A DNA stretch of 64,000 bases from Patellaria atrata CBS 101060. Lineage: Eukaryota; Ascomycota; Dothideomycetes; Patellariales; Patellariaceae. The stretch covers positions 124,001 through 188,000 of the forward strand of contig MU006091.1 in the NCBI GenBank assembly GCA_010093705.1, given 5' to 3'. The position numbers and the translations under genes were made by a program. This document shows positions 1 through 64,000 of this stretch, in pieces (position 1 is the first letter of the stretch; the number at the start of each line of letters is the position of its first letter). Under the pieces are notes generated by a model. It saw only the letters and a program-made list of their open reading frames with translations, was not told where the DNA came from and ran no database searches.

Positions 1-3000
1 ATAAGGCTCAGAGAAATGACGAGGCCGATGAGCGCTAAGCTTGTCATATTGATTTAGGAGTCGATCATTTGGACTATCTTGTATGTATAGACTCCTTTGT
101 TTCCTTTCATAATAGCCAATTTTGCGGGTTTGGCGAAAAGCCGCAAAGGTGAAGAATCGATAACATTTATATTAAAATGAACCCATTCAATGGTCTTGAG
201 ACGCTCCAATTAGTTAGTCTTGAACATTGTCAGCGCGCGCGCGCACCCACCTGATACCGAGGTTTAAGGCGTGCAACAAGATACTGAACACCGACAAGGC
301 GGCAAAACATAAAAGACTTTTGTCGCTGAGTGTTGGCATTTGTCAAATTTCGGTAAGGTGCATACATGCAGGAGTGCCGAAGGTGTACGGTTGTGCAGGT
401 TCGCATATAGCCTACAGCCGGAAGATTATTTCGGATTGCAATACGTCGATTTTGGGGGTTATCGCCTTGAATTAAGAGCACGATAAGGGTTTGTGCTCTG
501 AGAAATACATCGACGCGGATTTGTGGAGCAAATAATGCCGTTCGTCCAAAGTGATTCGGGCCTCCGCGGCCATCATTGAAGAGAAAGGTGGCTTAGGAGA
601 GGTCGATAAAGTACCGACAGAGTTAGCAATATCGATATCAATAGGGTTCATATCGATCTTGTTTAAAGTACCTGTTCCAAAAATACGCAGCGATGCCGTG
701 GGCTTCCAAACCCCTGGTCGAAGAGCGTCCATCCTGACATCTTTTCGTTCCCAATTCTTCAGGTCTAGTAGGGTGCGGGTGGCGGAAGAGACCGAGCTCG
801 ATTGCGATCAGCAGAGGTGCATCATGTTCACAGGCTGAGGTGTAAGCGCGGTAGAGGAATACGAGTTTTGGACACCCCTTCAGACTGAAAGAGGAGAGGA
901 GCTCGGAATAGGGGGGTTCGATGGTGGTGGGATCACTGGAAAGCAAACCGAAGCTCAGGTTATAGTATATCGTCCTTCCCTTAAATTCACGAGGTACAAG
1001 TTATTTGAGAGTTGTTCGTTGAGGAAGAGTAATCTCATGTCATCTGGCGAAACCCCATCCACCCCCCTCCCCCTCCCCCCCTCCCCCCCCGGGGGGCCTG
1101 GTTTTCAAGGTATGTTAAGGTACTATCTGGATTGATGAGTCAACAGGATCAACACAATAAAGCTACCTCGTACTGAACTGTATTACACTGTATCTCATGC
1201 TTCAGGGTTCTATTGTAGATATTGTATGGGGGATGCTCAGGTGGAGGGGTATAAAGGACCTGAAGTTGGAATCGTCCCAAAGGAGGGCGGGAAACACAAT
1301 AATGGAAGTAAGGGAGGGGTAATCACAGTAAAGGTGTTGAGGTATCGCGGGGTTATCGGGATAGGCTTTTCCCCAATAGGAAGGAATCCATGCTTCGATC
1401 CGAAAGGCAACCTAACTTCAACCACAAGCCAACACACTGCATACAAACTCACAGTAGCTCTATCGTAATCTCTCTACCTCACTACCTCCATCAGAGCACC
1501 AGCCTCCGGTTCAAGCATTCTTTCCGAGCCTACATGAATGATCCTTTCGCGGAGATGATGAGGATCGCGGACCGCTCGCTTTTCGAGACGTGGACTTCTT
1601 CTACGGGATAAGAGTTAGGTCTCTCGTGCTATTCTTCGCCCGCTCAGCAGTCACCACTCGCACGACAGCAACGTCTCATCTCTCATTCAGCTTATGCGCG
1701 ATATTCTTTGCAGGAACGGTCATGCGTATGCTCCGATATTAAATTTCTCCAGCTACCAGGCAATAATAAGCCCAAATCTTCTCGTATCTGCAGTGTTCGC
1801 GTGAACTTCGCCCAACAAGCATTTTCTCTGACATCCTCACGCCGTCCCAAAGAAGCGCCAGGAAAGACAAGACTCTCTTACCCTTCTGCCACAATATATA
1901 CCGCTCGCTTCGATGTTAGTTCGCTAACTGAAGGAGCATTTCGATAGCGTGAAAACAGACTGCCGGTGTTGCTTTCATTTATCCATATTAATCTTCGTCA
2001 GTTGTAACTCTTTCCACATGCGAAAGATCGGCGTGGCTGTCGCTAAACCATAAGTCGTCTTACCAGTAGCCAGTTTCGTGGCCAGGCCAAGCATTTCTTC
2101 CCAAGCTTTATGGCGTCTCGTGGACGGGAGCAAACAAAAGGTCGACGATGAGCCGATATCCTATTGTTCTTAGGGCTTTTCGGAGCGGATCGTCTTTGGC
2201 ACTCATGCGTGAACAACGGAATCTGAACATCATCGCTTTTCTAGGAGGAACCTAAGTGCTGACCGCCTGTAGTATTACATTTGTGGGACGTTCAGAGCAT
2301 GCGGTCAACGTGTAGCCCCATCTTGCTTATTCGTCAAAGAAAATCTCCTATCCAATCAGGACCAAGACGATTCACCCCGCGTCAGGGTCAAATCTGACAG
2401 CTTGGAGATCCGGCGGCACGCAGTTTCCCTGCCTCAGCCTCGGACTCATGGCGTCTATCGACCTCCGATATTTTTAGGGAACCAGTGTCGAAACCCATGC
2501 AAGCAGTATCCCTTGCAATCTGACTAGACATGGGATCTCGTGGACAAAGTTGTACGCGGCTCTGGATCTGTTAGACGGCAAACTATGCCGAGAGCTGCAA
2601 GGTAGAGCACGAGGGAGCTGTCGTATTCTCAGAGTGACAGTCATGTAGGTTTGCAGATTTCTCTCCACCTTCTAGTTCAATCGCTTGAGGTAACTCTTAA
2701 AGGATATGACAGCCGTCTTCTCGTTCTTCTACCCAATCAGCAATTACTCTAATCCACAGCAACACTTATTCTGATCGCTGTTCAAGTTGGCTAAATGTCA
2801 TGCCACCCTCTAGTACAACATTTCATGAAAGAGACGATAGATACTTGTCTGTCCCCTTTTTCCTGCATTTCATTTGAGTATTTACTATTTATATAGCCTC
2901 GAGAATGATGAACAAGGTGATATCTGGCCATCCATCTTCTTAGTCTCTCGTTAGAGTTCAATATCCCAAATATTGTCTTAATATACGCTACTCACTGTAG

Positions 3001-3121
3001 CTGCCTCTCTTTTACCTGATTTGATTGGGTATACTCTATCCCGAAAGAGTACCCTTCAGCTCATAAAAACGAAATATCTTTCCCCTTATCTCAATCATTA
3101 CTTCACTACTCTCGCTCAACA
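1..3121. other. gene-poor stretch, no supportable gene
   Basis: I find no reading frame with a recognisable domain or convincing gene structure on either strand. It holds a short GC alternating run near 231-244 and a C/G tract near 1062-1096. A minus-strand segment around 640-950 faintly resembles the N-terminal part of a fungal O-methyltransferase (an IAIELGLF-like stretch followed by EEL), but the reading frame is lost and I do not call it. The last 60 bp or so before 3122 is CT-rich and probably serves as the leader of the next gene. Confidence 0.5.
1062..1096. repeat. C-run / G-run low-complexity tract
   Basis: Runs of five to eight C interrupted by single T end in C8 followed directly by G6 (C at 1083-1090, G at 1091-1096). 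Such a switch can form a hairpin or G-quadruplex/i-motif, and is also a common place for assembly errors. Confidence 0.8.
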
Positions 3122-5641
3122 ATGTCTTATCTCATTCGAGTTCTTGCTATTTGCTTGGCAGTACGTCTAAGCTCGGTTGATGCTTGGGAGCACGGTGCCG
3201 GCCCGGCACCGAATAACGGTGCAGCACGCCAATTTATCGTTTTCGATCCAACAGTGGCTGGTAACCCTGCTGTGGCTCAGGCTGTACCCCTTGATCGTAC
3301 AGGATGGACTGCTACTGCTGATAGCTCGCAATCTGGCAACGCCGCGAGCAGCGTACTCGATGGTGATACAGGTACTATCTGGCACACGGCTTATGATCCA
3401 ACCGTGGCACAACTTCCACACAACATTGTTATCGACATGAAAGCCGCAAAATGGATCAACGGCGTTACAATCATGCCTCGCCAGGATGGCAACAACGGGA
3501 ATATCGGACAACATACCATTGAAGTCAGTCAGGACGGCACGAACTGGGGATCCCCTGTGGCTACGGGTACTTATCTAAATGACAAGAGTTTGAAAACTAC
3601 CATCTTCGGAAACAGACTAGCGCGGTATGTACGTATTACTGCTAGGACCGAAGCTCAGAGTGATGCGAACCAATGGACAAGTGCAGCCGAAATCAACATC
3701 CTCGCCGGTCCTGATCCGATCCTTCCACGTGACGGATGGACAGCTACAGTCGATAGCGCTCAGGACACCGCACATAATGCTGCCGCGGCTCTTGATGGTG
3801 ATTCATTCACTATCTGGCATTCGAAGTATACCCCTTCTATCGACCCCTTACCACACACTTTCACGATCGATCTTAAATCAGCGAAGAGTGTATCCGGTCT
3901 AAGTTATCTACCGCGCCCACCTCTCAGTGGAAACGAATCCGGTGTGAATGGCCGTATTGGAAAGTACCAAGTATCAAGCAGTACCGACGGCTCGACTTTC
4001 ACTCAAGTGGCCAGTGGAACTTGGCCGGACAATGAGCTGGCCAAGACAGTGACTTTCTCCCCAAAGTCAGCCCGTTACTGGCGTCTGACGGCTCTTAGTG
4101 AGGCCGGCAACCGTGGAGGCTTCACCAGTGCGGCTGAGATCAACTTGCACGATGGTAGCCGGTCAGCTTATACCCCTCCTCCTCCCGCGGAAGCTGGGCA
4201 ATGGAGCGGTACGATTGATTTCCCTATTGTCCCTGCTGCAGCTGCTGTCGTTCCACGCACAGGAAAAGTACTTGCCTGGTCTGCTTGGGCAGCTACACAG
4301 TTTGGTGGCAGCCCGGGTGGATATACCCTTACAGCAACTTACGATCCGGCCACCGGTGTAGTTTCCCAGCGAAGAGTAAGCAACACGGCCCACGATATGT
4401 TTTGTCCCGGAATCTCGATGGACTTCAATGGGCGACCGGTTGTCACTGGTGGCAACGACGCGGCAAAGACTTCAATCTACGACCCCATTGCAGATACATG
4501 GACTTCAGGTTCGAATATGAAGATTAGCCGGGGATATCAGTCGTCGACGACTCTCTCTGATGGTCGTATCTTCACCATCGGTGGCAGTTGGTCTGGAGGA
4601 AACGGTGGGAAGAACGGCGAAGTGTACAATCCTTCGAGCAATACTTGGACCCTACTTCGTAGTGCGACTGTTGCGAATATGCTCACAAAGGACAGAGGAG
4701 GTGTTTATCGCGCGGATAACCATGCCTGGCTCTTCGGTTGGAAGAATGGTTTCGTATTCCAAGCCGGACCAAGCATCAACATGAATTGGTATGGAACTTC
4801 CGGCTCCGGCAGTGTAAAATTGAGTGGTCCTCGTGCTTCTGACGTTGACGCTATGAACGGCAATGCTGTCATGTACGATGCTGTTGCCGGTAAAATTCTC
4901 ACAATGGGCGGCGGCCAACACTACCAAGCCGCTCCCGGCATACCAAACACTCACGTCATCACCATCAACAATCCCAACGCATCAGCGACAGTGACCAAAG
5001 TGGCGAACATGGCCTACGCCCGCGCTTTCGGAAACGCCGTCGTCCTACCCGACGGCAAAGTCTTCGTCTCCGGCGGTCAAGGTTGGGCCGAACCCTTCAC
5101 CGACAACACCGCCGTCTACTACCCAGAGCTCTGGGACCCGGCAACCCAAACCTGGACAGTCATGGCGCCTAATGCAGTCCCCAGGACGTACCACTCGATC
5201 GGCCTCCTCCTCAACGACGCCACTGTCCTAATCGGCGGCGGCGGCCTCTGCGGAAACTGCCCCACGAACCACTTTGACGCCGAGATCTGGTCGCCACCCT
5301 ACCTCTTCAACGCGGACGGCTCCCGCGCCACACGGCCGCGCATCACTGCCGTCACGCCGACTACGAGCGGGAACGCCGAGGTCGCAGTCGGTGGTACGCT
5401 TACCGTTAGGACGGATTCGGCGGTTAGTAAGTTCAGCCTTGTCCGGATGGGTAGCGCGACGCATACGGTCAATACAGATCATAGACGCGTGCCGTTGACT
5501 GGCACGAGGACGACGACGAATCAGTACTCTGTTAAGTTGCCGACGGATGCGGGGGTCTTGTTGCCCGGGTATTGGATGCTATTTGTCATGAACGATCGGG
5601 GGACGCCGAGTTTGGGGTTTACGGTTAAGGTTAAGTTGTGA
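3122..5641 (+). CDS. secreted galactose oxidase (copper radical oxidase) with two discoidin domains
   Basis: Single-exon gene of 839 aa. Galactose oxidase oxidises primary alcohols such as C6 of galactose to aldehydes with release of H2O2, outside the cell. A signal peptide covers about residues 1-21. Two tandem F5/8C (discoidin, CBM32-like) domains follow at about 57-196 and 200-345, then the seven-bladed kelch domain and the C-terminal DUF1929 domain. By comparison with Fusarium galactose oxidase the active site is complete: Cys428 and Tyr472 (thioether cofactor pair), Trp490 (stacking), Tyr690, His691 and His781 (copper ligands). Substrate-contact residues also match: Arg530, Gln602 and Phe659. 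The well-studied enzyme has one N-terminal discoidin domain and about 680 residues, so this one carries an extra copy. The start is the first ATG and follows a CT-rich leader. The next gene downstream is convergent. Confidence 0.95.
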   Translation: MSYLIRVLAICLAVRLSSVDAWEHGAGPAPNNGAARQFIVFDPTVAGNPAVAQAVPLDRTGWTATADSSQSGNAASSVLDGDTGTIWHTAYDPTVAQLPHNIVIDMKAAKWINGVTIMPRQDGNNGNIGQHTIEVSQDGTNWGSPVATGTYLNDKSLKTTIFGNRLARYVRITARTEAQSDANQWTSAAEINILAGPDPILPRDGWTATVDSAQDTAHNAAAALDGDSFTIWHSKYTPSIDPLPHTFTIDLKSAKSVSGLSYLPRPPLSGNESGVNGRIGKYQVSSSTDGSTFTQVASGTWPDNELAKTVTFSPKSARYWRLTALSEAGNRGGFTSAAEINLHDGSRSAYTPPPPAEAGQWSGTIDFPIVPAAAAVVPRTGKVLAWSAWAATQFGGSPGGYTLTATYDPATGVVSQRRVSNTAHDMFCPGISMDFNGRPVVTGGNDAAKTSIYDPIADTWTSGSNMKISRGYQSSTTLSDGRIFTIGGSWSGGNGGKNGEVYNPSSNTWTLLRSATVANMLTKDRGGVYRADNHAWLFGWKNGFVFQAGPSINMNWYGTSGSGSVKLSGPRASDVDAMNGNAVMYDAVAGKILTMGGGQHYQAAPGIPNTHVITINNPNASATVTKVANMAYARAFGNAVVLPDGKVFVSGGQGWAEPFTDNTAVYYPELWDPATQTWTVMAPNAVPRTYHSIGLLLNDATVLIGGGGLCGNCPTNHFDAEIWSPPYLFNADGSRATRPRITAVTPTTSGNAEVAVGGTLTVRTDSAVSKFSLVRMGSATHTVNTDHRRVPLTGTRTTTNQYSVKLPTDAGVLLPGYWMLFVMNDRGTPSLGFTVKVKL

Positions 5642-6520
5642 GGAGGGGTTTAGGGGGGAGAAAAGAAAGGGAGGGAAAGGGAAGGGATTGGGAGGCGTCA
5701 TGGAGAAGTATGAGGTGATGAATTGGAATGGTTATTTTGCATCTGGGTTTTATGGATGGGGTATTGACTTGGCTTTGGTTCCTTGTTTTACTGACTAACT
5801 CAACATCTTTTGTGCTCTTTTGTTTTTTTTTTTCTTGTACTGTATTATATAATACCATCCCATTTCCTTGTCAGATGATTGCTGTACTTATTTGTGGACT
5901 TCGCCTCGTCTGACGCTCCTCATTCGTGCACGCGATGAGCTTTGAGTCTCTCGTCTGATACTGACTGGGTGGCGACAGCGTAGGGAGGATCTGTGATTTG
6001 GATCTGCGTCTGCAGTTGCTGTTGATCTCTCATTGCCCATATATTTACTCTTATACAGTACTATACGCTTACGTTCAGAGTCCACACCCGGTACGAAAAC
6101 TTCCGACTTGCGTCTTTGTCTAGTGTAAGTGCGCTGTACAGCAGGTCAGAAACGTGACTGACAGGCGTCGAGGGAAGGGGATGCTTGGTATTGTACGTGT
6201 GAGTGCAAAGTGTACGTACAAAGTTCTGGGGCTAGGCCTTCTGGCCGACCGTACGGGGATTTTGTCTGTACGGTACATATCATGGCGGGCCAAAGCTGAT
6301 CGATATGTATACCGCAACATTCACAAGCGAGGAAAGGTGGATGCGGGCAAGAAGGATGGAAAAGCTAGGAACATAGCACTACTATAAGGGAAGGAGTAGA
6401 TAGATTCATTTCCATCCTATCGCTATGTAAAATTTTACTTTTCTGCTTTTCGCTTTTAAAACATCCCTTCATCTACTCATGATCTACGTGATGCTTGATA
6501 AAAGCAGTATTTGGCCCGCT
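5642..6520. other. intergenic region between convergent genes
   Basis: Presumed 3' regions of the galactose oxidase and glutamyl-tRNA synthetase genes. T-rich stretches occur near 5815-5835. I see no further gene, tRNA or repeat. Confidence 0.6.
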
Positions 6521-8481
6521 CTATCTCGCCGCCTTTCCCGTGGGGATGAGGAACAACACCGCGGGCTGCCCATGCGCAAACGCCCTATCAACTCTAAAAT
6601 ACCCCTTTCGGTCGAACTGAATGACATCGTCCACCCTCAAGCTGGCGACATTGCAATCCGCGGTAGCCTTCGTCCTAACCTCCGTTTTGGGGTTGATGAA
6701 ATGCTCCCAATTGTCGTCCTCCTCGAGCTTATCCTTCGTGATGAGGTAGTCGAAATCGACGAGCTCGACGGGAACGAGTTCCTGCTCGGAGGAGAGCCAG
6801 GTGATCTTCTTCTTCGTCTTCTTGAAATCGCCCTGGAGGTGGAGTTCGAGTTCGACGCCCGTGACGGTTTTGAGGGAGAGCGGGTTGAGCGAGTGCGAGA
6901 CCTTGCGCACGATGGCGTTGCCCCAGTTCATGAGGGTGATTTCTTCGTCCTGGACGAAACTTCGGGCGTCGGCTTGCTCGATGATGATGTTGCCACTGAA
7001 GACGACCTTCTTAGTCCCGAGGTCCGTGTATTTGGCGTGTTTTGCCCTTTCTTCCGTGTAAGGCGCCGCTCGTGCGCCGACGACTGTGACTGGGACTTTG
7101 TGATCGTCCTCGATTGCGGTGTAACGGGCGGCGATGGGGTCGATGAACTTCTTGTTCGTCGCCCAGAACGAGGACCAGTCTAGGTTGACAATGTTCTTGC
7201 TGGGACCTTGCTTTAGGATGAACTCTTGGAGAGCTGGGATGGTCATTCCTCGGCGACGTATACCGCGGACTGTGGGCATACGAGGGTCGTCCCAGCCCCA
7301 AACCACACCAGTTTCGACGAATTTGGTAAGCTTGCGTTTCGATAAGAGTGTGCGAATGAAATTCATGCGCGAGAAATCCCAGTTGTATATGTTTCGCAAC
7401 TTTAAGACTTTTAACATCCATTGATACTGTGCGTCTCGGTCTTTATATTCGGTGGTACGGAGAGCATGAGTTACACCTTCGAGAGCATCGACTATCGGGC
7501 AACAGAAATCGTACGTCGGGTAAATCTTCCACTTATCTCCGGTCCGGTGATGGGGTTGAGGGGAGCAACGGTAGATAACAGGATCACGCATAGCTTTGTT
7601 TGGGTTGTCAACGGAGATCTTTGCGCGAATGAACCATTTAGTGCCTTCCGGTGTGCCAGCTTTCATCTCATCGAAGTGTGCAAGGTTCTCCTCGACACTA
7701 TTATCTCGACATTTGCTGGGGAGGCCGTCCATACGCTCCTTTCGCATGACTTCCTGAAGCGTATTATCCGCGTAAGCATTGCCTTCCTTGATCATTTGGA
7801 CGCAATAGTCATATAGTTCTTGGAAGTAATCGCTTGTATGGGTGGTTGTGTCCGGTTTGATCCCCATGAGGGCGAGATCTTCTATAATCGAGTCTTGAAA
7901 CTCTTGCTTTTCTTTAAGGGGGTTAGTATCGTCGAATCGTAGAATGAGAGTTCCTTTATATTTCTTGTGTGCAAAGAAGTCGTTGAGCAGCGCTGCTTTA
8001 GCATGTCCAATATGAAGATATCCCCTACCATAAGTTAGACATTTCAAACATTGGTAGACCTTTAAACTCACGAAGGCTCTGGAGGGAACCGAGTAACAAC
8101 GCCGTGCTCGACATCCTGCAGCCCAATCTCATAACTTGCACCATCATCCTTCGCCTCTTCTTGAGTGGTTTTGGCGGTCTTAGCTGGCCGTTGAGGTAGT
8201 TCGGTCTTCTGTGGATAGGCCTCCTCGATATATTTGAACCATCTGGATAGGTTTACCATCAGGTTCTGCTTGACGTATGCATGTGCGACCCTATTTTCCC
8301 TCAAAGTCTTCCATACTGTAGTATCCGCATCCGTCAGACCGTATCCGACAATGTATGACCGCAATGTAAGATGCGCATCTAGTTCGGCGAGCATAGGTTC
8401 AATTGCTTTGAGATTCAGTGCCGTCATTTTGGTAGCACGCTCTTGCCAATCCTTTATCCGCTCATCCTTTGAGGAAGCCAT
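6521..8481 (-). CDS. GUS1: glutamyl-tRNA synthetase, cytosolic
   Basis: Charges tRNA-Glu with glutamate in the cytosol (class I aminoacyl-tRNA synthetase of the eukaryotic GluRS/GlnRS type). Two exons, 8481-8072 and 8024-6521, are separated by a 47-bp intron with donor GTGAGT and acceptor GTAG. Splicing creates the Ser codon of the conserved PPEPSGYLHIGH stretch, which fixes the junction, and gives 637 aa. HIGH lies at residues 141-144 and the KMSKS-equivalent LSKRKL at about 364-369. Residues 1-90 are a shortened GST-like domain that aligns only with the second half of the yeast one, so about 70-80 N-terminal residues are absent relative to yeast Gus1. The divergent gene starts 294 bp upstream, leaving little room for a missed exon. 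The anticodon-binding beta-barrels occupy the C-terminal third. Confidence 0.95.
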
Positions 8482-8775
8482 GATTAGATGATTGATCCGT
8501 CCGGGTAGAGATTTTTGTTCCTTAGTTCAGTATCGCCGGGGAGTGAGATATCGAAAAGTGAGTTGTTTACAAATTTACGAAGAGTACTGAAGTGGGCTGG
8601 CGGGGAGTCAGACTGGTCGGTACTACACCCCTGCACGCTCCGACGCGCATTGATCCTCCATACTTTTGTGTGTGAGCAGTGCTCTCGTCAATACGGAGTC
8701 CTATTGGAATTTTTTCTGTATCTACGTAGAAGCTTCACATCTCCTTTTATTCAATCGATCTCTAATTCCATCACA
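8482..8775. promoter_or_regulatory. shared divergent promoter of GluRS and uL1m
   Basis: The 294 bp between the start codons of two divergently transcribed translation genes, one cytosolic and one mitochondrial, must contain both promoters. No clear TATA box is visible. The arrangement suggests co-expression but does not prove it. Confidence 0.6.
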
Positions 8776-9800
8776 ATGGCCTCCGCGACGGCTTGTGTCG
8801 CTAAACTAAATCGAAATGCTATCTCCTCAGCGTTGAGGCCGAACTCCCATCCCAAGGCCATACTCCTATCTTCACAGCACACAAGACAGGCGTCAAGCGA
8901 CCAAGCGTCAAAGTATAAACGAAAAAATCAAGCTTCGCAAAAGAAGAAAAAGTCAAGATCGACTTTCGTCACATATAATCTCAAAGATGCAGAACAATTC
9001 TCCCTCTGCGACGCGATGAGGTAGGACTCGCCCAAACCCACCGTTCTGCTTCCCCGGCCGTTTACAATACTGATGAATATCTACAGGTATATCCGCGCGT
9101 TTGAAGTAGGGTATCCACCCACATCCCCGAAGTACGAAATGCATATCAAATTGCGAACATTGAAAAACGGTCCAGCAGTTCGCAATCGACTACAGCTCCC
9201 TCACCCGGTGAAAACTGACCTACGTATATGCGTTATCTGCCCTCCAGATTCCTCCGCTGCCGATGATGCTAGCCAAGCTGGTGCATATCTCATTGGAGAG
9301 GAGGACGTTTTCGCTGCCGTTAAAGAAGGCAATATCGATTTCGATAGATGCATCTGCCATGTCGATAGTTTACAGAAGTTGAATAAGGCTGGATTAGGAA
9401 AAATTCTTGGGCCTAGGGGTTTGCTACCTAGCATGAAAACTGGCACGGTGGTTAAGAATGTAGCGCACACAGTAAGGAGCTTAGTTGGGGCAAGCGAATA
9501 CAGAGAAAGGATGGGAGTGATTAGGATGGCTGTTGGGCAGTTGGGATTTTCATCAGAGGAGATGCAGAAAAATATTCGAGCGTTTGTGGAAGAGGTGAAA
9601 AAAGATATTAACCTCTTGAGTGATAAGATTACAAAGGACATTCACGAGGTGGTGAGTCGGCATATATTCAATTACCCTATGGATTTGCTTGATATGCTAA
9701 TTGTCCGCAGGTTCTGAGCTCAACACACTCACCCGGGTTCAGTCTCAGCGGCGAATTTAAGGCTCCGGAGTCTGTACTGACAAAGAACTTCGCGTCTTAG
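8776..9800 (+). CDS. MRPL1: mitochondrial large-subunit ribosomal protein uL1m (MRPL1)
   Basis: Ribosomal protein L1 family, part of the L1 stalk of the mitoribosome. Three exons (8776-9020, 9087-9651, 9711-9800) encode 299 aa. Both introns are short (66 and 59 bp) with donors GTAGGA and GTGAGT and acceptors CAG; the second has a TGCTAAT branch site. The first 80 residues are basic and rich in Ser, Arg and Lys with few acidic residues, as expected for a mitochondrial presequence. The conserved L1 segment LGPRGLLPSMKTGTV, which helps bind rRNA, sits near the middle. The ATG at 8776 is the first in frame after a CT-rich leader. The gene is divergent from the glutamyl-tRNA synthetase gene and convergent with COG2. 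Confidence 0.93.
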
Positions 9801-9946
9801 TTTTGGCAGATGCTATTGCTAGGTATTGTAAATTAAAATGTATCATTGCCTTTGATATCCTTAGAAACCTCATTCTGCTGCGTTTCATCTAGGATACGTC
9901 GTGCTAGACTGGGTGCTGTATGGATGATTCTGCCTTGCTATATCCC

Positions 9947-10897
9947 TCAATCTCCTCTTGAGTCTTGTATAACTTTGAGTGCTTCCCTTTCTTCTCCCAT
10001 ATCGCCGTAAAGCCCTAATATCGTAATACAGCGACCTTTTCCCTTCTCCCCCTGCTGCTTAGCTTGTTTCAACGCTGTCGCGAGGTCTAAGAGAATAGTG
10101 TTTCTGATCCTAGTAACCCGGTGTTGTTGCGCTACGATGAATGGATGTTCCTGGCCAGTCTGTAATATTTGGTGCAAAATATACGTGTAGTCTTGCACAT
10201 GCTTTCGAAGTTTATGGGTGGGAACATATGTAGATTCTAGCTCATCCTCATTCTCATATTCATCGTCCTCATCGTCCTCATCCTCGTCTTCATCCTCTGT
10301 GCTCTCGGGTATAACGTTTGCGTCACTGTCTGATGGCTCCACATGCTTATTACCTACCGACTCCAGCATCAGCCTGCCCTCTAACTCCCCTATTCGAGCT
10401 TCAGTCTTCAGTAATTCCCACGCCATAATTCTACGCTTCCTAATCTCTTCCCTGCGCCGGAATAGCTCATCGGCCTCTACTTTCCTCTGCACTACCACTC
10501 TCCTCACATCCTCAACAGACTTGCCGAAACCCATCAACCCTACCCGGACACCCTCCACCTTCTCCTCGCCGCCCTTCAAGCTTCCCCCTAGACCCAAGAA
10601 GTCCTGGTAATTTGAGTTCACCAGGTCTAGGAGTTCGCGGTTGAGCAGCTGGGTGCGGGAGCGTAGCTCGGCCCGCAGATCCTCGAGTGTTTGGTGGCGG
10701 TTTCGTAGGCTGGAAAGATAGATCGAGGGGGAGAAATCCGGCGCGACAAAGGCGGAGCGCGGAAGAGGAGTTGGGAAGGGAAGGGTGCATTCGTCATCCT
10801 CGGATGAGGAGTGGGAGGAGGTCGAGGTGGAGGAGGAGGAGCGGCGGGCAGTACTGTGCGAGGTCGCCTCCAAACCTATGGAGAACTTTGCGGACAT
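9947..10897 (-). CDS. COG2: conserved oligomeric Golgi complex subunit 2 (COG2 family)
   Basis: COG is the tethering complex for retrograde vesicles within the Golgi. The single-exon product of 316 aa has the COG2 N-terminal signature: a Ser-rich leader, then SAFVAPDFSPSIYLSSLRNR, then a coiled coil with the LxLRxxLxxLNxELLxLVNxxYxDFLxLG-like pattern at about 70-105. An acidic low-complexity run lies at about 195-222 and precedes a helical C-terminal part. This length fits short filamentous-fungal COG2 proteins better than the roughly 740-aa animal ones. The hAT transposon is inserted 148 bp upstream of the start codon, so part of the native promoter may have been displaced. Confidence 0.88.
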   Translation of the reverse strand: MSAKFSIGLEATSHSTARRSSSSTSTSSHSSSEDDECTLPFPTPLPRSAFVAPDFSPSIYLSSLRNRHQTLEDLRAELRSRTQLLNRELLDLVNSNYQDFLGLGGSLKGGEEKVEGVRVGLMGFGKSVEDVRRVVVQRKVEADELFRRREEIRKRRIMAWELLKTEARIGELEGRLMLESVGNKHVEPSDSDANVIPESTEDEDEDEDDEDDEYENEDELESTYVPTHKLRKHVQDYTYILHQILQTGQEHPFIVAQQHRVTRIRNTILLDLATALKQAKQQGEKGKGRCITILGLYGDMGEEREALKVIQDSRGD

Positions 10898-11045
10898 TTA
10901 TTGATTGGAAGATTCTGGTGTGCTTAGTACGCTTCAAGTTTGCATCCGTAGGACTTGGGCATGGAAACTCCTGAGGACGATTGTAATGCTGGAATTTCCT
11001 ATTTCATGGTGATACCTCCATACATCCACGACATCCAAATGGGTG

Positions 11046-11053
11046 AGGTGCGG
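11046..11053. repeat. left target-site duplication of hAT element
   Basis: AGGTGCGG lies directly outside the left terminal inverted repeat and is repeated exactly outside the right one. An 8-bp duplication is diagnostic of the hAT superfamily. Confidence 0.97.
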
Positions 11054-11069
11054 CAGTGTGGCCAACGAT
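11054..11069 (+). repeat. left terminal inverted repeat of hAT element
   Basis: CAGTGTGGCCAACGAT matches the reverse complement of the right end at 15 of 16 positions. The CAGTG start fits the CA(G/T)-type termini usual in hAT elements. Confidence 0.95.
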
Positions 11070-11322
11070 CCGTATCGATAAGGTATTAGTATTCTCGGTA
11101 TTTCATCGGTATTGTATCGAATATCATAATACCTTAACAATACCCTTGGCATTTTAAGATTTGTTTATATTCTTTAGAATTCAACTAAAATATTATCGTT
11201 TTCTTAGAAATTTAATTAAAATAAAGATACTCTTCGTACGAAGGGATTGTATAGCTATGAACAACATCTATAGCTGTTCTAAGATAGAAGGCACGAGGGC
11301 GTGCCTACGTGCCTGCCTGTCC

Positions 11323-11386
11323 ACCTGTCTACTGGCCCACCTGTCTACTGGCCCACCTGTCTACTGGCCCACCTGTCTACTGGCCC
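11323..11386. repeat. 16-bp minisatellite, four perfect units
   Basis: ACCTGTCTACTGGCCC is repeated four times without change, with partial degenerate copies on both sides. It lies between the left end of the hAT element and the CT-rich leader of its plus-strand gene. Confidence 0.95.
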
Positions 11387-11499
11387 ACCTGCCTACCTGC
11401 CAGTTTGTACAAAATAGATCTTCTTTTGAATTTCTCAATTTCTCTTCTTCTCTTCTCTTCTTCTCTCCTTCTCAATCTTTGATTTTAGTAACTCAAAGT

Positions 11500-11547
11500 G
11501 TAAGTACTCAGCTTAAACCTATCGTACGAAGGCTAATAATACTATAG
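11500..11547 (+). other. probable 5'-UTR intron of the hAT accessory gene
   Basis: GTAAGT at 11500, a GGCTAAT branch-like site near 11531 and TAG ending at 11547 outline a 48-bp intron of the kind seen in this window's host genes. It follows a CT-rich leader at about 11420-11480, and the ATG of the accessory gene begins 2 bp after the acceptor. One CGTACG site lies inside it. Confidence 0.6.
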
Positions 11548-11548
11548 T

Positions 11549-12082
11549 ATGGCCAATATGCAAGTAGTTCTCTATAACCCAGCGATCACGGCTGCCGCTC
11601 ACGCGAACCGCAACCCGGTTCTACTTGTAACACAGCAGCAATTGGCTCCGTGGTGTCACAGCCCACAGAATAGAGCACTTCTGGCCGTCGGTGGAGGTGT
11701 TGATGTTGAGTTCGTACGCGACTCTATCACACCCGAGCAGATTGGATCTCATAGGCAGTCATATGTCAATGGGATTCTTATCCAGTCTCGTGGAGGTGAT
11801 GTTGATCCTTGTGCGGCTTGTCGTACGAGAGATTTCCGTCCCTTCCTTAGTTGTCACCGCGCTGAGGGACACTTTGGCGGAACATGCGCCAACTGCAAAT
11901 GGCGCGACCATGCAGCACGCTGTTCCGTACGAGCTGGTGGTCCAGATGAGCCTGCTCAAGGAGCCAGGGTGCTTGGACCTGGTTCAGGGGTTGACGGAGC
12001 TGACGGCACCGCCCCTGGGAATGCTATTGTGCTGGACGACGATGAGGGGCTTCCTCCCCAAAATGCTATAATCATTGGTTGA
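11549..12082 (+). CDS. hAT-borne accessory protein with DUF3716-like Cys motif
   Basis: A 177-aa protein encoded inside the transposon, convergent with the transposase (stop codons 138 bp apart). The N-terminal half has no recognised domain. A Cys cluster at about 87-131 reads C-X2-C-X10-C-X10-C-X2-C-X8-C and includes GGTCANC; this resembles the fungal DUF3716 motif as I remember it and is probably zinc-binding. The C-terminal 45 residues are Gly/Asp-rich with two similar patches (GNAIVLDDD and QNAIIIG). The coding region looks more GC-rich than the transposase gene, which could mean capture from a host gene, but it carries three CGTACG sites at the same density as the rest of the element. 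Its function is unknown. A DNA-binding, regulatory or anti-silencing role is speculation. Confidence 0.75.
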   Translation: MANMQVVLYNPAITAAAHANRNPVLLVTQQQLAPWCHSPQNRALLAVGGGVDVEFVRDSITPEQIGSHRQSYVNGILIQSRGGDVDPCAACRTRDFRPFLSCHRAEGHFGGTCANCKWRDHAARCSVRAGGPDEPAQGARVLGPGSGVDGADGTAPGNAIVLDDDEGLPPQNAIIIG

Positions 12083-12219
12083 GCAGAGCTTCGTACGAAG
12101 TATTCTTTGGCGTTTGAGCGTTCTGGCGTTTCGGTGTTCTGCTTTGCCTAGCTATCCAGGGCTGTTGGTAGCACTCAGACGTGATCTGTACCTTTACGTG
12201 TGTCTGAGATCAGTAGCCA

Positions 12220-14322
12220 TTAGGTGAAACTAAACAGATCGTACGGACCTTTCAATAAATTCTTTTGTTTTGCCCAATGTTTAAGACATTCAGTATGTTC
12301 TAACTCTCTTGAACTTAAGCGTGATCTTTCCCATGGTACCGTACGACGAGCTGCTGAAAACACTCGTTCTGGTTCATCGCTCATTGCTGGAATTGAGAGG
12401 ATCTCAATTGCAAGTATAGATAATCGTGGAAACCGAGCTCTTTGAGTATCAGTTAACCACCATTTAATAGGTGAAATGTCCCCAATATCGTACGGATCTT
12501 GGTTGATATAGTCTTCAAACTCATCTCCACTTAAGGGAGCCTTATTAAACCACTCAATTTGATTAAGAACACGTTCAAAATCAGTCATATTCTCAGGTGG
12601 AGTTCTTCTCTTTTCTTCGTACGATGCTGATAACGGTACTGAACAGGTTTTACTCCATTTTTCCCAGTATAATCTAGCAAGCTTAATCATCTGCTCGCCT
12701 TTCCCTCTTTCCTTCTTCCAACCTTCCCTAATAAGCTTTGTACGATAGTAAGGAGTAAAGATTGTCGCAAGAATATGGCAAGGTGAGGTAAGAAGTGTAG
12801 AATAATACTTCTCAAAAAGCTGTAAAGCTTTATGAAGCTGAGGTCCAAAGTCTTTCTTATATATACGTTCATACTTTCTTAAAAGAATATCAAAACCAAG
12901 CATTGTACGAAGTGTCATACCGAATGTTAGAGAATGGCCTTGATTTAGAAGCGTTGCCTCATAAAAAGGGCGAAGAATTGTATGGATCGTACGAAGCTTT
13001 TCCCAATCTTTATGCGAAAGAGAATCTTCTTCAAGATCACTATACCATCTCTTAACATACGAGTCAATTTCTTCTTCTTTACTTAGCGCAATATCTATCA
13101 TGATATACCAGCTATTCCATCTCGTACGATTATCAAGTGGAATCATTCTCTCTGCTCTTGTGGTAAAATCTTTCAAATGACGTGTAGAGCTTCGAATATG
13201 AACTATAATATTATGAAGCTTTCCAAGTGGCCCTACCGTACGGAAGGTTGACTGTCTCTGCTTTCTTAAGCTGGCTTGTCTTATCTCATATTCCTCTGTT
13301 GATACTTCAAGTGTAAGACTACTTAGCCCTTGAGATTCAGTCTGTTCCTCAGCGTCGTACGACTCAAGTAAGTCTAAGTCTATTGTACCTGCAAAGAGAA
13401 AGGTTTGTACAACCAAGTTAATAATATGGCCTATACATCGAATTCTTTGAGATGAATAGTCCCATATCAGCTCTTGACTCTCTTGAAGATATTGACTAAG
13501 TAACTGGCAAAGCTTATCATTCGTGGAAGCATTATCACCAATAATAGTACCAAGCCTTCGTACGATACCATAGTCTTGAAGAACTGGAAGAAGTATCTCA
13601 AGTTGTTCACTAGATGAATGGTTTCCTACTTCTTTAAGACCAAGTAATGCTCTTTGAGGTATCTCCTCCGTACGATCAATGAAATGCGCGATAATACCAA
13701 GAAGAAGTATCCGATTTGGAGAAGTCCAGATATCAAGTGAGATATGGATGTTTGCAGGCGCTGATTGAAGTTGTTTTCGTACGAGATCTTTTTGGAAAGA
13801 GAAAGAAGCTGTAATTCTTTTTGAAATTGTTGAGTGTGAAGATGGAATAAAGCTCTCTGACTGCGGGTTAAGAGCTAGACAAAATGCGCGAAATTCAGGC
13901 CATTCAATCATACGGAAGGGGAGTCTTCGTACGGTAAGTAGTTGAGATAGCGCTTTATCAATAATATTTTGATTAAGAATCTTTTGTAAGACCAGCTGAT
14001 CCAGCTCATTTAATCCAGTATGCTCGCTTGACCGGTAAAGATCTAATAGTCCTTGGAAAGCGTCTTCCCCTATCTTCGTACGAGGCTCTTCTAAAGCTAT
14101 ATTGTGTGTTTTAAGAAGATGCTTCTTAAATTTTGTACTAATTGTTGTATTATATGAACAATTATATTTACACTGATAGAGAGGCTTGTTTTGATCGTTT
14201 CGTGGAGGGTCTCCTATAGTTTGTATACGCGTATGTTTCCAAAGAAGGGATCTTGTTGGTCGTACGATAGTAGATGATGGTTCTGAGGTAAAACTTATTA
14301 TTGAATCAATTTCAGAAGCCAT
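12220..14322 (-). CDS. hAT transposase
   Basis: Cut-and-paste transposase of 700 aa on one open frame. A BED/C2H2-like finger lies at about residues 49-73 (Cys51, Cys55, His68, His73) and would bind the element's ends. The RNase H-like core shows Asp197 (SLDIWTS), Asp263 (IGDNAS) and Glu652 (ERVFS), which correspond to the D, D and E of Hermes. The hAT-specific CxxH (Cys296, His299) and the Arg401-Trp402 pair are also present. The C-terminal hAT dimerisation region (about 615-685) holds the WW and S-P-A-x-S-x-x-x-E-R-V-F-S pattern. All expected parts are there, so the protein looks functional. The start follows the AT-rich right end of the element. The gene is AT-rich compared with host genes. 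Confidence 0.95.
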   Translation of the reverse strand: MASEIDSIISFTSEPSSTIVRPTRSLLWKHTRIQTIGDPPRNDQNKPLYQCKYNCSYNTTISTKFKKHLLKTHNIALEEPRTKIGEDAFQGLLDLYRSSEHTGLNELDQLVLQKILNQNIIDKALSQLLTVRRLPFRMIEWPEFRAFCLALNPQSESFIPSSHSTISKRITASFSFQKDLVRKQLQSAPANIHISLDIWTSPNRILLLGIIAHFIDRTEEIPQRALLGLKEVGNHSSSEQLEILLPVLQDYGIVRRLGTIIGDNASTNDKLCQLLSQYLQESQELIWDYSSQRIRCIGHIINLVVQTFLFAGTIDLDLLESYDAEEQTESQGLSSLTLEVSTEEYEIRQASLRKQRQSTFRTVGPLGKLHNIIVHIRSSTRHLKDFTTRAERMIPLDNRTRWNSWYIMIDIALSKEEEIDSYVKRWYSDLEEDSLSHKDWEKLRTIHTILRPFYEATLLNQGHSLTFGMTLRTMLGFDILLRKYERIYKKDFGPQLHKALQLFEKYYSTLLTSPCHILATIFTPYYRTKLIREGWKKERGKGEQMIKLARLYWEKWSKTCSVPLSASYEEKRRTPPENMTDFERVLNQIEWFNKAPLSGDEFEDYINQDPYDIGDISPIKWWLTDTQRARFPRLSILAIEILSIPAMSDEPERVFSAARRTVPWERSRLSSRELEHTECLKHWAKQKNLLKGPYDLFSFT

Positions 14323-14487
14323 TATTTAGGAGAAGAACCACCTTATCGTACGTAAGGGTGACAAATTCTATTAAATTGTGGGTTTCGCTGTATTAAGCGA
14401 AGTATTGTTAAAGTATTATTAAGGTATTTATCGATATCGAGCCGATACAATACTAATCCGTATTCGATAGTTATCTAATACTAAAGT

Positions 14488-14503
14488 ATTGTTGGCCACA
14501 CTG
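14488..14503 (-). repeat. right terminal inverted repeat of hAT element
   Basis: Reverse complement reads CAGTGTGGCCAACAAT and pairs with the left end at 15 of 16 positions. Confidence 0.95.
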
Positions 14504-14511
14504 AGGTGCGG
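14504..14511. repeat. right target-site duplication of hAT element
   Basis: AGGTGCGG is identical to the copy at 11046-11053. Confidence 0.97.
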
Positions 14512-14749
14512 TCACCAAAGGTGCACGGGCCATATGCAGCTGAGAGTGAGCTTCCCCTCAATATTTTTGTGCAAGAGATATTCACAATAATTTAACTGGT
14601 AGATAAAGACTGTTACTAATTAATCGTCTTCACGATCGTCCACCACAAAACTCCCACCATATCATAGGTTCCGATGATGTAACAATCAAGAATAAGAACT
14701 AGACACACTTGACCTCGGTCCGTTTTCACCTCTCCTTCATCCCATTCAG

Positions 14750-15164
14750 TTAGATATTAGCACCTGTCGTAGCTGGGCCAGCAGAAATAGCTGTCGCGCT
14801 TGTCGCAGCAAGCACTACGCAGCATTGTATGTCTGCTCCACCAGGGCAGTAACCCCTGAATATCATCAGTGAAATCATTCCTTTACGTAAATCTCTTTCC
14901 CAATCCTCATACTTTTGGAAAAATATGCCACCAAACTCCTGAATAGGAAATATCAACTTACTGGAAGAAAGCTCCATTGGGACATCCCATTGCCGTTGTT
15001 CTACACGTACCTCCCGGCGTACCGGGAGGATAACAGACGATTCCCGCGGGCGTGGGTGATGGGGTAGCGAGGACATCAGAAGTAACCACAGCGGTACGCT
15101 GTGGTGCCGCAGTAGAAAAACCGCCAAAGATGCATATTGCTAGATAAAGACTGCTCTTATGCAT
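14750..15164 (-). CDS. small secreted six-Cys protein (CPGxxxxxCC type)
   Basis: Two exons, 15164-14962 and 14855-14750, with a 106-bp intron (donor GTAAGT, acceptor CAG) give 102 aa. A signal peptide covers about residues 1-20. The mature part has a Thr/Pro-rich stretch and then six Cys (44, 54, 61, 71, 79, 80) ending in YCPGGADIQCC. A short module of this form occurs, from memory, at the N-terminus of some fungal lysozyme-like and peptidoglycan-active secreted proteins; here it stands alone. The Cys pattern is completed only by splicing, which supports the model. The gene ends 239 bp from the hAT element. It could be an effector or antimicrobial peptide; nothing in the sequence decides. Confidence 0.8.
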
Positions 15165-18100
15165 GTCTGGCTATCGAACGTGACTTAGAATAGCGATGTG
15201 AGAACTGACCAAGATCCGAAGGAGAAAATGGACGTGAATGATGTAGAGCGGAAGGGAAAGGAGTAGTGGTTCGATTTTTAGATCGCTGAGCAATGAGCGT
15301 CCTCACGGGTTTTCATATACTTCAGTAGAGACAAAGGCTGATAATTACCTATACGGTTTAGCACATTGAAAGCTGTCCAAAGGTAATGCGCTTACCTTTT
15401 CGATCTCAACTTGCATTGCAAGGCGTGACTTTGTATCACCTCTTACCGCCTTCGAGTCGAATAGTTTGATAATGACTAACTTGTCAGACTCAGGCGTATG
15501 AGCTTTTCTAGGTCTGACAAACCTGTACTCATAATATAACAATCAAAAGCGGTACTCTTGCTTGAAGAATGTTCAACTAACTCCTTATTCCTCATTTAGT
15601 CTTAGATTCCACAGGCTGGAATGAATTACTGAAAAACTACTATCATTGAGTACACAGAAAGGAATGAGAGTATATACTCTCAGAGAGCAATAGATGCACT
15701 TCGAAAAAAGAACAAAAAGGATATATCAGTTGAAAATGAATGACAAAAGAAGCTTGTGCGAGGTTCTAGGAAACGTTCCACATTACCCCTCAATATTGCT
15801 TTGGCCTTGTTGTACAGAATTCCGCGATTGAACCCTTACGATCTTAGGTTGTATAGAATCTAGTTATTCAGTTAACGTACGAGCTACTTCTTTCACTAAT
15901 ACCACATGAAGATGAGCTAGACCACCCCAGTTAGGAGCTTTTTTTGGTTAAAGACTCAATAGAGGAACGCAAAAAGTGTGACTAGAAGACTAACATAAAG
16001 TTGATAGTGTCGTAAAGTGGAATCCTATGCTCCTGTATGTAGAATGACGGAGTACTAAAGCATTCTTCATTTTTGCTCGCCTAATAGCTTCGGAAGAGGG
16101 GGTATATTACCGTGATATCAAATACATCTCTAGACGTAACTTTTGAAACGGAGATGGTGAGAAAGGGATGTCAGAGATAAGTACTAAGTAATTCCCCTCT
16201 TTGGCGTTTGTTGTAGTTCAGGTTCCCTACGCAACATAGTTTTTCAAGGGAACTCTCTCTCCTACGCTTCGCCTAGCGCTTCTATATTATCAGGGTCAAT
16301 TTCGTGCCTACGACGGGTATACGTTGTGGTTTGAGGTCAGTCCGTGAAAATTGCTGTCTTTACCCTGTATGCTTCCTCGTAACCTAATCAACGGGCTACC
16401 ATGTCGCACAATCGTGTTAAATAAATTCAGAATAAGAGAGTTTTTTCGTCTGTCATGTTCAGTTGTTCGATCGGATTCCATATGATGTAGTGAGAAAGCG
16501 GGAATTGTTATTAAGCATTGTAGATCGGCAAACCCAGGGACCTTAGCCCATGCCCCTTTTTCTGTTGGTACGGCGTCGGCTGCTGCGCCAATATTGGCGT
16601 CTAGTTGAGAAAATGATAGGATAGGAAGACTTCCGGCGTTTGTACTAAAGCAAGCACACATTAACTCAACGTCTGTGCTCAGAACTTTTTACCAACCTCA
16701 GCTCAATTATAATCCACTGTTATCCTGATCACCTTGCCATCTCAGAATCTCTTCGACGTCTTCGTCTTTTCTTGAGAGGATCATGGCCCAATTCAATGGA
16801 TTTGTGTGGCACTGATAAGATCAAACGGTTGTTCACGGCCAGCGATTTCAGTCAAATTAATATGTAGGTGTTCTGCCTGGCGATATTGTGCTTTGGTGAC
16901 ATGAATCAGTTTTTCAGTCGGACATTGCCGCGCTGGTTGCTTTCCCCACCTGTTCTTGTCCTTCGGCCGCAGAGACACGGTACCGGCGATGCCGTTACCA
17001 TCTCGTTACGTTCCTCGAGGCGTGGATGAGCGTCAAGCCAGCATGAAGGCAGAACCTTTGTGAGATCTCCCCTTGTTGCGGTTGTCGCTTCTAGGTTGTT
17101 TTACGGATCCGTACCTCCGCCAGTATCCTAGGGAATCTGAAGCGTCGGTACCTCTTCCAGCCAGGTATAGTTTAAGGTCCGTACAGATCTGTACAGTTAG
17201 CCGCATTGTATGGAGAGTCAAGACTCCTGTCAAGAACCATTGTATAGTAGTCTAGGGATGCCAGAATGAGTGATTAGAATTTTGCTCTCTTTTCAGGAAT
17301 ACACCTTTTCCTTTCTAGGATCCCGCCCATCAGTCATTGTACTGTACACTTTGTTCCTAGCAGTAGTATACTCCCATATGGATATAGGTAATCCTACGAA
17401 TGATTCAAGACTAAATTCGGACAACCTGCTAATAATTAGCAATCGGCTAAGCAAGATTCTCTGATGTGGTTTACTCTGGAATGTGGGCTTCATTCATTTA
17501 CACGTGATTGGGCAAACAACATCTTTAAAGAATCAAGTTCCTCCATATCCATAGGATCAGTAGAAACCAGGGTGATCTTAAGCATAATGTGCAGGTCACG
17601 TCATGGGATCATGGGACAACGGAAGCTTCACGGGCAAGGACTCCCATATGTAGGCACTTGAACTCTCTACATCACTCGGCGGGGAACTCGTGAGAGAGGG
17701 TCTTCCTTTGGAGGCGCCGCAATGAAGAGACGGAATACCATTTAGCTTTTCCTGTCCTTTCAGGATGACACGCCCGTCCACAACATATTCGAGAACAGCT
17801 TCCCAAGAGAATCACCGTGAAACATTGATAATCCTCAAGAGGAATGTGCCTACCTCAATGAGCCCTCCTCAAAGAAGCCACGAATCATACAGTGCGGACA
17901 ACTACTATCAATCACATATAACTATTGCTTTTCCTGTGGATCAGGAATCCTTTCGAGATAAGAATCAAGGTCATGTTGGGGTTACTTCGTATGTCGGTAA
18001 CCAACCAGGACGACTAGACGACTTTGACATAAAGGAACCACCCCATGATAAGCGATCAGTCGCTCACCCCCGGAGGGCTCTGCTTCCATAACGACTTGAA

Positions 18101-18494
18101 GTCTCTACAATGTTATCGCTTTCTCCCTCTATTTGGACTTCTCGCAGGTAGTGTGATATCTGTGCCCCATAACTATGCCTCGCCATCACCCTTTTTCTTT
18201 CAGACTGTGCCACTCAAAAGAAGGCAACATTATTCTGGAAAGAGGATTCACAATGGAAATGAATGTCGTTCTTTCTCGTCATAATGTATGATTCTTAGGA
18301 AGCACTCAGAGACGCTACGCTTGAGGCCGCTTCTATAGGTGTATAAAGCTCATCCGTCATCCTCCACTAGCAGTACTATTATTCAATAACCATCGGGAAC
18401 AATTTAGATATCGCCACCTCAACCTTTAATACTCTTCTCGCCTGAAACATCCATACATCTACTACAACATATTTTCCACTATTACTCTTCTATC
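15165..18494. other. long gene-poor stretch beside the transposon
   Basis: I see no gene with recognisable domains or a good splice structure. Short frames on both strands have no family resemblance. No terminal repeats or tRNA genes were found by eye. It probably contains old decayed sequence, and very small spliced genes could be missed here. Confidence 0.5.
18342..18347 (+). promoter_or_regulatory. TATA box of the tandem Cys-motif gene
   Basis: TATAAA lies about 150 bp upstream of the ATG at 18495, in a region otherwise free of genes. Confidence 0.5.
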
Positions 18495-18847
18495 ATGCAA
18501 TCCGCACTTACTACGAGATCGTAAGTCGTGGAGACTCTGATTATAGAGAACATAACTGACAGAGTAGACTTCGAGAGCCACCACAACCTTGTCCTTATGG
18601 TTGCGGTGATTCTAGCTGCAAAGGGGAATGTCGTGGACGTAGATTCCCCTTGGCGAACAATAATATCAGAGAGGAGATGATTGTGTGGGACAGAGAACCC
18701 CCAGCTCCTTGCCCATTCGGATGCGGTTCTACTAGCTGCAACGGGTACTGTCGTGAGCTCGAGGACTACGCTATCGACCCATTATATTCCTCCGTCGAGC
18801 CTTCCATGAAGCCTAGGGTCGGTCCCCTAGATCCTATAACGGTATAA
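18495..18847 (+). CDS. small protein with two CX3CX4CX3C repeats
   Basis: Two exons, 18495-18520 and 18568-18847, flank a 47-bp intron with donor GTAAGT, an AACTGAC branch-like site and acceptor TAG; the product has 101 aa. It contains two near-identical 21-residue units at residues 11-31 and 51-71, exactly 40 residues apart, of the form REPPxPCPxGCGxxSCxGxCR. Each has four Cys spaced X3, X4, X3 and so could bind one zinc ion. There is no signal peptide. I recognise no family. The exact conservation of the Cys, Gly and Pro positions between the units argues that the frame is translated. Confidence 0.7.
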
Positions 18848-21814
18848 CCTCGTAAGTTCCCCCAATTTATTCGTCCATGAAAGTATTAGTTTCCAGTGTC
18901 GACCTTTGAACAGCTCAAAGTGTTAACCTAATCCATACAGGAGTATTAGATATCACGAGTCTTGGCGTACCAGCCCCAACTAAGCCGCAAGCGCCACACC
19001 TAGTGGCACTACCATGATGTCTGCAGGTGTGCAACTACCTTACCTTAAGGACCTCAGCTTTTACTCGTTGATTGGATACTACCGCATCTTTACATCCTTT
19101 ATGTTTCTACAAATCATCTTTTCCGTCGTTCCTTATAATAAATATTCGTGCCGTATTTTGGAGGTCTGTCTGGAATTTGCTTGTACTGTACACTACAATG
19201 TACTTCGCCTCTTGCTTTCAACATTGGTGGCAAATTCCTTTACTACCTGTTTTATACCTCAAACAATGAAATCATGTACTGTTATTTCTTTCTCTTGACT
19301 TCAATTGTACCTCTCTCTTGACGTGTCACCTTCGATAGTCACGATCATCCTCGGTAGCACCTCATATATATATCACACTACTACAGTTGTTCAGGATCCC
19401 ACATGTGCGAAAGCGAGAGTACCTCGTGATCAGATTATAATAGATCATGAGTGATACTTTGGCTCTCGACTTTTTGAACATGAGCTAAGCTATTCCCTTC
19501 CATGCGACCTTTACGCCAGCATACGCAGAAGAAATTTAGAATAGCTCCTAGTGGAACGACCTTCTTAGTCTACAATATGTTCCTCTTTCGAGTCTCGACT
19601 TCCCTGCATCAAAAGAAGGCGTAGCATCCTTTGATTATCGTGACACTACCGACCTATCCTTTAGAGCTTGAAGATGCTACCACAGAGATTGACACTCGAT
19701 CAGGAATCGTGTTCCAATCAACCAGGCTGATTTTGGTGTGTCAACAATTTTGCCACCCATCGACGTTATATTTTTCTATATCTGCTCTAGGTCAGTCCTT
19801 ATTTTCTCTGGGCGTGTCAATATTCTATGTAAGGCCAAACGAAGATCAGGTGCACGACCCAAAAAGCGGCTTAAGACAACCCAGATTAGCGCTGTCAATC
19901 TCTGCGGTAGCATCTTCAAGTTCTAAAGGGATAGTATCATACCTGTAGAGCTTCTATAGCTTCAGCCATTTTCAAAGGGATTAGACCACAGAATCGATCT
20001 ACAGTCGTCGGTATATGTTCATGGTAGACTCCTGAAAACTGGAGATCGTGGGTTTGGGGTTACGTGTCCGGGTGCATGTATAGCAAACGTACAAAGACCG
20101 AGAAGCCGCGACCATGACGAAGAAAGAAGTGGAATGTTTTCAATAAGGAATCGGAAGAGATTGAGCAGTCCAAAGAGCCAGCCGGACCAGAAGCAGCATT
20201 ATAAACCCACACACTAACAGGTCAATGTCAAATGTCAATTAGACAAGAATGCGTGACAAAGGAAGGGGAAGGTACATAGCTTAATGTGGGAAGTTCCTTG
20301 CACAATTGGTTATTGAGGAGAGGTATCTTCTAGGTATCCGTTCAAAGAAATTTATCACACACTATTCCAGGGCTTATTTCAAAGGAGGATTAGTATACCG
20401 GGAAACTCCATCGGAGAACTAATGTGTTCGATCTTTCTTTTCAATCTCTAAAAATCCGAAGTAGAACAAGAGGCCGACTTCACTCTAAAGGTCTCCGTTC
20501 CAATGTCTCCTCCTTTAGCGGAGTCTCCTATAAAATCGGAACGAGCTATCTGGTAAAGACAGCCCAGAGAAAATTGGGATGGAGATAGAACAATAACAAA
20601 GATTACGGCCAGAGGAATAGGAATATCCATAAGAGAGCATCACCCGATATGAGAACCTTCTAGAGCGCCCAGAAATATATCGGTTCTAGACGTAAGTTGG
20701 TTACGCATTCCTTGTATAGGCAAGGCTGACTATGCAACAACTAGATGTAAGGCTGACTTATGTTGCTTTACCACGTCGGATGGTCGGACCGTAAATTACC
20801 ATAACGCGCCTAGTTCTAAGTTCTAAACGCCTCTCTGCTTCATCGCGAGTTTAATGAATCCTTAGCTCTCATTTTCTCGTTAAATCTTGCATCTGTGGCT
20901 GCTTACATACTGGTTTTAGCTCCGACTTATAACTTCAAATTGAACCGCATAAGCTTTTCTCTTTTCATAAACTCTCCACCAACGTCAGAGAACTTGGGAA
21001 CATCTAATATGTGTTATCTTGGATCAGTTATTTTTACAGAATATCGGCGAATAAGATCCTTAAGGCATACATGAAAGATATCACAACTTACAAAGCGAAA
21101 AGATTACAGCAGATGGAACACCAGGACATTTAGAGATTAAAGTGAAGAATCTAAAGGAACAATTAAGATCTCTCTCAATTCTATCCCTCGGCGTTTCAGC
21201 TCGTTCGATTTATTCGTCTGAGCGAGGTTTCTTCAGTGGTAATTGCGTTCGCCTCGATGCAATGTAAAGAGCCACGTCGTATTCCGTCACTGATTGAGCA
21301 CAGTCACTGTTATGATGATATTCTTATAAAATCCTTTCCTTATACTAAGGCGATTAAATCGGCCCAATCGCGCCAATTACTGTATCGGGGGGGGGAGGGC
21401 GCACATCAACTTCCAACGCCTAGAATTCTTTCACTGTGCACTTGCTCCCGGACCTCTTCTGGTATGCTCATTGTCTATCTAAAGAAAGAGAATGAATTAA
21501 CAGGAAATATGCCTCGTAATCTCTCAACGTCCATCAATGTGCTCAGCTCATGATCATCCATGGTATGACCAGCGATCAAAGGATCCATCGAGCATACCTT
21601 GGGAGAGAAGATGTTGGAAAAACCACTCTGTCGGCGATCACTTTCCATCGGAGTCGCCGATGACACTATTGCCTGGACCAAAGGGACTAAGTTATGTCAG
21701 TCAATTCGGTCATCCAAGAGAGATCAACACACGGGGCCAGAGAATATGTGGCGCTTCACGATTTACAGTCGACGACGAGGTTGACTCGAACGAGACCAGA
21801 CTGTCCTCCTCAAG
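18848..21814. other. gene-poor stretch
   Basis: I see no supportable gene, tRNA or repeat. A segment near 21230-21260 recalls the D-arm of a tRNA (TTCAGTGGTA) but has no B box behind it. Frames are short and without family resemblance. Confidence 0.5.
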
Positions 21815-21822
21815 TATATAAG
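21815..21822 (+). promoter_or_regulatory. TATA box of the Cys-rich peptide gene
   Basis: TATATAAG lies 131 bp upstream of the ATG at 21953. The leader between is CA-rich and AT-poor, as is usual for highly expressed fungal secreted peptides. Confidence 0.65.
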
Positions 21823-21952
21823 AGCGGTCCTGCCTCGCTTCGAAGTACATCCACCAGCAACAACAGTATCGACTTCAATACACATCTCATCACAACTTAT
21901 CAATTTTCAGAGATCTATCCATCTCCCAAAAACCCATCAAGACCCAGCCAAA

Positions 21953-22290
21953 ATGAAGGTCTTCGCCATCGCTCTTCTCTCCCTTCCCTTCGTCGTCCTG
22001 GCAACACCTCAACCGAGCACCTCCCTCTCCGAATCCGACATCGACCTCTTCAAGGCCGCCTTCGAGGGTTTCGAGGTCTCCGGCGAGACTCTCAAGCGCG
22101 AAGTCGACAGCCCCCTTCAGAAGAAAGCGCTTTACCAATTCTGCGGCGCGTGCGTCAATCACTTGACATGCTGCAATCTTTGTAACGTTGGCACTACCGG
22201 CACCATGTGCAGCATCATCTGCGGCAAGAACTGGTAAGTTTCAAGTACTGTTTCAGTCGAGCGAGGGTGAGCTAACCTCTGAGCAGTTAA
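21953..22290 (+). CDS. secreted eight-Cys peptide with prepro-region
   Basis: A 94-aa preproprotein. A signal peptide (about 1-17) is followed by an acidic propeptide, a KR pair at 48-49 (a likely Kex2 site) and a KK at 57-58. The mature peptide has Cys at 64, 67, 73, 74, 77, 86, 90 and 94, that is C-X2-C-X5-CC-X2-C-X8-C-X3-C-X3-C. Unspliced, the frame ends Trp-stop with seven Cys. A 53-bp intron (22234-22286) with donor GTAAGT, a perfect GCTAAC branch site and acceptor CAG joins exon 2, which supplies the last base of a Cys codon and then TAA. That gives eight Cys, the even number needed for four disulfides. The pattern differs from hydrophobins and CFEM. An antimicrobial or effector role is plausible but not shown. 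Confidence 0.85.
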
Positions 22291-23472
22291 GCGGCTTTGG
22301 AAGTCGTGGATGGGATAGATGGTAGCTGTGGGGAGCGTTTGTGAGAATGTTTGTTTCACTTTTGGACGGTGGTGCGGTGGTTTGGGTGTACGTTTAGGGT
22401 GAAAATGAGTCTTGAACCGTATAGAATAAACACTCGTTAGCTTGAATTCTGATCTCCCGCGACTTGTGGATGCCATGATATAACGCGAAACCTTTTCTCA
22501 CATCTATCTAGAAAGAGTGGAATTGAATAATCGAAGAGGATATTCGAGGAGTTGACGATGGGGTTCCACCATCGAACAGAAATGCGAACTGTGGGAGAGA
22601 AGTCTACGAAGCTCTCTGAATCGATATCGAATCACCCCTTGCTAAATCCCCCACCATCTCTTACCAATCTATCCAATTGTAACAGCTTGGTACTTTTGTA
22701 GTTTAGATCAAGAAGACTCTCGACTTGATGTTTCAAAGGGAAGAATCGTTCTAGACCAATACCATTAAATGCACTGTGAACTAGAGAGAGTCAAACATGA
22801 AGGGGGAAGAGATGCTCCGCTTACAGTATCACCAAGAGCTCCGTACACTATTGTAATTATGAAATCTAGTTTAAAATCTTAGGTGATCTATTTAGCCAGT
22901 TTAATTGGGAGATAATAATTAGCAGTCCGGCAAATATTCTGATTAGTCGACGGTTCAATATAGTCCGAGCTGAAAATCGAGCTCTGTCACTAATAAACCA
23001 CCAGGCATGAATCCTTTCGCGTCATACACCAAGTAGATGAATTAAACTTATCAGATGGAGCATAAAACATCTCTTGGTATGCATCATATTACAAGTCACT
23101 GATTGCGTCCGACCTCGAGAGTTAGACTACCAGTTTTGACTCTCGCTGACAACTGCCTGTTCTTAAGAAAATCCTGCGCGAACTTCGTCAGAGAAGCATC
23201 GGTCGCTAGTGATCGTCGTCAACAACGAGAATTTAATGCTAGGGTGAATATACTTACCTGGAGGTCCAAGGAAAGAGACAACTGCCGGCATGTACTCTTG
23301 TCGTCCACTCACTCGCGATTGGTATGAGATTTGTCCGACTATATCGTTCGTCAATATGAAAGTCAAGGATAATGATTGGGTGAACACACTTGGTATGATA
23401 ACCTCAGGACAGCTCGTTAGTGAAGATATAAAGTTTCGGTGAAAGCCAGAACCGCCAACCCACGGTCCATTG
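22291..23472. other. intergenic, nothing recognised
   Basis: The 3' region of the Cys-rich peptide gene, followed by AT-rich sequence without a supportable frame. Confidence 0.5.
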
Positions 23473-25297
23473 TCACAATCGGTAAGTCAAAACCATTTCG
23501 AGGTGAAGGAAATCATACTCAGCATATATATATCGGTATTCCGGTTCGTCGTCGGAGAGAGGAAGCACAATGAGAGGCCGCATCTCCTCTTCTGCACTAA
23601 CTCCTAAAATAGTTCTCTCGAACCGCTCCTTGAATATTCCATTACGTTTGATCGCTTCTTCGTACATTTCTGGTATTGTATTACGTCCAGCCTCCTGGCG
23701 GCCATCAGCATTTGTACGAAATTTGTTTAAGATTCTCAACTTGCTATTTCAATTTAAAAGACGGGTTGACGTATGGTGCTGTGCCAAACTGTTGGGCGTA
23801 GGCTTCGCGAAAGTCTTTAGTTCGCTCCCAAAGCTCTGGGTTCTTTATAGAAGCCATTGTTTGAAAATCATCTTGTCGATTAATTCTCGTATTGATTTCA
23901 TAGACTAGTAGGATTACCTTCCCAATATATTCCATAATGGTCTTGCCCTCCTTTGACGGGTCTTGTTGGTCCCATAGGGCGAAAAGATCAATGATAGTAT
24001 TGGGAAGACCAAGATACTCTTCCAACTCTTTAACAAACCGATCAAAAGCGATCTAAGCATCTTGATTCTTATAGGTGTATTGCGAAAAGCATATTATCTT
24101 CGTTGGTATATAATCTCTGGCCTGATTATAGTAAGCACAAGACCAAAAAACATTTCCGTTCTCCCTAAAGACGGACCTCTTTTCCACCGCAGAACCAATT
24201 TTCGGTTATCTTTGCCAGAACCTCGATATCTCTAGTCATGACGCATAATGTATCCAGCGGTCTAAATTGAACCGTCAGTGTGTTACAGTTATACGTATTT
24301 GAGCGCAGCAAGCTTACTTTGCTAGAGGGAAAACCCCTTCCAACGAAGCAAGGCCGAATATCGACCGGCTTGCGAAGAGAACCTGCTTTGCCGAATGCTC
24401 CCGGATGCTACCCCCAGGTTCAAACTTGTTAACGAGCAGACTTCTAACAAAGAACATAAAGACGTACTATCGGTAGCAACACTAGCATCTAAGTTGCTGT
24501 AGGCAGCCAGCGCTGCTCCCCCACCGCTAGAGCTTCCTTCTGGAGTCAAATAGCCATCTCCTCATGGATTGAAAGGAAAATGATAGTCGACCCAGTCAGC
24601 TGTCGGTTATTTTGTTCCAGCGAATTATGAGAGCGTAGACTTTCCGACTACAATAACTCCTAGATCCAGCAGAGCTTATAATGCAGGAGCCGTGGCCTTT
24701 TTCTCCGGGTAAAACTCTCCCATGCCCAGTATGAGAGAACTGTTTGGACGCCGTGAAGATCAATGTTGTCTTTCACTAAAATCCTAAGGCCGTTGAGAGG
24801 CTTTTGTTGACTCTTTGGGTAATATAACCTTGAAGGCACAGGTACAGTGAGTCTGCGGACATCACTTACATGGAACGACTGATACCTTGTCATGCCAGTG
24901 AGAGCGAACATGGTAACTTCATTAAACGGGACTGGGCTCACTTCATTGAATTTGCTCGCGTGGGAATGGTTGACAGGAAAAATGCTTCCTGCGGATTTGG
25001 AAAGATTCGCTAGACGCGATGCAAGAATCCCCAGTTGATGAAGAAGGGACCGTTTGTAAGATCCTGCTCGTCATATGTAATGAAAACGTATTTAGACTGC
25101 CAGATGTTCAGTAATTCTTGCGCTTCTGGTTCAACCGCATGTGGTTTATTAGCCGTGGAATGAACGAAGACAATATTCTGAAGATATCCTCCAGTAAACA
25201 CGTCGTCAGATGTCTCGAAACTCTGAATCGTCCGAGGAAGCCTTTGGTATATTATGTCCCCATCATCTACTATGATAATTGTGGTCGGCCCAGCCAA
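23473..25297 (-). pseudogene. decayed fungal amidase (amidase-signature family)
   Basis: Four fragments in the right order match fungal amidase-signature hydrolases. They are an N-terminal domain (about 25297-25010, ending [10 protein letters not shown]), the catalytic Lys segment [14 protein letters not shown] (within 24941-24660), the Ser segment LTPEGSSSGGGAALAAYS (within 24549-24322) and the C-terminal part (24025-23473) with PLIVLPLSDDEPEYR. In-frame stops separate them, for example a TAG where a Trp is expected after the N-terminal domain and a TGA for an expected Arg in FNPRGDGYL. Several of these fit C-to-T or G-to-A transitions, compatible with RIP but not proof of it. The gene was probably functional in an ancestor. 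It is a host gene and not part of a mobile element as far as I can see. Confidence 0.8.
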
Positions 25298-26883
25298 GTG
25301 AGATGGTAATTTGATATGACCGAACTGGGATCATATCGATAGTGCCCTTCGTCAATTAAGGCTTCATGCATTTTACAGGAAGCGTACCTCTGGAGCAAAC
25401 CGTGCATAGAATTTTCTGTCTAGTAAATCAAGAGAAAAACCAAGATCATAAGCATATTCTGCAGTGTGGGAGGGAAATGTCTGGTTCTACCTAAAATGAA
25501 CATCGTACCGAGAAAGGGGCCCTGAATCTTTTTGTTGTTCTGCCCGTTCCTGAGCACTCGTGAGTTCGGCGTGAGGGGATGGCATGATAGAGTTGTGAGA
25601 CCAGAAAGAGAGTAAGAGGTGATGAGCAGTACAGGATCGCGATGAATCAGAATTATTCTCGTTTTCGAAATGCGGGCAATATAACAGTTGTATGGAGACG
25701 GACCGACTAGTGTGAGGATACCAGTGGAACAAAGGGAAAGAATTAACAAGCGTGCATGTAGGGCTTTCAAAATCTACCAAATCCCTGCAGGGTGTTGTAT
25801 AACATATGCACTGTCGAGTTCAAAGCTCTACGTAACGCCATCATCCAATCAAGATGGACGCATAAGAATAGTTGATAGTTCAAGACTCCCTATGGAAAAA
25901 GAGAGGGCTTGATAACTCAAAAACCTTTCGACATGGGAGTCCAAGGATATCAGAAGATATTGTCTTAACATGTGGCTATACACCCAAGCGTATCAAAATT
26001 TTCGTAAGGATATTCAGAACGGTTCATGGTGATGTTCTCCAAGCGGGAACATCCACTGCTTCTTGCATTTCTCTACTTTGTGAACCTCATACTCGGGATC
26101 AATCGATGGAGCTTCGATTCTTTATCGCTAGAGAACAAGATTAATTTGAAATAGAATTTGAATAAGAAACTCATAAGCGATAGAGGGTTCTCTGAAGTGG
26201 GGGCCTTGATAAAGATGACGGTAATCGAAGAAAGAGGTGAAGTAGGAGAAAATAGAACGAAAAAAAACACAGGGAGATTCCGATACATCTTTATCTACAT
26301 GACCATCGGTAAGGTCTTATGTGATCATTACTTTGAATATGAAATTCTCATAAACCGTATAGATAGAATCTTATTATCTTGTTACTGTAACGGAGAAGTA
26401 TCTTTTCCTATCTGCTATAACTCTTAAAGGAACTATTGAAAAGAAGTATGATATGTACAATACTGCGAGACTTTTGGAGTTTTCCTTATGATGCTGGATT
26501 TCCTGATGTGAGTCTATACTCTGATGGCAGTGGGTTGATCCAACTGTGTATGTTGTAACCCTGCCAATGAGTGATGGGCTAGAATTAGAACTACCCAACT
26601 ACCACTTGTGGGAAAAGCAGCTATTAGTTAGAACGATGAGTATTCTGTGATATCAAGTTTGGAGCTTCAAATTGAGATTATCAGGTGTTGAAAATACCGT
26701 AAGGGGCCTTGGGGGTTCGCTTAGCGGATCGGTAAAACTTGCCTACTGGAACTAATTCTTATCTTATCGCCGGAAGTAGATCCGAATATGACGTCCACTC
26801 AACGTAACTGAGGTAGAAAAATAAACACAGAAGTCCAACTACCTAGGTAAGGACGAGAGGAGAGTACGTAGCTCCTCTCGTCC
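25298..26883. other. intergenic, nothing recognised
   Basis: AT-rich sequence upstream of both the decayed amidase and the ComA-like gene. No supportable frame or repeat was found. Confidence 0.5.
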
Positions 26884-26889
26884 TATAAG
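26884..26889 (+). promoter_or_regulatory. TATA-like box of the ComA-like gene
   Basis: TATAAG lies 57 bp upstream of the ATG at 26946, preceded by a GAGAGGA...TCCTCTC inverted motif. Confidence 0.4.
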
Positions 26890-26945
26890 TTAAGCACTGA
26901 TAAATCCAGATTCTTCATTCTCAATCTTTAAAAACACTACCGAAT

Positions 26946-27911
26946 ATGCTTCTCTCGCACCTCCCCCTAAGCTCCTATCGAGCCATCCAAACCGCAATCA
27001 CGCGTCCCGCGCTCCAAAACACATCCCTCCGCTCCTTCCAAACCAACGCCCTAAAACTCGACTCTATCAAACCCCTCCTCCTAGACAAGAGCGATGGCTT
27101 CGGCTTCGCACGCCACAACCCTCTCCCCAGCAAACCGCGTAAAGTCGGCGTCACCGAGATGCGCGGGCCGTACTACTCCGCCATGGGACCGCGGTACCTA
27201 GCCGACGTGCTAGACACGGCGGGCCACTACGTCGATGGGCTCAAGTTCGCCGGGGGCTCCTTCTCGCTGATACCAGAGCTGAAGCTGCGCGAGATGATCG
27301 ATCTGGCGCATCAGCACGACGTCTACGTCAGCACCGGAGGGTGGGCGGAGCATCTCCTCACGCATACCGATGCGCCTGTGGTCATCGAGAAGTACTTGCG
27401 GAAGTGCAAGAGTCTGGGCTTCGATGTCATCGAGATTTCGTCTGGATTCTTGAGTATTCCCCCCGACGACTGGCTGAGGCTTGTGGACAAGGTCCATTCT
27501 CATGGGCTGAAGGCGAAGCCGGAACTGGGGATACAGTTTGGTGCCGGAGGTGACACTGCTACGGAGGATTTGGCGTCTATTGATACGAGTGACCCTTCTA
27601 AGCTGGTGAATCTGGGGAAACGCTTCCTCAATGCTGGCGTTGAACGGCTCATGATCGAGTCCGAGGGTATTACTGAGAACGTCAAGAGTTGGAGAACCGA
27701 CGTTGTGAGCACGATCATGAAGGAACTGCCGCCGGAGAAAGTCATGTTCGAAGCGGCCGACCCGGAGGTCTTTAATTGGTATGTGAGGGAATTTGGCGTG
27801 GATGTCAATGTTTTCGTGGATCATTCGCAGGTCTTCCAGTTAGCGTGTCTTCGTCATGGTATCTGGGGCAAGACTGATACCTTTGGTAAGATTGTATCTT
27901 TTAGGGAGTAG
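26946..27911 (+). CDS. phosphosulfolactate synthase (ComA/HSA32) family protein
   Basis: Single-exon gene of 321 aa. Residues from about 55 onward form the (beta/alpha)8 ComA fold (PF02679 type): GVTEMRGPYYS at the start, DGLKFAGGSFSLI, then FDVIEISSGFLSIP and LMIESEGITE near the end. In methanogenic archaea ComA joins phosphoenolpyruvate and sulfite in coenzyme M synthesis. The plant homologue HSA32 acts in heat tolerance, and the fungal role is unknown. The first 40 residues (MLLSHLPLSSYRAIQTAITR and on) are basic and Ser/Thr-rich without acidic residues, which suggests a mitochondrial presequence. The coding region is markedly GC-rich compared with the surrounding AT-rich spacer. Confidence 0.88.
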   Translation: MLLSHLPLSSYRAIQTAITRPALQNTSLRSFQTNALKLDSIKPLLLDKSDGFGFARHNPLPSKPRKVGVTEMRGPYYSAMGPRYLADVLDTAGHYVDGLKFAGGSFSLIPELKLREMIDLAHQHDVYVSTGGWAEHLLTHTDAPVVIEKYLRKCKSLGFDVIEISSGFLSIPPDDWLRLVDKVHSHGLKAKPELGIQFGAGGDTATEDLASIDTSDPSKLVNLGKRFLNAGVERLMIESEGITENVKSWRTDVVSTIMKELPPEKVMFEAADPEVFNWYVREFGVDVNVFVDHSQVFQLACLRHGIWGKTDTFGKIVSFRE

Positions 27912-29035
27912 TTGAAAGGTATTTTAATGTCTAAATATGAATGTATAATGATTCTCAACCATTCATTCGCCTTCAGCCGTGCATATGAGTGCGATAATCT
28001 TATTCAACTCTTTTCCAACTTTTTAACTCTCCAACTCAGAACCATCGTTCCTTCATAACCGTAACATAAAGCAGTAATCCCTCGAATGAGGGAAAACATC
28101 GTACCAGGAACGGAATGAGAACCCCCTTTTTGATTCTTCTATAAACCCACAACATAAATCCGTCCTCAAGTAATGCAGTACAGATTATATCGACGAGACA
28201 GCTTGCTCCGTTGGCTAATTTAGCCTACTAAATGCTGAGTTCCAGACTCAAAACTCAACATTTGTTGCTTACTGTACAGATCAAATGGCAGTGCATGTCC
28301 TGATACAGCATCAACTTAGGTCCTGGACGGAATTCTAGGACTCCGTACATTCAATCCGGGGCCCTTCTCGAAAAACTAAAAGCATACAGTAACCTAACAG
28401 TACCTCTGGGAATTAAACAGATCCCTCCGAAGCTCCGTGCATCTCACAAGACAGTATCAAATCAAAAGTCCAAATTATCAAAACAAGAGATTTAAACATT
28501 CCCTATTTATTAACGACGCTCTGACATGAGTATATTACCATATTGTAGAGCCCATGATGCCAGGCATAAATCTACATCAAAAGAAATTCGTAGATCCAGA
28601 GTAATTTCTTTCCGTACGTGAATCCAAGCCATTATGCCAGCAAACCAGCTGCCGCTTGCCCATAACAAAACACAACAGGTGCAGGGGAATATAGCTTTAA
28701 ATGAGAAGAAAAATAAAAAAAATGCGCGCTCAACAGCAAAGCCCTCGCTATGCAACGGAGAACTATCTCTGTCCAAATTTGCTCCTGTTGAAAACTCCTT
28801 TCTGTCCCAAATCGTTATTTCTAAATCATCTACCATAAGGCCCTTCCATTATGGACCGTTGTACATATACCATACCGCCATCCCTTTTCGTGACGCGTAA
28901 AGAGGGGGTTACTATAACATACCGAAACGTCGGGTGTTCTAGGACAAAATACAGCTTTGGACAAGATCATCTTTACATCAAACATATACAGGAGATTCTA
29001 CGCGAGTACGCGAGATGAGACGATTATTACGGAAC
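27912..29035. other. intergenic region between convergent genes
   Basis: 3' regions of the ComA-like gene and of the large minus-strand gene. No further feature is recognised. Confidence 0.55.
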
Positions 29036-32000
29036 TTATGGAATCCGCTCCAAATCGTCTCTAGCCCTCAAGTATTTCGTGGCTAGTTGATCACCGCCCT
29101 TCTTGCTCATCTCCATCCAGTGCTGTGCCAGACACATGGTCACTGGGTCGCTGCGAGCTGGATCCTCTTTCCTGCCCGGACGGTTGAGAAGTTCGCTCTT
29201 GAAGACATCCTTGGGTTTGGTCAACGGGAGCACAGTGCGCGGCAGGAGATCTGGATGCGTAAGATAGAGGATTGCAAGCTCGCGCTCTGCAACAGCGTCA
29301 CCCTCTTTCGCGGTTATGATGAGCATGTTTGCAGCATCTGACATTGTAAACTTTGAAAGAGGTTCTGGTAGCGTGAATTGAGTGTTACCACTGGAGGGCG
29401 TGCCTGCGCTGGCGCTTCCGTTTGCGTTCTGCTGTAGACTTGCGGAACGGATCTGCGTGTTCAATGCGACTATGTCATCAGCAATCTCGACCATAACACG
29501 GCAGACATCTTGCTTAAGACCTAGAGCAGCGAGACCAGCATCCCAGAATGCTTTGCCTCGCGCTGTTTTGTCGAGCATTTGAGCCGGGACGAAGGAAGCA
29601 ATATACTGTAAGTCCCGGAAGAGTGACTTCGGCCTAATTTCTGCATCTCGGAAAAGGCCCTGAAGGACATCGACAATCATATCGGTGCTTGGTATACCGC
29701 CTCCCGGTGATCTTGCACCTGTCCCACTGGCGCCTCGATACATAGTGGGCGAAGAGCTGCTGCAACTTTGATTTTGCTGAGCCATGCTATGCGACCGTCG
29801 TTCTTCACAATTAGCAATGGCTTGTTCAAGATTCTGAGCTTGCATTGTCGTGGCTGTCGGCTCGCGGGAGCTCAGTTCGGGTACAGAACCTAGGGTAGGT
29901 GACTGGGGAACGGTGGGAAGGATTTCTCGTCCTTTGTAGCTACGGCCGGAACGTGAACTGAGAGATGCAACGATGAGAAGCTCAAGCTCGTAGAGAGCAT
30001 GCAATTTTGAGAATGGGTTAGGATGAGTTGCAAACTTGCGGAGTAAACGTCTGAACGCAACATTGTAAGGAAATTCAAGGAGGCCTGCACGCTTCGCGAC
30101 CGAAAGACCAGAAGATCGGGCTGTAGCGTCACTGGAGGAAGTTGAGTGCTCGCCAGCTGAATGGACATCAGCAGAACCGGCATGCTGTAGTGTAGCGATA
30201 GGTGCGGCCGGTTGACCTCTCTCCCCACGTCCTAAAGTGTCAAGGGGACTGTTACGGTGTTCACCTCTTGCGGTTTTCATGCTACGCATGCTCTTCTTGC
30301 GGGCCAAAGCTCTCTTGCGGCGTCGAACCTCTTCCTCGTTTCGCTGTATGCACTCCTCGCCCAAGTCTCCAGAGAACCAAGCGTCGGTCTCACTGCCATG
30401 GCCGAAAACCATTGTGCCCAAGTCGCTGAGCAACAAACCTGTCAAAACCTGTTTGAGATCAAGGAGGAAGCGACGTTTATCATCGTTGACACTTGCCGAC
30501 TGTTTAAGTATGACAGTGCCTTTCGATGATGATGAAGTGCGAGGGCGAACGCTTGTCGCGTTCGTTGGGGATTGAGCTGCATGTGTTTGAAAGGGGGACC
30601 AGAAGGTTGTATTCGAATCAATGGTCAAGACTGGGCTTGATGCACCAAAGTAGTCTTGAGAATCCATTAAATCTAGGGGTTTGTTAGTACTCCATTTGCC
30701 GGAATCAAAGCTCTGCTGCGATTCATTACGAGCCGATATCGACCGAAGATTCCCATGGCTTGGACGCGGAGAGAAATCGAGACTTCGAGAAGCAGGTCGT
30801 TCGGGCTGAGTTTCATACTCCTCATCGCCGGCGATGCTTAAAGTACCAACACCAGTGAGGAAGAGGTCTCCCTTTTGTCTTCCGCTGTCCAAAATTTCCT
30901 TATCTCGTCGATATAATTCGCTAGACCATAGAACAGGGCCATCAAGAATTCCATCCCCGACGAGCTTGTTGACACACTTGTCTATTTCTAAGCAGAAACG
31001 ATGTATTCTCTCTTCGCCCTTGCAAAAGTTCTCAACACCATACTGTGTCAACCATCGCAGCGTCAAATCCGATTGCTCGTCAGTGAGTTTGTTAGGGCCA
31101 GCGTGGTCCGACGAAGCTGCCATGATATCAAAGACCTGGGTTTCTGTCCTGAAGAGAGAATTAGCGGCCGAGGATTTGGAAAAGGTCCTGGGCCGTTGGA
31201 GCGGAATAGGCTTGCCGTCCAATGTTTTGGTAGGTTGTCCCATGATTTTGAGAGCCATTGCAACATTCCTAGCCTCCTCATATCCAGCGGAGTTACGAAC
31301 ATCGGTGATATACCAAACTTTGTCTCTCAGATTTTTCATACCGAGCATCATTTCCTCAACAGTAGCATCGTGACGCTCCTGAGACTGCTTGAGCCACACA
31401 AACCATGCTTCAAACTCTTCGATAGCACTCGCCGATTGCCTCACCGACTCACGAGGGCCTCGGGAAAAGTAGTTTAGTAAGGAAGCATACCCATTGCGAG
31501 TTAACGATGGAGAAGAAAGACGGCGCAATTGTTGTAATGTCTTAAAATAGAGGTGTGAGTTGACGAAGTCGGATTGGGCTTGACACTGCAACATAGCAGC
31601 TTCTAACATCGTGAGCAAAACAGACGTGCCTTCCTGATTCTGGTCCTTTCCTTCGGGGTTACTATTTCTGCGTAGGTTCTGGGGAGATCGGTGCCGATGT
31701 GGACCATTTGCGCGCTGATTCGCAATCAGACTAGAGATAGCGCTTTGGGTGGTATTATAAGGATTGCGGGAGCCCATTGTGTCGATAGTTGCAATGGAAC
31801 GGGGCTTGCTAGACCCATACGCCTTCGGACCGCGGTGATGGGTTGAGGTCCTGTTGCTGAAACTCTTCGATTCGCTTTCGGGGGCAAGTTCCTTAGGAAT
31901 ATGCCACTGCTCCAATAGTTTCCCAATAGCTTCCTTGACTTGATGATAGTCGCTTTCTAATTCAAAGATGTCGCTCGGGCCTTCATCATCACTCTCGGAT

Positions 32001-34365
32001 TCCGGTGAATCGTCTTCAAAATCGTCTTCATCTGCGGTATCTTTGCGCATGCGTGTGCGTAGCTCTTTGCCATCTGAGGAAACATAGAGTACCGCCCATC
32101 TCTCGGCACATGGATGGCAAGTACCCGCAGTTGCCTCTATACCAAGGGCTCTTGTCATCTCAGAGCATGCAATTCTGAGCTGGCGACCATAGGCGTCTGT
32201 TGGGGCGACCTTGACCCGATTGTCGTCCTCACCGACTGAAGGCGGGTTGCAATCAACAACTGTACCAGAGGATTCGAGGAGAGGTTCACGAGACGTAGTG
32301 TCGCTTGTATACGACGAAACACTTATGCTGAAGATTGACCCTGCATCTCCAGGTGTTGAAGGTGTATGGAAGGGAAGAGAAATACCGGATATTGATGAAG
32401 CCGCTGAGGCTAATCCAGGGCGACGTTGGATGTCTCTATCCGTATGGCCAGATGCAGGGCGGCGTTCCGGGAAAAGAGTGTTAACCAATGTTACAATATC
32501 TGATGGACAGACGACGAGGAAAGGTTGAACTTCAATGGTTTCCCGGGGAGAAGTAATGGCTTTTGCCGGTAACAGAACAGGTTTCGTATGAGGGCGGTTG
32601 GGCTTGAAGCGGGCCAAAATACCTTCAATATGTGCACGAATTTCAGGTAGAATAGGGACAGCTTGCTTCCTAATGAAACCGTCAGATATACGACACGTGG
32701 CGCTGTACCAGGGGTGGGAAGTAATACCAATTGTAGGTCATGTCTAAGACTTGCTTCTGAGCTCTGATAGCGATCTCTTTCAGGATCTTCTGTCGAGCAT
32801 GCTCACTAATATGATAGCCAGTCATGATACCTTGGCTCTATGTCATGTTAGGTAAGTCAAAATCCGAAATGGATGGAAACAAGACTGACCTCTGGATGAA
32901 TTATAGCACTAAGTAAATATGTTGAGAAGAACCAACGAGAAACGATGAATGTCTGTGCAGCTGCACGATGCTTTTTGGAGTCCTCCAACTTCTTCAGAAT
33001 TGCATTGCCAATTTCCAGAACGCCCTCGGGGATACCACCCGCACTGGGCTCATCATCCACAACCTCGAATAGTTTCTTGACGGCCTTATCATAGAAATCA
33101 TCGGCAGCAATAGTATCCTTGGTGCTCCGGGTCTCACCTGCTGTCCGAGGTCTTCCGGTCTGCTCCTCCATCCTTTCCAATAGGAACTGCCCGTCTTGAA
33201 GGACTTGCATCAAATACAGCTCGAGGTTCGCTTTCCCAGGCCACTCACGCATGCCGGCCCAGACATCCAAGACGCTTTTGATGAACTTATCAGACCCAGA
33301 TTTGCTCTCCGTGATCAGTCTGGCGCAGGTAGTGGCCCACGCATCTGTCCGGCGAAGGTCTTCTGCGGAATCTGGTCCAGAGGAGTTTGCGAAACAAGTG
33401 TAGATGAGAGCAGAAAGAGGATCATGGCGCTGAAACGAAAGAAGACGCTCCACAGGACTAGGAAGATGCGTAGATGGAACTTTTTGAGCAGATCCGGCAG
33501 CTTTACCTCGTCCGGTGACGGCCATAACGGACTCTATGGGATCCAACGCTTGACGAAATGCGGTCAGAGAAGACAACTCTTGCTGGGAAAGGCTACAAAT
33601 GCGACTTGCAAGGAAATCTGGGTTTGTCCGAATCTCTGAAATGAAATCCAATAGCTCATTGCGGGTTTTGTGGGGTATATCATGCATGAAAGTAGAAAAT
33701 GAGTGAACTCGATCACTCTTTGTAAGCTTCGACTTGCCATATTCCAAATCAGGCTCTAGTAAAGCATACCGGCGAGTCGCATCGCAAGAATTCCGAACGT
33801 CGTGGAGAGCATTGTAAAGCGTGGCAAAAGATTTCTTATCATCTGATCTGAAATTATCGACTAGCGTTCTATGCGCCAGTTCTCCGCAGTGTAAGAGGCG
33901 TGCGGAGAGCGCACTGGAAACCAGCCATCTGTGAAGGCGTACACGAGCATGACAGCGTCGCTGCTCTTGATATTTTTGGAGACGTATGAGGTGCGCAAGT
34001 TCGGCGAGTGAAGTTGAGGTCGTGGTCACGGCTGCGGTGGGCAGAAATGTGTCGGTATACTGCGAGATGTCGTGGGGAAGGAGTCGAGGTAGGCGACCCG
34101 CCGGTGCAGAAGAAGATGAAGATATTATCGGACGTAGTGGTGGGCTCAGGTTACGTTCATTGTCGCTGCCAGTCCCGCCAGGTCGACTGCTCATCTTCGA
34201 AGGTGGTGGTGAAGGCAGATGCGACCTGGACGGACTTGGAGACCGAGGGGGTAACTCTCGTGGATTCTCATGAGATTCGGGAGGCGAAGGGGTCGGGCTT
34301 CTTGAGGAGACGTGGGTTATGGTCGGGGAGACAGCTTGGTTCGTTAGCAGGTGCCAGCTCATCAT
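29036..34365 (-). CDS. large conserved fungal protein, possible RasGAP-like region
   Basis: Three exons (34365-32890, 32837-32728, 32669-29036) joined through introns of 52 bp (GTCAGT...TAG) and 58 bp (GTATTA...CTGAC...TAG) encode 1,739 aa. The junctions restore a continuous, well-conserved-looking stretch (SAIIHPESQG, then TYNWKQAVPILPEI). The N-terminal 100 residues are Ser/Pro-rich and disordered. Residues about 110-545 are helical, and the FIVSRWFFSTYLLSAIIHPE segment recalls the FLRFxxPAxxxPE core of Ras GTPase-activating domains. The middle is Ser-rich with an acidic patch. The C-terminus has helical repeats with a Sel1/TPR flavour (AERELAILYL and AQHWMEMSKKGG). I do not recognise the family with certainty; a trafficking or signalling GAP such as the GAPVD1 group is only one possibility. 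The start could lie further 3' at an internal Met. Confidence 0.8.
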
Positions 34366-36688
34366 ACAGTCTTACGCATATTATGGGTACGAGACGATTG
34401 GTATTGGAGATAGGGTGTTAAGGAAAGGCACAAATTGGAGAAGCACGCACGAGGAGAGGAATAAGCCGGCACCGGCGACGAGGAGGAGGAGGATAAGTGG
34501 TTTCGATTCATCTCGAGATTCGCACCGGATCTCGAGACGCTGAGGGTAGGTTGTCAGATCATCGTTCAGCGCAGACACAGTGGGCTGAGCGTGTATGGTG
34601 CTCGAAACGTGGTGTTGCTGCAGCGAAGAGAATAACGGGTAACGATAAGTTATGTGTATGCGTTGGCAAAAAAAAAAGCTATGAGAGAGACGAGTAAGCT
34701 TGTCGTCTCTACCTTACTGTACCTTAAGTTAGGTATGTACTGCGGCGGCGAACTGGGAGCTTGATTGGTGGGGTGAAGGGCGAAGCCAGCGCGAAAAGGC
34801 TCGAGTCAGCGCAACACAACAGAACTGGTGGAAAAAGGTGGATGAGCAATGAAATGAAGATTGGGCGAGGTACAGTACATTCTACTGTGGCAAAGAATAC
34901 GGCCCTACGACAGGCGGAATGAGGAGAATATTCAGTCGATATCCAGCAGATGGGCATTGGCATACTGTCCTATTGTGATAGATGCTGTACGGAGGAGTAT
35001 GAACTTGGAAACGCCAACTCATCGTATGCTGACCCTTCACACTTTAGACCCAAGGAGTCCAGGACCGCGAATCTGTGCGAATCAAAAGCTCAAAAGCTCC
35101 AAGACAGCCAAGCGCAGATGCACTTCTCTTGCTGTCTCGACCTTTTTAAGCCTCTTGCAGCTTCCCAAAGTCTGAAGTCTCATCGAAGAGTCAAAGGCCA
35201 TTCGGTCTCCTTAGTCTTCAGCCTGGAGGTAATGTATGCAACTGTCTGCACTTTTCCTTGGATCGCTTGAGACTCCGTCCATCCATTCCTCAACCTCCCA
35301 TCTACTGGGAGATTTGGTACGGTAAGGCTACCTTGTTGAGGAGCTGCCCAACATGTTCGTTTCAATGAGTCTCCGCATATGGAGTACTCCTACCAACATA
35401 TTGGATACCCTTTTATATACTTTGATCCGCTCTTCGAAGCAACGCCATTTCTGGTGACGGATAGACTGACTCGATAGTTGACGAGTATTCCGTCCTGAAA
35501 AGAAGCCTGTCATTCCATGTAGACGAGCTCGATAGCTTCCACGACCGCTGTCTCCTTTTAGTTGATAACGCAAAAAGTCCCTTCATCAGTTTCCTTTTAT
35601 TGCAAGGGAATTCGCATCTCAACCGCTTCGATGTACGGTAGCATGGCGAGAACGGACGTGATGCACGTCAAGGAGGTTGATGAGTTGGCACTTTGCTGCA
35701 CGTCGGTGCATTTGCATTAGCAGCTGCGAGCACTTGCAACCCCTAAAGACATCCACTGGCTGGAAAGCTCTGAGACTGCGACAAGACCCCATAGAGAAGC
35801 AGTCCCAACCTGTGAAGAGTGAAGACGCAATCCGCCGTGTCTTTTAACTTTCAGAGAAAGAAATTAAATTATTGAACATGCATATGTGCGTGTCTGAGTC
35901 CATGTCGTCAGCACGTCAGGACTGTTAGGCTGCTGTATACCCTTCTCTTTCAAGAATAGCACCTTGAAATCTGCAACCTCCCGAACTAGCCCTCATGGTA
36001 GTATACTCTACTTCCGCACATTTCCCGGTTGTACTTCGGCCATATTACTGTCGATTGAGAAATCTCCAGTAGAGTCTCGATTTGGCTTCTGCTAGAATAT
36101 CCAATTTGGACCTGTTAGGAGAACGTCCCCGGGGGTAGACCTTCAAAGCGCTTGTCGAAGATATCTGAGATGATGACATATATCACGTATAGATATATTT
36201 AGACGGTATTCCTTACCATAACATGAACAGACACCATGTAGATCATCCGAGCCGGGAACAAATAAGAAATCAACCATCTTGATTTATGGCTCTCGATGAT
36301 ATAATTTACTCAATGCTATAGGCTCGCAGACCCTATCGATATGACACTTGAAACAGAACTTGACGGTTGGTATCCTGTACGGATATTTTGACACATGGCT
36401 TAATGAAAGAGGCGTCGCGTGCCTACGACTTTTGTAAAGTCATCCAGTCAAATCTTACCGCGAGCAGGATTCTTTTGGTTTTGGATATCATATCCCGTTG
36501 TCCTCATTAGGACGTCTTACTTCCAACGAACTCTCCGCATCGCTTTGCATCATGTCTGTACTGCACTGTAAGACTATTGAGCTCTTTGTAAGGAACCGGA
36601 TTCCATAGTAGCCAGCCTTTCTGTACTAAGCGTAAAGCGACCTAGATGTGCTTACCATGAGGGATGAAGAGACAACGACGTTTAACCT
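34366..36688. other. intergenic region upstream of the large gene
   Basis: Contains an inverted repeat with an 8-bp stem (AGAGACGA near 34687, TCGTCTCT near 34703) and nearby ACCTTA/TAAGTTAGGT words, but no supportable gene. Short frames on both strands lack family resemblance. Confidence 0.5.
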
Positions 36689-38057
36689 TCAGTTCATAGC
36701 TTCTTTGAGAAGTGGTGCTACTCGTTTTCGACTGTGCTCTGCTTTTCGTTGTCTCCATATCTTTCTGAATTCGGAACTGCTGTCCGCGTCCTGAATGGAG
36801 CCTTCCCAGGCTTCCAAGTCCAGCTCATCGCCTGATGCTTCGACGAATTTCCTTGCTTTTTCAGATGCTTCTGGAGTCAAAGCCCACAAGAGCAATTGTC
36901 TTTGAAACTTTCCCGTGTCAGATGTTGAAGTGGTCATGATAGCATACATCTGCAGACCTCTATCGCCAGCAAACTCTTTCAATCGCGGTAATAGAACATC
37001 GCTTGCAGGTTTTTCTGGATCCTCTTGACCAGCCTTCTTTACAAGGTACTCAAGATCCTTGACCACTGAGCTGATTCCCAGGTTTAGATTGCCTACTGTC
37101 CACTGCTTGTAATCCTTTCTCAATATGTCTTGCAATCGTAAACTGTCAAGATTCTTCCTTGCCTTGTTTATTTCCTTATGGAATTTTGCCCTGTCAAATG
37201 AGACTGCGTCTTGACCTGATAATAACATAATCTTGGACTCAAGATACTGAACAGCTTGTACATCATGCTCCGTAACCTTGTCCTGGGACCGCAAATTGCT
37301 TGTATCCACTAGGATACTAGCCAGTGCCAGTTTCGCGAGTTGTGCGTCCCATCTTGCGGTCACGGAGCTGTCATCGGCAATATCGTGTCCTTGGGAGTGG
37401 GCCGCACCCAAAACCTTCGATAATTGTGACAATCCATCCCAGGCTTCGCGACAATACAGAGTTATTAAACTCGTGCAACTACCACTTTTCGTGATGATAT
37501 GAGGCTCCTTTCCCTCATCATCAATGCGTATCTTCCCTTCATCATCATGATGATCAATGACCCCTCGTATGCGGTCGGAATAGATGGATCCAAGCTTGCC
37601 TTGCAGTACGTTGTGATCTACAAGTATCCACCGTGTATTTGCAGGCGGAAGTTGCAAATCAATCTTAGAGAGGTCCGGTAGATCATCAAGAGTGATTAGG
37701 TGTTGAGGTTCGAGGTTCCCGTGTGGTAGGAGAGCTAGAAACTCGGGGCGAATCTTGATGTCATCGCGAAATATGTTTGTTAGAGGAATGTAAGTCGAGC
37801 CCGAGCCCGAGCTTAGTGAGCTGTTGCCAGGCGCTGTGGAACGAATATACGCATAAAGAAGCGAAGACGTTAAGGAATCAAGATCTAAAGGCACCGTCAG
37901 CCAAATAAAACTGCTGAATGGAAAATGGGCAAAATTACTTGCCAGCGGATTCGTTGCCGATAACAATCGTGACAGGTTTTTGATGCACTATTGCATCTCG
38001 CAACAGAGCCTTAGAAGTGACTAAGAAGTTTCGAAGCGAGGTTTGTGGTAAGGACAT
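36689..38057 (-). CDS. PPX1: exopolyphosphatase (PPX1 type, DHH family)
   Basis: Releases phosphate from the ends of inorganic polyphosphate. Two exons, 38057-37943 and 37884-36689, encode 436 aa. The intron is 58 bp and starts with GC, not GT (donor GCAAGT, acceptor TAG). Only this junction gives the invariant Asp of IGNESADLDS, which matches GNESADMDS of yeast Ppx1, and the alternative GT four bases downstream runs into a stop. Metal-binding motifs are the ADLDS segment (residues 38-42), WILVDHN, the DHH signature GVIDHH (DHH at 149-151) and ILVDTSN near 230. The C-terminal DHHA2 domain follows. No presequence is evident, so cytosolic location is likely. Length matches the yeast enzyme (397 aa) plus insertions. 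Confidence 0.95.
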
Positions 38058-38675
38058 AGTATATATAGAAAGTTCAAATATCTTTGATTGCCTAGAGAGA
38101 AGGTGCTGTGATTCTGAAATAGTAATTTTTGGGGTATAGGTAATCAGTGCCCGACGTCACCACTCATCCCCACTAACAACTGAATGCCAAGATTGAACCA
38201 TTCTAATTCTTCATACAACTGAGGAATCCGATAGAACACACAATATGCGCTTAATAGAGTAGCTGGAGAATAATGCCCATGGAGAATGATTTCTAGATAT
38301 CTACTAGACCAGACCAGGTATTACGCGTCGAATTATTTGGTGGAACGTTAAGAAAATTCTCTCACAAGAGTCCAGTATCTTCCCCCTTCCCCTCAGCCAT
38401 TCCCCCCACCCACCTCACCTCTTGAACGGAGAATCTGACAGACCTCTTTACGAACAGGTCTCCGCTTCAATGAGATTTCTGGAATGATAACTAGTATGCC
38501 AGTGGTAGGGGAACATCGTTGATGTAGGAGGAGACTTGTCCGTTCTCTATGCCATCCAAGTAGAGACTGCTCTGATACAACCTGAATTCACCCCAATGAC
38601 GAATAAATGGATGCATAGAGGGTGTCGGATACAAACATTACAGTTCTTGGACGAGCAGGAGGAGAATGACTTTCC
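38058..38675. other. intergenic, PPX1 promoter region
   Basis: Upstream of exopolyphosphatase and downstream of the carboxylesterase-like gene. TATATA occurs at about 38060-38066, directly before the PPX1 start codon. Nothing else was recognised. Confidence 0.5.
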
Positions 38676-39486
38676 CTAGAGGCCTAATTCTATGCTCCCT
38701 TGCGGCACCTCTCTGATACTCCTAAGTCTTCTTGACAAGAATTGCATTATAGGTAGCATCTCATCTCTGCTTGAGGGCATGCCATCTGCATTCTTTTTCC
38801 ACTCTTTGATATCAACGAATTCGAAGGAGCTCTTCAGTCTCTCTTTTTCCGCGGGGGTTACCGCTGAATTTCTCATTCCTTTACAGATCATAACCGGGGT
38901 TTTGCATTTCGGAGTCAACGATGGGGGCGAAGTGTGTGGTAATATGCCGCCAATAGCTATAACGCCTCCAAATTCGTTCTTGCGCAGTTCAACAGCCGTA
39001 CCCAGTGCAAGTATGGCGCCCTGCCCATAGCCAAAAAGTATGATGTCGCGCAATCTATATCCGCATTTTTCCATAAGTACGTCGTGAACGAGATTCCTCG
39101 CCAGCAGTTCAGTGGACGAAATGAATCCTGTATCAACTTCCATCTCGCCTGTTGACTGATCGAAGATAAGATCGTCGCCCCAATGGAAACCCCCTAGGTC
39201 AAACGGAAGTGGTGTCGGTGCTCTTAACGATATGCAAAGTGTTTCCGGCAGATTCATTTGCCTCCCAAGTGCTGTAAAAGCGTCATTTGTATCGCCTAAG
39301 CCATGGAGGAGAACGAGAATATTAGTTGCGGGATGTGATTGTGGAGCTATTGATCACTCATTAGCTGCTGGAGCCATCAGCACATGTTGCTTGCGAGTGG
39401 ATCGCCAAAGATTCCCACATACGGGATATGATGGTTGCTTGGACTGCAGAAGGAAAATCTCTCGAAGTTGGTACCCTAGGAAGCAT
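38676..39486 (-). CDS. phospholipase/carboxylesterase-like protein, likely pseudoenzyme
   Basis: Two exons, 39486-39423 and 39346-38676, with a 76-bp intron (donor GTATGT, GCTAAT branch, acceptor TAG) give 244 aa. The fold is that of acyl-protein thioesterase/carboxylesterases: LVLLHGLGDT near residue 38, FHWGDD, then a nucleophile elbow and a C-terminal MPSSRDEMLP stretch typical of a conserved fungal subgroup. The elbow reads GYGQGA where active thioesterases have GFSQGG, so the nucleophilic Ser is replaced by Gly. The C-terminal catalytic His is also not evident. I remember similar Gly-containing elbows in other fungal members, so this may be a family trait. The first exon is supported because it restores RVPTSRDF at the start of the family. 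Confidence 0.85.
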
Positions 39487-40087
39487 TTCGTACTGAATTC
39501 GTACAGATGTATTATTACGTCTCTAAGCCCGCAGGAGCTGGAGGTGAACCGCAGATGGCTGGCAAGAAAGAAAGAGTACGTTATAATTTTAGCTTTGCTA
39601 AGCTTTGTTCTTGGAAAAGCTTAGCATTAATATCCCTGCAATACTGCTTAAGTTCAAGCATGTGTAACTTTCATCGCTATCCAGCTCAATAGACCTTCGT
39701 CGCCCTTTACCAATAACCGTACATATTTGCCATTGTTCAAAACACTAGTTTACCCTAAAAAGAATTACTCTGACCAATAATCAGAGATTGTAAACATAGT
39801 AACTTGCGTAATCGTACTGCTTCAGCTGTCTGACTCTCGCTATCCACTAAGTATGGCCATGTATGAACGACTTAGCTCGTCTAGCTACTGGTAAAGGTCT
39901 GGGAAAGCTAAGTGAGAGTTGTGATGACGAATTTATGCAGCAGTCTATGTATAGTAGATTTTTCACTTTAAAAATTGGAGCACACATACCTCTGCTTCTA
40001 CCTGTTACTTTTGTCAATCCTTAAAAAATAAGCAGTAGACATTTATCTTTCAGAGATTTGATATAATATACAATAAAGTTCATCAGC
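39487..40087. other. divergent intergenic region
   Basis: Lies between the carboxylesterase-like gene (minus) and the CipC-like gene (plus) and should hold both promoters. No TATA box stands out. Confidence 0.5.
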
Positions 40088-40603
40088 ATGGTATTTGGTT
40101 GGGGTAAGGATAGCGTCTAAACTGTCTCGTTGAGGATGTTGCCTGGACCTGTCCTGAACTGATTGCGATATAGGTGAATCAGAAAACGCATACGATAAGG
40201 TCTACAATAATGACCGACCAACCGAGGCAAGTCTTGGACATGAAGTGCTAGCTGGAGGAGCAGCTTTCGCGGGATTAAAAGTCTTTGAGGATCACCAGAG
40301 GAAGAAGAGTAAGTCTATCATACACTCCAAATGAAACGTAGCGGTGCTAAAAGTGGAACAGGCAAACCTGTCTCCCACGCGTTGGCCAAAGAGCTCCTAG
40401 CCGGTTTTGCAGCGGCCGAAGTTGACAAGCTTGTCGAAACGAAGGGTGAGGATGCCTTTGATAGAGAAAGGGCGAAGCACCAAGCGAAGAAGAGCGCCGA
40501 GCGCATGTATGATGAGCACTATATCAATGATCAAGGGGCAGATCAATATGACCCGAACCAATATGGTGCTCCCGCAAGACTGCAGCAGCGACGGTGGGAT
40601 TGA
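40088..40603 (+). CDS. CipC-like protein (DUF3759)
   Basis: Three exons (40088-40103, 40174-40308, 40362-40603) encode 130 aa. Introns are 70 and 53 bp with donors GTAAGG and GTAAGT and acceptors TAG and CAG. The product begins MVFGWGESENAYDKVYNN, contains GHEVLAGGAAFAGLKVFEDHQR and PVSHALAKELLAGFAAAEVDKL, and ends with a DQYDPNQYG-like tail, all typical of fungal CipC proteins, first described as induced by concanamycin in Aspergillus nidulans. These are small, abundant, stress- or hypha-associated proteins of unknown biochemical role, with no signal peptide. The first exon is only 16 bp and is recognisable from the conserved GWG start. The third exon could be mis-started upstream, but only the splice at 40362 keeps frame and family sequence. 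Confidence 0.88.
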
Positions 40604-41049
40604 TTGAATCTAGAGGTGTGTGTTAGAATAGTCTCATGATGAATTTTGGTTTACCTTTGGATTGTATGCATAGAGTAATCAGCATCTGGGAGCCAGATAA
40701 GCGTCGATATATACTATGTACCTTACTAAGGTATACATCACAATAGAATGACTACTATCTCCACCAGGAAAGTTAGTTTGCTTTTTTTTCTTTTTTTATG
40801 GATGGCGGGGCAACGTAAAGTGTTTCTCTCGGACGCCGTAGTTCTAGCCAAGGGTCTCCCATTCGGCTTCAACTGCTGCACTGTTACGCAATGTCAAAAT
40901 CGGTCAACACTGATCAATTGGCCTGCAAGCACCACTTTACCAACTATTGATATTTGTGCGATGACATCTGTGTCCCCAAATTATCATTCACCCTAGCCAA
41001 ACCCTGAACCGGCTTCCATGCGCGGGGTTAAGTGCGTTCACAAGTGGTC
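40604..41049. other. intergenic, SYG1 promoter region
   Basis: Contains T-rich runs near 40780-40800. A short frame here has a hydrophobic start but no family resemblance and is not called. Confidence 0.5.
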
Positions 41050-44000
41050 ATGAAATTTGCAAAGTAAGTAGATTTATGGTTGTAGTCATGGTGGAAGACG
41101 TCAATTGATCCGAAATACCTAGGGAATTAGAGAACGAGCTCGTTCCTGAATGGAGAGCAAAGTACCTCGATTATAAGGTTTGTGCATTGTAGTCTCTGAG
41201 AGCTCATTGCGTCCTATCTTACTGATATTTTGCCTCGTAGCTTGGGAAAAAGAAACTCAAGGCCGTCGCGCGAGCCCTTCGTACCGTCAACCAAACTCCT
41301 AGGAATATATTGAATAGAAGACCAAATACGTTTACTCCGTCCCCTTTCGAAACAGCACCAAAGTACTCCTTCATAAATAGAGCGTATCCCGACCAACGAG
41401 CGACACCTAACGGTGGGCCTGCTCAAGACCTCCGGAAGAGCCTTGCGATAAGTAGGAGTCGGAGCTTTCGTGGGGTCACTGGTCACGATGGGTCGATCGA
41501 ACCCTCTGAGATTCCGTCGGGTGCAAATCCTGAAGAACTTCCCTTAAGGGGGGCCAATACAGATGATGCCAGACCTGATCGTATGACAAGGTATGGGAGC
41601 ATCATTGGTAGCCCCCCTTCGAATAAAAGTACACAGACATACAACGGAGGTCGGAAACCTCCCACATTGGAGTTACCTGATCCGGCGCTAGATCCTGATG
41701 AGTCCTCCTCGATCATTAGATCGGGTAGACCGGCCTTTCCAGCCAACGGAAAGAGTCGCTCTGGTGTGTCCGACAGTTCTACAAACGCGTTTGAAGTTGG
41801 CAAGACGAAACAACCGCCATCAGGTTCTAAGAACAATAACACGTTGCCAGCGAAATACCGGAGCATATTCAAACCGCAGCGTGTTAATTCCATGCCTCCA
41901 GTCGAAGGACCACGGCCTTTTATGAAGAGAATCATGTCACTAGGTGGCACCCGCTCACCGGGTATTCCAAGAGATACCGATGTCCCCCTTGAGGCTTATC
42001 GTGAGGTAGATATTCGCCAGGCCGAGTTTTTCAACTTCCTTGACCTTGAGCTGGAAAAGATCGAAGGTTTCTACAAACACAAAGAGGAGGAAGCTACCGA
42101 ACGACTCAAGATTTTAAGAGAACAATTACACTTTATGAGAGATCGTCGCTTAGAGGAGCTAATTTCTACTCAGACAGCGAAATTCAAACCCAAACGTCAC
42201 CCTGGAGGGCCAGCAGAATATGAAGATGGGCCCTCCGACGATGAGACCGGCGAAGGACCTAGCCGCTATCCAAATATAGGTTGGTTGAGACCACTGGACG
42301 GGGCGCTCGAAGCGGCAAAGGAAGCTGCCAAACAAGGAAGATTCGGGAAGAATACCAAGGCTATGGGAGAATTAGGAACACCCACAGCTCTGCGTCCGCA
42401 AAGGTTAGATGCTCGAAGAGACTATTCAAGAAGACCGGAACCATCTGAAGTACCATACCGTACGGCAAAGCGCAAATTGAAGGTGGCGCTCCAAGAGTAC
42501 TATCGCGGTTTGGAGCTGTTGAAATCGTACGCTTTACTTAATAGGAAAGCATTTTTGAAAATCAACAAGAAGTATGATAAGACAGTCAATGCTCGACCCT
42601 CGAATCGCTATATGACCGAAAAAGTAAATAAAAGCTGGTTTAATCAAAGCGAAGTCATTGACGGCCACATCCGGGTAGTAGAAGACCTATATGCCCGGTA
42701 CTTCGAGGGTGGGAATCACAAAGTCGCAGTCGGAAAGCTCCGGGTCAAAACTTCTAGAGCTGGAGACTACACTGGTAGTGTCTTCCGCAATGGCCTTATG
42801 ACCGCAACTGGTATAATCTTCGGAATAGAGGGGATTATAAGAGGTGCAGAGCTTGAGTCATCCCCTAATAGAACCCTTGCAACGAGGACAAGTTACTTGT
42901 TACAGGTATGTTCCTATGATTAATAAGGGAATTTGAGTACTAAATTTTCCTTAGGTGTATGCTGGTTACTTTCTCATGTTACTACTCATGCTCTTTTTTA
43001 GTTTAGATTGTCGAGTTATGAGCCATGCGAAGATAAATTACTCTTTCGTTTTCGAATTCGATACCCGCTCAGTTCTGGATTGGAGAGAATTATCTGAGGT
43101 AGGATACCATCCTCCTTGATTGATGCTCTATTAACGTATACTAGTTACCGTGTTTCTTTTTAATGTTAAATGGCATTTTTATTTGGCTGAACTTTAATGA
43201 GTTCGGCTCGAGCGCGTTATATACGTATTATCCCGTTATTCTTATCTCGATCTCCATCATCGTGATTCTTTTACCCGTCCGTATACTTTATCATAAAAGT
43301 CGTCAATGGCTGTTGTACTCTGGCGTAAGTATGAACATCTGCTAATTTCGACATAGCTAACCTCTCTAAGTGGCGACTCCTTTTAGCTGGCTTATATCCA
43401 GTTGAATTCCGAGATTTCTTCCTGGGTGACATGTTCTGTTCATTGACATATACTATGGGGGTATGTATGCATTTCAACTTATCAACACACACCGCTGATT
43501 GGCGTTGCAGAATATCGAGTTGTTTTTCTGTCTGTATGCTCGGGGATGGAACCAACCTGTTCAATGCAACTCCAACCATTCAAGGCTGCTTGGGTTTCTT
43601 GCATGCCTTCCGGGTATCTGGCGTGCCCTTCAATGTATACGACGTTATGTCGATACTCGCAATGTCTTTCCCCATCTCGTTAACTGCGGAAAATATAGCT
43701 TTACAATTCTCTTCTACATGTCTTTGAGCTTGTATCGAATCAATAAGACATCCTCTTTAAAAGCGCTATTTATCTTCTTCGGGACGGTAAATTCTATATA
43801 CTGCTGTAAGTAAATCGGTGATTATAATTTGTCGACTCCGTCTAATACCTTTAGCTATATGGGATCTCGTGATGGATTGGAGTAAGCTCCATACCCTTGA
43901 TAATTATTGTAGTTCATGCTAATTGTGTCAGGTCTCGGCGATCCCTACGCGAAATACCCTTTTTTGCGTGAAACACTTGGATATAAAAGAGTCTGGTGGT

Positions 44001-44671
44001 ACTATGCAGCCATGATAATTGACCCTATTCTCAGATTCAATTGGATATTCTATGCTATCTATGCGCGCGACCTCCAGCATTCAGCATTACTCTCATTTCT
44101 TGTATCCTTATCCGAAGTGTTTCGTAGGGGTATGTGGAGTTTGTTCCGGATTGAAAATGAACATTGCACCAATGTTGGCCGTTTCCGGGCATCACGAGAC
44201 GTACCGCTTCCTTATGAGATCGACAGTGAGGAGGAGAGTCAAGAAGCGCTTGCACCTAGCTTGACCGATACGCAACGCGATGCAACACCTGGGTTACATC
44301 ATACTTCAACAAGAGCACGCGCCACCGGTGTGGATGTCGAGGAAGGAAGGGCTGGAGATTCTCAGAGTTCAACTCGTCGTCGCATGAGCTTCTATGGGTC
44401 CTCCCCTATGTTCCGGGGCCTAAGTCGTGTGGGAAATATCCTGCATACAGCACACGCCCAGGACTTTGAGAGAAAACGCAAGCCAGAGCTTTCTGGCGGT
44501 AAAGGCTCCATCGAAGACGAAGCTGACGCGTCTAGTGATGAGGAGGATGGTGAGGATGCAGGAACAGCCAATGTACACGATGAGAGGGATGAAGAACAGG
44601 TAGCTTTAGCTGAGGGTTTACTTGATGAAGAAGAAGGCGGCACTCCTGACTCACCTCGAGGAGACCATTAA
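41050..44671 (+). CDS. SYG1: SYG1/XPR1-type phosphate exporter (SPX-EXS)
   Basis: Nine exons encode 1,069 aa: 41050-41063, 41123-41177, 41241-42905, 42955-43098, 43145-43324, 43371-43460, 43511-43805, 43855-43881 and 43932-44671. Family members bind inositol pyrophosphates through the SPX domain and export phosphate. The SPX starts MKFAKELENELVPEWRAKYL, with the basic GKKKLK cluster at about 25-30, and resumes after a long disordered Ser/Pro insert (about 55-225). Transmembrane helices start at about residue 579. The EXS domain (about 690-880) contains GLYPVEFRDFFLGDMFCSLTY, SLSLYRI, IWDLVMDWSLGDP and WWYYAAMIIDPILRFNW. The tail is acidic and Ser-rich. All introns are 45-63 bp. One acceptor is an AAG at 43370, chosen because it alone keeps frame and restores WRLLLAGLYP. 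An exon of 27 bp is present. Confidence 0.93.
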
Positions 44672-45079
44672 GATCTGTATTAGTCCTCAAGGTACAATAA
44701 CTCTGAAGTAAAATTAGATACTACATTCCATTGCAGAACTAATGTGACCATCACCGAGGAGGAAGATATGTGCTACCGTCAATACATAATCCCAATAGAA
44801 TAATGATTGTTAGTCGTAACTTAACGTCTTAGCACTGTCCGGTTCCTACTCGTCATAGGGGAGTTCCAGAAGCACTATGGGGGCTATAATCGATCTAAAC
44901 GTCAACGACTTGACGCCCGCCATCGAGATTCACTAAGATCGGCAACAACCTTACGATGGCCTCAAGTTTATAGCGAAAAGTTCTAGCCTTAGAAGAGTAG
45001 TTTTAAGCTTAGAAGAGTGGTTTTAACCTCAGCAGATGGCTATTAACATGGCCAATACAGCTATTTCACCACGCAAAAT
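44672..45079. other. intergenic with a short imperfect tandem repeat
   Basis: Near 44984-45035 the words CTTAGAAGAGTAGTTTTAAG and CTTAGAAGAGTGGTTTTAA follow each other, a two-copy tandem repeat. Nothing else was recognised. Confidence 0.5.
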
Positions 45080-46108
45080 ATGCTCACTCTAATGCGAGAG
45101 GAATCAATGATCCAAGTAATCGAACGAAATGAGCGAAGTTTTTTAATGAGGATATTGCAAGTATTCCTCCGTCCTTTTGGCCACCGTCTTATCTCTTCGA
45201 ATAATACGACTCCAGCTGGTTCGCAACATTTAAGTCCCCATCGTACGATAATGAAGCAATGCACAGTCACCGAGCGTGAGGTGGAAGGCCTCTTCATTTA
45301 TGACCTGGAACCCAAGTCCCCGCCAGCAGTATTTCAGCAACACAAACCGTACAGAATATATTATTTCGGTGGTGGAGGCTGGCAGATGCCCCCTTCCAGC
45401 GAGCACTGGAAAATGGGCTGCGAACTATGTATGCAACTTTCAGACGTAACAACCAGTCTGGTCTCCTATCCTCTCGGTCCACACAGTCCCGCTCCCGTCG
45501 CTTTCCCACAGTTGCTTACGATGTACCGCTCGCTGATGCGTTCGGCCTACGAGGCTGGAGAAACTGTGACATTGATGGGCGACTCGGCAGGCGGTAACGT
45601 CATTCTGGCCCTCACGATAGAGGCGTTGAGACAACATCCAGACAGTCTTGCCCCGAAGTCCCTATTTGTGATATGTCCATCTACAGATTTGACGCGCGAA
45701 AATCCCGCGATCCGTGAACTTGAGCCGATGGATCCGTTGCTAGACTATAAGTCTGTTCTCTCGTCGGCCAAAAATTGGGCTGGAGGATGGGATCGAGCAG
45801 ATCCCCGGGTATCACCTCTCTTTGCAGATATAGCTCTTCTGGCCGCTGCGAATGTTAAGGTCAATGGCATAACTGCTGGCTACGATGTGCTAAGCCCAGA
45901 TGCCATCTTATTCAGGGAAAGGTGTGCAAAGGCTGGTATTCAAGGAAAGTGGTTACACTGGGAAAAACAGATGCATTGCTTTGTGTTAGCATGGGTGTAT
46001 GGTTTGAGGGAATCTAAAGAGGCGAAGGACTGGATGATTGAGACCTTGAGGAAAGTGTTTACGTCTGATACGAAAGTAAAGACAGCTAACGATGGGATAA
46101 ATACCTGA
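45080..46108 (+). CDS. alpha/beta-hydrolase fold esterase (HSL/arylacetamide deacetylase type)
   Basis: Single-exon gene of 342 aa in the alpha/beta_hydrolase_3 group. The nucleophile elbow is GDSAGGN with Ser169. A GYDVLSPD acid (Asp269) and His299 in the MHCF segment complete the triad. The oxyanion-hole motif, normally HGGG, reads FGGGG at 96-100, so the His is replaced by Phe. Substrate is unknown; such enzymes hydrolyse short-chain esters, including those of fungal secondary metabolites. There is no signal peptide. Several in-frame Met codons (residues 1, 5, 10, 23) leave the exact start open. The SPLFAD segment before the acid is typical of the family. Neighbours give no pathway context. 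Confidence 0.85.
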   Translation: MLTLMREESMIQVIERNERSFLMRILQVFLRPFGHRLISSNNTTPAGSQHLSPHRTIMKQCTVTEREVEGLFIYDLEPKSPPAVFQQHKPYRIYYFGGGGWQMPPSSEHWKMGCELCMQLSDVTTSLVSYPLGPHSPAPVAFPQLLTMYRSLMRSAYEAGETVTLMGDSAGGNVILALTIEALRQHPDSLAPKSLFVICPSTDLTRENPAIRELEPMDPLLDYKSVLSSAKNWAGGWDRADPRVSPLFADIALLAAANVKVNGITAGYDVLSPDAILFRERCAKAGIQGKWLHWEKQMHCFVLAWVYGLRESKEAKDWMIETLRKVFTSDTKVKTANDGINT

Positions 46109-46759
46109 TTTGTCATGACCCCGGAAGGAACATAAAAAAGGACATCACCATTCTTCTAGTTCTAGCAGATTACAGCATTTTTACGGACGTGTAGTCATTT
46201 GTATAGTCTAGTTGGTATATAAAATTCCCGCCTTGCTGATGAGATTTTATGTTACTTTTGCGTTGCGACCCCTATTGTGTTTGGCGTTATCCCTTATAAG
46301 TTCTGTTTCAGCTTCCTGTTTAGTTCTAGCACATCGGTACCTCACTCTCCATTCAAAGGCTCAACCGGGCCTAAGCAATACTTTGTACATTACAACCTTC
46401 CTTTAACTCCTACTGCACAACATTGCATCCCGCGTTTCTATTGGCTTTGTGTTTCAATACACCCGATTTTACAGCTGCACTGGAACTACTTGGTGGGATG
46501 ATGCGCAGCCTATACGCGCGCTGCTCTGGTGCACGATTGACGAATCCTGGAGAGGAGTCGCCTTCCGGACGTTTCACGTGGGCCAGTCGATGGTAAGAAA
46601 GTCTCTAGGGATGAAAGAGCTAGGGAAATTTGGGGATTTGTGGACTCAAATAGGGACAGACGAGAGACTGAATTCGACAGTATATAAGACAGGTGTCTCA
46701 GTATCCTTAGACCCGCTGTCTCAGTATTTCAGGGCGAGAGGCTATTGAGTGTTGACAGA
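46109..46759. promoter_or_regulatory. promoter region of the SurE-like gene with TATA box
   Basis: TATATAA at 46681-46687 lies 73 bp upstream of the ATG at 46760. The rest holds 3' sequence of the esterase gene and no other supportable feature. Confidence 0.55.
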
Positions 46760-47739
46760 ATGTGGACTCCATTCATCTATCTTTTACTGGCAGGAACCTC
46801 GACGGCCATTAAGGTGGTCCAGTCAAACGATGATGGTTGGGCTGTGAGCAACGTACGAACGCTTTTCGACGTTTTGACAGCTGCGGGACATGATGTGATC
46901 CTTTCTGCCCCTGCGGAGAACAAATCGGGATCAAGTAAGCTTATCTTCTTTCTCTTCTTCACATTATTCATATTCCCTATACCATTCCATTTCATTCACT
47001 GAAACTGATATTTCCAAAAGGCTCCCTTGACGTTCCACCAACACCCCGTACCTCCCCTTGCCAATTCAATTCCTGTCCTGCCAACAGTCCCGCTACTGGC
47101 TTCAATGCATCCAACCCACGGCTCAACTACGTAAATTCCTATCCCGTAACTTCTATCAGATACGGAATATCTACCGTAGCTCCCAAATTCTTCGGCTCAG
47201 CCAAACCCGAACTTGCCGTTACTGGTCCTAACGTAGGATCCAACCTCGGGATCCAGGTTCCCTTTTCGGGCACCGTCGGCACCGCCGTATATGCCGCGCA
47301 TGAGGCAAAGATACCCGCAATCGCATTTTCCGGAAAGTCTGATGCCGAAGCACCGTGGAATGGGCCTACACCGCTTTTTAGCAAAGTGTATGCTGACCTC
47401 GCTCTCAACCTGACGTCGAAAATTATAGCATCCGGAAAACCGTACCTTCCGGATGATGTATTCTTGAACGTTAACTTCCCCGAGGTAACGGAAACGCGTT
47501 GCAATAACGCTCAGCAGTTCAAGTTCGTAGCTAGCAGGATCTATCCGGGATGGATCTCCCCACCTGATGCAGCAACATGCGGATCTACACGATTGCCACA
47601 GGAGTCAACAGTCGTTGGGACTACGGGTTGCTATGTCAGTGTAAGCTTCGGAGATGCAACCGATAAGACTGATACAGAGGCCGCGAAGCAGAGGATTGTG
47701 CTAGATAAATTGAGTGGTCTCTTGACTTGTTTACCGTAG
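46760..47739 (+). CDS. secreted SurE-like phosphatase/nucleotidase
   Basis: Two exons, 46760-46934 and 47021-47739, with an 86-bp intron (donor GTAAGC, acceptor AAG) encode 297 aa. A signal peptide covers about 1-16. The metal site begins with SNDDG at 22-26, as in SurE proteins (5'/3'-nucleotidase, acid phosphatase), followed by SAPAENKSGSS, where the intron falls, and later GTVGTA, AFSGK and VNFP. Bacterial SurE is cytosolic; fungal relatives with signal peptides are predicted secreted acid phosphatases. Several Cys in the second half fit an extracellular protein. Splicing adds a Ser and keeps the frame. The gene is convergent with hexokinase, 137 bp apart. Confidence 0.88.
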
Positions 47740-47876
47740 ATTGGATGATTTGGCTACTGTAGTTGAACAGATCAATATTCTTTGCACATTTCCAAGAGCT
47801 TCTTGCTTTTTGGGTTCTTCACTAACCGTTGAGATTTCCCTGGAAGTTCATGCTCTGCAGCAGCTATAAAATAAGC

Positions 47877-49335
47877 TTACTTGCCTTTACCCATTGTCAT
47901 AGCTGTAATAATAGTTAGACCAACGCCGGATCCATCCTCAGCAGACGTCAGTCTAATTGGAGTATCTTCCTCACTCTCCAATTCAAGAACCTCTCGTATT
48001 GCTTGGTCCCAACGAGCCTTGAATTTTGGGCTTCTCTTTACCACTCCCCCATCAGCTGCCACATGACCCTCCTTGATACCTTGCTTTTTACATATAGCTG
48101 CAACACCACAAACACAGAGCCTCGCACCTCGTGTATTGATCATCTCTGCAAGTCGACGAAGGTACCCAGATTCGTTTTCGGATATCGATAGACCTAGTAG
48201 TTCTTCCAGTTCGGTCACTGCTTGGGCAAAAGCTTGACCATCATCGTCCTCAATCTTAGATAGAAAGGCCGTATCAATTGAATAACCTTCGTCTAGACAC
48301 CTGGCATTCTGGTCTTTGAAAAGTAGGCCCCGTGTATGGAGGTCCCGTACCACGAGTCTAAATATCTCTCCCAGATACAGACCGGCGCTCATCTTTTCAA
48401 ATGCTTGCTCACCTGGCTTCGGTGACTGTTCATCCACAATACTGTCATACTTGGTCCGTGGTAAAACGCGGAGCTCATTATCAAACGCGCCGTATTCGCA
48501 ATTGATTGCCATCTTTGCATCTTGGTCATACTCATGGTGCTTGTCCTGGATCTTGCGAATTGATTTCACGTTTTCCATGTAGGCACCATTACAACCTGTA
48601 CCAAAGATTGCACCTATAATGGTATTTGGATCTGCATAAGCTGACGCCATCAGTGCGCCCACAGTGTCGTTAGCAAGTGCAACTAATCTGATCGGTAGGT
48701 CCTACATATATGCGAATTAGAAAGGACAGTGAAGACATATACTCGGAATAGCACAAGTTGTACAGTACCCTTTCCGTCATAGCATCACGTAGCTGCCTAG
48801 CGACATCTTCCCCTTCCACCCCGGAAATCTCGAGACCCTTGGTCCAGGTTTGCAATATGCCATGGTCTATACTATGTTGCGTGGCGGGATAACTGAAAGT
48901 GAATCCTAGGGGAATGGGGTTACGCTCGTGATGGCCGGAAAACGGGTGCTCATCAATAAACTTCCTGAGACTATCCGCAATATAAGACCACAGATCGTAA
49001 GCACTGCTCTTCTTTAGTTCATCCGGAAGTTGGTATTCCTTTTGGGTAAGAGAATGTTGGCCTTTTCCACTAAGTGTTACTTTGCAAACGCGCAGATTGG
49101 TACCACCCAGGTCAAGTGTCAAATACGTCCCTGTTTCGTTGCCTGTCGGGAATCCCTCAACCCAGGTGATATTCATGGGGATAGTCTTGCCATTTGCAGC
49201 AAGTCCTTCTTCCAGTTCTTCAATGAAACGGAGGGTGATCTGCTGGAGCTTCTTTCCGCTGACCCAGAAGAGTTGTTCTAGCTCTTTAATTTCCCGCTCA
49301 AGTTCATTCGAGCTGTACTTGTTGCCCGCAGCCAT
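47877..49335 (-). CDS. hexokinase family protein
   Basis: Phosphorylates hexoses at the entry of glycolysis. Two exons, 49335-48769 and 48701-47877, with a 67-bp intron (GTACTG...TAG) encode 463 aa. Conserved parts: DLGGTN at 75-80 (phosphate 1), the sugar-binding LGFTFSYPATQ at about 143-153 followed by LQTWTKG, the catalytic Asp201 in ALANDTVG, IFGTGCNGAYME, NCEYGAFDNE, and ADGGVVKRSPKF near the C-terminus. The closest recalled relatives are fungal hexokinases more than glucokinases. At 463 aa it is about 20 shorter than typical fungal hexokinases, mainly at the N-terminus, and it differs at many positions from the housekeeping enzyme I remember, so it could be a second, divergent or regulatory hexokinase. 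Confidence 0.9.
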
Positions 49336-51021
49336 ATTTTTCGAAGATATCTCGCAGAGTGAAGACGGACCAGTTACCTTACCTTTTCTCGGAGGAGTCT
49401 CGCTCCTCGAAGCCTTTTACTCTAGTAGCGAGCTCAAACGTCATAGTTACTCTATCTGTCCATGGCCCCTTGGCATTGAAAATAATTCTCGTGTCCAATT
49501 TCTCAGCATTTGTAGGTGAGTCGATATCTTTCTAACAATATCACTTTGATCCTTATAGGGGTACAGTCCAAGTACTGTACAAGTTTTCGACCTCTCCCTA
49601 GGGACGTATTGCTAGAAGCCCGTTGAGACGAATTGAACCCATTGGCGCATGAGCGGCATATAATAGATTCTACTAGTGATCGCTGAGGATCTATGTAGAA
49701 TACTACAGTATGTCATCCTAATAATATGAGGAGCTTTACTGTTGTTTAGTTTTCATATCCTAATAAACAAAGGTCTGCAAATCCGAAACTCCAGAACTAT
49801 CTGTCTCTAGCCGACATGCATCTTTAATATTTCTGTACTACAAATATCATCTATCCCAATGATTACAGCAGCGACCCGAATTGCTCTTACGTTTCTCTAG
49901 TTGTAGTCGTTACAGTTCTTTCATCCTTGATACACTCATCAGTAACGTGTTCTCGAACTTTTCTATGTAACTTTTAGATTGATCAACGCAAGTCATCATC
50001 AATGCCGAAGAGGCCGACGCGGCAATGCTGCATGCGCGAGAATATCATCAAGGATTCATCAATGCTAAGTAATCCCAGAAGACGGAGACTTAGTTTTGCT
50101 TGTCAATAACAAGAGTTCTCTATGCTTTTCTCCTTCAAGTTCCGATGTCACCAGTTCTAGCGCTTTAGTCGCATCCTCATCCCTCACGGTGGACAGGTAA
50201 TTGAAAACCATTGTCTTTCATGAACCATTATGTGTATACACTTAAATTGTCATCAAAAGTGTAAAACTGTACACAAAAAGGTAAGATAATTTTTTTTAAG
50301 CAGGTTCATATACTTTCAACTACCATGTGCTCCCTTGGAAAAGTATGAAGCATAGAGCGCATTTTTGATTATTTTTTCCTCTCTCGGAGACTCGGACAAG
50401 GATTACTCCCATGGTCCCTTGCAGATGGGATCACTCTGGGGTAGAAAGAAGAAAACCGAGGAAGCTAGGATACTCCAAATGAGAAAACGTGGTTTAGGCC
50501 GGCGAGCAAATATCTAATCGAGGGGGTTGATCTACGGCCAAGTCATATAGATGAAGCTGGACCCCTTCCCGAACACTACCCACAAATGAATATACTACCT
50601 TCAAAAATGTTGACAGCAAGGTACAAAGCTACTTTTTGAGACAACATTCATGTTGTTCTGCTGCACCCCACAATCGTATATACTCTATCGAGGGATATCA
50701 GCCGCCAACGGATATCATCCGCATTTCCTCCAGTCAGAGATAACCCTTTACAGCTCCCCCAGCAAGACTTTATACCAATAATTCTGCTGTTTACAATATA
50801 TCAACCTCGCCATTAATACTAGAATATCTCTTCGGGGACATCGATGGCAATCATCGAGGAACGTGGCACAGCCGCCCCTAGTAGCCGTCCAACGGTTCTG
50901 ACCAGGTTGGTTGAGGAGACAAATATAAGATGATGCGGCCTCTGAAATTCTTCGAAAAGTCCTCCATCTTCATCTTCAGTTTCCAATTGTTACTGCTACC
51001 AGACCTGCTCATCCATTCACG
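49336..51021. other. divergent intergenic region
   Basis: Upstream of both hexokinase (minus) and the three-repeat secreted protein (plus). AT-rich in the middle, no supportable gene. A TATAAG-like word lies near 50925, about 95 bp before the ATG at 51022. Confidence 0.5.
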
Positions 51022-51879
51022 ATGATATTTTCTTACCTTCTCCCCTTGGCGGGTCTTTCTACCCTCGTTCTCGGCCAGGCTCAACAATGCGGTATCAATG
51101 GCTACGATCGGGGCCGTAACCCAGCCATTTACTTTGCCGCAAACACTACCGCTCCACAGTGCAAGAACATCTGTGCCATTCTTGAGGGACTCAGCTTCGC
51201 CACAAGCACCGCAGAGGAATGTCTCGTCTACAACGTGACGGTCACCGGCAATGTCATCCCCGTCATCTCGTCTCCCTACACCTTCTACGATGCCCCATGC
51301 GATCTGCTCCCGCCCGAAGAAGTACTAAAAGCCAGGCAAGCCGAGCCATCTTGCAACGTCCTGGGTTATGACAACGGCCTGATCCCAGCGTACTACTACC
51401 TCAATTCAACAGATTCCGCAGAGTGCAAGGCCGCCTGCACCGCCCAGGAGTGCGTTTCATTCGCCAGCGGCGCAGACGAGTGTTTCCTCTACAACATGAC
51501 CGTTACCGACACCGTCGTCGCCATGGACACCTCTCCCTATGCTTTCTACGACGCCGCCTGCGAAGTCCCAGCGACTCCGCCGACAGGCGTAGCTCGTCGA
51601 CAGGTAGCGCCGCTGTGTGCACAGCCAGGATGGGACAAAGGCGGCGACGTTGTCGCGTATGGCTACTACTCTGGCATCACTATTGAGACCTGCAAGACGG
51701 CATGCGTCAGCCGGACGTGCGGCAGCTTTGCGTACGGGTCTAACACCTGCTACCTTTACAATAGCACCGTTACGGATACGATTAATTTCGATCCCACCAG
51801 CCCGATCAACTTCTATGATCCCGCTTGCGACGTTATGACGCCAGCTCCGTCACCGACTCCCGTGACTCCCCCCGCATAA
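51022..51879 (+). CDS. secreted protein with three Cys-rich repeats
   Basis: Single-exon gene of 285 aa with a signal peptide at about 1-18. Three repeats of about 70 residues span 23-93, 111-180 and 199-269. Each has the form C...GYDxG...CKxxC...C.SFA...C.LYN.TVT....SPY.FYD..C, with N-glycosylation sites at the YN(x)TV segment. Repeats 2 and 3 have six Cys. Repeat 1 lacks the fourth (EGLSFA in place of ECVSFA), so it has five. The linkers contain KARQ and ARRQ, possible Kex2-type cleavage points that would release single domains. The Cys layout recalls small PAN/apple-like modules, but I cannot name a family. A Pro/Thr tail follows. Its role may be surface, adhesion or effector. Confidence 0.85.
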   Translation: MIFSYLLPLAGLSTLVLGQAQQCGINGYDRGRNPAIYFAANTTAPQCKNICAILEGLSFATSTAEECLVYNVTVTGNVIPVISSPYTFYDAPCDLLPPEEVLKARQAEPSCNVLGYDNGLIPAYYYLNSTDSAECKAACTAQECVSFASGADECFLYNMTVTDTVVAMDTSPYAFYDAACEVPATPPTGVARRQVAPLCAQPGWDKGGDVVAYGYYSGITIETCKTACVSRTCGSFAYGSNTCYLYNSTVTDTINFDPTSPINFYDPACDVMTPAPSPTPVTPPA

Positions 51880-52574
51880 GGGAGTTTGATGGATGATGAT
51901 GATGGTATGCGTAGATGTGAAGCAAAAGTAGGGTAAATAAAAGTTAAATGCTTCCCAAAGAAATAGGGTTAAGGAGAAAATCGATAAAATGAATAAATTA
52001 GTCGTTAGAATTAACTCTTTTCATGTGACTTCGCGCTCCTAACTCAATATGGGATGGATGTGCCGCGTCCGATTTTACCTTCTGTGATTGAAAGCAAAGA
52101 GGTAAACATGACAGGTCAAATGGATTCAGTTTCGTTTCGTGTGAGCTTTAAAAGATCACTGGTGGGTCTTTACTACCAAACACTAATAAATATCCAATCC
52201 CATATAAGAGATTGGGGCTCACAGGATACTCTATGGGGACCTTGGACACGCTCCCTTATCGACTCATTGTCATTCTTATAATACACTGTTCATATAAGAA
52301 TAACCTCAATTGAGTTGTACAGATTCTTGGAAAGCGACAAAACAAAATTATTCCAGTATTTGTAAAAGTACAGCACTATGCTGCACAGCAAGCGTATAGT
52401 AAACGAGGAATGCCGGCCACAACGAAGGGAGGGACTATTCGATCTAAGCGCAATTGCTTGATGGGCATTCTTGTTTGGTTGAATGTTATTGCACGCTATG
52501 ATGTAGGATATGAAATGATCGCTCGCAGCATTATCGTGATGTGAATTCCAGGTGAGGAAGGAGAAAATCCCTAT
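51880..52574. other. intergenic region between convergent genes
   Basis: Contains a short ATG/GAT repeat near 51890-51905. Nothing else was recognised. Confidence 0.5.
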
Positions 52575-53625
52575 TCAATCACCGATAGCTATCGCTCCGA
52601 AACCCTCAAGGACCTTGATTATGATCTTTCCTTTCGCTCTGCCCGTCTTAAGCCTCTGAATCGCTTTCACTGCGTCCGAGAACTGAAATACATCTTCAAC
52701 AACCACAAAGAATTCTCCATGCTCCGCCATCACGGCGACTTTCTCCATGTCCTTGCGGCTAGTCTTGCAAATCAGGAACTGAAACCGTCGTTTACCTCCA
52801 CCAAGAAACGACGGTAGTAGGTAATTCTTTGCCGAATTGATGTTCTGGCTGAATGTTGCCGATGCAATCTGAATATATCTTCCGGCCGGTTTCATATACG
52901 GATGCGATTTCTTGTACAGGTCAAGCGGTGAGCCCACATTGTCGACGACAAGATCGTACACCTGCCCCTCATCCACGAGCGATTTGGTTACATCATAGAT
53001 CCTATAGTCTATCACGGCGTCTGCGCCCAGCTCCTCGCAAATCTCGACGTTGGCCGTGGAGCACGTTGTTGTGACGGTGCATTCGATAGCTTTTGAGATT
53101 TGGATTCCGAATGTACCCGTCCCCCCGAGCCTCCGTTGATGAAGACATTGCAGCCGGCGCTCACGAAAGGTACTATACATTGATAGGCGGTCAATGCCGC
53201 TGTCCCAAGTCCAGGTGCTTGGATCGGGTCTAGGCTGGGCGGAGCGTGACAGCATACTGAAGCGTCGGCGACGGTGTATTGAGCTAAAGCGCCGAACTTC
53301 TTTAGGTTCGGATGCTTTCCGAATACCATGTTTCCAAGTCTGAAATCATCGACACTTGAACCTGTTGCGGCAACGGGGCCGTAGAAATTCATTCCAGGCG
53401 ACGCCGGGAGGGTTAGCATCATGTTAGCGATGAGGGTAAATTCTGCAATCTTCACATCAGCAGGATTGAGAGCCATGGTGGCGACCTCGACAATCAACTC
53501 ATTCTTTTGGGGGAAGGTGGTGTTTTGACAGTGTCGAGAAAGAGCTTCTTCTCCAGTGGACCCCTTGTTGATTTGAATCGCCATGCCTGCATTGTGGCCG
53601 GTAATCCAGTCGGTTGTGGAGACAT
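52575..53625 (-). pseudogene. MDR-family reductase (zinc-type alcohol dehydrogenase-like), two frameshifts
   Basis: Medium-chain dehydrogenase/reductase of the quinone/enoyl reductase type. It begins at the ATG at 53625 with SPQPTGLPATMQAWRF, continues in another frame with NELIVEVATMALNPADVKIAEF, and then in a third with GTFGIQISKA and the C-terminal domain ending at 52575. Frame changes lie in a C5A4 run near 53505-53515 and in a G6 run near 53120, inside the NADP-binding GGSGGTG motif. Each is explained by one missing base, and adding one base at each makes the length exactly 351 codons. Either the gene has been inactivated recently or the assembly has homopolymer errors; the rest is well preserved. 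No catalytic zinc Cys/His set is evident. Confidence 0.75.
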
Positions 53626-54287
53626 GGTGGAGGCTTGTGTATAGTATGTTATTTAAAGTAACTTGGATACTCCTAGTTGTAGGGACCCTTTGTTGCGAGA
53701 GTATAACACTGAGTGATATGACAAACCGGATGGACGTGATGCACAATGAAACTTCCAGGTAAGATGCACGCGTAATCTGTTTTCGCTTAGTGCTTGATCG
53801 CTTGCATTAGGAATAGTAGGGGCGATGGAAAGCAAATGGAAGGATTTACCTGCGCTCAAAATACCTTTTATAAAACAGCAAAGTCGAGAAAGGATCGATT
53901 TGGAGCTATCTGAATAAACATGTAGTTTAGAGACTTAGGGTATATCGCAAAGAAAACGTAGAACAGCGTACGAAAAGCTTATTCCGAACCGTACTCCAGC
54001 AAGTAGTCAGCACAAGACTAAGAAGACGCAAGACCCAAAGATCATTCATTGCCGCCTCCTTATATGATATTATCCTCCGTCAAGGAGGGGAATGGTATTT
54101 CCTCATTCGAATCTGCCATGTACTGCAACGCGCGGTAACCCCTGCTCTCAAGCAGTACTAATGATGTACGTTGTGCGTGCGATTTTCGAGCGTTCATTAA
54201 GACGTGGTTGGTTTGTCCTGGTCCTTGAAGGGAATTGAGAGAACGAAAAGGAGTACGGAGGAGGAGTCGTAGGAACCAGCCCTACTT
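53626..54287. other. intergenic, nothing recognised
   Basis: Upstream of the reductase and downstream of CDC23. No supportable feature. Confidence 0.5.
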
Positions 54288-56467
54288 TCATGTCTTTCGC
54301 CCAAATTTTCTCTCTACTTCTTCGACCGCAGCCCTAGTCCCATCTTCTTTTTCGCTCTCCAGGCGGGCCCTGATGTCTCGAACGAGCGCTTTTGCATCTT
54401 CTACTTCAACACCGTCTTGACACAGTTCGTTCGCAAGTTCCATGCTCCTTTGATATCCACCTCTCATAAACTCCCATCGTGCCAACCACATTCTTGCTTT
54501 GCTAGTCGTAGGCGTAACTCCGACACCACCCCGCTCATTTCCACCACCCAGGAGATCGTCTTCTTCAGGACCCTCTTCCTGGGATAGTACAAGCTCCATA
54601 TATGCTGCACATTCTTCGCGGTCGTCTAAGCGTTCGTAGAGCAGCGCTATCGCGTACAGTGTCTCGGGGTCCAGAATTCCTCCGCCGAATCCTTCACTTC
54701 CAAAGCTATTCCCAGTACCGCCATCATAATAACTCCCTGCTACAAGTGCTCGTTTGTATGCCCTGATGCCGTTCATGAGCTTACCCACTTTACCAAAGCA
54801 GCTACCCACTGCCTGCCACATTTTCGGGTCGTAAGGTCGGAGACTGGCCGCACGTTGATAATAGAACAGTGCGTAACTGTGCATTTCGAGTACTTTTTGA
54901 AGTTAGTAAATTTCAGAGTAAATATGAAGTCTTCCTACCTTCGTAAGTCTGACCTAGCCCGTACCAAGCCCGATAGTCTTTCCTGTTAACATCAACAGCT
55001 CGTCTATAACTTTCGATTGCAGCATGCGTGTTCTTCATCTCTACGTACTCATGGCCCATAAGAGTCCATGCAGACAAGAAATTACGGTCAAGCGTGAGAG
55101 CACGACGAAAGTACATAACCGCTTTTTCGTGTTCCGACTTCAAAGAGTAGTAGTTGCCTACGACACAGCATGTCTCGGGTCGAAACTTGTCAGTAGTGGT
55201 TGCGAGCTGTGCGACAAATGCAAGCTTCGGTCGTAGTTCCATCACATAAAGAATGTTAGAATAGTTATCGAGAGAGTCAATGCGATGGGGATCGGACTGT
55301 AGTAACTGCGAAAATATCGATTCCGCTTCGTCATAATCTTTTGAATGGTAAAATAACAAAGCTCGCTGGGTCTTGAGGAAAGCGCTATCTGGGAAGATAT
55401 TTTGAATTTGCGTAAGCTCATTGTGAACTTGCTCTGTGGACTGATACAGCTCTTGGCTGCTGTAAACATGGAATATAAAGGTCATGATGTTTTGTGGCAA
55501 CTGCTCTGTAAGTAAAGAAAGCTTTTGGCATATTAGCAATGAGTCCAATCGCATTTTCGACCGATGTTATGAAATGCTTACCTCCTCAACTGTACTTATT
55601 AAAGAAGACAACTCTAACCAGGCCCCCCAGTTGTATGGGTAGAGATGGACGCTCCGTACGAACCACTTCTTTGCAAGGTCTTCATTCTTGCTCTTTGCTA
55701 GAATGGTTCCATACAAATACTCCAACCAGCCGTCGCCCTCTAGTCCTCGAGAATGACGATTACTGAACCATTCTTCAAGAGTCAAAGAAATTCCATTAAG
55801 TTCCTTATTGATGGTTACGCCACCATCTTGAGGTCCTAGAATCATCTCGCTTTCTTCATCCTTACGCTTTTCGCCCGCCATATATCTCCCATAAAGTGCT
55901 AGGAACAGGGCCTTCTGACTAAGGCTATTTATACTCTCTGAAGTTGAAGATGAAGCCTTCGGGGTCGTAGAAGCCTTTCCTTTCCCTTTACTACCTAATT
56001 TCGACTTTGCCGAGGAGTGTGGAGACGTAGGGTTCGGGATGGCTTGCCCTTTTGGCAGGGTTTTCGGTAGGAAGACGGAAGCACACCGATCGAACTCCCT
56101 GCAATCAAAAAAGGTCTTTGCAAGCAAATATCTCTTCATCTCTTTTTGTTCTAGCTTCCTTTCATTTAGGTCTCCGTTGAGGCCTCTTTCGGGCGTCGGA
56201 GTAACAGGTTGGTGTTCAGACGTAGGAGAGTCGATGTCCGTATCCGAACCATACCCCGGCGGTTCTTCAACACTGGAAGTTGGTAGAGCATTCAGAAGTT
56301 CGGCTACCCTAAGTGTGACGGGTCAACGGTTGCGTATCCTATTGAACATTCGTGTAGAACACTTACCATTTGGCTCCTTGGTACAGACAACGATCCGTGC
56401 AAGCAATTGTGGCAGTTTGTAAGTGCAGTTGCAATTGCAAAAGCTCGGACTTCGCAAGACCTGTCAT
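54288..56467 (-). CDS. CDC23: anaphase-promoting complex subunit CDC23/APC8
   Basis: TPR scaffold of the APC/C ubiquitin ligase that drives exit from mitosis. Four exons (56467-56367, 56308-55582, 55500-54939, 54892-54288) encode 664 aa with introns of 58, 81 and 46 bp. The N-terminus ([28 protein letters not shown]) and a Ser/Pro-rich insert are followed by a run of TPRs. The most conserved part reads [83 protein letters not shown]. The third junction restores QTYEVLEMH, and the second uses a CAG acceptor 7 bases beyond an earlier in-register CAG because only this keeps frame. The start at 56467 is chosen because a longer upstream frame is out of register with the conserved N-terminus. Confidence 0.93.
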
Positions 56468-56931
56468 AGCTAGATTTCCAAAGGATACACAAGAAGTTTT
56501 CTGTGAGAGCTTGGTTGGTAATTCCCCCGATCTCTAGGTGTGAACAGACTTCCTGGGACATCTAGAGTAACGCTGTAGTCCGTGGGAGTCGATGTGGAAA
56601 CGTCTTCACTACTTGTAAAAGACAAGTAGAGGTATATCACGGCCGTACAATATGCTGAGCGGTTCGAATTGGTCCTCCCGCTTCTTTGTCCTCACGTCGT
56701 ACTTGTAGCCAATTGTATAAGTAACTGTTACCCTATGTCGCGTCAAAAGATTACTCGCGTAGTACGGACTAGAAAGGAGGGGTCACACGCGTGCACGAGT
56801 CAGTAACCAAACACTCCCCCAAATGTTTTGATCTTTGCATATAAAACCTATATCCCAGCTCTCATCTTCTACGGTAATCCTTCGAAATCATTGACTTCAC
56901 AAAACCTATCTCAGCTACTTCACCAATCAAC
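56468..56931. promoter_or_regulatory. shared divergent promoter of CDC23 and FPP synthase
   Basis: The 464 bp between the start codons of divergent genes. TATAAAA at 56840-56846 lies 86 bp upstream of the FPP synthase ATG. No TATA box is evident on the CDC23 side. Confidence 0.6.
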
Positions 56932-58037
56932 ATGCCAACGACATTGAAGGAATTCGAGTCCGTCTGGCCTCAATTGGTGGAGGCTTTGGCGGACCATTGC
57001 AGGCAATACAAGCTGCCAGATAATGCATTGAAGTGGTTTACAGAGGTAATATCTCTTATATTGAGCTGTCTACCTTTCATTGAAGCTTCATATTTGAACT
57101 AACTAGCTTTAAGTCACTAAATCACAACACTGCGGGTGGAAAATGCAATCGCGGAATGTCCGTTGTTGATACTTCTTCACTCCTCCTCAACCGAATGCTA
57201 AGTAAGGAGGAATACTTCCGCTCTGCAGCTTTAGGGTGGATGATCGAGCTACTACAAGCGTTCTTCCTCGTCTCGGATGACATCATGGACAGCTCAAAAA
57301 CTCGCAGGGGAAGCCCGTGCTGGTATCTCATGCCAAATGTAGGCATGATTGCGATAAACGACGCCTTCATGCTCGAGGCTTCCATCTATGTCCTACTCAA
57401 GAAATATTTCCGGGAAGACAAGAACTATGTGGAGATCATGGAGACTTTCCACGAAGTCACTTTCCAGACGGAACTTGGCCAAAACTGTGACCTCCTCACT
57501 GCCCCTGAAGACAAGGTCGACCTCACCAACTTCAACTTGCAAAAACACTCCTTCATCGTCATCTTCAAGACCGCCTATTATAGTTTCTACCTGCCCGTGG
57601 CTCTTGCTCTTTACTTCTGTGATGTCGCCACGCCTAAGAACCTACAGCAAGCGAAAGATATTCTCATCCCGATGGGCGAGTATTTTCAGATCCAGGATGA
57701 CTACCTCGACAACTTTGCTGACCCAAAAACGCTTGGCAAGATTGGCACGGATATCCAGGACAACAAATGCTCCTGGCTGATCTGTCAGGCCTTGAAGGTA
57801 GCTTCACCTGAGCAGAGAGAGGTGCTCGATAAGAATTACGGTCGGAAGGATAAGGCTTGCGAAGCGGAAGTCAAAGCGGTGTTCAACGACCTCAAACTTG
57901 AGCAAGTTTATCAAGAGTATGAGGAAGAAGCTGTGGGCCGTCTTCGACGAATGATTGCCCAGGTTGACGAATCGGAAGGGTTAAAGAAGGAGGTTTTCGA
58001 GGAGTTCCTCCGCAAAATCTATAAGCGTAGCAAATGA
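56932..58037 (+). CDS. ERG20: farnesyl diphosphate synthase
   Basis: Condenses IPP with DMAPP and then GPP to make FPP for sterols, prenylation, dolichol and ubiquinone. Two exons, 56932-57045 and 57114-58037, with a 68-bp intron encode 345 aa. The junction restores [18 protein letters not shown]. The acceptor is AAG at 57113; an earlier TAG directly behind the CTAAC branch site would give a stop. Aspartate-rich motifs DDIMD (93-97, followed by SSKTRRG) and DDYLD (233-237) bind the metal-diphosphates. The aromatic residues before the first motif (AFF at about 87-89) fit a C15 product. The C-terminus is KIYKRSK, close to the KIYKRxK end of yeast Erg20. The gene is head-to-head with CDC23. Confidence 0.96.
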
Positions 58038-59082
58038 ACGGATTCTTCTCTCTCCGTCAAGCTACTTTCTGCGTAGATAGAATTTTTTTTATATCAGCGT
58101 TAGAGTATGGATACCCTGAAAGAATGAACGGTCTCAGACTTACACTTTAATATTCGTGTGTGACAAGATAAGTCGACAGTTCTACAACGAAATTTCATCA
58201 CTAGATTGAGAACTTACTTCTCTCCAAGTCGCTGGTATAACATCATATAAAGGGGAGAACGCATAAACATACCCCTTCGCTTTCTTCACCGCGTCTTTTC
58301 AGGGAAGAGACTTTGGTACCGTCCTAATACGAGCAAAGATGTTTGAATAATTTTTCTCTGACTAGCTGATGTAGGATACGCATTTGATGATTTCAGTATT
58401 TACACAAGAAGCCAAGATCCATACTGTTGTACTGACAATTCTCCACTTATGAGTGCATGCTGCGGATGATTATACTACAAAGAAGTTTTCCCGCATTTCC
58501 GGCGTGAGTGCACAGAGTACAGGTGTATCCCTCCATCCTACGTTAAACCCCCGCTCTGTTTAAAGTTAGAAATTGTATTGAGCGGCTGTGGATCACTTTC
58601 TATCTTAAAAGTAGATTATGTAGTATAGAGGGCGCACCGTCTCGAGGCGTATAGATAAATAGTTGTGAATAAGGTTCTATGTTCACATCTTGCTTGTATC
58701 CCTTAGTCCTAGTAATATAGATAGATGGGGTCCCCAAATGGGAGCCATAAAGTCGAAACTGCGGTCTCCAATAGATGTTTCATATTTCTGTCCAGGTACC
58801 ATACTGTGTGATGCGAGAGGAATCCCTCAAGAATGCTTCATTCTATTTCCATTGAGACAGAAGAGCACGATTGCAAAATCCGACAAAGTACAAATGCTTG
58901 ACTAATTACTTTGTTACGTCGGATAACGATATTATAAAAGCTTTGTGCTTATCGTAAGCAGGACGCACACCAGTTAGTATGTGCTGAAGACTTTTTTTGT
59001 CGTGAAACAGACGCCATATGGGTATACCAAGAACCTCGAACACTTGGCCGTAGTTTTGCGGAAATAAAAAGATACCGAATAC
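58038..59082. other. intergenic region between convergent genes
   Basis: AT-rich 3' regions of FPP synthase and of the zinc-knuckle gene. Nothing else was recognised. Confidence 0.55.
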
Positions 59083-60019
59083 TCACTCTCGTCTTGTTCC
59101 CCTTTGTGGACAATTTGCTTTTCGATGGCCCCTTTTTCCGCATCCATAGCACTCCATATTGGTAGTAGAACCGCTAAGGGGGACACGGGGGATATGGCTA
59201 TGGCCAGATATGGATGTGAGCGTGTTGAGCTTTATCTCCTTCTTCCGGCGTGCGTCCGCCATCTTTTCTATCTCCGCCTTTGCAGCTTTCTTTTTCGCTT
59301 TCCGCTCAGCACGGAGTTTCTCACCAACTTCAGTATGTGCTCGCTTGACAAGGCCTGAGCCCGTGGTTTCTCCTTCTTCTCCGTCATCTTCTTCTGATTC
59401 TTCGCCATCCGATTCAGAATCAGAGGAAGAAGAAGAAGAAGAGGCCCGGTACTGCTTTTTCTAATTTCGAATAGTAGATAGTCAGAACATTCCCAGAAGC
59501 ATGGGTGAAGCCTACATAGTGATTATACTCACCTCTAATGCTTTATTGAACTTTCCAAAACTCCTTCTTCCTTCTAACCCCGACGTTCTGGGGATATTTT
59601 CATGATCATAACCGTAAGAATCATGTATTGTTCCATCGATGGCCGCATACCCCGCAGTGACAACCTGTAGCCCGGCTTTGGGAGACTCGTCAGGTTCTTG
59701 GAAGCTCAGCACCCACCGTGTCTCTCCTGACTCGACAGCCTGGCGCTCCACTGCTTGTGACCGCTTGAGCTCTTCCGCTGCGACCGCGGTCTGCACTGCG
59801 TCGTAGTGAGAAGTCGTACCTGTGGGCGCGCCAGTGCCATTCGATAGACGGATGCGTTTCGAGGGTGGTCCTGCAGGGGTCGACGGCGACCTTGACGATG
59901 GAGAGGTCGTAGATGCGGCGCTACGTTGCATGAACTGAATTGGTAGTATGTATGTTAGATTGAAATCTCCCACAATGCGCTGATATATTGACCTTCATAT
60001 TGAGTAACCTCGAAGACAT
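59083..60019 (-). CDS. CCHC zinc-knuckle protein
   Basis: Three exons (60019-59993, 59934-59533, 59460-59083) encode 268 aa. Exon 1 gives MSSRLLNMK and joins FMQRSAAS, a start I recall from fungal zinc-knuckle homologues. Intron 1 (58 bp) has a weak donor (GTCAAT) but a good CTAAC branch, while intron 2 (72 bp) has GTGAGT and TAG. After a Ser/Pro-rich, KRxR-containing part comes a conserved block TRWVLSF to SFGKFNKALEKKQYRA, a Ser run, an acidic run, a Lys/Ala/Glu-rich coiled coil and, near the C-terminus, CYGCGKRGHRKANC, a classical CX2CX4HX4C knuckle that binds single-stranded RNA or DNA. The stop follows 9 residues later. If exon 1 is wrong, translation would begin at the Met at 59931 (258 aa). 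Role unknown, probably nuclear RNA-related. Confidence 0.8.
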
Positions 60020-60030
60020 CGTCTTCGAGG
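60008..60030. promoter_or_regulatory. perfect 10-bp inverted repeat over the zinc-knuckle start codon
   Basis: CCTCGAAGAC and GTCTTCGAGG are separated by three bases. On the transcript of the minus-strand gene the proposed AUG is formed by two loop bases plus the first base of the 3' arm. It could fold into a stable hairpin or be a palindromic protein-binding site. Confidence 0.75.
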
Positions 60031-60305
60031 ACTGTGCGGATGACGCCATGAGCGCCTTACAACTTTTAAAGTAGCACGTTTAGAGTCGATTAACAAGTTG
60101 CGATCTAGAGATTGGATTTCGGTAATATAAGGAGTTGTGGGAAGAAGTTTGTACCGTATTGAATCTAGTAGGAGAAAGTTATACCCGACAATGGAAGCCC
60201 TGTATAAGATGACGCACAGACCATGCGTCAAGCTTCGACCTCACTTCGACCTCATCTCCGAGCGCAACTTCACAACTTCAAATTGAGTATCGTACGGGAC
60301 ATAAA
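60020..60305. promoter_or_regulatory. shared divergent promoter of zinc-knuckle gene and NDUFS6
   Basis: The 286 bp between the start codons of divergent genes. No TATA box is evident. A CGTACG site at 60291 is one of the few outside the transposon. Confidence 0.5.
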
Positions 60306-61079
60306 ATGTTCACCTCTTTCCGCAGTGGCCTCCAAAGAGGTGTGCGGATTCCACTATCATCTTCTCGTCTCCGTAACTACGCCACAAATCGCGGTTCCAA
60401 CGCCGAACTTGACGGAGGTCCCGCCAATGACCCAAATCCTAAAGCGCCCGTACCTAACGTCTCAGAGACAAACGCAGTTCCAACGAGCTCGGAAGGATCC
60501 TTTGATAAAACACTACAAGAATCAGTGCCAGATGGCGAGAGAATGCGAGTAATGCAAGCACCCAATCGAAAAGGTATTTGGAGCCGCAACCAGCAACCTA
60601 GGGAGAAGGCAATGGTGGGACCAAGGTTTGAACAGACAATTATGGAGGACCAGGTCAGTGGACTGTTGGTTTTGTTCTAACCTGGGGTTAGGATTGAGGT
60701 GGTACTGATAAAAATCTTTCCTATAGCCACGCCCGTACGCGGCGATTGATCTCATCCACAAACAACCTGTTCGATGGACCAAGGATCGGATTGTTGCTTG
60801 TGATGGTGGAGGAGGGCCGTTGGGCCATCCTAGGATCTTCATCAACACTGATAAACCGGATATCTGCTGGTGCACCTATTGCGGAGTACCATATGTGGGT
60901 GTTTCTTGAACGCCAATCCCGAATCAATCACTCACGAAGAACTATTGCAGGCACACGAACATCATAGAGCACATCTCGAGTCCCTTCCTTCAACAACCTA
61001 TCCCCTTGCACCGACTGGAGACCCGGTGGAAGTCTCAGAATCGCAACGCATCACAAATGAGCCATTGGGCCAGCGATAA
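60306..61079 (+). CDS. complex I subunit NDUFS6-like, mitochondrial
   Basis: Zinc-binding accessory subunit of the peripheral arm of NADH:ubiquinone oxidoreductase, needed for late assembly. Three exons (60306-60653, 60727-60894, 60951-61079) encode 214 aa with introns of 73 and 56 bp (GTCAGT...TAG and GTGGGT...CAG). The first 25 residues are basic and Ser/Arg-rich, a mitochondrial presequence. The C-terminal zinc motif is clear: CDGGGGPLGHPRIFINTD, then CWCTYCGVPY at the end of exon 2. Exon 3 adds HEHHRAHLESLPSTTYPLAPTG, which is typical of fungal versions. Fungal proteins are longer than the mammalian one because of the Pro/Asn-rich part after the presequence. Confidence 0.92.
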
Positions 61080-61339
61080 CTACACAAATAGAGACCACGT
61101 ATGTCAATACTGGGATTGTAAATATACCGAATGAATCTTTTTCCACGTTCAACTTCAACTACATATTGTGCAGATGACCACCTCCTCACGCCTCCCATCA
61201 TGCAACTTGGCCATAAAGTTTGATGGTCTACGGATGATCTCCCACAGGGGACTCGAACGTAGAGGTGTATATTAGTCACATCCAGTCTACCAACTATGGG
61301 ATCATTTCCATGTTATCGCCAGGACAAGCAATCTGGATA

Positions 61340-62062
61340 CTACGCCTTTTCCCCTTGAATTGTAGCCACCACTTTTCTGGAATGACTTCGTGCCCTAAAC
61401 TCCAGATACCAGACACCCTGCCACGTCCCTGTCGCTATATTTCCGTCCTTGATTGGAATAGTGACACTAGCTCCTATAAGTGCGGACTTAACGTGCGCCT
61501 ACAAATTTGCGATGTCAGTGATTTTTTTTTCTGCCTAACGAGCTCTTATCCCTTTCCCGTCATGGCATTCCCCGCGTACTCTACGTTGGACTCAAGGTGG
61601 TCTGCAGCTCTTCTATATGGGAAGGTTAAATGGACGTGGAACGCTCACCACCCATACGTAGGAGTAGGTCATACAGAAAACAGAGGCGCTTATGACTGGA
61701 GATTTACAGTCCGCTAGCTGTTGTTCTGCGAATGTATAGAGGCTGAATCATGGCCAATCGCAACGGAAACATTCACTCACCGGCATATCATCATCCCCTT
61801 CGGCACTGTGTCTGTACAGCCCCTCCCGTCCATTTTTATCACTCGGAACTATCCTGTCCAGCGTATCACTCATATCCGCTCTAACGTCCTCATCCCAGTT
61901 TTCATTTAGACTGAGGGCTGCGCTCGTGTGTTGCATGAAGAGGTTCAGCAGCCCAACCTTGTATTGTCTGATCTCTGGCAGCTGGGATATAATGGTATCG
62001 GTGATGAGGTACGAGCCGCGAGCTTTAGAAGGAAGTTGGATAGTCTTCTGTGTCCAGGACAT
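61340..62062 (-). CDS. YjbQ/UPF0047 family protein (secondary thiamine-phosphate synthase type)
   Basis: Two exons, 62062-61781 and 61498-61340, encode 146 aa. The fold is the YjbQ beta-barrel: SKARGSYLITD at the start, FMQHTSAALSLNENWDEDVRADM (conserved His, Ser and Asn-Asp), HSAEGDDDMP before the junction, then AHVKSALIGASVTIPI, TWQGVWYLEFR at the end. Bacterial YjbQ has weak thiamine-phosphate synthase activity, but the true role is uncertain. The intron is 282 bp, far longer than the rest in this window (GTGAGT...TAG), and the junction MP|AHVKS is family-typical. The same frame is open for 69 residues upstream, to an ATG at 62269, and that extension contains a strongly hydrophobic segment; I prefer the short form because it has the family's usual length. 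Confidence 0.88.
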
Positions 62063-62974
62063 GGTTGGCTTATTGTACGATTTCGATGGGCTAGTTGGAA
62101 CGCAAGGTGGGGGATGATTAGAGGTGTCGGTTGAACGAGGCAGGAGGCGGAGTGGAAGATGAAGGATTCCAATAAAGAGATTAGGAAAGAAAGCTAAGGT
62201 AAGAATTAGAAATAAAAGAAAGGTATGGTTTGCGGACACCAATGAGGTTCGTTGTCTCTGTTGCTGCATATGGTTGTGGAGTTAATACAGTTCGAATTGC
62301 TCTGATGTATCTTTTGTGGACGAGCGGGAAGTGAGATGATGTCATTGGTGGATGAGATACAGAGTGTATTCCCTCCCCTGTTACGATTTGCTGTACTCTA
62401 AAAACCGAACAGTAAGGCTAAAAGATAATCGTTATGTACATAGTATAGTAAAGTTGGTTTATATAAGTACTGTTGTAAATTCACAGTACGTTTCCACTTT
62501 TACCTCTATAATGGACTCAAGCAATTCTCATGCGTAACTTCCCTGACATGTAGTTTTATTGGCAGAGTGGCAGTGAACGTAGAAAGCACGTGTGAAGAAG
62601 GATATGCCTGATTTAATTCTTATACTATGCACATGATATCTCTGGGGGTCTGATTGCAGTTACCATGTCATCCTAAATTCCTCTCGCACACGCAAACAAA
62701 GGATCAAAAAGCCAGCCCAAGAGGAAGGAAAGAACTACATGAGGATTTCAGATAAAACTCGAACCCCCAGCTGTGCTTCCACTAAAGCCCAAGTTGTTCC
62801 CATCGGAGCGTTCCATTATCCCCGGAACGAGATTAGATCATTCGAATTAACAGGACTTCGAGATGATGCGAGGAAGTGTATGAAATGAATTGCAGTGCAT
62901 GTCTGCTTGATGACGTCAGCGTTGTTACTGAATTTAGGGTAGTAGAGCACGCACGTTAGGGACTGTTCTTGTCC
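62063..62974. other. intergenic, YjbQ-type gene promoter region
   Basis: Includes the possible N-terminal extension of the YjbQ-type protein (up to 62269). No other supportable feature. Confidence 0.5.
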
Positions 62975-63679
62975 TTAAGATGGTTTCTCACGGATGAAAT
63001 AAAGATAGTTGTTCTTCTCGGGATGAACCGCCCATCGCCCTGGTCGACAGACTTTCTCGATCGTCTTGAAATTGCGAAGAACATGAGATCCGTCCAGTTC
63101 AACTACCCAGAACTGCTGGTCGTCTGTGGGATCTTTCGGTACCAGCTCATTGAACTCATACACACCGGTAGCAGTAGCTATCTTCCTGTTGTCCTCTTGC
63201 ACCTCAGCCTTAGAACGTCCATACCAGTGATTGTGCTTCGTATCACCGCTAGGGTTGATTGCTGGCGCGAATGTGGGAGGATATCCGTAGAGGTACCCAT
63301 GCGGACCTGTGCCTGGATACTGCGGAGCGGCAACAGTTGGAGTGTGGGGTTGTGGAGCTTGTTGCGCAAACGGCGCCCAGTATCCTGGTGACTGTGGCTG
63401 ATAGTAAGCATATGGGTTGACGGGAGGCCAATAACAGTAAGGATTTGGGGGCTGAGCAAAGTGAGAAGGTGATGGATGATATTGGAAGGTGAAAGGTTGG
63501 TTTTCAGCAGCTGCTGCGCTTTGATAGCAGCCTTGAGCAGCAGCACTCTGAGTATCAGCTGGCGGTCGCGCGTCTGGAGGCGGCGGTCCAGCTTCTGCAG
63601 CGGCAGCGGCTTGTTGCTCAGAGTGTTGAGCTGCTCGCGATTGCTGATCAATGATCCATTCCCCGTAAGTTGGCATCAT
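62975..63679 (-). CDS. Tyr/Pro/Gln/Ala-rich protein with conserved C-terminal domain
   Basis: A 234-aa product without visible introns. Residues 1-60 are Ala/Gln/Pro-rich; about 60-145 are Pro/Tyr-rich and prion-like (PNPYCYWPPVNPYAYYQPQ). The last 80 residues look globular: HWYGRSKAEVQEDNRK, then QFWVVELDGSHVLRNF and a PGRWAVHPEKNNYLYFIREK ending. The ELDGSxxLR...PGxW...YFxR pattern is one I associate with small fungal proteins of unknown function. No signal peptide or membrane segment is present. The start is the first of two adjacent Met codons. The low-complexity part suggests condensate- or RNA-related behaviour, but that is inference. Confidence 0.7.
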   Translation of the reverse strand: MMPTYGEWIIDQQSRAAQHSEQQAAAAAEAGPPPPDARPPADTQSAAAQGCYQSAAAAENQPFTFQYHPSPSHFAQPPNPYCYWPPVNPYAYYQPQSPGYWAPFAQQAPQPHTPTVAAPQYPGTGPHGYLYGYPPTFAPAINPSGDTKHNHWYGRSKAEVQEDNRKIATATGVYEFNELVPKDPTDDQQFWVVELDGSHVLRNFKTIEKVCRPGRWAVHPEKNNYLYFIREKPS

Positions 63680-64000
63680 GCATTCGGAGTATTGATGTAA
63701 AGGTGGGTTGCGCGATGTGCTGTCAATTTAAGATGATGAAGTGTGGGTTTGATGCGAGTTCGTTGACGGAGGCGGGTGGAAAACGAGATATCTTAGTAAT
63801 TAATGGGAGGAGTGTGGCACCAGACGGGAGTAGGTCGTGTGATGCGTATGTCAAATGAAAGTGGAAGGTGGCAAGCGAGAATAGGAAAAGAAAGGTAGGT
63901 ACCTTAATGACATCGTAAAGGTGATAGAATTACGCTGAAGAGAAAACGTCCCAAACATACCTCAGGTTCAGGATAATGGTATACGATTCTACGCTTCACC
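63680..64000. other. upstream region of the Tyr/Pro-rich gene, window edge
   Basis: GA-rich sequence that should hold the promoter of the preceding minus-strand gene. No gene recognised before the edge. Confidence 0.5.

Follow-up and report, generated by a model that had tools for sequence, protein, structure and literature searches.

The transposon En/Spm, of the CACTA superfamily, carries a repeated short motif in subterminal clusters that is bound by an accessory protein of the element, TnpA. In Haemophilus and Neisseria, DNA uptake sequences run as a short word through coding DNA and are under selection at the DNA level. The VANDAL transposons of Arabidopsis combine an accessory protein, VANC, with a short motif that is dense only in that family, and the VANC study concludes that motif density matters (PMC5735166). 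It describes the VANC21 motif, YAGTATTAY, as directional, mainly non-coding and set in same-orientation arrays, often as tandem repeats; none of the coding probes tested contained it (PMC5735166). In the hAT superfamily, the Ac transposase is reported to bind AAACGG repeats within the terminal 200 bp (PMC3260210), and Hermes to bind its subterminal repeats through the BED domain (PMC10368747).

We analysed a 64,000-nucleotide stretch of Patellaria atrata DNA (the window). Positions 11054-14503 are a hAT transposon of 3450 bp with an 8-bp target duplication, whose genes encode a 177-aa DUF3716 protein (ORF1) and a 700-aa transposase (ORF2; Table 1). Its short terminal inverted repeats, CAGTGTGGCCAAC, begin with CAGNG, as described for other fungal hATs (PMC3441728). 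The transposase has a BED/C2H2-like finger pattern at its N-terminus and a dimerisation region at its C-terminus that matches Dimer_Tnp_hAT (PF05699, 4.7e-15), as do 41 of 41 alignment rows, and its profile matches Hermes structures (1.6e-24). The CAGTG ends and the hAT transposase thus separate the element from En/Spm. Ten other copies retain both flanks: the target duplication is 8 bp in eight (C4, six young copies and C17:412k) and 7 bp in C28, and C1:907k has none. Chimeric copies were considered and rejected, since the eight that match only the first 1.38 kb (plus the right end in some) read N in their interiors and give no information on any difference there.

Table 1. Features of the hAT element and its flanks (window coordinates; a dot marks features given without a strand).
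Feature	Position	Strand	Remark
Left target-site duplication AGGTGCGG	11046..11053	+	8 bp, same on both flanks
Left terminal inverted repeat CAGTGTGGCCAACGAT	11054..11069	+	94% complementarity to right end
Left subterminal GTATT repeats, 6, either strand	11083..11143	.	word count
Lattice site 1 (TCGTACGA), 5' non-coding	11235..11240	.	intact in 5/5 aligned copies
16-bp tandem repeat, 4.8 copies	11321..11396	+	single unit in 12 other copies checked
Lattice site 2 (TCGTACGA), before ORF1	11523..11528	.	intact in 5/5 aligned copies
ORF1, 177 aa, DUF3716 (PF12511), conserved Cys/His cluster	11549..12082	+	profile match
Lattice site 3, ORF1 frame FVR	11713..11718	.	
Lattice site 4, ORF1 frame RTR	11822..11827	.	
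Lattice site 5, ORF1 frame SVR	11926..11931	.	
Lattice site 6, between ORF1 and ORF2	12092..12097	.	
ORF2, 700 aa, hAT transposase	12220..14322	-	Dimer_Tnp_hAT 4.7e-15
Lattice site 7, ORF2 frame PYD	12240..12245	.	
Lattice site 8, ORF2 frame RTV	12340..12345	.	
Lattice site 9, ORF2 frame PYD	12489..12494	.	
Lattice site 10, ORF2 frame SYE	12618..12623	.	
Decayed lattice site TGTACG	12739..12744	.	TCGTACGA in copies C28, C17, C1
Decayed lattice site TGTACG	12904..12909	.	TCGTACGA in copies C28, C17, C1
Lattice site 11, ORF2 frame RTI	12988..12993	.	
Lattice site 12, ORF2 frame RTR	13123..13128	.	
Lattice site 13, ORF2 frame RTV	13237..13242	.	
Lattice site 14, ORF2 frame SYD	13356..13361	.	
Lattice site 15, ORF2 frame IVR	13559..13564	.	
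Lattice site 16, ORF2 frame RTE	13669..13674	.	
Lattice site 17, ORF2 frame LVR	13778..13783	.	
Lattice site 18, ORF2 frame TVR	13928..13933	.	
Lattice site 19, ORF2 frame RTK	14077..14082	.	
Lattice site 20, ORF2 frame IVR	14261..14266	.	
Lattice site 21, before ORF2 start	14347..14352	.	intact in C4; TCGTATAT in C28, C17
Right subterminal GTATT repeats, 8, either strand	14390..14490	.	word count
Right terminal inverted repeat ATTGTTGGCCACACTG	14488..14503	-	pairs with left end
Right target-site duplication AGGTGCGG	14504..14511	+	8 bp, same on both flanks

A preliminary description had reported this element as dense in the palindrome YCGTACGR, and counts, shuffles and spacing bear it out. 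We found the same 21 CGTACG and two TGTACG (at 12739 and 12904) in the element, 19 of the 21 in the full YCGTACGR form; the rest of the window holds 13 CGTACG rather than the ten or so first estimated. The window total of 34 compares with a shuffle mean of 7.4 (maximum 17, 100 shuffles). Dinucleotide shuffles of the element gave a mean of 0.32 and a maximum of 4 (2000 shuffles). Seventeen of the 21 sites lie in coding DNA, and the excess persisted when synonymous codons were shuffled, with 14 sites against 0.81 in the transposase gene (maximum 6) and 3 against 0.30 in ORF1 (maximum 3); the non-coding parts hold 4 against 0.14. Each of the three reading frames of the transposase gene contains sites, as had been claimed (6, 4 and 4 per frame), and so do two frames of ORF1. 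Without any binder, the word could in principle be made common by biased mutation or conversion, by codon usage or by constraint on the proteins, and CGTACG outside the element is indeed mildly raised (13 against a first-order expectation of 7.2). We regard this explanation as very improbable: the excess survives codon-preserving shuffles, sites fall in three frames and in non-coding DNA alike, and among the 64 palindromes CGTACG alone shows a strong excess in the transposase gene (z 15.9, with 4.0 for the runner-up).

The sites are also regularly spaced. The figures given beforehand, 84 to 288 bp with a mean of 141 hold when both TGTACG are counted (23 sites, mean 141.5); the coefficient of variation is then 0.33, and none of 400,000 random placements was equally even. 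For the 21 CGTACG alone the largest gap is 370 bp and the coefficient of variation 0.44 (P = 6e-5). No fixed nucleosome phase was detected in the site positions (Rayleigh P 0.5-0.8 at 147-180 bp), nor any helical phase. None of the tandem arrays found (three rows, at 11321-11396 and 11432-11473) contains CGTACG. The likeness to VANDAL/VANC drawn in the preliminary description therefore stands in logic and fails in architecture: the element is a hAT and not a VANDAL, and its lattice is palindromic, evenly spaced and largely coding, and lies neither mainly in non-coding DNA nor in tandem repeats, whereas the VANC motif forms directional arrays mainly in non-coding DNA (PMC5735166). It also differs from the subterminal clusters of En/Spm in being interior and even, and from the bacterial uptake sequences, which mark a whole genome for uptake, in belonging to a transposon.

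Ac and Hermes share with this element the superfamily and a repeated short word, theirs being bound by an element protein. The transposase finger might thus bind the lattice as very extended subterminal repeats that aid synapsis, as hAT transposases bind repeated short words (PMC3260210 and PMC10368747). Known sites cluster at the ends, however, whereas here the interior is filled and, as first noted, the outer 181 bp on the left and 151 bp on the right are free of CGTACG. The word found near the ends is GTATT: it (or AATAC) occurs 14 times in the outer 130 + 130 bp against 5 times in the core, and these end repeats are retained in five of five other copies tested. GTATT is probably the likelier candidate site for the transposase, and binding of the CGTACG lattice by its finger seems improbable to us.

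Comparison of copies indicates that the sites are retained. In three diverged copies 19 of 22, 19 of 23 and 12 of 16 sites were intact, against hexamer backgrounds of 0.47, 0.49 and 0.37, and CpGs within the motif were kept at 39/42, 40/44 and 27/30, against 54/84, 56/88 and 39/68 outside it. C4 and C23 are closer copies, and in them the sites were conserved to a degree no different from background. Both sites lost from the window copy are intact in the diverged copies C28, C17 and C1. The TGTACA words at 11406 and 13406, which had been read as decayed forms of the motif filling the largest gaps, are no such remnants, because none of the diverged copies has CGTACG there. Neither the longer life of site CpGs nor the substitutions in C28 and C17, which are balanced in direction with no strong RIP pattern, favours a mutational bias; those of C4 lean mildly to G>A and C>T.

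CGTACG in a reading frame can encode only RT, [APST]Y[ADEGV] or xVR, and this peptide trace can be sought in related proteins. Of 121 related transposases, 52 showed an excess of this trace, compared with 8 for the next-best of the 64 palindromes and 0 for a reversed-pattern control. On the question whether position or only density is conserved, six distant relatives from one deep clade (P0033, P0037, P0043, P0064, P0088 and P0093) showed the excess at positions not shared with the window (z 3.0-5.3), so density is maintained while positions turn over. Among closer relatives, roughly half of the trace peptides, or more, share their columns with the window, and no significant excess at other columns was seen in 34 of 40 relatives; part of the trace may therefore be inherited or protein-conserved. 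Some trace columns are conserved in the protein, among them RT at residue 660 in 38 of 41 rows, as protein constraint would have it. Related elements without enrichment, named beforehand as evidence against the reading, do occur in part: 17 of 41 full-length transposases on the tree have no trace (z < 1.5), so the lattice is no fixed property of the transposase family. Among the per-protein results listed, relatives without a trace showed no consistent alternative palindrome. By eye, nothing in the finger sequences divided relatives with a trace from those without, which also argues against the finger as binder. Viral contigs scanned with the transposase, its alignment and the DUF3716 alignment, and prokaryote contigs scanned with the transposase alignment, yielded no usable relative; the sole locus, L072, was a weak match with 2 CGTACG in 7.6 kb and no lattice, and a three-site lattice pattern had 0 matches in viral contigs.

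The preliminary description had proposed selection at the DNA level for a bound factor. The selection is well supported by the codon shuffles, the retention of sites and CpGs, and the shifted trace in the six relatives; the factor we infer, and the analysis offers candidates for it. One conceivable purpose is a recognition mark for host silencing or genome defence that the element cannot lose; the even spread, and the persistence of sites in diverged copies whose transposase is dead, would agree with that. A harmful mark should vanish, however, whereas these sites are kept against background decay and the trace in the deep clade stands at other positions; we give this idea very little credence.

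The element's own DUF3716 protein is another candidate. Residues 76-128 of ORF1 match PF12511 (E 4.1e-12, 46.3 bits against a curated cut-off of 22), and the conserved Cys/His cluster was read from an alignment of 32. All 13 PF12511 matches found in the genome lie within copies of this hAT element; one weak match to the DUF3716 protein, on C27 (E 1.8e-4), lies outside it. Comparing the window with each of two diverged copies gave a dN/dS ratio of about 0.38; the ratio was about 1.1 between the diverged copies C28 and C17. The frame is broken in C4 and in eight identical, recently multiplied copies, so those copies would need the protein in trans or not at all. Relatives of DUF3716 showed no clear peptide trace of their own, the word ranking fifth among 64 palindromes with a mean z of 1.0. 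The DUF3716 model found no similar solved structure; DNA binding, suggested by the Cys/His cluster, is thus a guess. A literature search returned no paper on DUF3716 and PF12511 only in passing mention, and a term search found no DUF3716 in a study of TET genes carried by fungal transposons (PMC12730594). Among the papers listed for the word and the motif, no title or opening of an abstract described such a lattice.

The same word recurs in pogo-type elements of this genome, above chance and more weakly than in the hAT element. CGTACG occurs 6 times in the 1118 bp of one derivative and 5 times in the 865 bp of another, where 0.13 and 0.08 are expected, and of five pogo coding stretches tested, four had CGTACG as the most over-represented of the 64 palindromes against codon shuffles. 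The two are related deletion derivatives with CGTACG near their terminal repeats. No PF12511 match was found in pogo-type elements. This genome also has five distant hAT loci, with transposase pieces about 30% identical and no PF12511 match; they contain 1, 0, 0, 2 and 0 CGTACG in 3.3-3.9 kb each. A cluster of four words at C7:215.7k was set aside, as its reading frames, judged by eye, contain no transposon. A host protein with a YCGTACGR site, whose sites several unrelated transposons accumulated for expression, replication or escape from silencing, would account for the pogo elements and for the broken DUF3716 frames, DUF3716 then doing something else. However, pogo relatives (the best 120 of 4177 hits) show no peptide trace, 2 of the 120 reaching z of at least 3, as for other palindromes; hAT relatives do carry the trace, and the word thus seems to follow the hAT lineage. 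Genome scans for asymmetric pairs, over two gap ranges, also gave lone pairs only beyond the hAT copies and pogo derivatives. A host protein is in our view somewhat unlikely, though it deserves serious consideration.

Our preferred reading, which we hold tentatively and just short of an even balance, is an evenly spaced, element-wide lattice of candidate binding sites; the factor bound there would be dimeric and is probably DUF3716. The sites would be kept by DNA-level selection whatever the DNA encodes, and the palindromic word suggests that the protein binds as a symmetric dimer. With its Cys/His cluster, the DUF3716 protein would be the most likely binder, acting in trans on copies and coating them at a site roughly every 140 bp, comparable in order of magnitude to nucleosome spacing. 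Such coating would most plausibly keep the element's chromatin open against silencing, or mark the DNA as self, much as VANC proteins serve VANDAL elements, while the transposase probably reads the separate GTATT end repeats. A broader version, possible but on the whole doubtful, holds that a fixed palindrome, spaced roughly on the scale of nucleosomes, marks fungal hAT elements of a widespread group from end to end, their genes too, and is selected for density while sites turn over; an element-encoded DUF3716 dimer would coat it, and unrelated pogo elements would have grown the same sites to share the protection.

If this broader reading is true, it would represent a new mode of self-marking for a transposon, overwritten on its own protein code. 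Should a protein bind the sites, two codes would shape the coding sequence, the transposase accepting the amino acids that the word permits. DUF3716, a domain with no assigned function, would gain a testable job, and sequence-specific self-marking or anti-silencing by transposons would reach beyond plants into fungi, in another architecture. The peptide-trace method can seek overprinted words in protein families for which no DNA is at hand.

The hAT element contains 21 CGTACG, and the remaining 60.5 kb of the window has 13. The preliminary description had claimed an excess of this motif, and both kinds of randomization upheld it. Dinucleotide-preserving shuffles of the element gave 0.32 copies on average and 4 at most (n = 2000), and in the transposase gene, which holds 14, shuffles preserving protein and codon usage gave 0.81, with 0/2000 reaching 14. 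The latter procedure yielded 0.30 for the 3 sites of ORF1 (2/2000 reached 3), and the non-coding parts carry 4 sites for 0.14 expected. When the 64 palindromic hexamers of the transposase gene were compared with codon shuffles, CGTACG had a z of 15.9 and the runner-up 4.0. The consensus is YCGTACGR (preceding base 17 T and 4 C, following base 15 A and 4 G), with no strong base preference beyond it in the flanks of the 21 sites. Their spacing is more even than chance (CV 0.44, P 6e-5), and the smallest gap, 86 bp, was matched in 0/200,000 random placements. With two decayed TGTACG sites included, the 23 sites have a mean gap of 141.5 bp and a CV of 0.33, an evenness found in 0/400,000 trials. 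TGTACA words had been taken for decayed sites; aligned copies show that both TGTACG are decayed sites and that the TGTACA words are not.

Features of the hAT element and related pogo-type pieces
Feature	Location	Orientation	Size	Remarks
hAT element	window 11054-14503		3450 bp	
Target-site duplication	both flanks of hAT element		8 bp	AGGTGCGG
Terminal inverted repeats	hAT element		16 bp each	near-perfect
ORF1	hAT element	rightward	177 aa	DUF3716 domain
ORF2	hAT element	leftward	700 aa	hAT transposase
Pogo-type deletion derivative	L069 1264-2382			with CGTACG
Pogo-type deletion derivative	L070 1524-2389			with CGTACG

The element has relatives in the same genome, named here by contig. Copy C4 is 93-98% identical to it, segment by segment, and three copies are more diverged (C28, C17:412k and C1:907k); there are fragments besides. 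Window sites are matched almost one by one in the aligned copies. Conservation was assessed on the 23 ancestral sites, counting only those alignable in each copy. Site cores were intact in 19/22 cases in C28 (0.47 for other hexamers, P 1.5e-4), 19/23 in C17 (0.49, P 8e-4) and 12/16 in C1 (0.37, P 2e-3), tests that are not independent because the diverged copies are mutually related; the DUF3716 genes of C28 and C17 are 97.5% identical. CpGs were kept within sites in 39/42, 40/44 and 27/30 cases, respectively, compared with 54/84, 56/88 and 39/68 for CpGs elsewhere (P from 3e-4 to 1e-3). With the two decayed sites excluded, third codon positions within sites were identical in 32/32, 33/34 and 21/22 cases, against about 0.85 outside (P 0.007, 0.04 and 0.13). 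In the two closer copies site conservation did not differ from the background (C4, 19/23 versus 0.85; C23, 8/8 versus 0.83); these copies offer little divergence to test. It is all but certain that the lattice is genuine and under selection at the DNA level.

Eight copies (C15, C5, C17:160k, C23, C7, C2, C1:229k and C16) are identical over their first 1300 bp, with 0/1300 differences in all 28 pairs and interiors that read N. The 8-bp target duplications differ among the six with both flanks read, and this, together with the identity, shows that the eight represent a very recent burst. Copy C4:369762-373792 holds three insertions of about 160 to 270 bp, each between 5-bp repeats of the element, which are perhaps solo LTRs or small elements. 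A 16-bp tandem repeat of 4.8 copies lies in the 5' non-coding part of the window element (11321-11396); its unit is single in 12 other copies checked.

A lattice in coding DNA should leave a trace in proteins, as CGTACG encodes only RT, [APST]Y[ADEGV] or xVR across the three frames. Residue shuffles predict 5.9 such peptides for the window transposase, which has 18. In 121 proteins (the window transposase and the best 120 of 282 relatives, gathered by similarity to a trace-bearing protein, so that carriers may be favored), z was at least 3 in 52 for CGTACG and in 8 for the next of the 64 palindromes, TGCGCA. A slightly altered pattern with new shuffles gave 44/121, and the pattern read backward 0/121. 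All three peptide classes were raised in 19 full-length trace proteins, window included (mean z 4.4, 1.9 and 1.0), versus 0.9, -0.4 and -0.3 in 19 without trace. As both groups were picked by total score, the independent evidence is the correlation between classes: over 43 proteins, RT and VR correlated (rho 0.56, P 1e-4), and the other two pairs did not significantly (rho 0.23 and 0.24).

Whether the motif is conserved in position or only in density, a question raised in the preliminary description, received a divided answer. Among the closer relatives, columns common with the window account for about half or more of the trace peptides, and inheritance or protein constraint could thus explain part of their trace. 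Away from window columns, 34/40 relatives had no significant excess (mean z over the 40, 0.29), but six did (P0033, P0037, P0043, P0064, P0088 and P0093; z 3.0-5.3). These six, 36-40% identical to the window protein, form a single clade with two subgroups and hence count as no more than a few independent events. A tree of 41 full-length proteins requires 7 changes of the label z >= 3, against 14 when the label is shuffled, at least 5 of the 7 by well-supported branches, and 17/41 rows lack the trace (z < 1.5), which indicates that the lattice, as read from the proteins, has been gained or lost within the transposase family.

A genome scan for paired words found 101 pairs versus 44 in a reversed control; among the matches listed, up to contig C8, clusters lay in pogo-type (HTH_psq, DDE_1) elements. 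A pair of related deletion derivatives have 6 and 5 CGTACG over 1118 and 865 bp (expected 0.13 and 0.08), adjoining the terminal repeats in both. The L070 derivative sits within another pogo-type element, beside an array of short direct repeats. Five further pogo places, taken from 87 matches, had 4, 2, 4, 0 and 1 CGTACG. Codon shuffles were run on four of these, all but the C11 place, and on the C5 derivative: CGTACG ranked first among the palindromes for C16, C10, C8 and the C5 derivative, and not for C17. The pogo excess is only suggestive, as the numbers are small and the pieces related. Pogo relatives elsewhere (best 120 of 4177) showed no trace, with 2/120 at z >= 3, though four sites per gene give little power. 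One metagenome pogo-type transposase, P0169, has 15 CGTACG peptides versus 5.9 (z 4.2). Whole-genome asymmetric pair scans over two gap ranges yielded 12 and 9 pairs, with 4 and 1 in the controls; apart from the hAT copies and pogo derivatives, these were just lone pairs. Locus L071 (C7:215707-215934) has four CGTACG within 230 bp and no transposon frame recognized by eye.

What might read the lattice? The element's transposase matched the solved Hermes transposase by profile comparison. The outer 130 + 130 bp contain 14 GTATT and the remainder 5, and five other copies have 5-8 per end; these repeats resemble the subterminal repeats typical of hAT elements, which the transposase finger reads. 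Since the ends are the likely transposase site, another protein should read the interior lattice. The DUF3716 protein suggests itself, with about an even chance of being the binder. All 13 genome matches found to PF12511 lie inside copies of the element, and one weaker match to the whole protein lies outside them, on C27. In an alignment of 32 DUF3716 sequences, C88, C102, C113, C116 and H108 never vary, and C91 and C125 hardly do. The gene's dN/dS is 0.38-0.39 when the window copy is compared with C28 and C17, and about 1.1 between the latter two. Two points count against DUF3716: the protein model (pLDDT 72.8) resembled no known fold, and the reading frame is disrupted in C4 and all eight identical young copies, so those nine use the protein in trans or do without. 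In the same genome, five distant hAT loci, one partly N, have 0-2 CGTACG in 3.3-3.9 kb, no lattice and no PF12511 match.

VANC21 binds YAGTATTAY in non-coding parts of VANDAL21, in same-orientation arrays often inside tandem repeats (PMC5735166; PMC10398659), whereas the lattice is even and runs through coding DNA. Ac and Hermes bind repeats near element ends (PMC3260210, PMC10368747); here GTATT holds the ends and the lattice fills the interior. No description of an even lattice through coding DNA was found in the accessible parts of the open-access literature searched. A trans-acting factor very likely binds the lattice. Its function is the least certain step: the lattice may serve the element in anti-silencing or self-marking.
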